Source: a virus. Taken from it: 47,795 nt of DNA. Below the pieces are notes generated by a model, which was not told the DNA's origin, did not search any database, and saw nothing but the letters and a program-made list of their open reading frames with translations. How positions within the stretch are numbered: position 1 is the stretch's first letter; the number at the start of each line of letters is the position of its first letter. This document shows positions 1 to 47,795 of this stretch, in pieces. Both the position numbers and the translations under genes were made by a program. Location: positions 1 through 47,795 of IMG/VR virus record IMGVR_UViG_3300030090_002243; one strand, 5' to 3'.

Positions 1-145
1 CATGGTTTTTATTAGAAGAAGGTAAATCTTTTATATTAAATACATTTGATGCAGCATTTAATGCAAACAATGCAGATACTGACACTCCAGCATTAGATGC
101 AATTACAGATATTAGAGTTAAAAATGAAAGTGCTACAGTAGCAGT
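1..145. repeat. Left copy of the 145-bp circular overlap
   Basis: Bases 1-145 match bases 47651-47795 at 144 of 145 positions; the one difference is C at 68 against T at 47718. Both copies lie inside the same gene, and reading across the joint keeps the frame open, so this is the overlap of a circular or circularly permuted assembly rather than two separate genes. The difference is silent (AAC and AAT both encode Asn). Confidence 0.93.
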
Positions 146-176
146 TGATTTAGAAATATTTATAGCAAGCACATAG
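1..176 (+). CDS. 3' end of a virion-associated protein that starts at 47320 (gene cut by the window ends)
   Basis: This is the C-terminal part (58 residues, ending in FIAST and a TAG at 174-176) of the gene that begins at 47320. Joined across the circular junction the product has 168 residues. It is a clear paralogue of the next gene (186-659): both end in a similar Asp-hydrophobic-Glu-Ile-Phe strand and both begin MASTVT. The composition, rich in Thr, Asn, Asp and Ala, suggests a beta-sandwich virion or connector protein. The AGGAG site of the next gene overlaps its stop codon. The function is not recognised. Confidence 0.85.
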   Translation, partial: WFLLEEGKSFILNTFDAAFNANNADTDTPALDAITDIRVKNESATVAVDLEIFIAST

Positions 177-185
177 GAGTAAAAA

Positions 186-659
186 ATGGCAAGTACGGTA
201 ACAACAGCGACGATGACAGTAACAGTTTCAGAATCTATTACTTTAAATGGAAAAAACCAGGGTTCAATAAATACTTTATCTATACCAGCTATTGCAAATA
301 TATCAAAAAGAATAGTAAATGTTCCTACTTCAGAAGTACAAATTCTTACAATGGGCACTGCAGTAGGTGCAGGAATATTTGATGAGACAAAAGTATTATA
401 TATTCGTATTACTAATCTTGACAATGAAAATCATGTTGGTTTAATATTTAAAAATGAAAATAATGATGAAGCTGGACTTAAACTAGATAGGGGTCAATCT
501 TTTATTTATAATGGAGATTTAGATGGTGGCGTAGTAGATACTATGGATGCAATACAAAATTCAACTTTATCTACAAATGTATTTGCAGATTTAGTAAATA
601 TTACCGCTACAGCAAATACAGCTGCATGTGATATTGAAATTTTTGTTGCATGTAAATAG
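186..659 (+). CDS. Virion-associated beta-rich protein, paralogue of the preceding gene
   Basis: This 157-residue protein shares its N-terminus (MASTVT.ATMTVT.SES) and general plan with the 168-residue product of the junction-spanning gene just upstream, so the pair arose by tandem duplication. An AGGAG site sits 5-6 bases before the ATG and overlaps the stop of its neighbour. It lacks signal peptide and membrane segments. It lies between head-to-tail connector candidates and the lysis-like group, which fits a minor virion protein such as a decoration, stopper or fibre-base protein. The family is not recognised and the role is inferred from position only. Confidence 0.8.
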   Translation: MASTVTTATMTVTVSESITLNGKNQGSINTLSIPAIANISKRIVNVPTSEVQILTMGTAVGAGIFDETKVLYIRITNLDNENHVGLIFKNENNDEAGLKLDRGQSFIYNGDLDGGVVDTMDAIQNSTLSTNVFADLVNITATANTAACDIEIFVACK

Positions 660-667
660 GAGAATAA

Positions 668-1069
668 ATGGCTAAAAGAGATTTCCCAAATGATTATTTT
701 GCATGGTATAATGACGATGATAGATTAGGTTTGTTATGTCAAGTAGTATCAAATGACGTAAGTGATACGGCGCAAACTATTCAAGAAAAATATGACACAT
801 ACACTGGAACTAGTGTAACAAATGGACTTAGAATTCATTTTCGTGCAAAGTATGGTCAAGTATCACAATTAACAGATGATTTAAGAGCTGACTCTGGCGT
901 AGATACATCTTTGCATCCAGCAATTATAGATTATGTAAAATCAAGATTGCTTGAAGATATGGGAGATTTGCAAAGAGCATCATATTACAAATCAAAATAT
1001 GAACGTACGATAAAACAATATCCACATCGAAAAAGTGGTATTAGGGCATTATCAGTACCAAAATTATAA
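668..1069 (+). CDS. Small putative connector or virion protein
   Basis: This protein has 133 residues and begins nine bases after the previous stop, with a GAG-type ribosome site. It is hydrophilic. The C-terminal half looks helical and ends with a basic stretch (residues 105-133, rich in Lys, Arg and Tyr). A segment of the form '.LHPAIIDYVKSRLLEDMGDL..A.Y' resembles the helical arms of small head-tail connector proteins that ask whether the particle is complete, but I do not recognise a named family. Its place at the end of the head and connector genes supports a structural role. Confidence 0.75.
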   Translation: MAKRDFPNDYFAWYNDDDRLGLLCQVVSNDVSDTAQTIQEKYDTYTGTSVTNGLRIHFRAKYGQVSQLTDDLRADSGVDTSLHPAIIDYVKSRLLEDMGDLQRASYYKSKYERTIKQYPHRKSGIRALSVPKL

Positions 1070-1083
1070 AAACAGGGGATACG

Positions 1084-1260
1084 ATGTCAAATAAAGATAA
1101 GTTAGATAGTTTGTACAAACAACTAGAAGATGCGATAAATAAAAGACAGTCATTGCAGTCAGATGTAAATGATATAACTACATTGGCAGTAAAACTGCAA
1201 GGGGCTATTGAAGTTCTTGAAGAACTTGAAAAAGAATCAGAAACAAAGGAGGAGGAATAG
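1084..1260 (+). CDS. Small coiled-coil protein
   Basis: This 58-residue ORF starts at an ATG preceded by GGGGA. The whole product is predicted to be helical: an N-terminal stretch (MSNKDKLDSLYKQLEDAIN) followed by a heptad-like region, and an acidic tail ending KEEE. It shares one base with the next gene (stop TAG, then GTG). Together with the tiny membrane proteins that follow, it forms a group that looks like a phage lysis cassette, so a spanin-like or regulatory role is possible, but nothing proves it. Confidence 0.7.
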   Translation: MSNKDKLDSLYKQLEDAINKRQSLQSDVNDITTLAVKLQGAIEVLEELEKESETKEEE

Positions 1261-1406
1261 TGCTAGATACACTAAAAACTTCATGCTGTGGCTTAGGCGG
1301 CCTAGCTCTAACATTTATGGAAGCAATTCCAGATGTGCTTAGAGTATTAATCGCTGCGGTTACACTTGCCTATATGGTAATGAAGTTACGCAAAGAAATG
1401 AAATAA
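1260..1406 (+). CDS. Tiny membrane protein, holin candidate (GTG start)
   Basis: The product has 48 residues. The start is the GTG at 1260, which overlaps the previous stop; an excellent AAGGAGG site at 1247-1253 decides this choice. The chain has a short N-terminal segment with CCGLGG, a long hydrophobic helix (about residues 12-39) and a basic tail (KLRKEMK). One membrane helix, a basic end and the small size are typical of phage holins or holin-like proteins, and the neighbours support lysis. The phosphoesterase gene follows directly (TAA then ATG). Confidence 0.65.
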   Translation: MLDTLKTSCCGLGGLALTFMEAIPDVLRVLIAAVTLAYMVMKLRKEMK

Positions 1407-2186
1407 ATGGCTAGAAAGTCAAAGGGGGTGGTAAAACGTGCAATTGTCACCCCCGACAAACATTTTCCTTTGGCTGATATGTCAGCAATTAGCTGCTTAA
1501 AACAGGCAATCGAAATAGTCAAACCAGATATATATATAGATTTAGGAGATGTTGGAGAATGGCACGGTGCATCTCATTGGCAATGGAAAAGAAAGAAACG
1601 TCCACCTTTAGAGTATCAATTACCTTTTATTGACCAAGATATAGCAGAGGTAAATGCAGGGATGGACTGGATAGATGAATCGTTAGACAAAGTTAATTGT
1701 AAAACGAAACACATGATAGAAGGTAATCATGATGATTGGATGAATAAGTTTGTAGATGAACATCCATTTTTAAAAGGATATAGGTTTAAAGAATGCGTAA
1801 AATTAAAAGAAAGAGGTTACAAGTATCATCCTGCGGGCAAGTATCTCAAGATTGGGAAGCTACATTTTTACCATGGCCATCATTTCGCGGGAACTCATCA
1901 CACACGAAATCATCTAATGCGGTTAGGTGCAAATGTAATGTACGGACATCACCACGATTTACAGCAAGCGTCAGTAACGCACATGGATGGGGTGAAGTCA
2001 GCATGGAGTATTGGATGCCTCAAAGACATGAGCGAAGAACAAAATGAGTGGCTGGGTGGTAGAAGAATTAATTGGTCTCATGCTTTTGCTATTGTTGATT
2101 TTTTTGCAAAAGGCCATTTCACAGTCCACGTTATACAAATCATTGATGGCGAAACGTCATTGTGGGGAGAGTTAATTAAAGGATGA
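1407..2186 (+). CDS. Calcineurin-like metallophosphoesterase
   Basis: This 259-residue protein has the full metal-binding pattern of calcineurin-like phosphoesterases: DKH at residues 17-19, LGDVGEWH with GD near 47-48, GNHDD at 106-110, a His-rich YHGHHF at 155-160, and GHHHD at 180-184. Such enzymes use two metal ions to cut phosphomono- or phosphodiesters, and phage members act on nucleic acids or nucleotides or remain of unknown substrate. It sits, unusually, between tiny membrane proteins in the late operon rather than with the replication genes, starts right after the previous stop and overlaps the next ATG. The substrate cannot be read from the sequence. Confidence 0.9.
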   Translation: MARKSKGVVKRAIVTPDKHFPLADMSAISCLKQAIEIVKPDIYIDLGDVGEWHGASHWQWKRKKRPPLEYQLPFIDQDIAEVNAGMDWIDESLDKVNCKTKHMIEGNHDDWMNKFVDEHPFLKGYRFKECVKLKERGYKYHPAGKYLKIGKLHFYHGHHFAGTHHTRNHLMRLGANVMYGHHHDLQQASVTHMDGVKSAWSIGCLKDMSEEQNEWLGGRRINWSHAFAIVDFFAKGHFTVHVIQIIDGETSLWGELIKG

Positions 2187-2272
2187 GTAGTTGGTTAATT
2201 GGATTCTGTTTTTTTATTATATTTGCTATTTATGTAGCAAGTATAATAAGTGAGATTAAAAGAAAGAAATAA
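2183..2272 (+). CDS. 29-residue single-helix membrane protein
   Basis: The start codon overlaps the stop of the phosphoesterase gene (ATGA). The product begins MSSWLIGF, has one hydrophobic helix of about 19 residues and ends with the basic tail EIKRKK. The translational coupling and the clean membrane-helix layout argue that it is real despite its size. It could be a second holin or antiholin, or a spanin component. There is no recognisable family. Confidence 0.6.
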   Translation: MSSWLIGFCFFIIFAIYVASIISEIKRKK

Positions 2273-2274
2273 TA

Positions 2275-2580
2275 ATGGAGATGTTTGATTTACTTGAACG
2301 CTTTGGTTTGCCAGTTATGATGGTTATAGCTCTTGGTTTATACGCAAAATCTCAAACGGCTTGGATTCAGGATGAATTACAAAAAGAGCTAAGAGAATCC
2401 TTTGAAAGGCTCGAGGGGATAACCATAAAGCTTATAGACGCTCAAAAACAGTCTTTAATGGAAACAAAAGAGATTAAGGCTAGTTACCATGCTATTGTAG
2501 AAATACTTGCTAGTTTAAGCGGAAATGGACTTAAAGAGAAATTTGTAACAAAAAAGAGAAGAAATAGCAATGAATGGTAA
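2275..2580 (+). CDS. Holin-like protein with one membrane helix and a coiled coil
   Basis: This 101-residue protein has an N-terminal hydrophobic helix (about residues 8-24, FGLPVMMVIALGLYAK) and then a long charged helical region (residues 30-80), ending in a basic tail. The plan resembles small phage holin-like proteins of the BhlA/UviB type, which have one membrane helix followed by a coiled coil. It begins two bases after the preceding tiny membrane gene. The lysis role is inferred from plan and context. Confidence 0.7.
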   Translation: MEMFDLLERFGLPVMMVIALGLYAKSQTAWIQDELQKELRESFERLEGITIKLIDAQKQSLMETKEIKASYHAIVEILASLSGNGLKEKFVTKKRRNSNEW

Positions 2581-2698
2581 AGGTGACAAGCAAAGAGTTA
2601 GATGGTCAAAAGATTTTGCTAGAAGATTTAATTTAATATTTAACAACAAGGAGAAAAAAACTCATGGTAGACATGATAATAACTTACTTAAAAAGTAA
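2570..2698 (+). CDS. Small basic protein (42 residues)
   Basis: This short ORF begins inside the end of the previous gene (11-base overlap) and encodes a Lys/Arg/Asn-rich product beginning MNGKGDKQRVRW and ending LLKK. The ribosome site is weak (GAGAAG). Starts of the type 'MNGKGDK.R' recur in small phage proteins. The next gene overlaps its 3' end. Gene status is plausible but not certain, and no function can be given. Confidence 0.5.
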   Translation: MNGKGDKQRVRWSKDFARRFNLIFNNKEKKTHGRHDNNLLKK

Positions 2699-2837
2699 TA
2701 AAGAAGAAATTGTAGATGGAATTAACAAAAAAGTAAACATTCCTTTAGTCTCAGAAGCTAAAGAAGAAGATATATTTGATTCTTTGTTTGATGCTGTAAT
2801 GGAAGTGTTAGAAGCAGTATTAAGTAAAAAGAAATAG
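2664..2837 (+). CDS. Small acidic helical protein (57 residues)
   Basis: An AAGGAG site at 2648-2653 precedes the ATG. The product is acidic in its centre (SEAKEEDIFDSLFDAVMEV) and has a basic C-terminus (LSKKK). Its TAG stop shares one base with the GTG start of the 1282-residue tail protein. It is translationally coupled to the large late genes. The family is unknown. Confidence 0.6.
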   Translation: MVDMIITYLKSNKEEIVDGINKKVNIPLVSEAKEEDIFDSLFDAVMEVLEAVLSKKK

Positions 2838-5800
2838 TGCCAAAAAAAGTATATAAAATAGAATCATTCGAGGGTGGGATAAATCAAAAAGCCGACCCTC
2901 GTGATATTAAAAATAATCAATTAGAAGAAGCATTCAATGTAGATGTATCGAATCCTGGTCGTATAGTAATGACAGGAGACGGAACTTCATCTTATGTTAA
3001 TGTGAATGCTAAAAATAAACAAGTTTCTCCAACAGAAGAGTCAAGTTCTTTATTGCTAAATGGTTCAAATTTAACAAATGGATATGGATTGTTTAATTTT
3101 TCACATGATTATAATATGGCTGACACGCCTAGTGAAGTAGCTTCAGATTTTATATGTATTAATGATGGAGCAAAAGTTCATATATGGGATTCATGCTATG
3201 ATTCTGCAGGCGGGGTAGATTCTTGGCTTAATTCTAAAATTACTTTAGGTAAAGCTAATTCTAATAATAATGGGAATGAATGGATAGAAAAAGTAAAACC
3301 TATTTATTATAAGGCAGATAATGGATTAAGAGTATGTGATGGTCAATTTTGTTCTCAAAATATAGACGCACTTTTAAATGCAGATGTAGGTTCTAGCACT
3401 AATACTTTTGTTTTACAGCAACCTTTAAGTTCAAACATTGCTGCGAATGATTATTTAAAAATTAATAATGAAATAGTTAAATATATCTCAGGAACAACAA
3501 CAATAAAAGTTTTAAGAGGTCAATTTGGCACTACTGCATCTTCTCACGTTGCTGCATCTTCTTTGCAAGCTATAAATGTTCCAAAAATATTATCACACAT
3601 TAAAAGACCTTTTTTAGAAAAAGCACGTAAATACACTAACTTAACTGATTATACAAATGCATCTGCAGATATAGCAATTAATAAATGGCAAGAAGATGTA
3701 CAAGCTTTAGAGCCTGCTAACAATTATTCAGCAAGTGGGCAGCCTTATGGTTTAGTTGTTTATGATGGTAAAGTTACAGGCATGGCTACAACAGGGACTT
3801 CTGGAACTACTGCAGATGAATCTCTTCAAGAGCCAAATGCGCCAGAAAAAGTTTTATTTAGTGTACATGAAAGCAAAAGTGCAGATGATAATGTGCAAAG
3901 AATTGCATCAGTAGTTGATGGAGGAGTTCTTAATAGTAACAATACAACAGTATTAATTCATTCTAATACTAGTTTTAATTTTGCACAAAATGGTTTTACT
4001 GTAGGTAAACTTGTTATTGTTTCGGGTTCAACAAATTACGATGGATTGGCTGAAATTGTAGGGCAAGGAGATGCTGCTCATAAAATTAAAATATCTATTA
4101 ATCATGTTTCTGAATCAACTGAAGACAAAGATTTTGATATTAGATTAGAAGAAAATAGAATATCAGAAGATTTGCAAAATAAATATATATTTGGAATGTC
4201 ATTTGTATATGATGGAGGCGGTAGTGAAAAACAAGAGTCTCCTGTAAAGCCTGGATATGTTTACTCTGGGTTAATACCTCATGATGCATCTATTGGCAAA
4301 ACTAATAGTGGTTGGAAGACAGATAACGCGGCTCAAAGTTCTGATGCGGTATTGGCAATAGAAGATGATGATGGAGCAGGTTATAGTACTTGGATATTAA
4401 ATGATGGTACATTTTTCTTTGATGATAGCGCAATTAGTGAAAATAAGTTTTTAATGTACAATGGTGATTCTTTAGCTGATGGAACTTATAAAATTGCTAT
4501 TGATGTAGCTGAGGCAGGTCAATTAAAAATATATCCTCCTGGGAATGATGCAGATTCATCTGGAGGTTCTGTTGGAGATGGCACTGGAGACAGTGCGACT
4601 GTGACAATTAATACTCCAGGAGTATATTTATTTTCTGCTGTTAAAGATACTTCTAACGAATCAGCTACATTTAATTTTGTATGTGAAGGAATTGATGGCC
4701 AAGGAGATATTAGAATTAATAGCGTACAAGTATTTAATGATACTCCTGTAGAAATGGATGCCAATAATGCTATAGATATGAGAGGATTTGAAGGTGTTCC
4801 TAAAATGTTTTCTGGTTTTAATATGAATAGAAGTTCCCAATATCAATGGAACGACCGAATTATTGGATATAGAATATATATGAAACAGGTAGATTCTGCT
4901 ACTACTACGCTATTAGATGAATGGCTTTTAGCTTTAGATGTTAATTTACAATCAGGTGAATATATTAATTATGCAAATGAAGCAGCGGAACAATATTTGC
5001 ATTTAAGTCAAAATTGGGTAGAAGATAGTTCATCTCCAGTTGTAGATACGTTTGTATACTCTTCTGTTTGTACTGAAAAAGTAGGTGGAAATACTAACGG
5101 ACGTTCTAATATGGACACTCTTAGAAATATTCCTCTTAACACATATGAATCTGAAAATGGATATAAAGCTGAGACTAATACAGCTGCTATGTATAAAACA
5201 GCAACAATAATAGATAGAAAAGTTTTTATAGGTAATTTAAAAATAGGAGAGAAAACATATCCTGACAGAATGATTGAAGCTCCCGTAGATAGGTTTGATA
5301 CATTTCCAGATGATGGATTAAATTATATAGACATTGCTGTAGGCGATGGCGATGAAATTGTTAAGCTAGAGTCAGTAGGGAATAAGCTTATACAATTTAA
5401 AAAGAAACATGCATATCTAATACAAGTGTCTTCAGAAGGTGTTGATGTATTAGAAACATGGGCGCATAAAGGTATAAAATCTGCAGCACAATCTATTCTT
5501 GCTGGTAATGGGATTGTTTGGGTTAATGATAGTGGACTATATTATTATGATGGTAAAGATTTAAAAATAATTACTAGTGATTCATTTCAATCTAATACAT
5601 GGATTATTAATGAAGACCCAGCTAAACCTCCTATACTTGGTTACGATGAATCTTCCAATAAAGTAATAATACTAACTAGTAATGTTACAGAAAAAAATAA
5701 CGGTGGATATATTTATGACATACAAAATGCATCGTTAACTGAATGTCAAAATTTATTTAACACATATCCTATTACTTTAGAAAATGCAATGCTAGATGCA

Positions 5801-6685
5801 AATGGTGACGGAAATTATGATATATTAGATATTATTTATATGCACACTCAGGGTTCAGATACTATATTGCAAGAATATGGAGGTTTAATATTACCTGGTT
5901 ATATTGATGGAGAAAACATTCCTATTGTTCCTGATGAAATATATAGAAGCAATATGATAACTACAAAAGATAGACAGCTTTTAATAGCAACAAACACATC
6001 TACTGCGCCTTTAGATGTGGGATTTACAGCATGGACTAATAATGAAAGGCCATTGTATAATTTTAATTCAGCCGCAGATAGTTTTCTTGTACAAACTAAA
6101 GACATTGATTTTGGTAATATAGCAAGAAGAAAAAAAATATATAGTATTTATATATCATTTAAAGCACAATCATTTATGTCAGGAGTTATAGTTAAGTATG
6201 CAACAAATGGTTCTAACACTTTTAACGGCATATTTAAAAATACTACATATTATAACAATGCTAAAGGTTTTGATGCGTATAACGCAGGAACATCTAGCAA
6301 TGAATGGATAACAGTGCAATTAAAACCAGAAAATTCTATTACTAATGTATATTCAATTCAATTACAATTTAGCTTTGCAAATGCTGGAAATGTAGGTAAT
6401 TTAGATGCTGTAGATGTAGCTGGAGACAATACTATTACTTTAGCAGCAACAGCTTCTGGGACTGTAGATAATTATAATGGAATGCCTATATATTTTCATC
6501 ATGGACGTGGACATTCTTATTATGGTAAAATTACTGATTATGACGAAAGTTCAAAAGTTGCTACAATATCTCCACCTCTTAGTAAAGGTGTAAGTAAAAC
6601 TACTGCGTACGATATTGGCTTTATTCCAAAACAATTTGCAATTAATGATATTGCTATTGTATATAGAGAAAAATCTATTAAATAA
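2837..6685 (+). CDS. Large tail or stabilization-like virion protein (1282 residues)
   Basis: The N-terminus (IESFEGGINQKADPRDI, about residues 7-23) is the typical 'S-F-x-G-G-[IL]-N' opening of phage tail stabilization or tail-hub proteins of short-tailed phages, where the first residues dock on the portal-connector stack. The rest is a long beta-rich chain with many short Gly/Asn/Asp turns, and there is no transmembrane segment. The GTG start at 2837 overlaps the previous stop; the next gene starts in a TAATG overlap at 6685. The protein is much longer than the P22 gp10 type, so extra tail or adhesin domains are likely. Structural role is likely; exact position in the tail is inferred. Confidence 0.75.
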   Translation: MPKKVYKIESFEGGINQKADPRDIKNNQLEEAFNVDVSNPGRIVMTGDGTSSYVNVNAKNKQVSPTEESSSLLLNGSNLTNGYGLFNFSHDYNMADTPSEVASDFICINDGAKVHIWDSCYDSAGGVDSWLNSKITLGKANSNNNGNEWIEKVKPIYYKADNGLRVCDGQFCSQNIDALLNADVGSSTNTFVLQQPLSSNIAANDYLKINNEIVKYISGTTTIKVLRGQFGTTASSHVAASSLQAINVPKILSHIKRPFLEKARKYTNLTDYTNASADIAINKWQEDVQALEPANNYSASGQPYGLVVYDGKVTGMATTGTSGTTADESLQEPNAPEKVLFSVHESKSADDNVQRIASVVDGGVLNSNNTTVLIHSNTSFNFAQNGFTVGKLVIVSGSTNYDGLAEIVGQGDAAHKIKISINHVSESTEDKDFDIRLEENRISEDLQNKYIFGMSFVYDGGGSEKQESPVKPGYVYSGLIPHDASIGKTNSGWKTDNAAQSSDAVLAIEDDDGAGYSTWILNDGTFFFDDSAISENKFLMYNGDSLADGTYKIAIDVAEAGQLKIYPPGNDADSSGGSVGDGTGDSATVTINTPGVYLFSAVKDTSNESATFNFVCEGIDGQGDIRINSVQVFNDTPVEMDANNAIDMRGFEGVPKMFSGFNMNRSSQYQWNDRIIGYRIYMKQVDSATTTLLDEWLLALDVNLQSGEYINYANEAAEQYLHLSQNWVEDSSSPVVDTFVYSSVCTEKVGGNTNGRSNMDTLRNIPLNTYESENGYKAETNTAAMYKTATIIDRKVFIGNLKIGEKTYPDRMIEAPVDRFDTFPDDGLNYIDIAVGDGDEIVKLESVGNKLIQFKKKHAYLIQVSSEGVDVLETWAHKGIKSAAQSILAGNGIVWVNDSGLYYYDGKDLKIITSDSFQSNTWIINEDPAKPPILGYDESSNKVIILTSNVTEKNNGGYIYDIQNASLTECQNLFNTYPITLENAMLDANGDGNYDILDIIYMHTQGSDTILQEYGGLILPGYIDGENIPIVPDEIYRSNMITTKDRQLLIATNTSTAPLDVGFTAWTNNERPLYNFNSAADSFLVQTKDIDFGNIARRKKIYSIYISFKAQSFMSGVIVKYATNGSNTFNGIFKNTTYYNNAKGFDAYNAGTSSNEWITVQLKPENSITNVYSIQLQFSFANAGNVGNLDAVDVAGDNTITLAATASGTVDNYNGMPIYFHHGRGHSYYGKITDYDESSKVATISPPLSKGVSKTTAYDIGFIPKQFAINDIAIVYREKSIK

Positions 6686-9600
6686 TGTCTAAACGTCCAT
6701 CAAGAGGGGTAACAAGCGGTGTAGGAACTCCTACTAGAATGACTGGTAGAGATGGTGATTTAACAATAAGAAAAACAAGGCAGGGCAAAATCTTATATGT
6801 TAAAGAACATGGTTTTTGGCATCCTATTAATACAGGCGTAGATACATTAAAATTACAAAAAGATGTAGATAGACTTATGCGTTCTGTAAACACTATTAGA
6901 AACGACAACAGTCCATTTTCAACTATAGATACTCTTGATATTAGAAGAGATAAAATAAAACTTGGCACAAGTGGTACAGGATTAACTTTTAAAAATAGCA
7001 GTGGAACATTAAATGTTAATAATGCTGACGATACTGATACTGCTAAAATTTCTGCAAAAACACTTACTGTATCAGGTACTCCTTCTTCTACAGGTGAAAT
7101 TGGATTTGATAGTAATGTTGTAAAAGTAAAAGACTCTTCTGGTGTAAATAATTTAATGATGCACACTTCAGATGGATTAGTCAAAAGAACTAGAAGCACT
7201 GGAAGTGCTGACATAATATTTGACGCAGACAATTTAACAATACAAGATACAAGTAATACATCTATAGAAACTAAATTTACAATTGGACATTTAGCAACAT
7301 CATCTAAAACATCTATTAAACTATGGGAAGACACTGTTAAAGTTCAAACTAATAATCCATCATCAGCTAGTGAGTTTCAAAATTATCCTATGATATATTC
7401 TACAACTGATAAAAAATTATTTGTAAAAGTAGGTAGTGAAGCTAAATTTGTTACTTTAACTGATTCATTAGACTTTTCATATGATATTACAGCTTTTGGA
7501 TTTAATCAATCTCAAATAGTACAAGAAATTGGAGGTTCATATACTCCGATTAGTGGCTCTGCTCCAACTGGATATTGGAAAGCTGCAGGAGACTTAGAAT
7601 TTAATTTAACTTACCAAAATGGACCTCCTACAACGGTAACAATTACTGCGGCATTGTCTTCAGGTACCACAGGATGGACAGGTAACGATAGAACAGTTGC
7701 TGGTTCTGGCTCTACTTCTCAAACCGTACTTTCAAGCGAAAATTTAAATTATCCTACGGCAATTGGTGGCACAGCAACATTTTCTGTAACGTCAAGTCCT
7801 GCTCCTGACGATGGAACTTATCCTTCTAACAAAGTAGTAACATTTAAAAATCCGCTTAAAATTGGTACTAATTCATCTACGACGGTAGCCGATGCTACAT
7901 TGAACAGTTTGTCAACTAAACTTTTTAATGATTCATCTGAAAACAGTTTAACTGTTGGCAGTGGTTCTGGTCAGCATATTTATTATGCATTTCCTGCTAG
8001 GTCGCCATATACAAGGTTAAATGGTGAATATAATTTTAGACATCAAGGAATGACAGCTGGATTTACTGAAACTACATATGAACATACTAATATTGTAGGA
8101 TATAAAGAAAATTATTATGCATATGTTCAGCAAATAGCTAATGCCGCTTCAAGCACTTTAACTACTAGCACATCTCAAGGATTGTTAAATCAAATGTTTT
8201 TTGGAGTGCATGGTGATAATACTATAACAAATAGTGATTTAAACAGTATAGATTCTTCTCCAACAATAAGTGATAATATTGATAGAAGCTTAGGTAATGT
8301 AACTACAACTTCAGGTGAATATCTTGTTTTTTCATATGATGCAGACCATGATAATTTAAATAGCGATGCATTTCAAGTTGATGGATATACTGCAGGATTT
8401 ACACAACAAACTACATCAAATTATCAAAATCCCGCAGGAAGAACAGCTAATTACAAATCTTATGTATCAAATGTTACTAATATAACTGCAGATGCTTCTA
8501 AATCATGGAACTCAGATTCAACTGGTTCTGTTGTTTTGCAAAGAAAATGGGGTTTTATTACAGGCGTATCAGACCCTGCTTCATTTTCTAGTGCTAATTT
8601 TAAAGCATTAACTAATGCTTCATATAATAAAGATTCAACAAATAATGACTCTACTACATGGGGAACTAAAACATGCCCTAGTAACGCGCGATTAGTATTA
8701 TGTATTCCATCTGGGCAAGCAGATATAAATATAGATGAAGGTTCTAACACATCTAATGATGTTAAATTTGGTGGAGTTTCTTGTGGATTTGAAAAAGCAA
8801 GTAATCAATCTTTAGAAAATGATTTTGGATATACTGCTAACTATGATGTTTATATATCTAAAAGAACTAATATGAATAGAAATAATTCAGGTGCATTAAG
8901 TATCCTTGCAAGTAATACAGACAACAATGAACATATATGGGGAATTCATACTGAATCAGCTACAAGTATTACAGAATTAACTAGTGATGAGTTATATGCT
9001 CTTACTGAAGGTGGTAATGATGACACTGAAAGTAACTATGATAATTATAGAGTAATTCAATCTAGTATGGATGTAGGAGCAAATGAGTTTATAACATATG
9101 CACATAGAGCTGATGAAACAGATTTGACAGTCGGTAGGTTTAGATTTAATGGTATTACAATGGGAATGACTAAGCTTAGTAGCACAGTTGCATATAAAAA
9201 TAGAAATGGATTTACAGAAAATTTTGATGTTTATGTATCTGATACTCATAATTTAAGCTTATATCAAGGAGCAGGTGATTTTGAATATAGTTCTAGCTCA
9301 TCTGTACTAAATCATACATATTGGGGTAAAATAGATTTAGGAGCTTCATGGAATAATACAAAAGATTTGTCAACAGATTTAGTTAGTTTAGTAGAAAATG
9401 GGACTGTAACAAATGCATTGAATACTAGTAATGTAAATAAAGTTATAAGCAATACATATAGTACAAACAATGCTTACGGAAATATAACTACTGACAGTAC
9501 AAATTGGTTTGTGTTTGCACACAGAGATACAGGGAATACTACATTAAATGCTAATCAATTTCAATTACAAGTAGACCCTGGCAACAGTGCATCTAGAATT

Positions 9601-11451
9601 ACTATGGCTATGATAAAAAATCCTGTAAATAATATATATGAACATACAAATAATTCAGGATATAAAGAAGATTATGAAGTATGGGTTTCTAAAAATTATG
9701 GATACAATGAAGGTGTTGAATGGAAATTTTACTTATCTTCTACTACTACAATAAAAAATCAATATTTTTATGGATACAAAGTAGATAATGCAGGCACTCC
9801 AGCTACTGTTAGCGAAAGCGATTTAAATACAGGTGCAGGTATTACTATTGCATATGATGGAGGTGTAAATGTAGATGTATTGGCATCAACATCAATAGCA
9901 GCAACTACTAATAGAAGGATAGTCTTTGCAGCTGCTGATGCAAGAATAGAAGATAAAGAAAGCGGTAATTTTAGAGTTAACGGATTTACAGCTGCATTTA
10001 CAAAACAAGATTTAGATAATTTTACAAATGTAGCAGGATATGTTGAAAATTATGATGTATGGATAAGCGATAAGCATAGTATGGGTACAGTTGATTTTGA
10101 AATGTTAGGTACTGTAAAAACGCTTAATCAGATTAGAGTAAATTATGGAACTAATGCAACTCCTACAGCAAATGCAGCTTTTATTGATACTTTAACACAA
10201 AATAATACTAATAACAGTTCAGGAGTTAAAATAAATATAGCACATAATACAATTAATAATCAAAATATTAATACAAATCCAGGTACATCAATTAGTCCAG
10301 GGTTTGCATACATACCTTCAATAGCTGCAGGTAATTATATATATGTTGCTATACCTAGGCGACATTCAGCTCATCTTGGAGAAGATAAATTTCAATGGAG
10401 TAGCCTATCTGGCAGTGATTATAGCACCCCCGGATATGCTTATCAACTTGGACATGCTGGATTTAATTGTTTAACATCAGGTGGTGCTGTTTCGTGGACA
10501 AATTCTAATGGGTTTACAGAAGATTATGATATATTTGTAAGTGTTAAACCTACTGGTTCAGATATGGGCACAGAGGGAACTTTAGGATATAGAGAGGCTA
10601 CTAGTACTGATACTTATAAACAAGTTTATTTTGGCCCTCATTCTTCAAATGGAATAAGTGCTGCAAATATAGCAACTCTTTCTGGTAAAGCAATACGTAT
10701 TGACGCTGTACAATCAACTACAGACCAATTAGATATGAGCACATCTGCTGCAAGCGGTGAATACATATATTTTTCTGTTAATGATGTTGAAACAAACCTT
10801 ACAACAGGAACAGATTATAGTTCAGCTTCTACAGGTACATCGTTTGTATATGATGGCCTTACTATGGGAGTTAAAGCTCAAGCGTCACATTCAGGAGTTG
10901 TCGGAGGGTTTGGCCAATCAAATAATCATGACACCTATCAATCTGAAATTACAAATATGAGAGGTGGAGCTACGTGTGATTTTGAAGTATACACAACACC
11001 TAAACTTATTAACAGATGGTATTATGGAAGTTCTTCGACTTCAGATGTAAGTAGTATGAATAATGCACAATTAGCTACATTTTTAAGTGGATTAACTGCA
11101 AATACTTTATCTAATGGCACTGTATTAGGAGATATTACCACTAGTGCTACTACACCAGAAGCTTTGTTTTCTGTAAATGCATTACCTGCCAATGATGAGT
11201 TTATATGGTTTGTATATCCAACAAGATATAAGACCGCTAATGTTACTAGTGAAAATACAACAGGGTTTTTCACATATCATATACCTCATACTCTTCCTTT
11301 CAATGGAGGCATGGGAGGCTATGGTTCTTTTGCACTCGGAGAAGGACATATAGGTAATTTTACAAATGATGTAGGCTGGACAGAGTCTTATGTATTTGTA
11401 AGGTCTGAAAATCATAGTTTAGGTTCAAAAACTGTAAGGGTGTTAGCGTAA
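6685..11451 (+). CDS. Giant repetitive tail fibre or receptor-binding protein (1588 residues)
   Basis: The basic N-terminal 45 residues (including the segment KEHGFWHPINTGVDTLKLQK) and the following helix with KLQKDVDRLMRSVNTI probably attach or trimerise the fibre. Residues about 80-250 resemble fibre shaft segments (T..V.G.PSSTGEIGFDSN). From about residue 455 onward the chain consists of roughly nine diverged tandem units of about 115-160 residues, each ending in a motif like N.xGY.E[ND]YdVyvS. It overlaps its neighbours by TAATG at both ends. Many Ser, Thr and Asn and no catalytic motif are seen. It is best read as a virion fibre whose repeats mediate binding. Confidence 0.75.
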   Translation: MSKRPSRGVTSGVGTPTRMTGRDGDLTIRKTRQGKILYVKEHGFWHPINTGVDTLKLQKDVDRLMRSVNTIRNDNSPFSTIDTLDIRRDKIKLGTSGTGLTFKNSSGTLNVNNADDTDTAKISAKTLTVSGTPSSTGEIGFDSNVVKVKDSSGVNNLMMHTSDGLVKRTRSTGSADIIFDADNLTIQDTSNTSIETKFTIGHLATSSKTSIKLWEDTVKVQTNNPSSASEFQNYPMIYSTTDKKLFVKVGSEAKFVTLTDSLDFSYDITAFGFNQSQIVQEIGGSYTPISGSAPTGYWKAAGDLEFNLTYQNGPPTTVTITAALSSGTTGWTGNDRTVAGSGSTSQTVLSSENLNYPTAIGGTATFSVTSSPAPDDGTYPSNKVVTFKNPLKIGTNSSTTVADATLNSLSTKLFNDSSENSLTVGSGSGQHIYYAFPARSPYTRLNGEYNFRHQGMTAGFTETTYEHTNIVGYKENYYAYVQQIANAASSTLTTSTSQGLLNQMFFGVHGDNTITNSDLNSIDSSPTISDNIDRSLGNVTTTSGEYLVFSYDADHDNLNSDAFQVDGYTAGFTQQTTSNYQNPAGRTANYKSYVSNVTNITADASKSWNSDSTGSVVLQRKWGFITGVSDPASFSSANFKALTNASYNKDSTNNDSTTWGTKTCPSNARLVLCIPSGQADINIDEGSNTSNDVKFGGVSCGFEKASNQSLENDFGYTANYDVYISKRTNMNRNNSGALSILASNTDNNEHIWGIHTESATSITELTSDELYALTEGGNDDTESNYDNYRVIQSSMDVGANEFITYAHRADETDLTVGRFRFNGITMGMTKLSSTVAYKNRNGFTENFDVYVSDTHNLSLYQGAGDFEYSSSSSVLNHTYWGKIDLGASWNNTKDLSTDLVSLVENGTVTNALNTSNVNKVISNTYSTNNAYGNITTDSTNWFVFAHRDTGNTTLNANQFQLQVDPGNSASRITMAMIKNPVNNIYEHTNNSGYKEDYEVWVSKNYGYNEGVEWKFYLSSTTTIKNQYFYGYKVDNAGTPATVSESDLNTGAGITIAYDGGVNVDVLASTSIAATTNRRIVFAAADARIEDKESGNFRVNGFTAAFTKQDLDNFTNVAGYVENYDVWISDKHSMGTVDFEMLGTVKTLNQIRVNYGTNATPTANAAFIDTLTQNNTNNSSGVKINIAHNTINNQNINTNPGTSISPGFAYIPSIAAGNYIYVAIPRRHSAHLGEDKFQWSSLSGSDYSTPGYAYQLGHAGFNCLTSGGAVSWTNSNGFTEDYDIFVSVKPTGSDMGTEGTLGYREATSTDTYKQVYFGPHSSNGISAANIATLSGKAIRIDAVQSTTDQLDMSTSAASGEYIYFSVNDVETNLTTGTDYSSASTGTSFVYDGLTMGVKAQASHSGVVGGFGQSNNHDTYQSEITNMRGGATCDFEVYTTPKLINRWYYGSSSTSDVSSMNNAQLATFLSGLTANTLSNGTVLGDITTSATTPEALFSVNALPANDEFIWFVYPTRYKTANVTSENTTGFFTYHIPHTLPFNGGMGGYGSFALGEGHIGNFTNDVGWTESYVFVRSENHSLGSKTVRVLA
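8059..11412 (+). repeat. About nine diverged protein-level tandem repeats in the fibre gene
   Basis: The end motif of each unit can be followed at about 8059-8130, 8395-8475, 8782-8864, 9160-9246, 9604-9693, 9991-10075, 10453-10543, 10861-10944 and 11306-11412. The usual form is an aromatic-rich 'G[FYW].E[ND][YF][DE]V[YW][VI]S' preceded by 'F..[NGD]G[FI]T.[GA][FM]'. Spacing is about 340-460 bp. The units are similar in protein but not in DNA, so the duplications are old. Copies 2 and 8 are the most diverged. Confidence 0.7.
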
Positions 11452-14400
11452 TGCCAGTAGAAATATCGGCCATATTAAGTAGAATGGAGCCAAATGATAC
11501 TGATTATAAATTAGTTGGAGGCTCTGATGTTGCTATTAGAAATGCACATGATTTAACAAGTGTTACTTTAGCGGATGCTGATACATTATTATTAGACGAT
11601 GCATCTGCAACAGATTCTGGAACAGATAGCACTGATGGTACTAAAACAAGTACAGGTAGAATACAGTTATCTCAACTAGGTACATATATAACTGGAGCAT
11701 CTACTTTTAGTATTGATAATGGAAAGCTACGCACTGCATTAAGTTCATTACAAAGTAGTAGTGGCGATACAGATGAAGAAATAGTTATAGGTGCAGACTC
11801 TGGTGATACTATAGTTATAACAGGTAATCTTAAAGTAAGTGGAACTACTACTACTGTAAACACTGCTAATTTAATTGTAGAAGATAAGAATATAGAGCTA
11901 GGAAAGGTAAGTTCTCCTACAGATACAACTGCAGATGGTGGTGGTATTACATTGAAAGGTGATACAGATAAAACATTTAATTGGGTAAATGCTACAGATG
12001 CATGGACTTCTAGTGAACATATTCAATTAGCTACTGGTAAGAATTTTTTAATTGATACAGGTAAAATAGGATATTCAGATGGCAGTATATCTAATGCTGA
12101 AGGGTTTACTTTTACAGCTCCTAATAGTGAACAAGCATATATAGAATTAATTAAAGATGCTGGTGATGGCAATAGCGATTTTTGGGCTATACATAATGAT
12201 GGTAATTTAAAATTACAATGTAAAATAAGTGGTTCATATGAATCAATGTTTACAATAACTCCTAATGCTACTACTGCTAACTCTACAATAACGATTCCTG
12301 GAAAGATTATATCTAATGATGGTGAGAGTGGCAGCTTTATATTATCGGGCCCAAATACGGATGAAAACGTAACTCTTGAAATGTATGGTGATGCTAATAT
12401 AGAAAAATGGAAAATACTAGATACTCATACAACTGGTGTATTTGCATTTCAAAATTATGCAAATGCTGCTTGGCAAACTATGATGAGCATTACTCCTAAT
12501 GCTACTCCTGCTAGCTCTACAATAACAATTCCTGGAACTTTAGCAGCAAATGCTATAACAGTTGGTGGAGCTACTTTAACAAGTGTTATCGAAAATACTG
12601 TTGTAGGTGCTGCTGGAATAGCTTCAACAGTAACGGTATCTGCAAACAATAGTACTGACGAAACAGTTTATCCAGTATTTGTAGACTCATCTACAGGATT
12701 TCTAGGCTTAGAGTCAGATACTGGGCTTACATACAATCCAAGCAGTGGGGTATTAACAGCTACAGCGTTTTCTGGAAATTTAACTGGCAATGTAACTGGT
12801 AATACAAGTGGTTCATCTGGCTCATGTACTGGCAATGCAGCTACTGCTACTAAAATTGATAGTATTACAAATTCTAATATTGTTCAATTAACTGATTCTC
12901 AGACGTTAACAAACAAAACAATAACTACCCCAGTCATGTCAGGCCCTCAATTAAAAAACGGGAATGTATCTGCAGGATATATTGATTTTTTTGAAGATGA
13001 AGACAATGGAAATAATTACGTTAGATTAATAGGCCCTGCAAGTACAAACAATGCCACTATAACTCTTCCTACATCTACAGGAACAGTAGCATTAACTTCA
13101 GATAGTTTTACGGTTGCAGCTACAACAAATACTACTCCTTCTGTAATAACTCCAGGCGACACGTTAACTATTGCTGCGGGCACTGGTATTACTACAACAG
13201 CTACAAATGATGGCACAATTACTATTGCAGCTACTGGAGGTGGTGGCTCTTCTATTACTAATTATGTTACAAATGATGCAGATGATTTGATGGTAGGAAA
13301 ATTTATTGTGGCTAATGAAACTGTCCCCGCATTTACATCTCAATTTATGACAAGATTAAATGACACATCTGTTAATGCTTCAACAAATTTTGTGTGCAAT
13401 ATAATTGGTGAAATTAACGCAGTAAAAGGCGACAATCAAAGTACGAGCACTACGGCACTTAATGTTCAGATTGACACTGCAAATAATACTCATAGTTCAA
13501 CTGGAACCTATATTATAAATACAGGGATAGAAATTGATTTAGATGCAAATACTAGTGCTCTTTCAACAACTCAACTTGGAATGGATATTGATATATCAGG
13601 TGGTGATGCTGCTAATTCGACTGGAATTCGCATAAAAAATGACAATGGCGGCGAAGATATTAAATGTTTAAGTTCTGCTGATAACGCTGATTATTTTAGC
13701 ATATCAACTACTACAAATGGAGCTACAACTATAAAAACTGTTGATGGTGGAGGAAATGGTGCTCATCTTACATTTGATGTAACAGGACAGATGTTTTTTG
13801 ATTCTAACTCAGGTTTTTATCATTTTAGAGATAATGGCGATACTGATGATGCTTTTAGAATTCAAGTTGAAGGGGGTACAGGTGCAACTACATTAAAAAC
13901 ATTTAGTCAAGCAGCCGATGGAAATTTAAAATTAGAAATAGATGGAGATATAGAGCTTAATGCAGATGGTGGAGATATAGTATTTAAGGATGATGCTGCC
14001 CCATTAGCTACAATAAATAGTGATGGTTTAACTATTAGGTATGATGGTAGTTCTCATGCTGTGTTAAACTCTGTTAATGGAGCTGGAGATTTTACTATTT
14101 CTACTGTAGGAAATATACTTGGTACAGGTGTAACTAATGAGTTTACATTAAAAAATGCAGCAACTGCAAGCGACCAATATGCGGTATTTGGAAATGGTAG
14201 TGAAGCTATAGTATTAACAAGTAAAAGCACTCAAGATATAAAATTAAATACTAACTCAGGAACTGATTCTGGCTTTCTTCATATAACAAATGGTCCAAAT
14301 GGTTTAATTACTTTGGAACCAAATGGAACGGGGACTTTATTGCTAGGTGTTAATGGAGGAACTATTCAATTTGCAACTAATTCTTTTCTAGATGCTAACG

Positions 14401-15347
14401 GAAATGCATTTTTAGGATATACTGCAGAAAGTAATGCAGTAAATGAATTATTAATAGGAAATTCAGCTACTGGAAATGCTGTTACTCTTGCATCTACAGG
14501 AACAGACACTAACGTGCCGCTTACAATAACTACTAAAGGAGCAGGTGCAGTAACAGTTGATTCGGGCTCAAATATTGAACTTAACGCTGATGGTGGTTCA
14601 GTAAATATAAAAGATGACTCAGCAAGCATGGCATCAATTACTCAAGGTAGAATAGAACTATATCCTACTGATGCTGGAGATAAATTAAGAATTAACACAA
14701 CTACTAATGGTGTTACAAGCATTTCTACTAATGACAACTCTGGGGGGAATAATGCTGATTTAACCTTAGATGCTGCTGGAGATATTGTTTTAGATTCAGC
14801 AAATGGTAATTTTTTAGCAAAAAATAATGGAACAGAATTCAGTGCAGCTAATAGTTCATATGCTGGTATGATATTAGGATATTCAAGAATAGCAAATAAT
14901 GCAACAGGTTCTTTTGATAGTTCGATTGCTCTTACTAGCACAATGACTGTTCTTCAAACAAATCAAGGCACAGATGTTAAGGTTACATTTGTAGCACCTC
15001 CATCAGGAAATGTTGAAATAAAATTTAGCTGCAGATTATTTACTAGTTCAACAACTGTAGGTTTTGCATTGTCAGACAATGCTACATTTAATGAAGTTGC
15101 TGAAACCAATACTTATGATGCTGGTAGTCATAAAATGGATGAAACTGATATTGATGTTATAAACGTGAATTGGGCTGTGACTGGATTAACCGCAGGAAAT
15201 TCATATACATATTATATTGCTGGCGTAGAAACAAGTTTAACAACATCTTCTATTTTGCATGGAAGATTTAGAACAACAGGAAAACATTATCCTCCACTAA
15301 TAGTAAAAGCAATAGCACTACCAGCAACTATATTTACTGGAGAGTAA
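11451..15347 (+). CDS. Tail fibre protein with beta-helical modules (1298 residues)
   Basis: The N-terminal part holds a fibre module of the kind 'I.GNLKVSGTTTTVNTANL.VEDKNIELG' (residues about 125-150), frequent in fibres of marine phages. Further modules repeat: ITPNAT..xSTITIPG occurs twice (near 12256 and 12490) and 'IELNADGG' occurs twice (near 13949 and 14577), followed by 'FKDD' or 'IKDD'. The C-terminal 140 residues (from about 14880) form a different, globular beta domain that may be the receptor-binding tip. No catalytic signature is visible. It is the third of three large late genes joined by TAATG overlaps. Which of the three touches the host is not decidable here. Confidence 0.8.
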   Translation: MPVEISAILSRMEPNDTDYKLVGGSDVAIRNAHDLTSVTLADADTLLLDDASATDSGTDSTDGTKTSTGRIQLSQLGTYITGASTFSIDNGKLRTALSSLQSSSGDTDEEIVIGADSGDTIVITGNLKVSGTTTTVNTANLIVEDKNIELGKVSSPTDTTADGGGITLKGDTDKTFNWVNATDAWTSSEHIQLATGKNFLIDTGKIGYSDGSISNAEGFTFTAPNSEQAYIELIKDAGDGNSDFWAIHNDGNLKLQCKISGSYESMFTITPNATTANSTITIPGKIISNDGESGSFILSGPNTDENVTLEMYGDANIEKWKILDTHTTGVFAFQNYANAAWQTMMSITPNATPASSTITIPGTLAANAITVGGATLTSVIENTVVGAAGIASTVTVSANNSTDETVYPVFVDSSTGFLGLESDTGLTYNPSSGVLTATAFSGNLTGNVTGNTSGSSGSCTGNAATATKIDSITNSNIVQLTDSQTLTNKTITTPVMSGPQLKNGNVSAGYIDFFEDEDNGNNYVRLIGPASTNNATITLPTSTGTVALTSDSFTVAATTNTTPSVITPGDTLTIAAGTGITTTATNDGTITIAATGGGGSSITNYVTNDADDLMVGKFIVANETVPAFTSQFMTRLNDTSVNASTNFVCNIIGEINAVKGDNQSTSTTALNVQIDTANNTHSSTGTYIINTGIEIDLDANTSALSTTQLGMDIDISGGDAANSTGIRIKNDNGGEDIKCLSSADNADYFSISTTTNGATTIKTVDGGGNGAHLTFDVTGQMFFDSNSGFYHFRDNGDTDDAFRIQVEGGTGATTLKTFSQAADGNLKLEIDGDIELNADGGDIVFKDDAAPLATINSDGLTIRYDGSSHAVLNSVNGAGDFTISTVGNILGTGVTNEFTLKNAATASDQYAVFGNGSEAIVLTSKSTQDIKLNTNSGTDSGFLHITNGPNGLITLEPNGTGTLLLGVNGGTIQFATNSFLDANGNAFLGYTAESNAVNELLIGNSATGNAVTLASTGTDTNVPLTITTKGAGAVTVDSGSNIELNADGGSVNIKDDSASMASITQGRIELYPTDAGDKLRINTTTNGVTSISTNDNSGGNNADLTLDAAGDIVLDSANGNFLAKNNGTEFSAANSSYAGMILGYSRIANNATGSFDSSIALTSTMTVLQTNQGTDVKVTFVAPPSGNVEIKFSCRLFTSSTTVGFALSDNATFNEVAETNTYDAGSHKMDETDIDVINVNWAVTGLTAGNSYTYYIAGVETSLTTSSILHGRFRTTGKHYPPLIVKAIALPATIFTGE

Positions 15348-15409
15348 TTTTAGACTATGAATAAACAAAAAAATTACATAAATTACTAGTTAAGCTAGAG
15401 GAGAAATAC

Positions 15410-16360
15410 ATGACAGTAAGAGAATTAGCACAAATAGCAAACTTCGGTGGCGATATTCAATACGGAAGAAAGCTAAAAGGCGATAGAATAAAAGCAGAAG
15501 ATTTACTGTCACGACTAACTGACCAAGCTCAAGATAAAGCACAAGGCAATAAGAAACTTCAAAACATTATAGACGGAGCAAAACTTTTATCAAATTTTAT
15601 ACCTGGGGTTGGCCCTGCTGTCAGCGCAGCAATTAGTGCAGTTGATTTAATTGGAGATACTACTCGTGATTCTAGCTTTAAATTATCTAAACAACAAAAA
15701 GATGCAATTAGCGGAAGCGCGTACGAAGATATAATTAAACAAAACGTAGGTGCTCTTGAAAGCCAAGTTAAACAGGCCGTTAAAGGTCAAGCCAAAAGCT
15801 CTCTTTTAAGTAATTTATTAAATATAGGATTAAGTTTAGGTGGCCTGCCAGGCGTTAAAGGAGGAGATGCTGCTGCTGATGTCGCTACTGATAAAATTGC
15901 TAAAGAAACTGTAAAATCTGCAGCAAAAGAAAGTTTACCTGCTCCTGCAGGAGTCGTTTCAGAAAATTATTTTCCTATACCAGATTTTAAAGGAATGAAT
16001 CCATCATTAATTAAAGATGCATCACAAAGAACGGCATCAACATCTCTTGACACAGCGACTAAAACTGCTGCGAAAGATAACAATATTATGAAATTTTTAT
16101 TAGGCAAAGGTACAGAGGAAAGTTTTATAGCAAGTTTAAAAGATAAACCTGGATTTGAAGCGTTAGGAGATGTTATTCCTGGTTTGAATACTGGATTAAG
16201 TTTAATGAAAAAGCCTTTAGGAAAACAAGGATTAACTTATGCTAATCTTTATGGGCCTACTAGTTCTATATTAACAAGGCTGCTTACTGAATATGGCGAT
16301 GCTACTAGCCCAGCAATGCCTCAATATCAAAGAAAATCATTACGAAGGAGAATAGGATAA
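15410..16360 (+). CDS. Putative internal virion (ejection) protein A
   Basis: This 316-residue protein has a good AGGAG site before the ATG. A hydrophobic Gly/Ala-rich segment lies at about residues 57-82 (LLSNFIPGVGPAVSAAISAVDL), another at about 137-150, and the C-terminus is very basic (QRKSLRRRIG). Amphipathic, Ala-rich chains with weak membrane segments located just before giant late proteins are typical of ejection proteins that form a conduit through the host envelope. The next gene starts in the stop (TAATG at 16360). No family is recognised; the role is inferred from order and composition. Confidence 0.65.
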   Translation: MTVRELAQIANFGGDIQYGRKLKGDRIKAEDLLSRLTDQAQDKAQGNKKLQNIIDGAKLLSNFIPGVGPAVSAAISAVDLIGDTTRDSSFKLSKQQKDAISGSAYEDIIKQNVGALESQVKQAVKGQAKSSLLSNLLNIGLSLGGLPGVKGGDAAADVATDKIAKETVKSAAKESLPAPAGVVSENYFPIPDFKGMNPSLIKDASQRTASTSLDTATKTAAKDNNIMKFLLGKGTEESFIASLKDKPGFEALGDVIPGLNTGLSLMKKPLGKQGLTYANLYGPTSSILTRLLTEYGDATSPAMPQYQRKSLRRRIG

Positions 16361-17106
16361 TGGCAAATGGAGCTTCTTATTTAACACCAGAATTTTTAAT
16401 GTCACAGCTCAACCAACTATTAAGAGTTGATAGAGAAGGAGCTAAGAAAGGAGCAGGTACAGCCCTAACTAAAGATGAATTTCGTGAACAGTATCAGACA
16501 GGATATGTAAATCCGATGACTGGTAGAACGAGATATTATTTTAATTATGATTTTGGCGATGATTTTAACAAAAAATTTCATGGGAAAAATGTGAGAGGTG
16601 AAACTCAAGGAAGATTTGGCAGTACAACAGTTGGTGATGGTGAAGGATATAAATTTTACAGTCCAGACGATGCTTATTCTGCTTACTTAGATAGTCTAGG
16701 CGGTGATTTTGGTCAAGTACAAGCTAACATATTTGACCCTGCATCATTTTTAGGAGGCATAGAAAAAGCTCAAGGAATAGGCTCTGCAAACAAATTCTCT
16801 CCTGATATGTTTACGCCATTTACAATAGATATGTTTAAAAATTTAAGAACTGAAGAGTATCAACCTATAATTGAAGAAGGTAGAAGTAGTTTTATAGATG
16901 ATTTAATGGCAGGTAAAGCAAATGTAGCGAGTATGGATACAGGAGTTGCAGGTTCTGGCAGAAGAGATAAAGCTCGACAAGATTTAAATAAACAATATAC
17001 TCAAAATGTTGAGAATATATATTCAGATATACAAGGACAAAAAGCATCTGCATTGCAAAATCTATTAGATGTAGCTAGCCAGTATGAAAATTTAACAGGA
17101 GCGTAA
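16360..17106 (+). CDS. Putative internal virion protein B
   Basis: The product has 248 residues. The C-terminal half (residues about 165-248) is strongly helical, containing AGKANVASMDTGVAGSGRRDK followed by a coiled-coil-like region rich in Gln and Asn. The central part has aromatic, Gly-rich sequence (YYFNYDFGDDF). It lies in a run of four late genes joined with overlaps or no gaps, between the fibre genes and the giant protein, the place where internal virion proteins are usually encoded. The function is not recognised. Confidence 0.6.
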   Translation: MANGASYLTPEFLMSQLNQLLRVDREGAKKGAGTALTKDEFREQYQTGYVNPMTGRTRYYFNYDFGDDFNKKFHGKNVRGETQGRFGSTTVGDGEGYKFYSPDDAYSAYLDSLGGDFGQVQANIFDPASFLGGIEKAQGIGSANKFSPDMFTPFTIDMFKNLRTEEYQPIIEEGRSSFIDDLMAGKANVASMDTGVAGSGRRDKARQDLNKQYTQNVENIYSDIQGQKASALQNLLDVASQYENLTGA

Positions 17107-19176
17107 ATGGCAAAAATAGTACCACAAGGATATGCAAATATTAATGCCTACGATGAAGGCGATAACTTTTTTAAGTTACTAGAATACATTGACAGGTACG
17201 GCTCAAGAGTTGATGCTAGACGTGAACAAAAAGAAAATAATAATATTGCAGGATTAAGCTTATTAAATGAGTTGACTGCAAATGCTGTTAACAGTAGTGA
17301 TATTGAAAACATACAAAATATTTATAAAAATACAATTGATACTAATTATGTGTCTTCTAATCCACAGTACAATGCAGCTGTTGATATATTTGACCTACAA
17401 TTAGAAAACAAATCAACGCGAATCAATGAAATGGAAACTTCATCTCAAGAATTTGCAAACAATTTATATTCTACTAATAATGTTTTTAATACAAATATTT
17501 TAAATATGGATGCTACTCAACTAGAAACTTTGTTTAAAGAGATGAATAAAGATGAAGTATCAGGATGGATTAAAACAGCAATATCAGAAAGAGAAAAAAT
17601 TTCTTTATATTCTTCAAACATGTTTGACTTATATGGAAATAAAAACCCTAATTTTCAAATTAATGTTAATGGTCAAATGAGAAGTCTAAAGCAAATGAAT
17701 TTAGATTTAAGCAGATATTCTGAGACTATTGATGCATTGACTATGAAAGCTTTAGACGATGATGTTTTAACGCCACAAGAAGCAAGAGACTTAATGATGA
17801 TTAGCCCATCTCAAAAAGTTGGTGCTGCAGAATTTAAGGCTTTAATGGACAAGAAAAGAACATTGGCAAATGAAAAATATGAAGAAGGCCAAAATTTAAT
17901 TTACAATGACAGTTTAAAACTTGCTGCTAAAATGTTAAGCAGCGGAGATAGCGTTATTGGAAATATAGATGTTAATGCATTACTAGGCAACCTTGCTAAT
18001 GATGAAAAAGTATCAAGTATTGCTGCATCTGCAGTTCCAAATTTAGAAGCTGTACAAACTACTGATGAAAATGGTAATGTTATATTGTTTCCACAAATTA
18101 CAAATGCAATGAGCGAAACAGAAAGAATACAAGCTTTTGCGGAAAGAGTTTCAGGAGGGCAAGTTGATGCAGGTACATTAAGTACATACTTTTCATCTAT
18201 TTTAAACAGAGGCAATAGGTTAATAGAAGATGCCAATAAACTATGGAATGCGTTTGGAGGAAGAGAACAGTATTTTGGCTTAGATGAAGGTCCTGTTGGA
18301 AGCAGTGACATTCTTAAATATGACATATCTCTTGATGAAAACAACAATCAGACTGAAGGCACTCCTAAATTAAGCACACAAGACTTATCTTCTGAAGTAG
18401 AAAATATGCAGCAGGTTATGGAAAATACAATTAAAGATGTAAGAGAAGAAGTTGACGATTCTACTCTTCCAGCTTTTGACATGAAAGATTCTGAGGCATT
18501 GCAAGCTAAAGACCCTGTTAAAGATGTTAAAAGAGATGTTGTTACGTATCAGGGAAGAAAGCATGAAGTAGATTCTAATGGTCGTGTGACAGCAGGTATG
18601 TTTGATGAAAACAATACATACTCTTGGACTGGACAAATAAGAAGAGTTGAGCCAAAAAAATACATTGAGCAGACAATGGATAAGGAAAGTGTATTAACAT
18701 TTAATAATTTAAATGATTTCTTGTCTAATTTTGATTTAACAAAAGCAGAATTTTCAGAAAAAGAAAGAGCTTTAATTAATAGGATTGCAAAAGAATCAGA
18801 TACTCCAGAAAATAGAAAATCAGGTAAAAGTTTATTAAGAAAATATTTAATTAGCGAAAAATTTCCTGGTTCATTTCGTGGAGAAAAAGGATTTCCTAGT
18901 GGTGGAAAAGGAAAAGTTTTCAGCGCAATTAAACAATTAAAAAAATATTATTCCGTAGGAGAAAATAGAAAGCAAGACTATAGCTCTTATCAAGCACTTA
19001 AAGGCCAAATACCATTGTTAAAAGAATTATTAGGATTAGATTATGATTTAACTTCTAATCAAAAATTAGCAAGTATGATGAGTAAGCACTCAGCTTATAA
19101 AACAATTTATGAGCTAGAGCAAGGTATGTTAATAGGTACACCTTTTGCTAAATTTGGATATGGTGACGAAAAATAA
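17107..19176 (+). CDS. Putative internal virion protein C (689 residues)
   Basis: The gene begins directly after the stop of the previous one. The chain is mostly helical, with abundant Asn, Glu, Lys and Asp, no signal peptide and no enzyme motif I can name. The C-terminal region (about 560-640) is basic, with segments such as GKSLLRKYL and GGKGKVFSAIKQLKKYY that may touch DNA. Its size and place, just before a giant protein, parallel the middle proteins of ejection cassettes in short-tailed phages. That assignment is inference; sequence alone gives only 'large helical late protein'. Confidence 0.65.
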   Translation: MAKIVPQGYANINAYDEGDNFFKLLEYIDRYGSRVDARREQKENNNIAGLSLLNELTANAVNSSDIENIQNIYKNTIDTNYVSSNPQYNAAVDIFDLQLENKSTRINEMETSSQEFANNLYSTNNVFNTNILNMDATQLETLFKEMNKDEVSGWIKTAISEREKISLYSSNMFDLYGNKNPNFQINVNGQMRSLKQMNLDLSRYSETIDALTMKALDDDVLTPQEARDLMMISPSQKVGAAEFKALMDKKRTLANEKYEEGQNLIYNDSLKLAAKMLSSGDSVIGNIDVNALLGNLANDEKVSSIAASAVPNLEAVQTTDENGNVILFPQITNAMSETERIQAFAERVSGGQVDAGTLSTYFSSILNRGNRLIEDANKLWNAFGGREQYFGLDEGPVGSSDILKYDISLDENNNQTEGTPKLSTQDLSSEVENMQQVMENTIKDVREEVDDSTLPAFDMKDSEALQAKDPVKDVKRDVVTYQGRKHEVDSNGRVTAGMFDENNTYSWTGQIRRVEPKKYIEQTMDKESVLTFNNLNDFLSNFDLTKAEFSEKERALINRIAKESDTPENRKSGKSLLRKYLISEKFPGSFRGEKGFPSGGKGKVFSAIKQLKKYYSVGENRKQDYSSYQALKGQIPLLKELLGLDYDLTSNQKLASMMSKHSAYKTIYELEQGMLIGTPFAKFGYGDEK

Positions 19177-19197
19177 TAAAAAATATTTATATAATTA

Positions 19198-22100
19198 ATG
19201 CCAACAGTTAAAAATCAAGAAGAATTAATTCAGGCTTTTAGAAAAGAATACCCTGATTGGGCGTATAGGCGTTCAGACGAACAAATTTACAATTTATGGG
19301 CCGATGAAAGCAGAAAAGCAGGACGTCAAGTTCCTGACTATGTAGCACCATCTATATCATCAATCAATATAAACACTACAGGATTTAACACCACTCCTAA
19401 AAAAACAGGTAGCCCTAAAGATTTTGAAGAATTACAAAAAATGGGCGACTCTATGCTTACTACAGGCTTATCAGAAGTAGGCGTAGAAGAAGGTTTTATG
19501 GGCATATCTGCAGATTTTTACAAAAATTCATTTAATCAATCATTTGCAGGGTTAGCCTATCAAGCTATGTATGGAAGACCTAAATATGAATTAGACGATA
19601 AAGACTATAAATTAGACGGTTTTTTACAAGAAGCAGGTAGTTACTTGCTTGGCATGGTAAACCCCATAGATGCAGCTATTTTTGCAGGTAGTATGGGCAC
19701 CTCTGTACTAGCTGGAGGTGCAACTAGGGCAGGATTAGGATTTTTAAGTCAAAAAGCTAAAAAAGCGTTTGTATCAGAAACTATTAAAGGTAAATCTAAA
19801 TTAGCAACGTCATTAATTACACATGGAGTTGAAGGCGGATTTGGTTTAGGTACGTATGGGTCGGCTCATGCAGCATTGGCATCAGCATCAGACCAAAAGA
19901 TGAAGACAGGTTCGATAGATGGGAATAAAGTTGCAGAAGATGCTAGTGACGCCTTTATAGAATCATTTATGTTAGGTGCTCCTGCAGGAATGATTGGTAG
20001 GGGTGCACTAGGTAGTTTTTATGCAACTAAAAAAATGGCAGAAAAACCTTTATCTAATATTCCACGAATAGCAACAGGTCTTCCAGGGCAATACGCAACA
20101 GAAATTGCAACATTTGCAGCGTTGCCAAGCTTATATAAAGCAGTAGGAGCTGAGTCTTATAAAGATTATCCAATGATTTTTTCTGATGAGTGGAATAAAA
20201 TGTTGGCTATGGATGCAACAATGTCTGCGCCTTTATTCTTTGGGCCTCCTGCTATTAAAAAAATATTTAGCAAAAATGCTAAGTTAGCTGTCGATTCTCA
20301 GATAGAATTTGAAAAAGCTGATATAGAGGCAATAACTACTTCATATGACAACTTAGAGGCTAATGGATTTAATTTAGGTGAAAACTTTGCAGCGGAAGTA
20401 TCACAACACGCTGCTGTCTCTGCTGCTTCAAGAAAAGAAGTAAAACGATATACAGAAAATATAGATAGGTTGCAACGAATCTACGAAGCATCAGAGGGCA
20501 ATCCTAATAATATAAAACAAAGTGATAAAGAATTTATTGTAGGCTTAGATGGTCAAGAGGCTATTAGTTTTCATAGAGGAATACTTAAAGATTTAGTTAA
20601 CAACCCAGCACGATTACAAGAAGTTGCTAATATTGTAAAACAAAACAAAGGATTGACTGGAGATGCTACGCCTATTGAGGTTGCTGCATTAAAAACAGAA
20701 TTTCAAGATACATTAGAAATACTTCGTAAGTCTAAAGAGGACTTTACACAATTAGCTACAGGCTTAAAAAATATGGACGCAGAGGCAGACGTAGATGCTC
20801 CAAAATCAATATTAAAAACTACTGAAGCTACAGACGCGTCAACATTTGAAACGCCTACTATTGGTGAAACTACAGCTGTATATGAATCAGCTCAAGGGAG
20901 AGATACTTCAGAAGGTAGGTTTAAATATACACCTTTAGAGGCCGAAATAGAGTCTGCTTCTAGTATAGAATCAAGGCCATACAAGGAAATGATTGAAGGC
21001 TATGGTTCATTAAAGATTTTAGATGAAAACAATAAAATTGGTTTAATTAATGCTATTCGTACACGTGTGTCTGGCCAAAAAAATGCTCTAAAAGACGCAC
21101 AACGAGCTCTGAATGAGCTTAATAAGTTAATGGAATTTTCTGGGAAAAAAAGTTTAGGTGATTTAAATAAGTTTGATACACAAAGATATTTTGATGCAGA
21201 ACTTAATAGATTAAAAAAAGACAAAAAAAAATTAATTATTGGTTCCAATAGAACTTCTGATTTAAATATTATTTCTAGGGTATTAAAAGAAGATGGTGTA
21301 ATTCCTAAATTATTTTCTAGTGTTGACATTAATAGAGACCTTGTTAAAAAACAAAATATTGCAACAAAAGCCGCGGGTACAGCTGGAGGGCAAACAGTAG
21401 TAAAGTTAAATGAAGCTGTTAATAGACTTGCTTCTGGGAAAAGTGAAAAAACAACATTTAATGATACGGAAAAACTAACTCTTAAATTAATGAATGAACT
21501 TCAAGTAAGAGATTTAGAGATTAACGCATTAAAGTGGAAACATTTTAATGAAAAAACTGGTACTCTTGATTTAAGGGCAGATGAAGCAGGTAAGGGGTCA
21601 GGATTATCTCGTTTTATGTATTTAGATAAAGCTACTGTCAATAAATTAATTTCATTAAAAAAGAACCCTAATCAAAAAATTTTTGGAGCAGCGGGTGCAT
21701 TAAAAATAACAAAAGCATTGCAGTTAGAAGCTAATAACCCAAAGGCTTCTTCAAAAAATCTTAGAAAAATATCTCAAACCAAGGCGACCAATGCAGACTT
21801 AACTGAATTTGAAGCCGCTGTATGGGAAAGATTAACTGGTCATAAGTTAAAAAGTAACTCATCAGATAGAACTAGAGTTGCAGATATATATGAAAATCTT
21901 AGTAATCCTGAGATGGCGAGAGCATTCCAAGAAGCTGTATTTCAAAAAGTTCTTGGCAAAGGAAAAGGTATTACTAAATCGTTAAGAAATAAATTTAAGG
22001 ATATACTACCTACAGAAGAAGTTCAGTTTCAAAAGCAAGCTATAGGCGCGCCAGCTGGTGTTAAAGAAATGAAAAGGATTTTAAGAGAAGAGATTGCAAA

Positions 22101-25100
22101 AAATCCTAATGTCAAAGTAAGAACTAATCAAGACATGGATGCTGTAGGTATGTTTGCAGATGGAGTAATTTATATTAATCTTAAAAAAGCTAATATAAAA
22201 ACATGGTATCATGAGAACGCTCACAGATTAAAAGATTTAATTGACAAAACAAACAATAAAGAGCTTAAAAAGATTTGGAAACGTGGCGAAAAAATATTTG
22301 CTAAAGATGCTAAGAAAGCAAAGCAGCCTCTTAGTGAGTTTATTCCTGATGAAATAATGAGATGGGCTGATGACCAGTCAAGAACTCCTACATTAGCGTC
22401 TAAAATGAAGACCTGGGCAGAACAATTGTGGAGTACGGTCACCAAAGTATTTTTTGGAAAAGATTATTTAACAAAGTTAGATGTTAGAAGATTGCTTGGA
22501 GAGCGTGTACTTAAAGGCTTTGAGGATATTCCTGAGTATAGAAAGGCAGTTCGTAATTCTGAGGGAATGCCACAGTATCAGTTTGCAAGTGTGCAAGAAA
22601 GAGCTGCTTCTGTTAAAAAAGATTTTGACTTTGCTGTAAAACAAGCTGGAGGTATGAGTCGTAGTACTCGTAACGAAGTATTTAAACAGATAGCTAGAGA
22701 TGCAGGCATAGAAGATTTTGATGGATTTAAACTTACAGGTAAAGATTTATCTGAAATAGATATTATTAAGTTTAGTCAGCGTTTAAATGAAGTTCCATTT
22801 GAAGATATTGCTAGGGTTGCTAAAATGGAAGGTGTATTTCAGACTGTAAATGAAATTAGAGCTATTGAAGAAGGTTTTATAGATAAAAAAATGCGAAATA
22901 AAATGTTAAGCTTTTTTAAAATTAAAGCGGACAATTTATATCAACTAGCAAACGATGTTAAGGCAGCTAATAAATATAAAGATTTTTTAAGAGAAACTAG
23001 ATTTCCCAATACAAATAAAGCAGGTGCTCATTTACTAGAGCGAATCGTTCAATCAGATAATACGCTGCCTAATAATATTATTGCAGATTTTGAACGCCCA
23101 GGTTCATTTAAAAATTGGATGTTAAGAGGAATATATAGTGGTCATAGTTATATAGGTTCTTTAGGTGGTAAGATGTTTAAAGCATTAGAAAACAAATTAT
23201 TACAACATGCATCATCCGAGTTTAGACACGTTGCTAATTTTGTAGAAAAATTTGAAGGGAAAGTATCAAAATTATTGGGAAGTAACTGGGAGAAAAAATT
23301 TGGCGATGACATTGGTACCGTCTTAGACAAACAAGCTTTATTGGAGACACTAGACCTCAACAAGTTAACTAGCTCTCAAAAAAAATTATTTAAAAAAATA
23401 TATAAATCAGATGCTATTGTTGTAAAAGATGGCAAGCATGTGATGAATACAAAGTATAATCATAAAACAAGATTCAAAGAACGTCCAAAGCTAGATACTG
23501 ACAATCCTGAGCTTGCAGCAGTATATGCATATTTTGATTTTACTAACAATGTAAAGAAAGAATTTGCTGATATTACACGAAAATATTTTGATACAGAAGC
23601 AGAACATAAAGAATTTTTAGATACAAGACCATTAAAGTTTTTAGAAAATGAAGTATATGTTAGATATGAATTAACTAAAGAAGCTAGAAAAATGATTGAT
23701 AGAGCAGGAAGCTATCAAACTAAATTTATTAATGATGCGGCTCGAAAAGAAGCAAAGAAAATGGCTATTGAAAAATATGGCACAAAAGCAACAGCCGAGA
23801 ATATGGAAGAATTTGCAGAACGAGCATTAATGAGAGCTCAAGATTTATATAATAATATGCAGACTTATAGACAGTCATTTAAGATATCTGATAGTTTTTT
23901 TAAAAATAGAAATGATAAACTTCCTGAGTATTTAGAAGTAGATGGCAAAACAATTAAGATGTATAATAGAGAGTATGGAGCAACAAAAGCATATGGACTT
24001 GGAGTTGCAAAGGCGTTAGCGACTATAGAGCATTTCCCCGATAGATATAAAATTAAATTTAAACATGGGCCAGAGCATTATAGTTCACAAAAAATGTTGT
24101 TAGAGCTGCAGCAAAAATCTCCAGAACATGGAAGAGTTGTTAATGAAATTGTAAATCGTCAGCTTGGAGAATATGGTAGTTACAATGAAGCAATTAAAGA
24201 GTTTGGAGGATTTTTTAATCAAACAGCTTCTATATTTGCTAAAACTGCACTAGGATTCCCAACATCTGGATATAAAAACCTTGCACTTGGTCAAGTACAA
24301 AATGCATCATTTTTAGATTTTGTTGATTATTTTGGAGGAATCATAGATTCAATAAACTCTGATGTCCGAGCTAATTTAAGACTTACAGGCCTTACTGAAG
24401 TTGGATTGCGACATGTTGATGATATTACTTTTACTCCAAAATTATGGGATACAATATTTAAAGTAGGCGGAATGAGGCCAACTGAAAATGCAAATAGATA
24501 TATTGCAGTAGCAGGAGCTAAACGATATGCTAGAAAGCGTATAGATAGAATATTTTATAAGCATTTTAATAGTAAAGTAAAAGCTAAAGCTGAGGGTCAA
24601 TTAAAAGATAAATTCTTTTTAAATGATGACCAAATTAATCTTCTTAAAAAATATGGTAATGATGGATTAGTAGGTCATACTGATAAAATGAGCACTTTTG
24701 ATAGGAAGAAAATACAATTAGAGCTAGATAATATTGAACAGCAAATAGCAACGTATGCTCACATTAATACACAAGGTGCATCTACAGGTTTGTTCCAGCC
24801 AATATGGGCAAATGGGCCAATGTCAAAGCCTTTAACTTTATTTTTACGTATGGCATATAAAGCATCAGATAACACAATAAGAAATGTAAAAACTGCATAT
24901 AAGCATGGAGATTACGGCAAGCTTGCAACGATTGGATTGGCTCCTTTCGCGGCAGGTTATACAATAGCGGCAGTCAATCATGCCTTACTAGGAACTCCAA
25001 TGCCAAAAGAAAATTCTAATCATGCTAAGTGGGCAGAGCATCTTCTTGTACAAGGCGAATCACTTGGAGTCGCAACCTCAATATATAGTTATCTAAGAGG

Positions 25101-25878
25101 AGAAGCTGCGGAGACAACAGTATATCCTGCAATGATAAATTGGACACATGGATTTATAGACCTTTTTAGAGCTCCAATACAAGGCAAGAAAACTGTACGA
25201 CAATCTGGAGAAGATTTCCTTAAATCTATTTCATCTGGATATAGAGGATATATTAAAACATTAGACAGAATTAACAATCCATTTAAATTAAAATACAATA
25301 AGTATAGAACACTAAAGTATGATTTCTTAGAAGAAATGTACCCAGACAAGCCATCTAATAATGCGTTTATGGGTAATGATTCAAGCAAATTAGGGACAAG
25401 AAGTGATGCATACAGAGATTTTAAAACTGTATTTATGAGCGGAAAAGTTGACGATATTGCTAAACAGTACGTTACTACCATGTTTGTAGTTGCCGCAGAT
25501 ATGATGAGACAAGGCTTAAAGAAAGATGAGAATCACACTTCTGCAAACTTTAATTTATATTTGAAAAAAGCAGTAGCTCAGTTAGATGGAGATATTACAT
25601 CATTTCATCCTAACCCATATGATTTAAATAAAAAATATTCTGGTGCTAATAAAAAATTAAATGAAGAAATAAGAGTTGCATGGTATGAGTGGCTAGCTAA
25701 AGACCCTGAAAGAGCTAAGGTGTATGGAAAAGAACTTACAAGTGCAACAAACGAATATAATTCTAAAATTATGGGTTTAAATAAACATATACAAAAGTAT
25801 ATAAAAGACCCTGAAATATTAAAACAAGCTAAGAAAAATATTAGAAGGCATTTGAAAAGTAATACAATAATGTTTTAA
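19198..25878 (+). CDS. Giant polyvalent-type virion protein with tyrosine-recombinase-like and zincin-like regions (2226 residues)
   Basis: This gene takes up about 14% of the genome. Hydrophobic Gly/Ala-rich segments lie near residues 148-176. Residues about 650-725 look like the core-binding domain of a tyrosine recombinase, and 760-900 like its catalytic domain: Arg771 in LQVRDLEINALKW, Lys799, KNLR at 853-856 in place of HxxR, GH at 881-882 and Tyr898. A zincin motif HENAH follows at 1005-1009, with Glu1047 or Glu1052 as a possible third ligand. The C-terminal part (about 1770-1940) resembles the large domains found at the end of phage polyvalent proteins and has a hydrophobic stretch near 1909-1935. 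It is probably packed in the virion and delivered with the DNA. No clear ribosome site precedes the ATG. Confidence 0.7.
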   Translation: MPTVKNQEELIQAFRKEYPDWAYRRSDEQIYNLWADESRKAGRQVPDYVAPSISSININTTGFNTTPKKTGSPKDFEELQKMGDSMLTTGLSEVGVEEGFMGISADFYKNSFNQSFAGLAYQAMYGRPKYELDDKDYKLDGFLQEAGSYLLGMVNPIDAAIFAGSMGTSVLAGGATRAGLGFLSQKAKKAFVSETIKGKSKLATSLITHGVEGGFGLGTYGSAHAALASASDQKMKTGSIDGNKVAEDASDAFIESFMLGAPAGMIGRGALGSFYATKKMAEKPLSNIPRIATGLPGQYATEIATFAALPSLYKAVGAESYKDYPMIFSDEWNKMLAMDATMSAPLFFGPPAIKKIFSKNAKLAVDSQIEFEKADIEAITTSYDNLEANGFNLGENFAAEVSQHAAVSAASRKEVKRYTENIDRLQRIYEASEGNPNNIKQSDKEFIVGLDGQEAISFHRGILKDLVNNPARLQEVANIVKQNKGLTGDATPIEVAALKTEFQDTLEILRKSKEDFTQLATGLKNMDAEADVDAPKSILKTTEATDASTFETPTIGETTAVYESAQGRDTSEGRFKYTPLEAEIESASSIESRPYKEMIEGYGSLKILDENNKIGLINAIRTRVSGQKNALKDAQRALNELNKLMEFSGKKSLGDLNKFDTQRYFDAELNRLKKDKKKLIIGSNRTSDLNIISRVLKEDGVIPKLFSSVDINRDLVKKQNIATKAAGTAGGQTVVKLNEAVNRLASGKSEKTTFNDTEKLTLKLMNELQVRDLEINALKWKHFNEKTGTLDLRADEAGKGSGLSRFMYLDKATVNKLISLKKNPNQKIFGAAGALKITKALQLEANNPKASSKNLRKISQTKATNADLTEFEAAVWERLTGHKLKSNSSDRTRVADIYENLSNPEMARAFQEAVFQKVLGKGKGITKSLRNKFKDILPTEEVQFQKQAIGAPAGVKEMKRILREEIAKNPNVKVRTNQDMDAVGMFADGVIYINLKKANIKTWYHENAHRLKDLIDKTNNKELKKIWKRGEKIFAKDAKKAKQPLSEFIPDEIMRWADDQSRTPTLASKMKTWAEQLWSTVTKVFFGKDYLTKLDVRRLLGERVLKGFEDIPEYRKAVRNSEGMPQYQFASVQERAASVKKDFDFAVKQAGGMSRSTRNEVFKQIARDAGIEDFDGFKLTGKDLSEIDIIKFSQRLNEVPFEDIARVAKMEGVFQTVNEIRAIEEGFIDKKMRNKMLSFFKIKADNLYQLANDVKAANKYKDFLRETRFPNTNKAGAHLLERIVQSDNTLPNNIIADFERPGSFKNWMLRGIYSGHSYIGSLGGKMFKALENKLLQHASSEFRHVANFVEKFEGKVSKLLGSNWEKKFGDDIGTVLDKQALLETLDLNKLTSSQKKLFKKIYKSDAIVVKDGKHVMNTKYNHKTRFKERPKLDTDNPELAAVYAYFDFTNNVKKEFADITRKYFDTEAEHKEFLDTRPLKFLENEVYVRYELTKEARKMIDRAGSYQTKFINDAARKEAKKMAIEKYGTKATAENMEEFAERALMRAQDLYNNMQTYRQSFKISDSFFKNRNDKLPEYLEVDGKTIKMYNREYGATKAYGLGVAKALATIEHFPDRYKIKFKHGPEHYSSQKMLLELQQKSPEHGRVVNEIVNRQLGEYGSYNEAIKEFGGFFNQTASIFAKTALGFPTSGYKNLALGQVQNASFLDFVDYFGGIIDSINSDVRANLRLTGLTEVGLRHVDDITFTPKLWDTIFKVGGMRPTENANRYIAVAGAKRYARKRIDRIFYKHFNSKVKAKAEGQLKDKFFLNDDQINLLKKYGNDGLVGHTDKMSTFDRKKIQLELDNIEQQIATYAHINTQGASTGLFQPIWANGPMSKPLTLFLRMAYKASDNTIRNVKTAYKHGDYGKLATIGLAPFAAGYTIAAVNHALLGTPMPKENSNHAKWAEHLLVQGESLGVATSIYSYLRGEAAETTVYPAMINWTHGFIDLFRAPIQGKKTVRQSGEDFLKSISSGYRGYIKTLDRINNPFKLKYNKYRTLKYDFLEEMYPDKPSNNAFMGNDSSKLGTRSDAYRDFKTVFMSGKVDDIAKQYVTTMFVVAADMMRQGLKKDENHTSANFNLYLKKAVAQLDGDITSFHPNPYDLNKKYSGANKKLNEEIRVAWYEWLAKDPERAKVYGKELTSATNEYNSKIMGLNKHIQKYIKDPEILKQAKKNIRRHLKSNTIMF

Positions 25879-26339
25879 AATAGCTCCTTGATTGGTAGTA
25901 ATACCATCTGACTAGAATCAAAATCACCACCCATTACAAGTCTAGCTTTTTCTTCCTTCAACAATCTTCTAATCTTATCTTTTAAATCATCTACTGAAAA
26001 TATAAACCCACCCTCTATTTTATTATTATAACTCAGTAAATGTATCCAAACTGCAGAGCCTGTAGTAGAAATACCTGATGGAACGCCATTACATCTAACC
26101 TCTACAGCTATATTGCCTGTATTCTTCCATATATCGCGTTCTGTCTTAACTTCTATCATGGTGTTACCATTCTGCATGTCTTGGACAAAATCCTCTCCAA
26201 TTTTGCCAAATTCTAAGTCTAAATCAAACTTCTTCATTTCTTCGTATGTTATGCCCACTAATTTGCCTCCTTCAGCTACTCGTTTTAGTTCTCCAAATAC
26301 TTCTGCTATGTCACTTAATTTTAGCAATGTTCTTTCCAT
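25875..26339 (-). CDS. PD-(D/E)XK family nuclease
   Basis: The 154-residue product carries the restriction-endonuclease-like core: an upstream acidic helix (EFGKIGEDF, residues 43-51, with Glu49), then MIEVKTERD (residues 61-69) giving the E-x-K pair Glu63 and Lys65, then GNIAVEV and GVPSGISTTGSAVW. The last block is shared with a common phage nuclease group that may act as a structure-specific or Holliday-junction nuclease. It overlaps the end of the RuvC-like gene by 29 bases, so the two form one unit. Its stop interlocks with the convergent stop of the giant gene. Exact substrate unknown. Confidence 0.8.
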   Translation of the reverse strand: MERTLLKLSDIAEVFGELKRVAEGGKLVGITYEEMKKFDLDLEFGKIGEDFVQDMQNGNTMIEVKTERDIWKNTGNIAVEVRCNGVPSGISTTGSAVWIHLLSYNNKIEGGFIFSVDDLKDKIRRLLKEEKARLVMGGDFDSSQMVLLPIKELF

Positions 26340-26793
26340 AGTCTGCTAAAAGCACAGCGTCTGCTGTTGCTAATATGATTTTCTTAGCCACCTTTGGATA
26401 TTTTTTCTTTGCCAGTTCTTTTAAATAGTTCTTACGGTCTTTCTTGGAAAGTTTAGGAGGGCACCCAATGGATTTAATCCATACTTGAGGAGTCACGTAA
26501 TATGTTTTTATTTCGTGCGAAGAGACTATGCCCTCCCAATTCCCATAGTTTTGTGCAAAGGTAAATATAGATGATTTACCATCTGTAGGTCGTGCCCAGA
26601 CTTTTTCAATAATAACACGGATGTTACTAGGAGGAGTGTCGCCTATGAGTAACGCGAATATCATAGACATATCATCGATTGTTGCTGGGCACTTATTGAC
26701 CTTCATTGTTCTACCTTGTAGCATTGCAATGCCACCACCCTTACCAGGGTCTATACCTATATACTTAATTAATTTTAAGTTGCTCTTTGGCAT
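26311..26793 (-). CDS. ruvC: RuvC-like Holliday junction resolvase
   Basis: The 160-residue product starts at the ATG at 26793, chosen because GGAGC lies six bases upstream and the protein then begins MPKSNLKLIKYIGIDPG. Longer in-frame starts run deep inside the helicase gene. RuvC-fold acidic residues are visible: Asp in YIGIDPGKGGGIA, Glu in VIIEKVW, and Asp in ATADAVLLA near the C-terminus. Phage RuvC homologues cut recombination junctions and branched DNA before packaging. It overlaps the 3' end of the helicase gene and the 5' end of the nuclease gene. Family assignment is firm, the exact specificity is inferred. Confidence 0.85.
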   Translation of the reverse strand: MPKSNLKLIKYIGIDPGKGGGIAMLQGRTMKVNKCPATIDDMSMIFALLIGDTPPSNIRVIIEKVWARPTDGKSSIFTFAQNYGNWEGIVSSHEIKTYYVTPQVWIKSIGCPPKLSKKDRKNYLKELAKKKYPKVAKKIILATADAVLLADYGKNIAKIK

Positions 26794-28105
26794 AATTTGC
26801 TCCATATACAGGTATTGGTAGTTCATCGTATATCGTACAGATGTCTCCATGGTAACCAAGCGTAACCTCGCCAGTCTCACCATAACGTACTTTACTGGCA
26901 ACAAGATGTAACTCATTTTGACTTGCAGTTGCAGGGTCTACTTTATATTTATTATATATAAAGAATACGTTCTCTGCTACTTGTTCTATAGCTCCAGACT
27001 CTGCAAGGTCAGAAAGTTGTGGTCTTTTAGCCTCGCCACCTCTTGTTTCTAAATACCTGTTAAGTTGTGATGCTAGAATTACAGATGCATTACTCTCTTT
27101 AGCAAGCCATTTATATGCATTACAAATCTCCTCAAGCTGTAGACGTCTTGTATCTTGTCTTGTTGAAGGAGTTATAAGCTGTATATAATCATCTATAATA
27201 ACATCGGGTTTAAATTTCTTTACTTCTGATGCAGTTTTAGGAAAGTCTCTAACATCATCAAACATAATAAACTTGTCTTCGCTGTACTTAGATGTAATCT
27301 TTTTCTGTGATTGTCTCAGAAGTTCTACAGTTTTCTCTGAGAATATTCCACGCCTCACATCTCTATAGTTTAGTTTAGGTTCTTCTATACATATTAATTT
27401 TTTAAGCACCTCTGTGTTAGGTAGCTCTCTATTAAACACCGCGACTTTAAAACCTTGTCCTACAAGTGATGCTAATAGATTTACAAGGAACGTAGTTTTA
27501 CCATGACCTGGTCTACCACCTACAATCGTAATCTCTCCTCTTGTAAGACCACCTGCGAAGCTATCTATCTTAGGATATCCAGTACGTATCATTCTCTTGT
27601 CACCGCTACCCATGCTTTTAACTGTCTCTGACATCGCCTCATCGATGCTAAACTTCATGCCTGGTCTGACCTTTATAAGTTCTCCCATAAGCGTATGTGC
27701 ATCTCCAATTAACTCATACACATCTGTACCATAGTGCAATACATCATGCTTTATTTTATCAGACTCTTGTACGATTCTACGCAAAAGATATTTCTCATAT
27801 ATTTTCTGTGCATACGCTTCGGTAGCACCTACCATACATGCATTGCTCGTACAATCGATAACATAACTCTTTGTGATACCGCTATTCATGTCATCAGTAG
27901 TGATGGATGAGCATACTGTAAGCGTATCAATATGCTGACTTGTTTGTCGCATCTTTGTTATCTTTTCCCACAGCTTCTTTGACTTCTTTTGTGAGAACAC
28001 ATTATTCTCTGGAACGTATTGTGCGACCATGTTGTATTCGTCTGGATTGAGGATAAGGCTCCCTAAGACTACATTTTCAGTAGACTCATCTACAATTTGG
28101 TTCAT
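26765..28105 (-). CDS. dnaB: DnaB-like replicative helicase
   Basis: This 446-residue protein has the two-part plan of DnaB: an N-terminal helical domain (1-150) and a RecA-type ATPase domain. Walker A is GRPGHGKT at 197-204, Walker B is in VIIDDYIQLI, followed by the SQLNR motif and by SDLAESGAIEQVAENV, the usual C-terminal DnaB block. The helicase should unwind the fork and recruit the host primase, since no primase gene is present. A GGGAG site precedes the ATG at 28105. It is the central gene of the replication operon and lies upstream of the RuvC-like gene. Confidence 0.95.
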   Translation of the reverse strand: MNQIVDESTENVVLGSLILNPDEYNMVAQYVPENNVFSQKKSKKLWEKITKMRQTSQHIDTLTVCSSITTDDMNSGITKSYVIDCTSNACMVGATEAYAQKIYEKYLLRRIVQESDKIKHDVLHYGTDVYELIGDAHTLMGELIKVRPGMKFSIDEAMSETVKSMGSGDKRMIRTGYPKIDSFAGGLTRGEITIVGGRPGHGKTTFLVNLLASLVGQGFKVAVFNRELPNTEVLKKLICIEEPKLNYRDVRRGIFSEKTVELLRQSQKKITSKYSEDKFIMFDDVRDFPKTASEVKKFKPDVIIDDYIQLITPSTRQDTRRLQLEEICNAYKWLAKESNASVILASQLNRYLETRGGEAKRPQLSDLAESGAIEQVAENVFFIYNKYKVDPATASQNELHLVASKVRYGETGEVTLGYHGDICTIYDELPIPVYGANYAKEQLKIN

Positions 28106-28117
28106 TGTTTTCTCCCT

Positions 28118-28312
28118 TTATTCTTCTGGTTTGTCAGTATAAGTATCAAGCATAGTATTGTATTCATTTACAACGCTATCTATATCTATTTCGTTGATTT
28201 TATATATCATACCAACATTAGATGTAGACATCTCTTGTAAAGGATTACTCTTGAGGAATATTCCCCAATTATGCTCACTTAGAACTTTTATCAGTAGTTC
28301 CTTGCTTAACAT
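28118..28312 (-). CDS. Small hypothetical protein upstream of the helicase gene
   Basis: The 64-residue product starts MLSKELLIKVLSEHNWGIF and has an acidic C-terminus. A GAGGC site precedes the ATG, and the start lies inside the end of the preceding gene (38-base overlap), so it is translationally coupled. It ends 12 bases before the helicase start. The N-terminal helix might be a winged-helix or partner-binding element, as in small helicase-loader proteins, but I see no motif that proves it. Confidence 0.6.
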   Translation of the reverse strand: MLSKELLIKVLSEHNWGIFLKSNPLQEMSTSNVGMIYKINEIDIDSVVNEYNTMLDTYTDKPEE

Positions 28313-28502
28313 CTTTAGCCTCCTTTTTTTTCTGTAAATACTTTAAAAACTTAGTCTCATCTTTCTTATATTCTATATAGTCATTAACCACTAATGCTAT
28401 AGAATCAACTTTCTGATTTACTATCGTCGTGTCGTGTATCAGATTTTCCACTACTTGCTTTACTTCGTTTAGTGTCGGTTTTTTTGGTTTCTTTTTTGTC
28501 AT
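28275..28502 (-). CDS. Small helical protein (75 residues)
   Basis: The start MTKKKPKK at 28502 is preferred over an upstream in-frame ATG because GAGGT lies eight bases before it. After a basic start the chain is helical (LNEVKQVVENLIHDTTI, then VDSIALVVNDYIEYKKDETKF), a plan seen in small phage proteins of unknown role. It overlaps the preceding gene by 98 bases in another frame, which is unusually long. Confidence 0.6.
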   Translation of the reverse strand: MTKKKPKKPTLNEVKQVVENLIHDTTIVNQKVDSIALVVNDYIEYKKDETKFLKYLQKKKEAKDVKQGTTDKSSK

Positions 28503-28605
28503 CTTCTTGTACCTCATTTAAAATGTCATTAAGTATGTCTTTTAGCTCTTGTACATCTTTTTTTAGGATATCAATATCCTTTTCCATATCTATGGCTCTA
28601 CCCAT
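28405..28605 (-). CDS. Small coiled-coil protein beginning MGRAIDMEKDI
   Basis: The 66-residue product opens with MGRAIDMEKDIDILKKDV, a start common to small coiled-coil proteins of marine phages, and then a low-complexity charged tail (KKETKKTDTKRSK). The tail is encoded where the next gene overlaps in a different frame, so base composition there is shaped by two frames. An AAGGAG site precedes the ATG. No function is known. Confidence 0.65.
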   Translation of the reverse strand: MGRAIDMEKDIDILKKDVQELKDILNDILNEVQEDDKKETKKTDTKRSKASSGKSDTRHDDSKSES

Positions 28606-28924
28606 TATTATCTCCTTTGTTTTTATTATCCACTACCATTCCCCAGAATAGCATTGCATAAACTATAATGTCTGTCAATCTACCTCTGACATCTTCTCGT
28701 TGTGAATTATGACCATCAGCGTAGGCACATAGTCCATCTACGTGCTTAATCATATAGGTCAATAGTGCTTTCTCTCTTGTCGTACCTGTAAACGATGCGA
28801 CTCTTTCAAAATTTGCAAATACATTATCTAAATCTCTAGCATACTCAGTCTGCCCCGCATTTCTGATGCGAGTAACTTCATCAAATATATGCTCCATTAA
28901 ATCATTCATGTCTTCTTTAACCAC
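28598..28924 (-). CDS. All-helical protein of the DUF1599/DUF6378-like type
   Basis: The 108-residue product starts at GTG 28924 with GAGAGGT just upstream. The pattern Y..DLDNVFANFE ... A.L.Y.IKHVD.L ... REDVRGRLTDIIVYAML matches small phage proteins grouped near the nucleotide-modification-associated (DUF1599-like) and DUF6378 families: a helical core with an 'N-x-F' segment, a KH and a final D-I-x-x-Y. A role in nucleotide metabolism is suggested by such families but not shown. It follows the 49-residue gene by one base. Confidence 0.6.
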   Translation of the reverse strand: MVKEDMNDLMEHIFDEVTRIRNAGQTEYARDLDNVFANFERVASFTGTTREKALLTYMIKHVDGLCAYADGHNSQREDVRGRLTDIIVYAMLFWGMVVDNKNKGDNNG

Positions 28925-28925
28925 T

Positions 28926-29075
28926 TTAAAACCTCTCTCTTTTTCTATCTTGAACGGTCTTCCAAGATGTTGTTAGTCCACATCTATCCATAAGATACAT
29001 CTCAATCCACCAACATCCATTAGCAATCTCTTTTACTTTTCTTACATTTCGTATATGGCTTGACTCTTTTTTCAT
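28926..29075 (-). CDS. 49-residue hypothetical protein
   Basis: This small gene has an ideal AGGAGG site just before the ATG at 29075. The product is basic, begins MKKESSHIRNVRKVKEI and has a central GCWWIEMYLMDRCGL segment. Its stop is one base from the GTG start of the next gene, so it is the first gene of the unit that leads to the helicase. A very stable hairpin lies about 18 bases upstream of its start. No family is recognised. Confidence 0.65.
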   Translation of the reverse strand: MKKESSHIRNVRKVKEIANGCWWIEMYLMDRCGLTTSWKTVQDRKRERF

Positions 29076-29093
29076 ATTCCTCCTATCGAGTCA

Positions 29094-29111
29094 GGGAGTC
29101 CGAAGACTCCC
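29094..29111 (-). promoter_or_regulatory. Perfect 7-bp hairpin with a UUCG loop in the leader of the 49-residue gene
   Basis: On the minus strand the sequence reads GGGAGTC-TTCG-GACTCCC, a perfect seven-base-pair stem closing the very stable C(UUCG)G tetraloop. No T tract follows, so it is not a simple terminator. It lies 18 bases before the start of the next gene and just before its AGGAGG site. It may protect or process the mRNA, or bind a protein. Confidence 0.6.
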
Positions 29112-29209
29112 GTTCTCTTTTCGACGAGGTAACATCATGTCACCTATAATTCTTGGGAGACTGAACCAGAGTGCGAAAGGATGGGTTGTTAGGCAAATAA
29201 AGGGAACCC

Positions 29210-29245
29210 AAAAAACACTCCCCACTTCCTCGCGGATAGCGGAGT
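29210..29245 (-). terminator. Possible rho-independent terminator after the helix-turn-helix gene
   Basis: On the minus strand ACTCC (29245-29241) can pair with GGAGT (about 29221-29217), with the stem followed by GTTTTTT (29216-29210). The stem is short, so strength is uncertain. It would separate the SSB-recombination unit from the helicase unit. Confidence 0.4.
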
Positions 29246-29255
29246 CTCCCATTTG

Positions 29256-29408
29256 CTACTTGCGTATATGCCTGTACACAGTAGCTCTCGATACCCCCAC
29301 AATTTTGGATATCTTTCTTCCGTTTAGACCTAAGCCATAAAGAGTGTTAATTAAAAACCCTTTTGCTCGACCTACACGTCTCCTCTTATCTTTAGAAAGG
29401 AATGTCAT
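29256..29408 (-). CDS. Small helix-turn-helix DNA-binding protein (50 residues)
   Basis: The gene starts at an ATG inside the end of the SSB-like gene, with GGAGAGGT upstream. The basic N-terminus (KRRRVGRAKG) is followed by a segment whose last part, GRKISKIVGVSRATVYRHI, is a textbook helix-turn-helix of the type found at the C-terminus of serine resolvases and in small regulators. There is no catalytic domain, so it is likely a transcription regulator or a DNA-bending accessory. It could control its own operon or the switch between early units. It ends at a TAG followed in frame by 54 further sense codons. Confidence 0.7.
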   Translation of the reverse strand: MTFLSKDKRRRVGRAKGFLINTLYGLGLNGRKISKIVGVSRATVYRHIRK

Positions 29409-30027
29409 CGTTCTTAACCTCTCCGCCTTCCCATGTTTTGATAAACTTAACTACAAATGGTGTCCTTTCTTTACCATCTTTGGTAGTATATGGTTTACCT
29501 TTATCAACAACTGCTATTGCAGGTTTTCCGTTGATTTGAGAAGGGTCAAGTGATGGTAAGATTTTAACTTCTACATCTTGTCCATCGATTTGTGCGACCT
29601 TCTTTTCTATATCCAAGCCTAGCGTCTCGCAGAATCTAAAATAAGATTTATTGCCAGGTGCATTAGACTTGAAGTCATCTCCCTCACTAGGCTCTAGGAA
29701 TCTAAAGACTCCGTTAGCCTTGTAAGAACGACCAATATAATCCTCTCCAGATGCAACTTGCTCTGATGAGTCTTTATAGCTAGCATATGTATAGCTTTGC
29801 GACTTATTTGCTTCATCAACAACGAATGAGTAGTTATAAACTATTGCTTTAAACTTCTCTCCGTCTTTAGTCCAAGAAACTTCTTTCATTTGTGCATCAG
29901 CTAGGTGTCCATAAAACTCGCCTCGTACATTTGGAGCAACTGAGGTTTTGCTTGGAGTGCTAGTCGGTACAAAGAAACTTTCTTTGTTTGTTAACAAGTC
30001 GTCAAACATGTCATTTGAATTAGCCAT
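29392..30027 (-). CDS. Single-stranded DNA-binding-like protein
   Basis: The 211-residue product ends NDDIPF, the acidic C-terminal tip by which SSB proteins recruit partners. The middle is beta-rich with aromatic residues (SYTYASYKDS, FRFLEPSEGDD, KSYFRFCETLGL), consistent with an OB fold, although it does not look like the classic bacterial SSB. A GAGGAG site precedes the ATG, which overlaps the end of the annealing-protein gene. It should coat single-stranded DNA during replication and recombination. Confidence 0.75.
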   Translation of the reverse strand: MANSNDMFDDLLTNKESFFVPTSTPSKTSVAPNVRGEFYGHLADAQMKEVSWTKDGEKFKAIVYNYSFVVDEANKSQSYTYASYKDSSEQVASGEDYIGRSYKANGVFRFLEPSEGDDFKSNAPGNKSYFRFCETLGLDIEKKVAQIDGQDVEVKILPSLDPSQINGKPAIAVVDKGKPYTTKDGKERTPFVVKFIKTWEGGEVKNDDIPF

Positions 30028-30604
30028 TTTCTTTCTCCTCTATTATTATTTTATTACATTGTTCTTTACATGCTTCAAAGTTACTTGCGTCAACTTTGCC
30101 TTGAGATACAGCGTTATACACACCATCTCTCAATTTTTTATCCTTTATCTTATCTGCTAAAGCATTCAATTCTTCAGCTTGTTTAGCAGTAATCGGGTCA
30201 GCCTCTGGTAAATCCTCTCCCGCAAAGATATACAGACCAAGACCATGAAGTGCAATAGCCTTAGCTAAACACCTTTGAATTGATGTGTTAATCTGAAACG
30301 AGTTTGGACTTTCTATAGGTGCGTTCCTATGGTCTAGCACGGGATGAATCTGTGTTCTTATAACGCCATCAACATCCACAGAGACTTGTACGTATGCACC
30401 AGTTTCGTTTTTCATGTATGGTTGCTTAGTTCCATCTGCATTGTCAAACAAATGCACTTCCCATGTAGCGTCTGGACATACTTTTAATAATTCTCTTACA
30501 GCGTACGCCCAACTAAGATAATTAAACTGCCCTTTTTTCTCTGTGAACTTAGATACATCTACTTTGTTAAGTTGTTCAAATGTATTACTTTTTTTCGTTG
30601 CCAT
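30020..30604 (-). CDS. Single-strand annealing protein, DUF1071/Sak3-like
   Basis: The 194-residue product has the pattern of the Sak3 (DUF1071) annealing proteins: FEQLNKVDVSKFTEKKGQ followed by YLSWAYAVREL, a VHLFDN segment, then SFQINTSIQRCLAKAIALHG and LGLYIFAGEDLPE. Such proteins anneal complementary strands in phage recombination with a partner nuclease and SSB. All three genes are adjacent here (nuclease, annealing protein, SSB), which strongly supports the role. GGAGAG lies before the ATG. Confidence 0.85.
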   Translation of the reverse strand: MATKKSNTFEQLNKVDVSKFTEKKGQFNYLSWAYAVRELLKVCPDATWEVHLFDNADGTKQPYMKNETGAYVQVSVDVDGVIRTQIHPVLDHRNAPIESPNSFQINTSIQRCLAKAIALHGLGLYIFAGEDLPEADPITAKQAEELNALADKIKDKKLRDGVYNAVSQGKVDASNFEACKEQCNKIIIEEKENG

Positions 30605-30755
30605 TTTTACTCTCCTTTACCTTTTTTCTATATTCTTTTCTTATTTTCTTTAGTTTTTCTGTTTTGGTTATATGTGAATACATAAAATTCATCTCCTCAT
30701 CAGTAGGAATTTCATCTGCATTGATAAACTCTATAAATTCAGTTACTCTGCCCAT
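30585..30755 (-). CDS. 56-residue helical protein between the nuclease and annealing-protein genes
   Basis: The ATG at 30755 shares a base with the stop of the nuclease gene (TAATG), and AAAGG lies upstream. The product begins MGRVTEFIEFINADEIPTDE and ends with a highly basic helix (KLKKIRKEYRKKVKESK). It overlaps the start of the annealing-protein gene by 20 bases. The tight packing and coding style indicate a real gene, perhaps a partner of the recombination proteins. Confidence 0.65.
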   Translation of the reverse strand: MGRVTEFIEFINADEIPTDEEMNFMYSHITKTEKLKKIRKEYRKKVKESKNGNEKK

Positions 30756-31600
30756 TACTTTTTCCTTTTATGAAATGGAGGATTGCAATGGTCAAGATAC
30801 TTGCAATAACTGCAATTCCAATCTTCTACTGGAGAGATACCTTGCCTAAATTGAGGCAATCCTTTTTCATGTTCTTTGTTTACATTTACCCAAAAATTAT
30901 ATGCACTTTTTAGCATATGAAGACCGACACTCACACATCTCATACGTGAGTCATCTTTCTTGTAGTAGTACAAATACATCCCATCTAATCTACCAAATTC
31001 TTTCTCAACCGCCAAGCCATAAGTTCCAAGCTGAATCTCTTGATGCTTCGTAGCGTTAGGGTCTGGGTTCTTATATCCAAACTTACGAGACCACGCGTAA
31101 CTCGCCATGGTTTTGAAGTCTATAAGAAAAACTTTACCAGTAGTCCTAGACACCGCAACGAGGTCATAAAAACCTCGGACATTTAAGTCTGGTAGGATAA
31201 CTTCTTTTTCAATGTGAAAGTCAAAACTTTCTTTTTGTAAATTATGTATTTCTTTTTCTTTACAATATATAGTATTACTATCTATAGTATTACTATATAT
31301 AGTATCGGAAGACCTTTCATCTTTTAAGATTTGACTTCCTTGAAATTTCATTAAAGCAATCTGTATATCATCATGAACAATCGTTCCTAAACGTAACAAT
31401 CGATTTACTCTTTCATCTGTAAAGTTAGTAGCTTCTACTTGGTCTACAGATTCAAAATACAGCTTACGTGAGCAAGAACCCGCACCAGAGCCATGATAAT
31501 ACTTTTCCTTACCCTCGTATCGTTCTTTATAATTTTCTTCGTTTTTACGGGCAATATAGCCTTCGTACAAACCTTCTATGTCAACTGGACAATTCTTCAT
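30755..31600 (-). CDS. Cas4-like PD-(D/E)XK exonuclease with an iron-sulfur cluster
   Basis: This 281-residue protein shows the Cas4/AddB-type plan: Cys43 in GSCSRKLYF, His76 in GTIVHDD, an Asp in GFYDLVA, then LIDFKT with the D-x-K pair, a Gln in IQLGTYG, and a C-terminal Cys trio (263, 266, 272) that completes a four-cysteine 4Fe-4S site with Cys43. The enzyme would resect DNA ends to give single strands for the annealing protein encoded downstream. No other CRISPR gene is present, so it is a recombination nuclease. It contains an odd 15-bp repeat between His76 and the catalytic Asp. Confidence 0.85.
   Translation of the reverse strand: MKNCPVDIEGLYEGYIARKNEENYKERYEGKEKYYHGSGAGSCSRKLYFESVDQVEATNFTDERVNRLLRLGTIVHDDIQIALMKFQGSQILKDERSSDTIYSNTIDSNTIYCKEKEIHNLQKESFDFHIEKEVILPDLNVRGFYDLVAVSRTTGKVFLIDFKTMASYAWSRKFGYKNPDPNATKHQEIQLGTYGLAVEKEFGRLDGMYLYYYKKDDSRMRCVSVGLHMLKSAYNFWVNVNKEHEKGLPQFRQGISPVEDWNCSYCKYLDHCNPPFHKRKK
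31262..31306 (-). repeat. Three tandem 15-bp units with near-palindromic cores inside the nuclease gene
   Basis: Read on the minus strand the stretch encodes DTIYS, NTIDS, NTIYC, three five-residue units in a loop between the His and Asp motifs. On either strand each unit holds a palindromic core such as ACTATATATAGT, repeated every 15 bp. It may be a recent in-frame expansion or a protein-binding array. Confidence 0.75.
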
Positions 31601-31743
31601 TATGATTTTTTATTGATATAACTCTTAATTAAACGTGAGACAACCTCATTCATTGATTGTCCATGTGTATAGCAAGTGCCTTTAAATTTAGCCCATAGCT
31701 CTGTATCTATGTTCGTCAATATTACATGCTTTTTCTCAGTCAT
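31600..31743 (-). CDS. Ribbon-helix-helix DNA-binding protein (47 residues)
   Basis: The product has an N-terminal beta strand (KHVILTNID), a first helix (TELWAKFKGTCY) and a second helix (SMNEVVSRLIKSYI), which is the plan of CopG/Arc-type ribbon-helix-helix regulators. AAAGGT precedes the ATG at 31743, and the stop shares a base with the start of the Cas4-like nuclease gene. A dimer of such a small protein typically binds palindromic operators, so it may autoregulate this recombination operon; the promoter just upstream is a likely target. Confidence 0.75.
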   Translation of the reverse strand: MTEKKHVILTNIDTELWAKFKGTCYTHGQSMNEVVSRLIKSYINKKS

Positions 31744-31759
31744 TCTCATACCTTTGTTT

Positions 31760-31954
31760 TTAATTGTTAATGTAAGACTTAGGGGCTTGACCCTCGTTAT
31801 CCCTCAAAAATATACTTCTGTATTTCGATACGTCACGTATCAGGAATCGCCTGTCAATATCCCCTAATTTTAAGAAAGCTATCAGCTCTACCTGTTTTTT
31901 TGTAACATATTCCCATTGTGACCAGTTACTAACTTTCTTAATCTTACATATCAA
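31760..31954 (-). CDS. Hypothetical protein, probably read from a TTG on a leaderless mRNA
   Basis: The open frame gives 64 residues (start TTG, MICKIKKVSNWSQWEY) and looks protein-like: aromatic N-terminal half, then LGDIDRRFLIRDVSKYRS. There is no ATG in the frame and no ribosome site, but a promoter-like pair lies immediately upstream so that transcription would begin about four bases before the TTG. It precedes the ribbon-helix-helix gene by 16 bases. Gene status is uncertain. Confidence 0.45.
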   Translation of the reverse strand: MICKIKKVSNWSQWEYVTKKQVELIAFLKLGDIDRRFLIRDVSKYRSIFLRDNEGQAPKSYINN

Positions 31955-31964
31955 AAAGCTATAT

Positions 31965-31994
31965 ATATTAATTAATAAATATATTAATATACAA
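31965..31994 (-). promoter_or_regulatory. Candidate sigma-70-type promoter for the recombination operon
   Basis: On the minus strand TTGTAT (31994-31989) and TAATAT (31970-31965) are separated by 18 bases. The stretch is almost pure A and T, which makes chance matches easy, but it is the only sizeable gap in the minus-strand genes between 29400 and 34900 and directly precedes the recombination genes. Confidence 0.4.
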
Positions 31995-32007
31995 GTATTT
32001 ATTTAGC

Positions 32008-32178
32008 TTATTGATTTTCTCCTCTATTATTATTTTTATCATGTCTATTTATTACTTCAAACATGACTTCTATGTGTGGTAGATTATCCCAACTCCACTC
32101 TTTGTGGTAGTAAGTATCTTTTTCTTCGTTATTAACGATATGTAAAAAGTCATCTACGAAATCTTTCATTTTACTCAT
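32008..32178 (-). CDS. Small acidic hypothetical protein (56 residues)
   Basis: The start MSKMKDFVDDFL at 32178 is chosen because AGGAG lies seven bases upstream; the longer in-frame start lies inside the preceding gene. The protein is rich in Asp, Glu, His and Asn and ends RHDKNNNRGENQ. It is the last gene of the early small-gene run before the AT-rich promoter gap. The function is unknown. Confidence 0.6.
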   Translation of the reverse strand: MSKMKDFVDDFLHIVNNEEKDTYYHKEWSWDNLPHIEVMFEVINRHDKNNNRGENQ

Positions 32179-32182
32179 TTTA

Positions 32183-32263
32183 CTATCTCCTATTTTTATA
32201 TTTAAAGTACGCCCACTCAGCAAAACTTAGTGCTAATAATGCAAAGAAAAATATTTCTACCAT
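32183..32263 (-). CDS. 26-residue membrane protein
   Basis: A strong GGAGGT site precedes the ATG at 32263, which lies within the last codons of the preceding gene. The product is MVEIFFFALLALSFAEWAYF plus a basic tail KYKNRR: one membrane helix and a positive end. Such minute membrane proteins in early phage operons can alter host membranes or enzymes, but no homologue is recognised. Confidence 0.55.
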   Translation of the reverse strand: MVEIFFFALLALSFAEWAYFKYKNRR

Positions 32264-32454
32264 CCTACACCTCCCATCAGCACATTCTTTCTGTCTATGA
32301 GCCTATTTAGCCGTTCAATCGTAACTTCATAGTTTCGTACTGCCGTTACTCCCGTTCGGTTTGGATATTTAATATTAACTTTCTTTCCTATTTTGTTTTG
32401 TGTTTGTCTTATTATGTTATCATATACTTCGATAACGTCTTTATTTGGTATCAT
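32257..32454 (-). CDS. Small basic hypothetical protein (65 residues)
   Basis: It starts with MIPNKDVIEVYDNIIRQTQN and has a basic middle (KIGKKVNIKYPNRTG) and a helical C-terminal half (YEVTIERLNRLIDRKNVLM). GGAGAAG lies upstream and the start overlaps the end of the previous gene by 14 bases. It is one of a coupled run of early genes. No function can be assigned. Confidence 0.6.
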   Translation of the reverse strand: MIPNKDVIEVYDNIIRQTQNKIGKKVNIKYPNRTGVTAVRNYEVTIERLNRLIDRKNVLMGGVGW

Positions 32455-32659
32455 TGTTTACTTCTCCTATTTTAATCTTTGGAATGTCTTTTGCATCAAA
32501 CATATTTACAAACGTATCTAAGATATCTTCGTTTGACATATGTTCAAGTCCTATGTACCCGTGTATCATTATATCATAAATGTCATCACCGCCATAGTTT
32601 TCAACATAAAAAACTGCTAATTTATGCCTCATTTTATCATAATCTGGTATTCTACTCAT
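32441..32659 (-). CDS. Small acidic hypothetical protein (72 residues)
   Basis: The ATG at 32659 shares a base with the preceding stop, and GGAGGT lies upstream. The product is acidic, with the segments YGGDDIYDIMIHGYIGLEH and MSNEDILDTFVNMFDAKDI that look like two helices. It is read with the neighbours on both sides. Many early phage inhibitors share such a profile, but nothing specific is recognised. Confidence 0.6.
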   Translation of the reverse strand: MSRIPDYDKMRHKLAVFYVENYGGDDIYDIMIHGYIGLEHMSNEDILDTFVNMFDAKDIPKIKIGEVNNDTK

Positions 32660-32952
32660 TAGTTCACCTCCTTTACTTCAAATCCCCAATCTCGTAGCTG
32701 TTTTGCTATTGTTTCGGGTAGTGCAAATACTCCATCATAATCTACTAGTTCGCCACTTTGAAACCACAAACCACCCTCAGCATAGTATTCTGTACCATCG
32801 TTATACATCTCGTAGTGTCCGTATTGCTTTATTGGATTAACTTCGATGTGATAGGTAATCTGCTGTGTTTCATATGGTGTTGCACCACTTGATGTTTCGT
32901 GCCTTATCTGCTCTTGTTTAATGATTGTTGTCTTCTTGACGTCCTTCATCAT
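32659..32952 (-). CDS. Hypothetical protein (97 residues)
   Basis: AAGGAGG precedes the ATG at 32952. The product has a polar N-terminal third (KKTTIIKQEQIRHETSSG), then an aromatic beta-like region (YGHYEMYNDGTEYYAEGG, LWFQSGELVDYDGVFALP) and ends with DWGFEVKEVN. The WFQSGELVDYDGVFALP segment resembles a small beta fold seen in other unknown phage proteins. It overlaps the preceding gene by 35 bases. Confidence 0.6.
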   Translation of the reverse strand: MMKDVKKTTIIKQEQIRHETSSGATPYETQQITYHIEVNPIKQYGHYEMYNDGTEYYAEGGLWFQSGELVDYDGVFALPETIAKQLRDWGFEVKEVN

Positions 32953-33121
32953 TTGCCTCCTTTTTAGTTTGCTGATTCATATCAAGTGCTAGTTTAAGCA
33001 TAGCTAGTGATAGTGCATCATCTAATCTACTTCTAGTAAACTTGACTTCTTCTTTACGTTTTTTTAGTTCTAACTTCTGCATCTTTTTTATCTTCTCTAG
33101 TTCTTTATCTAAATCAAACAT
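32918..33121 (-). CDS. Small coiled-coil protein (67 residues)
   Basis: The chain starts MFDLDKELEKIKKMQKLELK and remains strongly charged and helical throughout, with Lys/Glu heptads in residues 5-30 and a polar acidic end. GAGAGGAAG lies upstream of the ATG. It begins three bases after the stop of the previous gene and overlaps the next by 35. It may bind a partner as a coiled coil; no family is recognised. Confidence 0.6.
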   Translation of the reverse strand: MFDLDKELEKIKKMQKLELKKRKEEVKFTRSRLDDALSLAMLKLALDMNQQTKKEANDEGRQEDNNH

Positions 33122-33123
33122 AT

Positions 33124-33309
33124 TTATTCTTCCTCTCTTATTAAATCGGTTATTTCATCTTCGTGTTCAACAATTAAACACATCATATGAGTAAGTATTG
33201 TATGGTCTATTGCTTCCCATAGATTATCGCTAATAGTTTGTAAATCTCTTTGCAAAGATTTAGACTTAACTTGTGATTGTAATTCGTTTACAAATTCTTG
33301 TTGTTCCAT
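33124..33309 (-). CDS. Small acidic hypothetical protein (61 residues)
   Basis: TAGGAGG precedes the ATG. The product is helical and polar (MEQQEFVNELQSQVKS) with an amphipathic middle (LWEAIDHTILTHMMCLIVEH) and an acidic end (EDEITDLIREEE). It is a member of the coupled run of early genes. Function unknown. Confidence 0.6.
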   Translation of the reverse strand: MEQQEFVNELQSQVKSKSLQRDLQTISDNLWEAIDHTILTHMMCLIVEHEDEITDLIREEE

Positions 33310-33320
33310 TAATTTACCTC

Positions 33321-33641
33321 CTAGTTATATTTTAGTTCTACATTGAAAGGCTCTACATCATTGCCTAAGTCAAAATTTTCTATAAAGTTCTTGATTCCAT
33401 ACCAATCTTCTTCATCTTCGGGAAATAAGTTAATTTCGTCATCGCTTTCATAGACTAGCCAAAAACGTATATCATCGTAATCGACCTCAACAAGCACATT
33501 TTCTTCATCAACCTCTCTACCGTCTTTTTCTAGGTCTGCTAGAATAGCACGTGTTAATGCTAATGCTATTGGACAGCTACAACCACTCTTTCTTACTCCC
33601 TTTCTTATATCATCTTTAGTTACTTCAACTACAATGCTCAT
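33321..33641 (-). CDS. Acidic phage protein with the 'CxCPIALAL' motif (106 residues)
   Basis: The N-terminal part, VTKDDIRKGVRKSGCSCPIA followed by LALTRAIL, matches a widespread small phage protein of unknown function that shows 'I.kG.r....C.CP.AlAl.r'. The C-terminal half is very acidic (ESDDEINLFPEDEEDW and ENFDLGNDVEPF), which could mimic DNA. The ATG overlaps the stop of the previous gene by four bases, with AGGAG upstream. The family is common in phages; the role is not known. Confidence 0.65.
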   Translation of the reverse strand: MSIVVEVTKDDIRKGVRKSGCSCPIALALTRAILADLEKDGREVDEENVLVEVDYDDIRFWLVYESDDEINLFPEDEEDWYGIKNFIENFDLGNDVEPFNVELKYN

Positions 33642-33847
33642 TTACTTTTCTCCTTATTATCTAAAAATTTATTTAGTGAGCCTAGCCAACTTAACTTATC
33701 AGTATCGTTCGCAATATCCCATTCTTCCCATTCATAATATGTTTTATTTGATTGTTCCCATAAATCTTCATAGCAATCAAAATTGTATCCTCTTTCTTTA
33801 ATTGTATCGGATATGCACATTATTTTATATGCTACATCAAAGTCCAT
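33638..33847 (-). CDS. Small acidic, Trp/Tyr-rich protein (69 residues)
   Basis: AGGAG lies upstream of the ATG at 33847. The product is MDFDVAYKIMCISDTIKERG followed by an acidic aromatic segment (YEDLWEQSNKTYYEWEEWDI) and a basic end (DNKEKSK). The dense acidic and aromatic patch is unusual and may mimic nucleic acid or bind a host enzyme. It is translationally coupled to the next gene (ATGA overlap). Confidence 0.6.
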   Translation of the reverse strand: MDFDVAYKIMCISDTIKERGYNFDCYEDLWEQSNKTYYEWEEWDIANDTDKLSWLGSLNKFLDNKEKSK

Positions 33848-33869
33848 TTACTTTTCTCCTTTTTTTTTA

Positions 33870-34085
33870 TTAATGTTTATCCCAAAACCAATCAAATGAT
33901 TCGTAATATTCCATATCTACATCTCTAAATTCGCTGATAAAGCTATTAACCGCCTCTTTTTCTGTATAACCTATATATCTTTTAATTACTATCTGATTGT
34001 CAATAATATCGCTTATGGCTATGCAACTATGATATTTTGTAATTGTTACATCAGTTTTTTCGCATTTCTTTTCTTCTATAATCAT
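33870..34085 (-). CDS. Small hypothetical protein (71 residues)
   Basis: GAGGAA precedes the ATG at 34085. The product has a beta-like N-terminal part (VTITKYHSCIAISDI), then IVIKRYIGYTEKEAVNSFIS and an acidic aromatic end (DVDMEYYESFDWFWDKH). The YIGYT-x-K-E-A-V-x-x-F-x-x-E pattern is common in small phage proteins of unknown role. It begins directly after the preceding stop. Confidence 0.6.
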   Translation of the reverse strand: MIIEEKKCEKTDVTITKYHSCIAISDIIDNQIVIKRYIGYTEKEAVNSFISEFRDVDMEYYESFDWFWDKH

Positions 34086-34086
34086 T

Positions 34087-34269
34087 TTAATATTCCTCTT
34101 CCATATCTTTTATTTGTTCTAAAGTTCTATATCCCGTACGGCTATATAGTATTGATTCTAAACTATCTAAATTCATCCCATTAATTGAGCATACTAGACA
34201 TATTTCTTTTACCGTTGCTACTTCGTAGTCCATTAAATAATCGTATAATTCTTGTGTATCTTTATCCAT
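34087..34269 (-). CDS. Small phage protein with a 'SINGMN...RTGYRTLEQ' motif (60 residues)
   Basis: The start at 34269 (MDKDTQELYDYLMDYEVATV) is preferred because it follows GAAGGAG and the stop of the previous gene; longer in-frame starts lie inside that gene. The pattern 'YDYL.DYEVAT..EI.LV.SINGMN...L..I.YSRTGYR..EQ' recalls a small helical protein found in many unrelated phages. No function is known for it. Confidence 0.65.
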   Translation of the reverse strand: MDKDTQELYDYLMDYEVATVKEICLVCSINGMNLDSLESILYSRTGYRTLEQIKDMEEEY

Positions 34270-34270
34270 T

Positions 34271-34531
34271 TTATTCATCTCCTTCACAATAACAATCTTC
34301 TTCTTCACAATCTTCACATACTTCTACTTCATATTCTTCTACTTCAATATCTTCTCCACTCCATACCCAGTCAAAGCAATAAGAATTCCAACATTCAGCA
34401 TCACCGCATATTGCTGTATTACTCGCATATGCCCATTTTACTTCTGTTTCTTCTGGAGTTGCACCGCAATATTCGCACTCCGCATCCCATCTCTTTTTTG
34501 TTATTGTTATTTTATTTTTCATTTTTATCAT
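34271..34531 (-). CDS. Cys- and Glu-rich putative zinc-binding protein (86 residues)
   Basis: The start at 34531 (ATG with AAGGA seven bases upstream) is one of several in-frame ATGs. The segment CEYCGATPEETEVKWAYAS continues to AICGDAECWNSYC, which gives CxxC and CxxxxC pairs like a zinc ribbon. The tail is packed with Cys and acidic residues (VCEDCEEEDCYCEGDE). It overlaps the preceding gene by 20 bases. It could bind metal or mimic DNA; function not established. Confidence 0.6.
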   Translation of the reverse strand: MIKMKNKITITKKRWDAECEYCGATPEETEVKWAYASNTAICGDAECWNSYCFDWVWSGEDIEVEEYEVEVCEDCEEEDCYCEGDE

Positions 34532-34703
34532 CCTCATATCCTTCAATTAATGATGATTCTAGTTGCCCAATAAATACTATAAGGTCAAATTTGTACTTTT
34601 TAGGCATTTTATCTATAATATAACCTAATCTTTCATCTTGATGTTTTTTGTTCTTAAATGATGCAAACAATCTTACTGGCTTTTTTCTTTGTTCTTTTTT
34701 CAT
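34512..34703 (-). CDS. Small basic hypothetical protein (63 residues)
   Basis: A purine-rich AAAGGAAAA stretch precedes the ATG. The basic N-terminus (MKKEQRKKPVRLFASFKNKK) leads to a helical part (ERLGYIIDKMPKKYKFDLIV, then FIGQLESSLI). The layout of one strand and two helices is loosely like plasmid-type ribbon-helix-helix partition regulators, but the match is weak. It ends in an acidic EDDKNEK. Confidence 0.55.
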   Translation of the reverse strand: MKKEQRKKPVRLFASFKNKKHQDERLGYIIDKMPKKYKFDLIVFIGQLESSLIEGYEDDKNEK

Positions 34704-34721
34704 TTTCTTTTTTCCTTTACT

Positions 34722-34895
34722 TTATTGAAAATCGCTTGGTGTGTATTGGTCAATAATTTCATTAGCCTCATCTAGCAATTTCTCTAATTTCTTTATATCT
34801 TTTTCCAATACATCTATATATCTACAACTAGCTAAATGCATTTTCTTGTAACTTTCAATCTTCTCTTTTAAAAATTTTTCTTTGTTCATATTCAT
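34722..34895 (-). CDS. Small coiled-coil protein (57 residues)
   Basis: The ATG at 34895 (MNMNKEKFLKEKIESYKKMH) is used because the longer frame from a TTG would begin inside the terminator stem. The chain is a charged helix with heptads (IDVLEKDIKKLEKLLDEANEI). No ribosome site is visible, since the T tract of the terminator lies immediately upstream; this suggests reinitiation or readthrough. Gene status is plausible but not firm. Confidence 0.5.
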   Translation of the reverse strand: MNMNKEKFLKEKIESYKKMHLASCRYIDVLEKDIKKLEKLLDEANEIIDQYTPSDFQ

Positions 34896-34896
34896 A

Positions 34897-34931
34897 TAAA
34901 AAAAATGCCTAGCCAAATTAATGACTAGGCA
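34897..34931 (-). terminator. Rho-independent terminator after the first early gene
   Basis: On the minus strand TGCCTAGTC (34931-34923) pairs with GGCTAGGCA (34914-34906) with one mismatch or wobble, an eight-base loop, then a run of eight T (about 34905-34898). It follows the stop of the 121-residue gene by about 12 bases and should reduce transcription of the genes that follow. Confidence 0.75.
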
Positions 34932-34943
34932 CTTACTCCTATG

Positions 34944-35309
34944 TTATTCTTGTTCTGTGTTATCTTCAGTTAATTCATCTAACTCTAGTTTTAAATCACT
35001 TATTGCTTGGTTAGCATCATCAATATAATTGCTATACTCTGTTACTTCTTCAAGGTAGCCAATTGCATTGCTGACTGAGTCGTATTGGTCTCTAAATTCA
35101 GAATCAACACTATCTATTTTATCTTCTATTTTATTAAGTGCTTCTAGTAAGTGATTAATGTTATTTACTTGTGTGTTGTTTTGTAGGTGGGTTATTTGGT
35201 CAATGATATCGATACTTCCATCATTGTGCATTATTCTTTTTATTTCTTGAAGTTTAGCACTATCTCTTTCTAATTGTGTTAAGTCTTCAAGCATCTTTTT
35301 AATTTCCAT
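34944..35309 (-). CDS. First early gene, a 121-residue coiled-coil protein
   Basis: AAGGAC precedes the ATG at 35309. The whole protein is acidic and helical, with long heptad regions (residues 1-30, IEDKIDSVDSEFRDQYDSV, and a C-terminal IDDANQAISDLKLELDELTE). Being nearest to the candidate early promoter and followed at once by a terminator, it should be the most highly expressed early gene. Acidic coiled coils in this position may bind a host polymerase or nucleoid protein, but this is conjecture. Confidence 0.65.
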   Translation of the reverse strand: MEIKKMLEDLTQLERDSAKLQEIKRIMHNDGSIDIIDQITHLQNNTQVNNINHLLEALNKIEDKIDSVDSEFRDQYDSVSNAIGYLEEVTEYSNYIDDANQAISDLKLELDELTEDNTEQE

Positions 35310-35352
35310 TTTTTCGTCCTTTCAGCCGTGTGGCTTGTTATTTGGTTAACTA

Positions 35353-35381
35353 ATATTATCAATAATTACATTAATAAACAA
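35353..35381 (-). promoter_or_regulatory. Candidate early promoter of the minus-strand genes
   Basis: On the minus strand TTGTTT (35381-35376) and TAATAT (35358-35353) are exactly 17 bases apart, a sigma-70-type pair, about 40-50 bases before the first early gene. The region 35310-35460 holds no gene and lies between divergent genes, where promoters are expected. Its AT-richness limits certainty. Confidence 0.5.
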
Positions 35382-35460
35382 GATAAATAAAATAAATAAT
35401 TAATAGTAATATATATATAAAAGAGTTGTATATTATAGGGAACTAAAAACGAGGTAAAAA

Positions 35461-35589
35461 ATGACTAAAAAAATTAAATTAAGTAAAGAAATGTTTGGAG
35501 ACAATGCTATTGTGATTTCAGCTATCCTAAATGCATTAATTCAAAAAAATAAGATTAACAGCAAGAAGCAAAAAAAAGATAACTTATAA
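35461..35589 (+). CDS. 42-residue hypothetical protein, first gene on the plus strand of the divergent region
   Basis: GAGGT lies five bases before the ATG. The product is MTKKIKLSKEMFGDNAIVIS followed by a helix and a basic tail (KINSKKQKKDNL). A TATTAT element at 35431-35436 could be a -10 box. It is followed 28 bases later by the next small gene with its own GGAG site. Size and basic character suit a small regulator, but no fold is recognised. Confidence 0.55.
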   Translation: MTKKIKLSKEMFGDNAIVISAILNALIQKNKINSKKQKKDNL

Positions 35590-35617
35590 ATCAAGTATAT
35601 AAAAAAGGAGCTATAAA

Positions 35618-35884
35618 ATGATAGGCAATCACAAAACAAGTATAGTTAATGATAATAAAGTTACAATGGTATGTTATCACTCAACGCCAGTTGTAAAGAT
35701 AACAGATGATAAAATAATATTAAACTCTGGCGGGTGGCTGACTGCGACCACTAAAAGACGCATGAATCAAGCAAGTTTATCTTATGGGCTAGGGTTTGCA
35801 GTATATCAAGTTAATTTCTCTTGGTATGTAGACTATAAAGGGGATACAATACCATTTGAGGACAATATGGAATTAGATATATAA
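35618..35884 (+). CDS. Small hypothetical protein (88 residues)
   Basis: AAGGAG precedes the ATG. The protein appears mostly beta (VNDNKVTMVCYHSTPVVKIT, then IILNSGGWLTATTKRRMNQA), and it has an aromatic SWYVDYKGDTIPFEDNMELD end. The pattern 'I.LN.GGW.T.TTK.RMN..S' is familiar from small proteins of many phages, whose role is not known. A bidirectional terminator follows its stop. Confidence 0.7.
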   Translation: MIGNHKTSIVNDNKVTMVCYHSTPVVKITDDKIILNSGGWLTATTKRRMNQASLSYGLGFAVYQVNFSWYVDYKGDTIPFEDNMELDI

Positions 35885-35921
35885 TCGTCCGTACCTACCA
35901 CACAACCCCACCCCAAACAAA

Positions 35922-35959
35922 AACGCCCCGACTTATTGGTTGGGGCGTTGCTTTTCTTA
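35922..35959. terminator. Strong bidirectional terminator
   Basis: AACGCCCCGAC (35922-35932) pairs with GTTGGGGCGTT (35939-35949) with one G-U pair and a six-base loop. The plus-strand transcript then meets GCTTTTCTT; on the minus strand the stem is followed by TTTTTGTTT. It lies between the convergent genes ending at 35884 and 36084, so it should stop transcription from both sides. Confidence 0.85.
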
Positions 35960-36045
35960 GTAAATGTTAATAAATATTAATATAGATTATAATCTTATCC
36001 AAATTTTCAACCAAATCCGTAGGGTACGAGGGGCTGACATTTGGG

Positions 36046-36076
36046 GGGCCACGCATAAAAAAAGAGGGACACGCAT
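36046..36076 (+). repeat. Two 11-base direct repeats spaced 20 bp apart in a G-rich stretch
   Basis: GGGCCACGCAT (36046-36056) and GGGACACGCAT (36066-36076) differ at one base and repeat with a 20-bp period, about two helical turns. They sit in a non-coding stretch (35960-36083) that also has a 12-bp palindrome AGATTATAATCT at 35984-35995 and G runs unusual for this genome. This could be a binding site for terminase or a replication protein. Confidence 0.6.
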
Positions 36077-36083
36077 TCTAATA

Positions 36084-36317
36084 TTATTTTTTGTATTTTG
36101 CCCAATATTTTTTTCTAACCTTTTTTTTCAATTTTGTATCTGTTTTTCTATATGGACGTAATACCCACTCGTTATTTATTTTGTATGTAAAAAAATCAGC
36201 TTTTTCCCATTGTAGGCGTTTGTATGTTTTTATAGGGTAAGGTCTGGGGTTGTTTATATTCCATTGTTCATCAATGGCTGTTGTTAGTAGTATTACTATA
36301 TAACATTTTAATATCAT
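36084..36317 (-). CDS. Small hypothetical protein with a hydrophobic start (77 residues)
   Basis: AAGGAA lies a few bases before the ATG. The N-terminus MILKCYIVILLTTA is hydrophobic, like a short signal or anchor, and the rest is basic and aromatic (RPYPIKTYKRLQWEKADFF, then YRKTDTKLKKKVRKKYW). It is divergent from the terminase gene and convergent with the preceding plus-strand gene. The protein might be exported or membrane-tethered; its role is unknown. Confidence 0.55.
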   Translation of the reverse strand: MILKCYIVILLTTAIDEQWNINNPRPYPIKTYKRLQWEKADFFTYKINNEWVLRPYRKTDTKLKKKVRKKYWAKYKK

Positions 36318-36320
36318 ATT

Positions 36321-36406
36321 CAGTTCCTTTGGTGGGTTTTAGATAGAGGCCATCTATTCCCCCTGCGGTTAAACAGGAGGAGTAGCCTCTATTACAGTTC
36401 CTTCGG
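36321..36406 (+). promoter_or_regulatory. Hairpin and direct repeats upstream of the terminase small subunit
   Basis: ATAGAGGC (36343-36350) pairs with GCCTCTAT (36385-36392), and within the loop CCTG and CAGG can pair further. Outside the hairpin CAGTTCCTTTGG (36321-36332) and CAGTTCCTTCGG (36395-36406) form a 12-base direct repeat with one change. The region 36318-36613 holds no convincing gene. It may be a packaging site, an attenuator or a promoter-control element. Confidence 0.5.
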
Positions 36407-36613
36407 AGCCGTTTCGCTTGATAGGACAATCGTTTTGGTAACTAAGCTCAATTGTCTTCGACTTGCTTTATGGCTGTTGTTACATATCCCCTTTTAGTAG
36501 CCGTTGTTTCTTGCTGTACCCTAAAAGCGTTTAGCCAACCGATACAGCGGACTAAATATATTATGGATATTTATCTAATGCAATATTTATTTTTATTTTG
36601 TATATTAATTTAT

Positions 36614-37381
36614 ATGGATTCAAAAACAATTAAGGGCAAAGAACACCTTCTTTATGATAATATGAAGGAATTTATGGCGTTTAACCCGATGTTAAAGCCA
36701 ACTGGCGACTGGCGGCGCGGCAAGGAGGGCGACTGGGTCTATACAGATGACTTGCATGTATGTCAAATCCTGCGCGTTTTTTTTGTTACAGTCCCTTCTA
36801 CAGGCAAAAAACAGAAATGTGTGCGTACAGTCTGCGGTTCTTACGTTGTTGGGCAGGAAAATCTTAAAATGTTAGGCGAAAATGGCGTTGCAGAGAACAT
36901 TTACACGTTTTCTAGCACGTATAAGACCATAAAAGAGGTTAGGAAGAAGAAAGTATCGTCTAAAAAGTTTTTATTTGCGCAATACGTAGCTGCAGGAATG
37001 GATTCAAGTGAGGCATATAGTAAAGTCTATCCAAAGGCCAAGGACACAACGTATATCAAGACTGCAGCTAACAAATTATTACAACAAAAAAAGGTACAAC
37101 AGATGGTAAAAGAGGAAATCAAAGAAGTTTTAGCCGCTGAAGGCGTTACTCCTGAGTTTATTATCCGATTATACAAAGATATTGCTGATATATCAGAGCG
37201 GGACTCTGATAGGCTGCGTAGCTTAGACGCGCTTGCAAAAATATCAGGATTGTTTGATACGGACAAAAAACAAGAACAACTAACCGTTTGGAGCGGATTT
37301 TCGCCTGAACAGCTGGAGGCTATCAAAAGTGAACAAAACAACGTCAAAGTACTCGCGCACGCAGAAAAAGAGGGAGAGTAG
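36614..37381 (+). CDS. terS: Terminase small subunit
   Basis: The C-terminal half has the helix-rich terminase small subunit plan: FLFAQYVAAGMDSSEAYSKV (a helix-turn-helix with 'A...Y'), then repeated Lys-rich helices, EVLAAEGVTPEFIIRLYKDI and SLDALAKISGLFD. The N-terminal part has a Cys-containing beta segment (HVCQILRVF, QKCVRTVCGSY). The start is uncertain: 36614 (MDSKTIKGK) gives 255 residues, 36674 after AAGGAA gives 235, and longer frames have an unlikely Cys-rich hydrophobic start. It recognises phage DNA for packaging. TerL follows four genes later. Confidence 0.75.
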   Translation: MDSKTIKGKEHLLYDNMKEFMAFNPMLKPTGDWRRGKEGDWVYTDDLHVCQILRVFFVTVPSTGKKQKCVRTVCGSYVVGQENLKMLGENGVAENIYTFSSTYKTIKEVRKKKVSSKKFLFAQYVAAGMDSSEAYSKVYPKAKDTTYIKTAANKLLQQKKVQQMVKEEIKEVLAAEGVTPEFIIRLYKDIADISERDSDRLRSLDALAKISGLFDTDKKQEQLTVWSGFSPEQLEAIKSEQNNVKVLAHAEKEGE

Positions 37382-37571
37382 CACAAAAGACCCTTGTTTG
37401 GTTTGTGAAAAAGACTTATATTACGACGATGAAGTAACGCAAAGAATTGGCATGATGGAGTCTAATGGAGACATTAAATCATGGAAATGCCCGTTTTGTG
37501 CGTCCGAGTTTGACTTAGATGATAACATTCTGTATATATACGGAGAAGATAACGCAAAAGGATTAGCTTGA
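37329..37571 (+). CDS. Small zinc-ribbon protein (80 residues)
   Basis: The GTG at 37329 has GGAGG nine bases upstream, although it overlaps the terminase small subunit gene by 53 bases; no ATG exists in the frame before the motif. The protein has two CxxC pairs, DPCLVCEKD and WKCPFCASEFD, separated by about 30 residues with an acidic helix between, typical of a zinc ribbon. It may bind DNA or a packaging protein. No specific family is recognised. Confidence 0.6.
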   Translation: MNKTTSKYSRTQKKRESSTKDPCLVCEKDLYYDDEVTQRIGMMESNGDIKSWKCPFCASEFDLDDNILYIYGEDNAKGLA

Positions 37572-37633
37572 AAAACAAGTGAATTGAAAGAGAACTTGCA
37601 AATATCCCAGTTAGGGACGCTCGAGATAGAGAT

Positions 37634-37927
37634 TTGCCGCAATTTAAGAAGGGTGGACGAACACCAGCGTGGCAGCGCAAGGAAGGTAAAGACCCAAAAG
37701 GCGGGTTAAACCGTAAAGGCGTTGCATCTTATCGCAAAGCAAATCCTGGTTCTAAGTTAAAGACCGCTGTTACTACAAAACCAAGTAAATTGAAAAAAGG
37801 CAGCAAAGCTGCAAAAAGACGTAAATCGTTTTGTGCTAGAATGAAGGGTATGAGGAAAAGGCAAAAGCCTAGCAACAACACAGGTAAGGATAGATTATCT
37901 TTATCATTAAAGAAATGGAATTGTTAA
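37634..37927 (+). CDS. Small basic protein of the DUF6321 type
   Basis: The sequence GRTPAWQRKEG followed by GGLNRKGVASYRKANPGSKL, AVTTKPSKLKKGSKAAKRRK, SFCARMKGM and the end LKKWNC is the hallmark of a small basic protein, known to me as DUF6321, from marine phages and some bacteria; its function is unknown. The first usable start here is TTG at 37634 without a strong ribosome site; the frame remains open upstream to a TGA at 37572-37574, with only an ATT as an alternative. It lies just before the endolysin gene (TAAATG). It may bind nucleic acid. Confidence 0.7.
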   Translation: MPQFKKGGRTPAWQRKEGKDPKGGLNRKGVASYRKANPGSKLKTAVTTKPSKLKKGSKAAKRRKSFCARMKGMRKRQKPSNNTGKDRLSLSLKKWNC

Positions 37928-38326
37928 ATGCCAAAGTTTGGAAGTAAATCAAGAAAAAACCTAGCAACCTGCCATGAAGACTTGCAGGACTTATTTAATG
38001 AAGTAATTAAGTATGTTGACTGCAGCGTCATTGAAGGCCATCGTAGTCAAGAAAGGCAGGATAAGTTGTATGAAGAAGGAAAAACCAAGCTCAAGTACCC
38101 AAAGGGCCGCCACAATGCTAGTCCTAGTCGTGCTGTCGATGTTGTCCCTTACCCTATTGACTGGGATGATAGAGAGCGTTTTCACTTATTTGCAGGCTTT
38201 GTTTTAGGCGTTGCGCAGTCAATGGAGATAAATATACGTTGGGGAGGGGACTGGAACAAAAACTTCGAGGTTGATGATAACCAGTTCGATGATTTTCCTC
38301 ATTTTGAATTAATGAAAGGATTTTAG
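37928..38326 (+). CDS. Endolysin, M15-type peptidase (L-alanyl-D-glutamate or D-Ala-D-Ala)
   Basis: The 132-residue protein has the VanY/M15 zinc site: His62 in GRHNASPSRAVDVVP, Asp71 in the same block and His125 in DDFPHFEL, plus EGHRSQERQDKLY (36-48) and IRWGGDW (103-109), which are standard in phage endolysins of this group. It cuts peptide bridges of peptidoglycan at lysis, and needs a holin or similar membrane protein for release. There is no signal peptide. It follows the DUF6321-type gene and precedes a hypothetical gene. Confidence 0.9.
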   Translation: MPKFGSKSRKNLATCHEDLQDLFNEVIKYVDCSVIEGHRSQERQDKLYEEGKTKLKYPKGRHNASPSRAVDVVPYPIDWDDRERFHLFAGFVLGVAQSMEINIRWGGDWNKNFEVDDNQFDDFPHFELMKGF

Positions 38327-38327
38327 C

Positions 38328-38981
38328 ATGGCACAAGATTTAGATAATTATGGAGCACCATTAGGTGAACATTTTAAAAGATTATTAAAAGGAGCTCCTA
38401 GTGATATTACTCCAGAAGATTTACTAGCTAGGCAGATACGTTATGATGAAAATATTTTAAATAAATTAACGTCTGGCCAAATGTCTTATGAAGATGCATC
38501 TAGGTTTATAACAAATCCTAATAGAAGTAGATTAACTTATCCTGTAGACTATGAATTGCCTGTATCAGAAGAATTATCAAATGCACACTCGCAAATAGAT
38601 ACATTGATTAATAATAATACAATAAAAGATTTTTTAATTGAAGCTGCTAACAATAATACATTAGGCCAATCTTACGAGTCAGACCCAAACATATTAAGCG
38701 AACAAACAACGCTGTTAAATTATTTAGCAGGAGCAGTTAGCGAAGAGGGAACTAAAAATAGATATATGTATGGAATTGATGACAAGGAACTTGAAAATAG
38801 AATGTCACAAATTAAAAGTTATCCTAGTACAGTAGATTCAGCTGGAGTTGAAAGATTTACTATACCATTAATGGTTCCAGGCTCTTTTCCTCCAAAGTAT
38901 GAACGTGAATCAAGAAGTATGCAGCATTGGATAGAAGATTATCCTGAATGGATAAATCGTTCATCTATCAATAACCCTTAA
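38328..38981 (+). CDS. Hypothetical virion-related protein (217 residues)
   Basis: The gene starts one base after the endolysin stop and ends three bases before the terminase large subunit. The protein is polar and Asn-rich, with mostly helical segments (DNYGAPLGEHFKRLLKGAP, then SQIDTLINNNTIKDFLIEAA) and an aromatic C-terminus (SMQHWIEDYPEWINRSS). I do not recognise the family. Its fixed position suggests a role with packaging or head formation, but nothing in the sequence shows it. Confidence 0.65.
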   Translation: MAQDLDNYGAPLGEHFKRLLKGAPSDITPEDLLARQIRYDENILNKLTSGQMSYEDASRFITNPNRSRLTYPVDYELPVSEELSNAHSQIDTLINNNTIKDFLIEAANNNTLGQSYESDPNILSEQTTLLNYLAGAVSEEGTKNRYMYGIDDKELENRMSQIKSYPSTVDSAGVERFTIPLMVPGSFPPKYERESRSMQHWIEDYPEWINRSSINNP

Positions 38982-38984
38982 TAT

Positions 38985-40547
38985 ATGGCCAATCTTAACC
39001 TTAATGGCAATGTTTCAAAGAATGAAGAAACGCTCCATTTAGCGTACAACGATTTAATTACATTTGGCAAGATGTTTAGTCCACAGGACTTTTTAGCATC
39101 TGCTACCCCAGATTTCCACAGAGATGTCGGAAGTCTTCTTATAGACAAGACAAAACAACAATTAGCACTAGTTTTACCTAGAGACCATGCAAAATCTACC
39201 TTAGCGGCCTGTGCTGTGCTTCACAGATTTTTATTTGCGACGAAAGATAATCCAGAGTTTATTGCATGGATTGGTGAAGCTCAAGACCAGGCAAGGGATA
39301 ACCTCGCATGGATACAGAACCATATATACGATAATCCAGCTATACATTACTATTTTGGTGATTTAGAAGGAGATAAATGGACAAAAGACGAATTTACACT
39401 AAGAAACGGTTGCCGAATGATTGGCAAGGGTACTTCACAAAGATTAAGAGGGAAAAGACAGAACTCGACAAGATACACAGGAATTATACTTGATGACTTT
39501 GAATCAGAGCTAAATACTAAAACTCCTGATTCTAGGAGACAAATTAAAGAATGGGTAACTGCTGCAGTATATCCAGCGATTGATTTTGATAAAAATGGAT
39601 TTTTATGGTGCAATGGAACTATTGTGCATTATGACAGTTTTTTAAATGGTTTAGTAAACAAACACCGAGAGGCGGTAAATACAGGCGAAGACTTTGCCTG
39701 GTCGGTATATACTAAAAAAGCTATTGAAGATGGCGCACCTTTGTGGCCTTCACGTTGGCCAATGAAAAAATTAGAAGAGCGTAAGCAATTCTATATAGAC
39801 TCAGGTACCCCAGCTAAATTCTACCAAGAGTATATGAACCAGGCAAAATCGCCAGAAGACCAGATATTTAGCGAGGAGGATATTAATAATGCATTATATA
39901 AAGGAAATGCACGTTTTGACGCAGAATATGATTCGTGGTATATCAAAATGGATGACGGACGAAAGGAATATATTAATATTTACATTGGTGTTGACCCAGC
40001 TTCAACAGTTGGGGTACATAATGATTATTCTGTTATTATGGTTATTGGCGTTACTGCAGAGTTTGATTATTATGTTATTGAATATTGGCAAGAGCGAGTC
40101 CTGCCTATGGACTGCGCAGACAAGATATTTGAAATTACAAAACGATACAGCCCGATACGTAGAATAAACATTGAAACAGTAGCATACCAAGAAATGTTAA
40201 GAGATTATGTTATGAAGCGTAGTAAAAGAGAAGGAATGTTTTTACCTGGTATAGAAAAAGGAATTAAAAATTACAATCAAAAAAAGAAAGATAGATTATT
40301 TGAAGGTCTGCAGCCAATGTTTAAGGCAGGTGCTGTACACTTAAAAAAAGAAATGCATGCGTTTATAGGAGAATTACTTGATTTTCCTAAAGGTAGTCAC
40401 GATGATACTATTGATGCATTCTGGCTAGCAACGCAATTTGCTAAAGGTAATCCTAAAGCAGGAAGTACAAAAAAGAAGAAAAATAAGGATGGAAGTTGGT
40501 ATAAACCTAAAAAAATGTATAATTGGATGACAGGTGCTCGAAAATAG
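38985..40547 (+). CDS. terL: Terminase large subunit
   Basis: This 520-residue protein has both terminase activities. The ATPase has a Walker A variant LPRDHAKST (64-72), Walker B GIILDDFE (166-173) and a coupling motif near CNGT (209-212). The RNase H-like nuclease has acidic residues in YIGVDPAS (Asp337), RINIETVAY (Glu397) and GSHDDTIDAFW (Asp473, Asp474, Asp477). The gene directs DNA packaging and cutting. It lies upstream of the portal gene, the normal order. The Walker A with PRDHAKST in place of GxxGxGKT is usual for a subset of terminases. Confidence 0.95.
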   Translation: MANLNLNGNVSKNEETLHLAYNDLITFGKMFSPQDFLASATPDFHRDVGSLLIDKTKQQLALVLPRDHAKSTLAACAVLHRFLFATKDNPEFIAWIGEAQDQARDNLAWIQNHIYDNPAIHYYFGDLEGDKWTKDEFTLRNGCRMIGKGTSQRLRGKRQNSTRYTGIILDDFESELNTKTPDSRRQIKEWVTAAVYPAIDFDKNGFLWCNGTIVHYDSFLNGLVNKHREAVNTGEDFAWSVYTKKAIEDGAPLWPSRWPMKKLEERKQFYIDSGTPAKFYQEYMNQAKSPEDQIFSEEDINNALYKGNARFDAEYDSWYIKMDDGRKEYINIYIGVDPASTVGVHNDYSVIMVIGVTAEFDYYVIEYWQERVLPMDCADKIFEITKRYSPIRRINIETVAYQEMLRDYVMKRSKREGMFLPGIEKGIKNYNQKKKDRLFEGLQPMFKAGAVHLKKEMHAFIGELLDFPKGSHDDTIDAFWLATQFAKGNPKAGSTKKKKNKDGSWYKPKKMYNWMTGARK

Positions 40548-40586
40548 CTGTTGTTTATCTCGATAAATAGGTTTATATTATGAGTT

Positions 40587-42620
40587 ATGATACGCGAAGA
40601 TATTAGGGTAAAAGAAGTAAGAGAGCTGTTTGACCGATGGCAAAAGGCTCGTATTGACTGGGATACGGCTGCAAGAGAAGATATTGATTTTTATTTAGGT
40701 AATCATTTTACAGCAGATGAAGTAGACGAGTTAGATTCGCGCAATCAGTCATCAATGCCTATGGATAGGCTGTATTCTGCTATAGAACAGTTTAAAGCAA
40801 TAGTTACCTCTAAAACTCCAAAATTTTCTGCCGTTGGCAGAGAAGACTCAGATAATAAACTTACAAACGTATGGCGTACTATACTTGAGTATATATGGGA
40901 CATATCTGATGGCAATGAAGTATTTAAACAAGTTGTGCACGATTACGCAGTTACAGGACTAGGATATTTTTATGCATACCTAGATAGAGATGCAGATTAT
41001 GGTAGGGGTGAAGTTAAATTTACATATGTAGACCCATTTCGTGTATATGTAGACCCAAATGCAAGACATAAATATTTTGATGATGCGTCAGGCATGATAG
41101 TGTCTACAATATTAAGCAAACAACAACTTATAGACCTTTATCCGCAATTATCACAACCTGTAGACGAACAAAGTGAAAAGATTTTAATTGATGAAATAGA
41201 ATCAATAAGTGGAGAAGAAGATTACCCAGATGCCACTAATAGGACCACAATGCAGTCATTTACGCCCGATAATACAAAAGATAAGGATTATGGCGTAGAT
41301 AAATATAGATTGCTAGAATACTATCGTAAAGTGCGTGTACCGTATTATAGAGTGATTGATACTCGTACAGGCGATGAACGTATTATGACGCAAGAAGATT
41401 TTACTCAAATGGCTCAAGATAAAGATTTTGCACTAGCTATAGAAAAAAAATTAATTGATTATGTAGAAGTAACACAATCAAGAATTAAATTAACATGCAC
41501 AGTTGGGCAAATCGTATTATATGAAATGATATGCGATACTGACATATACCCTATTGTACCAGTGCCTAATATATGGACTAACACACCATATCCAATGAGT
41601 GATGTTAGAAAGAATAAAGCATTTCAAAGGTTCCTCAATAAGACAGTGTCACTTATCACATCCCATGCCCAAGCGTCAGCTGGATTAAAGCTACTCGTAC
41701 CCCAGGGTAGTGTTAGTGATATAGAAGAGCTTGAAAGAGACTGGTCTAATCCTAACGCTACTATCGAATATGACCCTTCTTTTGGGGAACCGCATTTTCC
41801 TGCACCGCAACCATTATCTAGTTCTATTATGACATTACCTAAAATGATAGAAGGTTATATTGATTTAAATATTGGTATATTTGAAATGATGCAAGGGAGT
41901 ACAGAAGCGGCACCTAGAACGTATAGTGCAACAATGATGATGGAAGATGTGGGTCAAAGACGTTCTAAATCTAAACTAAGAGATATTGAAGGTTCATTAA
42001 AAAGATTAGGCCAAGTTGCATATAATATGGCAAAACAACATTATAGCTTTAAAAAGACATTTAGAATTGTTCAACCTAATAACGATATTAACGAATATAC
42101 AGTAAATAAAAGATTGTATGACGATAAAACAAAAGAATTAATAACGATTGAAAATGACATATCAGTTGGACAATTTGATGTAAGAATTATAGGAAGTTCT
42201 ACGTTACCTTCTAATAAATGGGGTGAATGGCAAATATATATGGAAGCATATCAAGCTGGTCTTATTGACAGAGTTGAAGCTCTTAAAAAGACAGAGATAT
42301 TTGACAAAGAAGGTGTATTGCAAAGAACTGATGAAGTACAAAAATTACAAGGAATGTTACAGCAAGCTCAAGAACAAATTAAACGTGTAAGTGGTGACTT
42401 ACAAACTGCACAAAGAGAATCTGTATCATCAAGACAGCGTACTGAAGTAGAGAAGTTTAAAGGTAGGCTGAAAGAACAAGAATTAGATAGCAAAGCAAAT
42501 AGTAAGCTGCAATTAGGCAGATTACAAGATGCGGTCAAACTCGAATCCGAGAAATTACGTATGAATACTCGTAGTGAAGCTCAAAAAGGAAAAGAGAAAT
42601 CGCAGAAAGGAGCTAAATAA
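40587..42620 (+). CDS. Portal protein (P22-like)
   Basis: This 677-residue protein has the start pattern R..F.RW..AR..WD..A..D..FY.GNH and a middle domain with AVTGLGYFYAYLDRD and VDPFRVYVDPNAR, typical of P22-type portals, and a C-terminal coiled region (residues about 585-670). Twelve copies form the DNA gate in the head vertex and bind the terminase. It lies right between terL and the scaffold gene and overlaps the latter by one base (TAATG). A second ATG seven bases upstream is out of frame. Confidence 0.85.
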   Translation: MIREDIRVKEVRELFDRWQKARIDWDTAAREDIDFYLGNHFTADEVDELDSRNQSSMPMDRLYSAIEQFKAIVTSKTPKFSAVGREDSDNKLTNVWRTILEYIWDISDGNEVFKQVVHDYAVTGLGYFYAYLDRDADYGRGEVKFTYVDPFRVYVDPNARHKYFDDASGMIVSTILSKQQLIDLYPQLSQPVDEQSEKILIDEIESISGEEDYPDATNRTTMQSFTPDNTKDKDYGVDKYRLLEYYRKVRVPYYRVIDTRTGDERIMTQEDFTQMAQDKDFALAIEKKLIDYVEVTQSRIKLTCTVGQIVLYEMICDTDIYPIVPVPNIWTNTPYPMSDVRKNKAFQRFLNKTVSLITSHAQASAGLKLLVPQGSVSDIEELERDWSNPNATIEYDPSFGEPHFPAPQPLSSSIMTLPKMIEGYIDLNIGIFEMMQGSTEAAPRTYSATMMMEDVGQRRSKSKLRDIEGSLKRLGQVAYNMAKQHYSFKKTFRIVQPNNDINEYTVNKRLYDDKTKELITIENDISVGQFDVRIIGSSTLPSNKWGEWQIYMEAYQAGLIDRVEALKKTEIFDKEGVLQRTDEVQKLQGMLQQAQEQIKRVSGDLQTAQRESVSSRQRTEVEKFKGRLKEQELDSKANSKLQLGRLQDAVKLESEKLRMNTRSEAQKGKEKSQKGAK

Positions 42621-43351
42621 TGGACAACGCATTAGAACATGGACATCTTGAAGGTGAAGCCGTAGATAATGTAGGGCAAGACGAAGCAGTCAATACGCAA
42701 GAGAGTTCTACAAACTGGGAAGACCAAGCAAAGTACTTCCAAAGTGAAAAGGATAAACTCGCAGCGGAAAACTCAAAACTACATCAATACGAAAAAATTG
42801 GAAAGTTATTGGAATCACGACCAGATATAGCAAATGCAGTAGCTGGTATGGTGCAAGGTGCGCCGAGTGGTCAACCAACAGCACCAGAACGTATTGTTTT
42901 AGAAAAAGATGAATTTGACCCATGGGAAGCCTATAATGACCCGCAGTCTAAATCGTACAAGTTCAGACAACAAGAACTACAGGACTCTATAAATGGAGCC
43001 GTTAACCAACAAATGCAAGGATTACAGCGTAATCAAGGCGAAATTCAGTTAAAGACCGAACTACAGCAACGAGGGCTGAGTCCCGCAGAAGTAGACTCTT
43101 TTATGAATTTTGCAGCGCAGAATCCAGCAGAGTATGGTGTTGATGGTGCTATTAAAATGTGGAGAGCTGTGTCTGAGTCTGGGGCTACTAGCAATCAAGT
43201 ACCAAACCCGTTAGATGATGTTCGTCAAACACAGGGCAACCCTGCACAGGGTGGGGTGTTGCAAGGTCAACAACCTCAAGCCCCTAAAAATGACGAAGAT
43301 TCAATGTGGGATAGTATTGTAGCTGCTGGCAGTCGTACGAATGTATTGTAA
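42620..43351 (+). CDS. Probable capsid scaffolding protein
   Basis: The 243-residue chain is acidic, Gln-rich and helical: an acidic N-terminus (EHGHLEGEAVDNVGQDEAVN), a coiled-coil region (FQSEKDKLAAENSKLHQYEK), and Gln/Pro-rich linkers. Portal-scaffold-capsid is the usual order, and this composition is typical of scaffolds; 'DDSMW' type ends are common in related phages. There is no protease motif, so it may simply leave the head. Identification is by place and character. Confidence 0.7.
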   Translation: MDNALEHGHLEGEAVDNVGQDEAVNTQESSTNWEDQAKYFQSEKDKLAAENSKLHQYEKIGKLLESRPDIANAVAGMVQGAPSGQPTAPERIVLEKDEFDPWEAYNDPQSKSYKFRQQELQDSINGAVNQQMQGLQRNQGEIQLKTELQQRGLSPAEVDSFMNFAAQNPAEYGVDGAIKMWRAVSESGATSNQVPNPLDDVRQTQGNPAQGGVLQGQQPQAPKNDEDSMWDSIVAAGSRTNVL

Positions 43352-43376
43352 ATATAATATAACTTAGGAGAAAACA

Positions 43377-44702
43377 ATGAGCACTTATAATAGTGATATG
43401 GTAAAATTCGGTACTCCTGGTTCGGCTACAGTAGATAGCGCTCAAATGAGCACAAGAAGACTGTATGACTTTAGCGATAGGGTCGCTGACTTAGCTCCAG
43501 AAGAATCACCGTTTTTTGTTTATTTATCAAAAGTAGCAAAAGTACCTACAACTGATTCGCAGTTTAGGTTTTTAGAAGATAGAACTAAGATTGCAATGAC
43601 TGATAGAAGTTTTGTAATTTCAACAAACCTTGCTGCAGTATCAGCAGGGGCAACAGTAACAGCAACACTTTCAGCAGCACAACCATGGCTTATTAAAGGA
43701 ATGGTTATATCTGTAGAGTCAGTTACTGGTAATAGTGGCGCACCTAATCATGCAAACGCAAGAATAGATGCAGTTAATTCTGATACTTCTATTGACATTA
43801 CATGGCTTACAAATCCTGGCTCTGATGCTGACCCAGCTGGTTCTGCAAAAGCAACAGTAATTGGAACAGCATTTGCAGAAGGCTCAGGAGCTCCAGATGT
43901 GTTTTCACAAGAACTAGATAATGATTATGGGTTTACTCAAATCTTTAAAACTGCTTGTGAAATGTCTAACACAGCTAGAGCAACAGTCTATAGAGGATAT
44001 GCTGATGAATGGCAACGTATATGGAATCTTAAATTAAGAGAACATAAAATTGACATTGAAAGAGCTATGCTTTTTGGACAACGTGCATCTTCTGGTGGCG
44101 TTCAATATACTGAAGGTCTTGCAGGTCATATTATGGCAAATGGCCAAGCCCAAACAAAAGAAGATAGTGAACAATTAGTATACACAGAAGGTCAAGCTTA
44201 TCTTAAAACAGTCGCAGCAGGAAGTTTAACTTACGATGTTTTACTAAGAGACCTTGAAGTAGTATTTGACCCAGCAAGAGGTGGAAATACAAGTAAATTA
44301 GCACTATGTTCATTACCTGTTATTTCACTTTTTAACAAACTTGGTGATGGTGTTGGTTTTATTGGGGATTCAATGAATGGCTCAAATAGATATAACTTTG
44401 ACGCTAGTCAAGGTACTTTTGGCCATAAAGTTATGAAAGTAGAAACTGTTCATGGAGATTTATCTCTTGTAAAAGAGCCTCTATTTAGAGGAATGTCTGG
44501 TGAATTTATGCTACTTGCTGACTTAGACCATGTATCATACAGACCACTTGTAGGTAATGGTGTTAATAGAGACACTTCAATAACAACAAATGTGCAACAG
44601 GCTGATGAAGATTTACGTAAAGATATGATTCTTACAGAAGCAGGTCTTGAAGTTACTTTGCCTGAAACACATGCATTGTTTAACTTTGAGGAGGCATTAT
44701 AA
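43377..44702 (+). CDS. Major capsid protein (HK97-fold candidate)
   Basis: The 441-residue protein follows the portal and scaffold genes, with a good AGGAG site. The N-terminal part (RLYDFSDRVADLAPEESPFF followed by VYLSKVAKVPT) is the kind of sequence found at the start of capsid proteins in the SU10-like group, and the C-terminal half is mixed alpha/beta (FDPARGGNTSKLALCSLPVI). It forms the phage shell. The next gene starts in a TAATG overlap. No delta-domain or protease site is obvious. Fold assignment is by analogy. Confidence 0.8.
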   Translation: MSTYNSDMVKFGTPGSATVDSAQMSTRRLYDFSDRVADLAPEESPFFVYLSKVAKVPTTDSQFRFLEDRTKIAMTDRSFVISTNLAAVSAGATVTATLSAAQPWLIKGMVISVESVTGNSGAPNHANARIDAVNSDTSIDITWLTNPGSDADPAGSAKATVIGTAFAEGSGAPDVFSQELDNDYGFTQIFKTACEMSNTARATVYRGYADEWQRIWNLKLREHKIDIERAMLFGQRASSGGVQYTEGLAGHIMANGQAQTKEDSEQLVYTEGQAYLKTVAAGSLTYDVLLRDLEVVFDPARGGNTSKLALCSLPVISLFNKLGDGVGFIGDSMNGSNRYNFDASQGTFGHKVMKVETVHGDLSLVKEPLFRGMSGEFMLLADLDHVSYRPLVGNGVNRDTSITTNVQQADEDLRKDMILTEAGLEVTLPETHALFNFEEAL

Positions 44703-45133
44703 TGAGAAGTGACGTATTAAATGTAAATAGTAGTTCTACTTTTACACATAAGAAAAAAGTTCAATCTATTAATGCTGATATTACATTAACTAACGAAGAT
44801 AGCGGAAAAGTTTTTATGCTTGATGCTGCTGATGCAGCAGTTGCAATAACTTTACCAACCGCTTCTACAGGAGAAGACGGAGTCTATTATAAATTTATAG
44901 TAGAGGAAGAAACTCCTACTAATGCTATAACAATAGGAGCAGGAAGTGCAATCGTTAGTTTTGTAGGGATAGATGTTTCTGGCACTGCAGCTTCAACTGC
45001 AGGAACTCAAGTTAGTAATATTGTAATTGGTTCAACAGCTCAAAAAGGTGATGTTGTAGAATTAATGTTTACTAAAGGTGAGTACGTAGGAACTGTTTTG
45101 TCAGGCATAAATGGCGCTATTACTACATCATAA
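44702..45133 (+). CDS. Capsid decoration-like protein (143 residues)
   Basis: The product is rich in Thr, Ala, Val and Gly, with beta-type alternation (ITLPTASTGEDGVYYKFIVE, VSNIVIGSTAQKGDVVELMF). The start overlaps the stop of the capsid gene, so it is made in step with it, which fits a decoration or stabilizing protein on the shell. No signal peptide or membrane segment is present. The role is inferred from position. Confidence 0.65.
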   Translation: MRSDVLNVNSSSTFTHKKKVQSINADITLTNEDSGKVFMLDAADAAVAITLPTASTGEDGVYYKFIVEEETPTNAITIGAGSAIVSFVGIDVSGTAASTAGTQVSNIVIGSTAQKGDVVELMFTKGEYVGTVLSGINGAITTS

Positions 45134-45160
45134 TCCAAAATCATAAGGATTGACAGTTTT

Positions 45161-45206
45161 GTAGGACTGTGCAGGGTATCGTATAAAGGGTACCCTGCGA
45201 ACCTAC
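45161..45206 (+). promoter_or_regulatory. Two-part hairpin between capsid-region genes
   Basis: GCAGGGTATC (45171-45180) pairs with GGTACCCTGC (45189-45198) at nine of ten positions over an eight-base loop, and GTAGG (45161-45165) pairs with CCTAC (45202-45206) outside it. A weak AAAATTTT follows. It lies in the only sizeable gap (45134-45268) of the head genes and may be an attenuator that lowers expression after the capsid genes, or a terminator with a poor T tract. Confidence 0.6.
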
Positions 45207-45268
45207 TAAAATTTTAACAATAAACAAGCTCATTCACGCACAGCCAGTGCTTAGGGCAGGAGGTAAAA

Positions 45269-45550
45269 ATGGCATTTAAAAAAACATTACACAACTTTAC
45301 AGTTGTAGAAGCACAAAATTTAGCTTTAGGTCAAAATGGAGCAGTAATAATAGATGGGACAGAGGAAATAACTGGACCATTTGTTGCAGTAACTGCTTTA
45401 GCTGCAGCAGTCGTAGATACTTCAGAATGTACTACGAATTTATCTGGCACTGTTCCAGCTACATTTGCTATACCTGTTGGAACTACAATTTATGGAAAGT
45501 TTGATTCTATTGAATTAGATAGCGGTAGCGTTATAGCATACTATTTATAA
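45269..45550 (+). CDS. Small virion-type protein (93 residues)
   Basis: GGAGGT lies before the ATG. The protein is beta-like and hydrophobic in part (VTALAAAVVDTSECTTNL, SGTVPATFAIPVGTTIYGKF), without charged extremes. A structure like a small head-attachment or decoration protein is possible. It follows the hairpin above and precedes the Gly-rich protein pair. No family is recognised. Confidence 0.6.
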   Translation: MAFKKTLHNFTVVEAQNLALGQNGAVIIDGTEEITGPFVAVTALAAAVVDTSECTTNLSGTVPATFAIPVGTTIYGKFDSIELDSGSVIAYYL

Positions 45551-45552
45551 TT

Positions 45553-45858
45553 ATGTCTTTATACGAAAATATAAATAAACGCAAAAAAGCAGGAACTAGT
45601 AGGTCTAAAAAAGATTCTACTATCTCACCAGAAAATTATGCAAACATGAAAGCAGGTTTTCCTAAAGCATATAAAGGTGGTAAAATGACTGGCCCTTCAC
45701 ATGCAAAAGGTGGTATACCTATTGAAGTAGAAGGTGATGAATATGTAATTAAAAAAAGTTCTGCAAAAAAAATTGGTTATGATAATTTAGATTATATGAA
45801 TGAATATGGTAAAATACCAACAGTAGACGCAAGAAAAAGGAGTAAAAAAAATGCCTAA
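45553..45858 (+). CDS. Small basic protein with a 'GGIPIEVEGDEYVI' motif (101 residues)
   Basis: The segment GPSHAKGGIPIEVEGDEYVI is widespread in virion-associated proteins of many phages, where it probably marks a small beta-hairpin domain of unknown function; it appears alone here, flanked by very basic ends (NKRKKAGTSRSKKDS, RKRSKKNA). The start follows the previous stop by two bases. The last codons overlap the next gene by eight bases. Confidence 0.65.
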   Translation: MSLYENINKRKKAGTSRSKKDSTISPENYANMKAGFPKAYKGGKMTGPSHAKGGIPIEVEGDEYVIKKSSAKKIGYDNLDYMNEYGKIPTVDARKRSKKNA

Positions 45859-46150
45859 AGTAGGAAATAAAGAATTTAGTTACGATGCTGCTGGTATGGC
45901 AGCTGCTAAAAAAGAATCCAAAATGACTGGAATGCCTATGAAAAATGCTATGGAAAGAAGCATGACTGAATATGCAGGTGGTGGGAAAACAGGTTATAAT
46001 AAAATTGGAATGTATGGACATGGTGGTAAAACAATGAAGCCTGTTGATGCATCTAAAAATCCTGGTTTAGCTAAATTACCAAAAGAAGTTAGAAATAAAA
46101 TGGGTTATATGAAACATGGTGGGAAAATAGGAAAAAAATATGGCAAGTAG
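45851..46150 (+). CDS. Gly-Lys-rich small protein (99 residues)
   Basis: The product has repeated GGGK and HGGK units (YAGGGKTGYNKIGMYGHGGK, MKHGGKIGKKYGK) joined by polar helical parts (KKESKMTGMPMKNAMERS). Proteins of this style lie near the head genes of many marine phages and may be minor head or DNA-binding proteins. AAGGAG lies just upstream. The start overlaps the previous gene by eight bases and the end overlaps the next by 11. Confidence 0.6.
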   Translation: MPKVGNKEFSYDAAGMAAAKKESKMTGMPMKNAMERSMTEYAGGGKTGYNKIGMYGHGGKTMKPVDASKNPGLAKLPKEVRNKMGYMKHGGKIGKKYGK

Positions 46151-46328
46151 ATATTGGAAAAGAAATAATAAAGGTGAACTTGTAGAGTTTTTCCCTAATC
46201 AAGTAAGTTTTGCAGATGGTGCTGTAAGTAATCACATTAATATGCGTACAACATGGAGTGGTCAAACTAAAGTAGAGTTTACACAAACTACTATGGACGA
46301 AGATATAGCTGCAAGGAATAAACGGTAA
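46140..46328 (+). CDS. 62-residue hypothetical virion-region protein
   Basis: The gene starts within the last codons of the preceding one, with AGGAA upstream, and shares its last base with the next gene (TAATG). The protein is polar, with a likely beta part (MASRYWKRNNKGELVEFF) and an acidic-to-basic end (MDEDIAARNKR). It sits in the head-to-tail connector region. No family is recognised. Confidence 0.55.
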   Translation: MASRYWKRNNKGELVEFFPNQVSFADGAVSNHINMRTTWSGQTKVEFTQTTMDEDIAARNKR

Positions 46329-47008
46329 TGGCAACATTTAACGAACAAATAAATGATTTAGTAGGAACATTTACTGACACAAATGCTATGGACCAATTTT
46401 TAACAGACGGATTAAAACAGCTGTACAGTGTCCTTTCTCCTGAAAAATTAGCAGAATGTGTTACTCATTCAGAACTTAGTAACTCACCATCTACTTTAAG
46501 CTTAAATACAGCAACTATTGGGCCAGTATTGTCGGTTACAAGAAAAAACTCAAAAGGATTTAACCAAATATGTAGACAAATATCTCCTGCAATGGCTTCA
46601 AGAATTACTGATACAAGTGATTTAATGCATGCAAACGAAACAGACCCTGTATATTTTATTAAAAATTCAGTTTTAAATGTTTATCCAGACCCTACAGCAA
46701 GTCAAACTGCAGAAGTATTATATTTGCCACTTACTCAAATAGGTAATGCGGATAGTTCTGTAAATAATTTATCTAATGATATGGAATATATTGTTGTATT
46801 ATATGCAGCAATAAAATGTGCACAGTCATTGCTTGCAACAGAAGAAGATGATGAGCTTTACATTCCTATTATAGTTAGTTTAAAACAAGATTATGTGCAA
46901 GCTTTAAATCTTTTAGGAGTAAAAATTCAAGCCCCATCAGGAACAGGACAAAAACGTGCTAATTTACCTGAACGCCCAAATCAACCTCAACAAGGTAGTC
47001 AAAAATGA
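46328..47008 (+). CDS. Putative head-tail adaptor (tail tubular-like) protein (226 residues)
   Basis: The N-terminal half has helical segments (LVGTFTDTNAMDQFLTDGLK) and the middle a beta part (NEVY-type core, YFIKNSVLNVYPDPTASQTA, then YIVVLYAAIKCAQSLLATEE). This helical-beta-helical plan, with a 'D.EYI...A...C...' helix, is the one found in adaptor proteins that sit under the portal in short-tailed phages. It is placed after the head genes and before the next small connector. Overlap by ATGA with the next gene supports coupling. Assignment is by analogy. Confidence 0.65.
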   Translation: MATFNEQINDLVGTFTDTNAMDQFLTDGLKQLYSVLSPEKLAECVTHSELSNSPSTLSLNTATIGPVLSVTRKNSKGFNQICRQISPAMASRITDTSDLMHANETDPVYFIKNSVLNVYPDPTASQTAEVLYLPLTQIGNADSSVNNLSNDMEYIVVLYAAIKCAQSLLATEEDDELYIPIIVSLKQDYVQALNLLGVKIQAPSGTGQKRANLPERPNQPQQGSQK

Positions 47009-47310
47009 AAGTAAAAGATTTAATACAACAAGTAGAATATCTTATGGGTAGACAGCCAGAAAGATATATGATGCAGTTAATTAATGATGGTCTAATGGAT
47101 ATGTCAGGGAAAATACAACATCATACTGCACAGAAAAAACAAAATTTAACTTCAAAACAAAGGTGGTATCCTTTAGATGACAATGTCATTGATATTACAA
47201 GAGTAGAAATTTTAGATACAGATAATAGATATGTGATGATACCTAAATTGGCTGACCCACATAAATTATTAAAAGACGATTCAGATGATTCATCTGATTC
47301 ATTAACATAG
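47005..47310 (+). CDS. Small putative connector protein (101 residues)
   Basis: The ATG overlaps the stop of the previous gene (ATGA). The protein begins MKVKDLIQQVEYLMGRQPER and continues with an 'LINDGLMDMSGKIQHHTA' helix, then beta parts and an acidic, Ser-rich end (DDSDDSSDSLT). Such small helical connectors follow adaptor genes in many short-tailed phages. No family is recognised. Confidence 0.6.
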   Translation: MKVKDLIQQVEYLMGRQPERYMMQLINDGLMDMSGKIQHHTAQKKQNLTSKQRWYPLDDNVIDITRVEILDTDNRYVMIPKLADPHKLLKDDSDDSSDSLT

Positions 47311-47319
47311 GAGTAAAAA

Positions 47320-47795
47320 ATGGCAAGCACAGTAACAGCTTCAACAATGACAGTGACAATATCTGAATCTATTAATTTAAATGGAGCAAACCAAGGTGGA
47401 ACTACATCTTTGTCAGTACCTTCTATAAGTGAAGTTTATAAAAGAATAGTAACCGTTCCAGTAAGTGGAGATGGTATAATTAGTTTAATTGAAACAACTG
47501 GAGATTCAGGTACTACTGTAGATGCAGGTAAATTTATAGTAGAAAATATGAAATATTTGAGAATTACAAACCTTAATGATACAGCAAGTGAAGGTATAAT
47601 ACTTCAAATAGCAAGAGATGATAATTCTGACAGTGCTGATGATGAATGTGCATGGTTTTTATTAGAAGAAGGTAAATCTTTTATATTAAATACATTTGAT
47701 GCAGCATTTAATGCAAATAATGCAGATACTGACACTCCAGCATTAGATGCAATTACAGATATTAGAGTTAAAAATGAAAGTGCTACAGTAGCAGT
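47320..47795 (+). CDS. 5' part of a virion-associated protein, completed at 1-176 (circular junction)
   Basis: AGGAG lies before the ATG. The fragment begins MASTVTASTMTVTISESINL and continues beyond the window; joined to bases 146-176 it gives 168 residues. It is a paralogue of the gene at 186-659. The product is Thr/Ser/Asn-rich and beta-like, which fits a minor virion protein. The window end is an assembly cut, not a biological end. Confidence 0.85.
   Translation, partial: MASTVTASTMTVTISESINLNGANQGGTTSLSVPSISEVYKRIVTVPVSGDGIISLIETTGDSGTTVDAGKFIVENMKYLRITNLNDTASEGIILQIARDDNSDSADDECAWFLLEEGKSFILNTFDAAFNANNADTDTPALDAITDIRVKNESATVA
47651..47795. repeat. Right copy of the 145-bp circular overlap
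   Basis: This stretch repeats 1-145 with one silent difference (T at 47718 against C at 68). It shows that the assembly is circular and therefore complete. A real terminal repeat is less likely, since both copies lie in the middle of a coding frame that continues cleanly across the joint. Confidence 0.93.

Follow-up and report, generated by a model that had tools for sequence, protein, structure and literature searches.

The minus strand of positions 32,008-35,309 in the window (the whole stretch analyzed here, 47,795 nucleotides of the IMG/VR virus record IMGVR_UViG_3300030090_002243) carries a mosaic operon of small accessory genes from an unisolated tailed phage, which are exchanged gene by gene with its relatives. 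One of these genes, gene f, ends in a short peptide that recurs on mostly unrelated proteins; judging from the sequences, this peptide could be a portable docking motif that acts in trans, a reading of the operon to which we give slightly less than an even chance.

A mosaic operon of small accessory genes

The block consists of 15 small ORFs with a coding fraction of 96.6%. The first-pass annotation had described about sixteen small coupled genes with ribosome-binding sites, of which the tight packing, the small size and the Shine-Dalgarno sequences stand, whereas the count is 15. In the order of transcription, with related loci labelled L, the features are:

34944-35309, minus: gene a, 121 aa, acidic and coiled-coil-like, opens the block; homologs in L005 (59%) and L007 (47%), dN/dS 0.24 and 0.51
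34722-34889, minus: gene b, 55 aa, without an adjacent Shine-Dalgarno sequence; no homolog beyond the near-identical record
34512-34703, minus: gene c, 63 aa, basic; homolog in L011, dN/dS 0.81
34271-34531, minus: gene d, 86 aa, Cys-rich, very acidic, zinc-ribbon-like by eye; in 6 loci, dN/dS 0.09-0.26
34087-34269, minus: gene e, 60 aa, of the SINGMN..RTGYR family, with four helices predicted
33870-34085, minus: gene f, 71 aa, a body with YIGYT.KEAV plus a portable C-terminal tail
33876-33908, minus: portable peptide YYESFDWFWDK, the C-terminal end of gene f
33638-33847, minus: gene g, 69 aa, acidic-aromatic; no homolog beyond the near-identical record
33321-33641, minus: gene h, 106 aa, acidic, CSCPIALAL, phrog_19191, alpha/beta model
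33124-33309, minus: gene i, 61 aa; homologs in L007 (95%) and L009 (81%)
32918-33121, minus: gene j, 67 aa; homologs in L007, L009 and L012
32659-32952, minus: gene k, 97 aa; homologs in L007 (89%) and L004 (46%)
32441-32659, minus: gene l, 72 aa; homologs in 5 loci, 4 of them with a computable dN/dS (0.18-0.32)
32257-32454, minus: gene m, 65 aa, basic; homolog in L007 (33%)
32183-32263, minus: gene n, 26 aa, ORF for a hydrophobic peptide, preceded by a Shine-Dalgarno sequence; no homolog beyond the near-identical record
32008-32178, minus: gene o, 56 aa; homologs in L009 and L012

The genes of the block are real, are mostly under purifying selection and have been shuffled among relatives. At 13 of the 14 junctions, neighbors overlap or are separated by at most 22 bases, and a purine-rich Shine-Dalgarno sequence precedes 14 of the 15 starts, gene b being the only exception. 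In 500 dinucleotide shuffles, ATG-initiated ORFs of at least 50 aa appeared on the block strand 0.57 times on average (maximum 4), compared with 14 observed, and those with a Shine-Dalgarno sequence 0.098 times (maximum 2), compared with 13 observed. Homologs at E ≤ 1e-3 were detected in other IMG/VR phage contigs for 12 of the 15 ORFs, with the near-identical record IMGVR_UViG_3300030207_001740 set aside; for genes b, g and n, phage contigs yielded no homolog at this threshold beyond that record. A dN/dS ratio could be computed for 41 of 51 pairs (the other 10 were saturated) and is below 1 in every case (range 0.09-0.81); the comparison took 14 of the 15 genes (n was omitted, and b and g had no partner), and the pairs include some duplicate contigs as well as the pair of gene f with L012, in which unrelated bodies have only the tail in common.

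No near DNA match to a known phage was found for positions 25,001-47,795, and the portal protein of the window has no match in GenBank phages at 1e-5. The terminase matches 726 records, and the 12 listed are 25-27% identical.

A portable peptide on about nine carriers

The YYESFDWFWDK-type peptide (consensus roughly [DN]x[EK]YYESF[DE]WFW[DNK][KD]) is present in exactly one copy in each of 19 carriers among the 50 records searched, and a reversed control pattern gave zero copies in the same 50 records. The pattern had matched 22 stretches, three of which (L139, L143 and L152) were excluded because the motif lies there in unrelated, mostly large ORFs; in a relaxed scan of 157 loci, the true tags score at least 56 and all else at most 50. 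The peptide forms the C-terminal tail of a short remnant and of five body families (A-E), tags four further families (F-I) at the N terminus and is found additionally in a near-standalone ORF of 40 aa. In total, there are about nine bodies, mostly unrelated to one another; the Cys-rich bodies B and I may share a remote relationship, with a BLAST match at E 0.004 in a database of 15 sequences (other cross-body pairs are at E 0.026 or worse). The start of the N-terminal forms is set by a single upstream ATG in five of seven cases (L140, L155, L144, L151 and L153), and the frame is open further 5' in the other two, L146 and L141, as it is in the near-standalone L145 and L138. Seven of the nine bodies (A, C, D, E, F, H and I) also have homologs without an intact tag, often in a locus that tags another protein: the tag is on C in L148, with A, D and E untagged; nearly alone in L138, with A and I untagged; on F in L146, with H and I untagged; and on G in L155, with F untagged.

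A screen for shared 8-mers in the loci fetched before the tag search flagged 11 of 1,902, of which three belong to the tag (bodies A, B and C), five to the gene e family, and three look like chance or loosely related matches. Extended to all loci, the screen flagged 12, only two of them in the tag (three bodies each), in our reading because the loose rule merges bodies.

The portal proteins of eight of the nine carriers compared (out of 19) are 68-100% identical to that of the window, so that most carriers may belong to a single lineage and the 19 copies need not each reflect an independent move. The portal of L134 is only 29% identical to that of the window, yet its tag DNA differs by a single base, on a different body, which indicates that the peptide crosses phage lineages. 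Conversely, the tag is dispensable in some phages because it is missing, even with 3 mismatches allowed, from G003, G063 and the fragment G020, all of the window's lineage, and from the more distant G005. In GenBank phages, a tblastn search with the 23-aa tag retrieved nothing at E ≤ 10 (so short a query has little power) and body I nothing at 1e-3; against PDB sequences, the peptide gave only matches with E 2.4 or worse; and a literature search found neither the exact strings ESFEWFW, ESFDWFW, YYESFEW and SINGTNLDSL in the papers covered nor, among the titles listed, one on the tag motif. Two candidates were discarded, namely the sole cellular match of the strict tag pattern (L156, from Sulfuricurvum), which reads YYERFDWFW antisense to an ORF that by eye resembles a TonB receptor and is attributed to chance, and the MIKAAKKDG family, which fits the first tag pattern without having the motif (it reads EWFDWFW, internally).

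Within the tag, synonymous change exceeds amino-acid change. The 19 rows (with the window in place of its twin L121) contain 14 distinct DNA forms, in which the Ser codons are TCA, TCT, AGT or AGC, that is, switch between TCN and AGY; among the 11 codon columns, eight vary at the third position, four at the first and one at the second. Over these rows, pS is 0.79 and pN 0.094, a contrast flattered by the search pattern, which fixed seven of the 11 residues (two as D or E); the four pattern-free positions give pS 0.77 and pN 0.22, and the five forms that predate the use of tag patterns give 0.44 and 0.055. Given that the search patterns partly impose residue conservation, diverged tags would have been missed.

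This variation at third positions and between the two Ser codon sets is difficult to reconcile with a recombination joint, in which a hot spot or regulatory DNA element would be read in frame by chance. Such a joint would fit the location of the stretch at cassette junctions and the 82-97% identity of the C-terminal copies in L012, L016 and L027 to the window DNA over 30-51 nt; nevertheless, all 19 copies lie in an open frame and encode the same peptide (back-translated patterns catch out-of-frame copies only if the DNA is kept), and we regard this already disfavored explanation as very improbable.

The peptide could also act in cis, as a nascent-chain arrest or leader peptide: ribosomes would stall while translating it and so control the gene that follows, with the body irrelevant. 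In 16 of the 19 copies, the next start preceded by a Shine-Dalgarno sequence lies 33-56 nt past the ESF codons, and in five of the seven N-terminal forms this start is the body's own, in frame. A nearby Shine-Dalgarno sequence is, however, normal in operons packed this tightly, that start follows only after 125-215 nt in L134, L144 and L151, and the next gene is not constant: it is g in the window, e in L148, a homolog of gene d in L150 and a body D gene in L142, L147 and L154. We consider control in cis to be quite unlikely.

Under a third scenario, the effector function would reside in the bodies, and the tag would serve as a modular address label that takes each of them to the same place (a host complex, the membrane or the capsid), in the manner of cargo peptides. 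The occurrence of the same peptide at either end of about nine bodies is what such a label predicts, but a label would hardly be restricted to a single protein in each carrier record when homologs of the other bodies lie nearby without it, and the near-standalone forms L145, L138 and L147 have little body to deliver. This scenario is improbable in our estimate.

We favor, tentatively, the docking motif. The phage swaps its small accessory genes one by one with relatives, and the peptide borne by gene f would itself be the functional part, an aromatic and acidic stretch that acts in trans by binding one partner, most likely a host machine that the phage needs to block or redirect, and the carrier protein would be largely exchangeable. 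Phrased more generally, and with a confidence that stays clearly below even, the tag may be a vagrant peptide gene, a phage-borne effector of 11 to 14 residues that is kept in one copy per genome and persists by fusing to whatever small protein is adjacent, at either end, or by remaining nearly alone, and its conservation across unrelated carriers would mark a docking site on one host target. Most small phage genes lack a known function because each is seen alone; here, fusion to about nine carriers indicates which residues matter, so that the target should be fishable with one synthetic peptide.

Acidic proteins and the gene e family

The presence of several very acidic proteins, noted in the first-pass annotation, is borne out: the pI is below 4.5 for 6 of the 15 block genes compared with 4 of 33 genes sampled outside the block, and the median net charge per residue is -0.085 in the block versus -0.011 outside (Mann-Whitney p = 0.003), a rough comparison because many of the outside genes are larger. 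The same annotation read this acidity as DNA mimicry or inhibition of host defence, for which the strong negative charge alone provides weak support; the one acidic candidate that was modelled, gene h, regarded as the best, yielded a confident structure (pLDDT 90.5) and no convincing fold match in the PDB. Over most of its length, gene h matches phrog_19191 (E 3.3e-10), a family whose function is not known and which is also matched by 4 of 50 related records; in GenBank phages, there is no match to gene h at E ≤ 0.01. Profile scans (PHROGs for all 15 products, Pfam for 10 and NCBIfam for 10) gave only weak, unspecific matches beyond gene h, including sub-cutoff coiled-coil models for gene a, and matched no block protein to a named inhibitor family.

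These results bear on the view that the block is an ordinary SPO1-like operon for host takeover or defence inhibition, in which every small acidic protein would inhibit a host enzyme of its own, in some cases by mimicking DNA, with the shared tail as a result of incidental mosaicism. The packing, gene size, Shine-Dalgarno sequences and acidity suit this view, as does the 26-gene host takeover module of Bacillus phage SPO1, which consists mostly of small, early genes, with 8 products attenuating the growth of B. subtilis (PMC6873191). Charge alone, however, is weak evidence, the profile matches include no named inhibitor family, gene h has no clear PDB match, and incidental mosaicism does not readily account for 11 residues that are conserved as a peptide at either end of proteins. 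We rate an operon of this kind as rather unlikely.

Three motifs had been singled out as recurring in many unrelated phages, and all three are present, with such a spread seen only for SINGMN..RTGYR of gene e. This family has 101 matches in IMG/VR and is found in five GenBank phage records, namely Vibrio phages Artemius and P018-4, Pseudoalteromonas phage H101 (two accessions) and one microvirus. CxCPIALAL of gene h is tied to the single PHROG mentioned above, and gene h was not recovered from GenBank phages; YIGYT.KEAV of gene f is shared with IMG/VR relatives among the loci fetched but was not found in GenBank phages.

A search of 84,980 cellular genomes with one pattern confirmed no member of the gene e family, and the family was not found in PHROGs or Pfam. 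The structure of gene e was confidently modelled as four helices, and a structure search with the model gave no clear match, the DnaD-domain chain 2i5u being matched weakly (Z 2.9, rmsd 3.1, 46 residues). The assignment of gene e as a DnaD-like helicase loader was dropped, given that the match of phrog_186 to the window protein has E 0.21 and that this PHROG was not among the families that match at least 2 of the 55 members. Widespread and encountered here in viruses alone, the gene e family, like the peptide, lends itself to direct testing.

Non-coding elements

Three elements accompany the genes:

35353-35381, minus: candidate promoter TTGTTT-17-TAATAT in the divergent intergenic region, read by eye; same spacing in L007
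34903-34934, minus: intrinsic-terminator-like hairpin with a T run, between genes a and b
31780-31866, minus: candidate structured RNA just outside the block, inside the TTG ORF 31760-31954

The promoter candidate is weak because a consensus scan did not report it. The hairpin is closely flanked by AGGAG on its 5' side and by the start codon (ATG) of gene b on its 3' side; it is present in L007, and in L011 two pairs are changed on both sides of the stem. Its stem pattern matched 10 stretches in viral contigs, with L007 and the window's twin as the only known relatives, and a simple scan listed no further terminator-like site on the minus strand inside the block. The TTG ORF is probably not a gene because the candidate RNA lies inside it. 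Rfam searches at gathering thresholds returned nothing for the window or ten related loci, nor did searches at E ≤ 1 with the stretch that follows gene a in L005 or with the RNA candidate.

Comparison with known systems

Like the SPO1 module, the block is a compact cluster of mostly small genes with strong ribosome-binding sites; unlike that module, it is a mosaic with a portable peptide and is known here from sequence alone. Strong negative charge of the kind typified by the DNA mimics Ocr and ArdA is also seen in the block, in the 6 of 15 proteins with a pI below 4.5. T4-type phages have hyperplastic regions and mobile promoter/stem-loop cassettes, and the small ORFs of the window are similarly exchanged cassette by cassette, but the block has one terminator-like stem-loop listed on the minus strand rather than one per cassette. 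The short aromatic and acidic tail common to different proteins is reminiscent of the sliding-clamp-binding motifs of bacteria and of phage T4; the clamp-binding proteins of T4 carry short C-terminal docking motifs, shared by several proteins of one phage, whereas the peptide described here occurs once per record and at either end of a protein.

Organization of the small-gene block

The 47,795-base IMG/VR record encodes a P22-type portal, an SU10-type capsid protein, a terminase, a DnaB helicase, a Sak-type annealing protein, a Cas4-like nuclease and a Holliday junction resolvase. The block at 32008-35309 comprises 15 small ORFs on the minus strand with a coding fraction of 96.6%; a Shine-Dalgarno (SD) sequence is present at 14 of the 15 starts, 13 of the 14 gaps are overlaps or span at most 22 bases, and 14 ATG ORFs of at least 50 aa are found, where 500 shuffles average 0.57. 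The close packing and the ribosome sites described in the first-pass annotation are thus upheld, whereas the count of about sixteen genes becomes 15. Relatives in other IMG/VR contigs were detected for 12 of the 15 products, and dN/dS is below 1 in all 41 computable pairs (51 block-gene pairs compared). The genes discussed here are:

34944-35309, minus strand, gene a
34271-34531, minus strand, gene d
34087-34269, minus strand, gene e
33870-34085, minus strand, gene f
33321-33641, minus strand, gene h
32008-32178, minus strand, gene o

Judged by eye, the gene order differs from contig to contig, and segments of DNA similarity between related contigs often start or stop near ribosome sites. Genes d and e are a recurring pair within this mosaic: they adjoin in the window and L026/L027, and are no more than about 1.3 kb apart in three other related loci (L009, L011 and L016). 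An exact 21-base repeat containing a AGAGGAGAAA ribosome site occurs at the end of gene o (32016-32036) and ahead of the gene at 29392-30027 (30032-30052), and is a possible seam for cassette exchange. An Arc-like repressor (31600-31749, minus strand; phrog_3180, E 4e-6) adjoins the Cas4-like nuclease.

Proteins of the block

The acidity of several block products was confirmed, with a pI below 4.5 in 6 of 15 compared to 4 of 33 other genes sampled from the window; DNA mimicry by these proteins is a guess. The gene h product matches phrog_19191, annotated as function unknown. A good AlphaFold2 model of this protein (mean pLDDT 90.5) has no convincing relative among solved structures, the best match being a phosphopantetheinyl transferase (VIA Z 4.7, rmsd 3.2, 80 residues).

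The gene e product used as a single query identified 16 relatives in viral contigs, and an alignment query yielded 101 confirmed matches, 80 of which were kept. Together with members in five phage records of GenBank, which come from two Vibrio phages, Pseudoalteromonas phage H101 (two records) and one microvirus, this bears out the earlier claim that the gene e pattern is seen in many phages. The microvirus copy (L031, 4691-4870) lies in an unannotated stretch of MG945818, a pig feces record marked 'unverified'; given this copy, the family may have passed from tailed phages to phages with single-stranded DNA. The alignment query, run against a cellular genome collection with one pattern, found no member, the sole matching stretch having failed confirmation. 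None of 55 aligned members matches PHROGs at 0.01, two single members show weak Pfam matches to unrelated models, and the window protein has no NCBIfam match. The predicted structure consists of four helices (pLDDT 94.2), with no clear relative among solved structures.

Candidate RNA structures

A hairpin followed by a T run (34903-34934, minus strand) separates gene a from the rest of the operon and is kept in L007 (4204-4229) and L011 (about 4680-4715); in L011, two pairs are changed on both sides and one pair becomes G-T. The downstream ORF starts directly 3' of the hairpin, which is preceded by AGGAG in the window and L007 and not in L011; it may be a terminator, an attenuator, or a bridge between SD and start. 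In L005, gene a is followed (about 2443-2540) by a different strong fold with the closing stem GGGGAC...GTCCCC (-31 kcal/mol for a 130-base stretch) and no Rfam match.

A candidate structured RNA is located just outside the block:

31780-31866, minus strand, window copy
4362-4443, copy in L004
4944-5018, copy in L005
12139-12245, copy in L027
about 1506-1587, copy in L160

Searched whole, 4 of 50 related records carry it in addition to the window. Its ends are conserved (GGATATTGACAGG...TAAC.AGGGTCAAGCC) and its middle is variable. A four-sequence alignment contains 14 pairs, with 100% of cells paired and five pairs changed on both sides; the outer stem changes compensatorily from TAGGGG/CCCCTA to GGAAGG/CCTTCC in L027. 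The model built from four sequences found a fifth, untrained copy in the contig of L007 (E 3.8e-16), with one outer pair broken. The RNA has no Rfam match at E<=1.

A portable peptide

The C-terminal end of the gene f product is YYESFDWFWDKH, including the tag YYESFDWFWDK (33876-33908). The same ending is present in an unrelated Cys-rich protein of L012, and endings of this type in two more proteins (L016, L027). Of two pattern scans of viral contigs, the second, which required Y2, D/E3, F5, D/E6, W7, F8 and W9, yielded 22 stretches; three of these were discarded because they are unrelated, which leaves 19, including L121, the near-identical twin of the window. The tag is a C-terminal tail in 10 of the 19 carriers (body families A in four; B, C and D in one each; E in two; a 40-aa remnant, L147, in one), is N-terminal in seven (F in two, G and H in one each, I in three), and in two occupies a 40-aa ORF with little else. 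All 19 carriers contain exactly one match; the same search found none in 31 other records and no occurrence of the reversed pattern, and 13 non-carriers rescanned with up to three mismatches lacked the tag. In one of these 13, G009, a body C protein ends in RGWFWDKEK, perhaps a tag remnant. Bodies A, C, D, E, F, H and I also occur elsewhere without an intact tag, and several untagged bodies share a locus with a tag on another protein. In the one cellular collection searched, the strict pattern matched once, which we take as chance; no convincing cellular copy was found.

Most differences among the 14 distinct DNA forms of the tag are synonymous (pS 0.79, pN 0.094), with part of this conservation imposed by the search pattern, which itself fixed Y2, D/E3, F5, D/E6, W7, F8 and W9. 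Serine is encoded by TCA, TCT, AGT and AGC, and the pattern-free S4 is serine in all 14 forms. Because pN is below pS also at the four pattern-free positions (0.22 and 0.77) and in the five forms known before any tag pattern (0.055 and 0.44), with the ratio well below 1 even without pattern bias, these sequence comparisons argue for selection on the tag as a peptide. The portals of eight of nine carriers tested are 68-100% identical to that of the window; in G004, the portal is only 29% identical and the capsid protein 31% identical over part of its length, so the tag has crossed phage lineages.

In sum, each carrier record contains the tag once, the tag can change protein ends as well as carriers, and it is conserved as a peptide. 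The possibility that it is an arrest peptide is weakened because the gene that follows varies. An address label is likewise weakened as an explanation, given that each record contains one labelled protein only and that some forms are almost without a body. We favor the possibility that the tag acts in trans, as a docking peptide that would bind a common partner.
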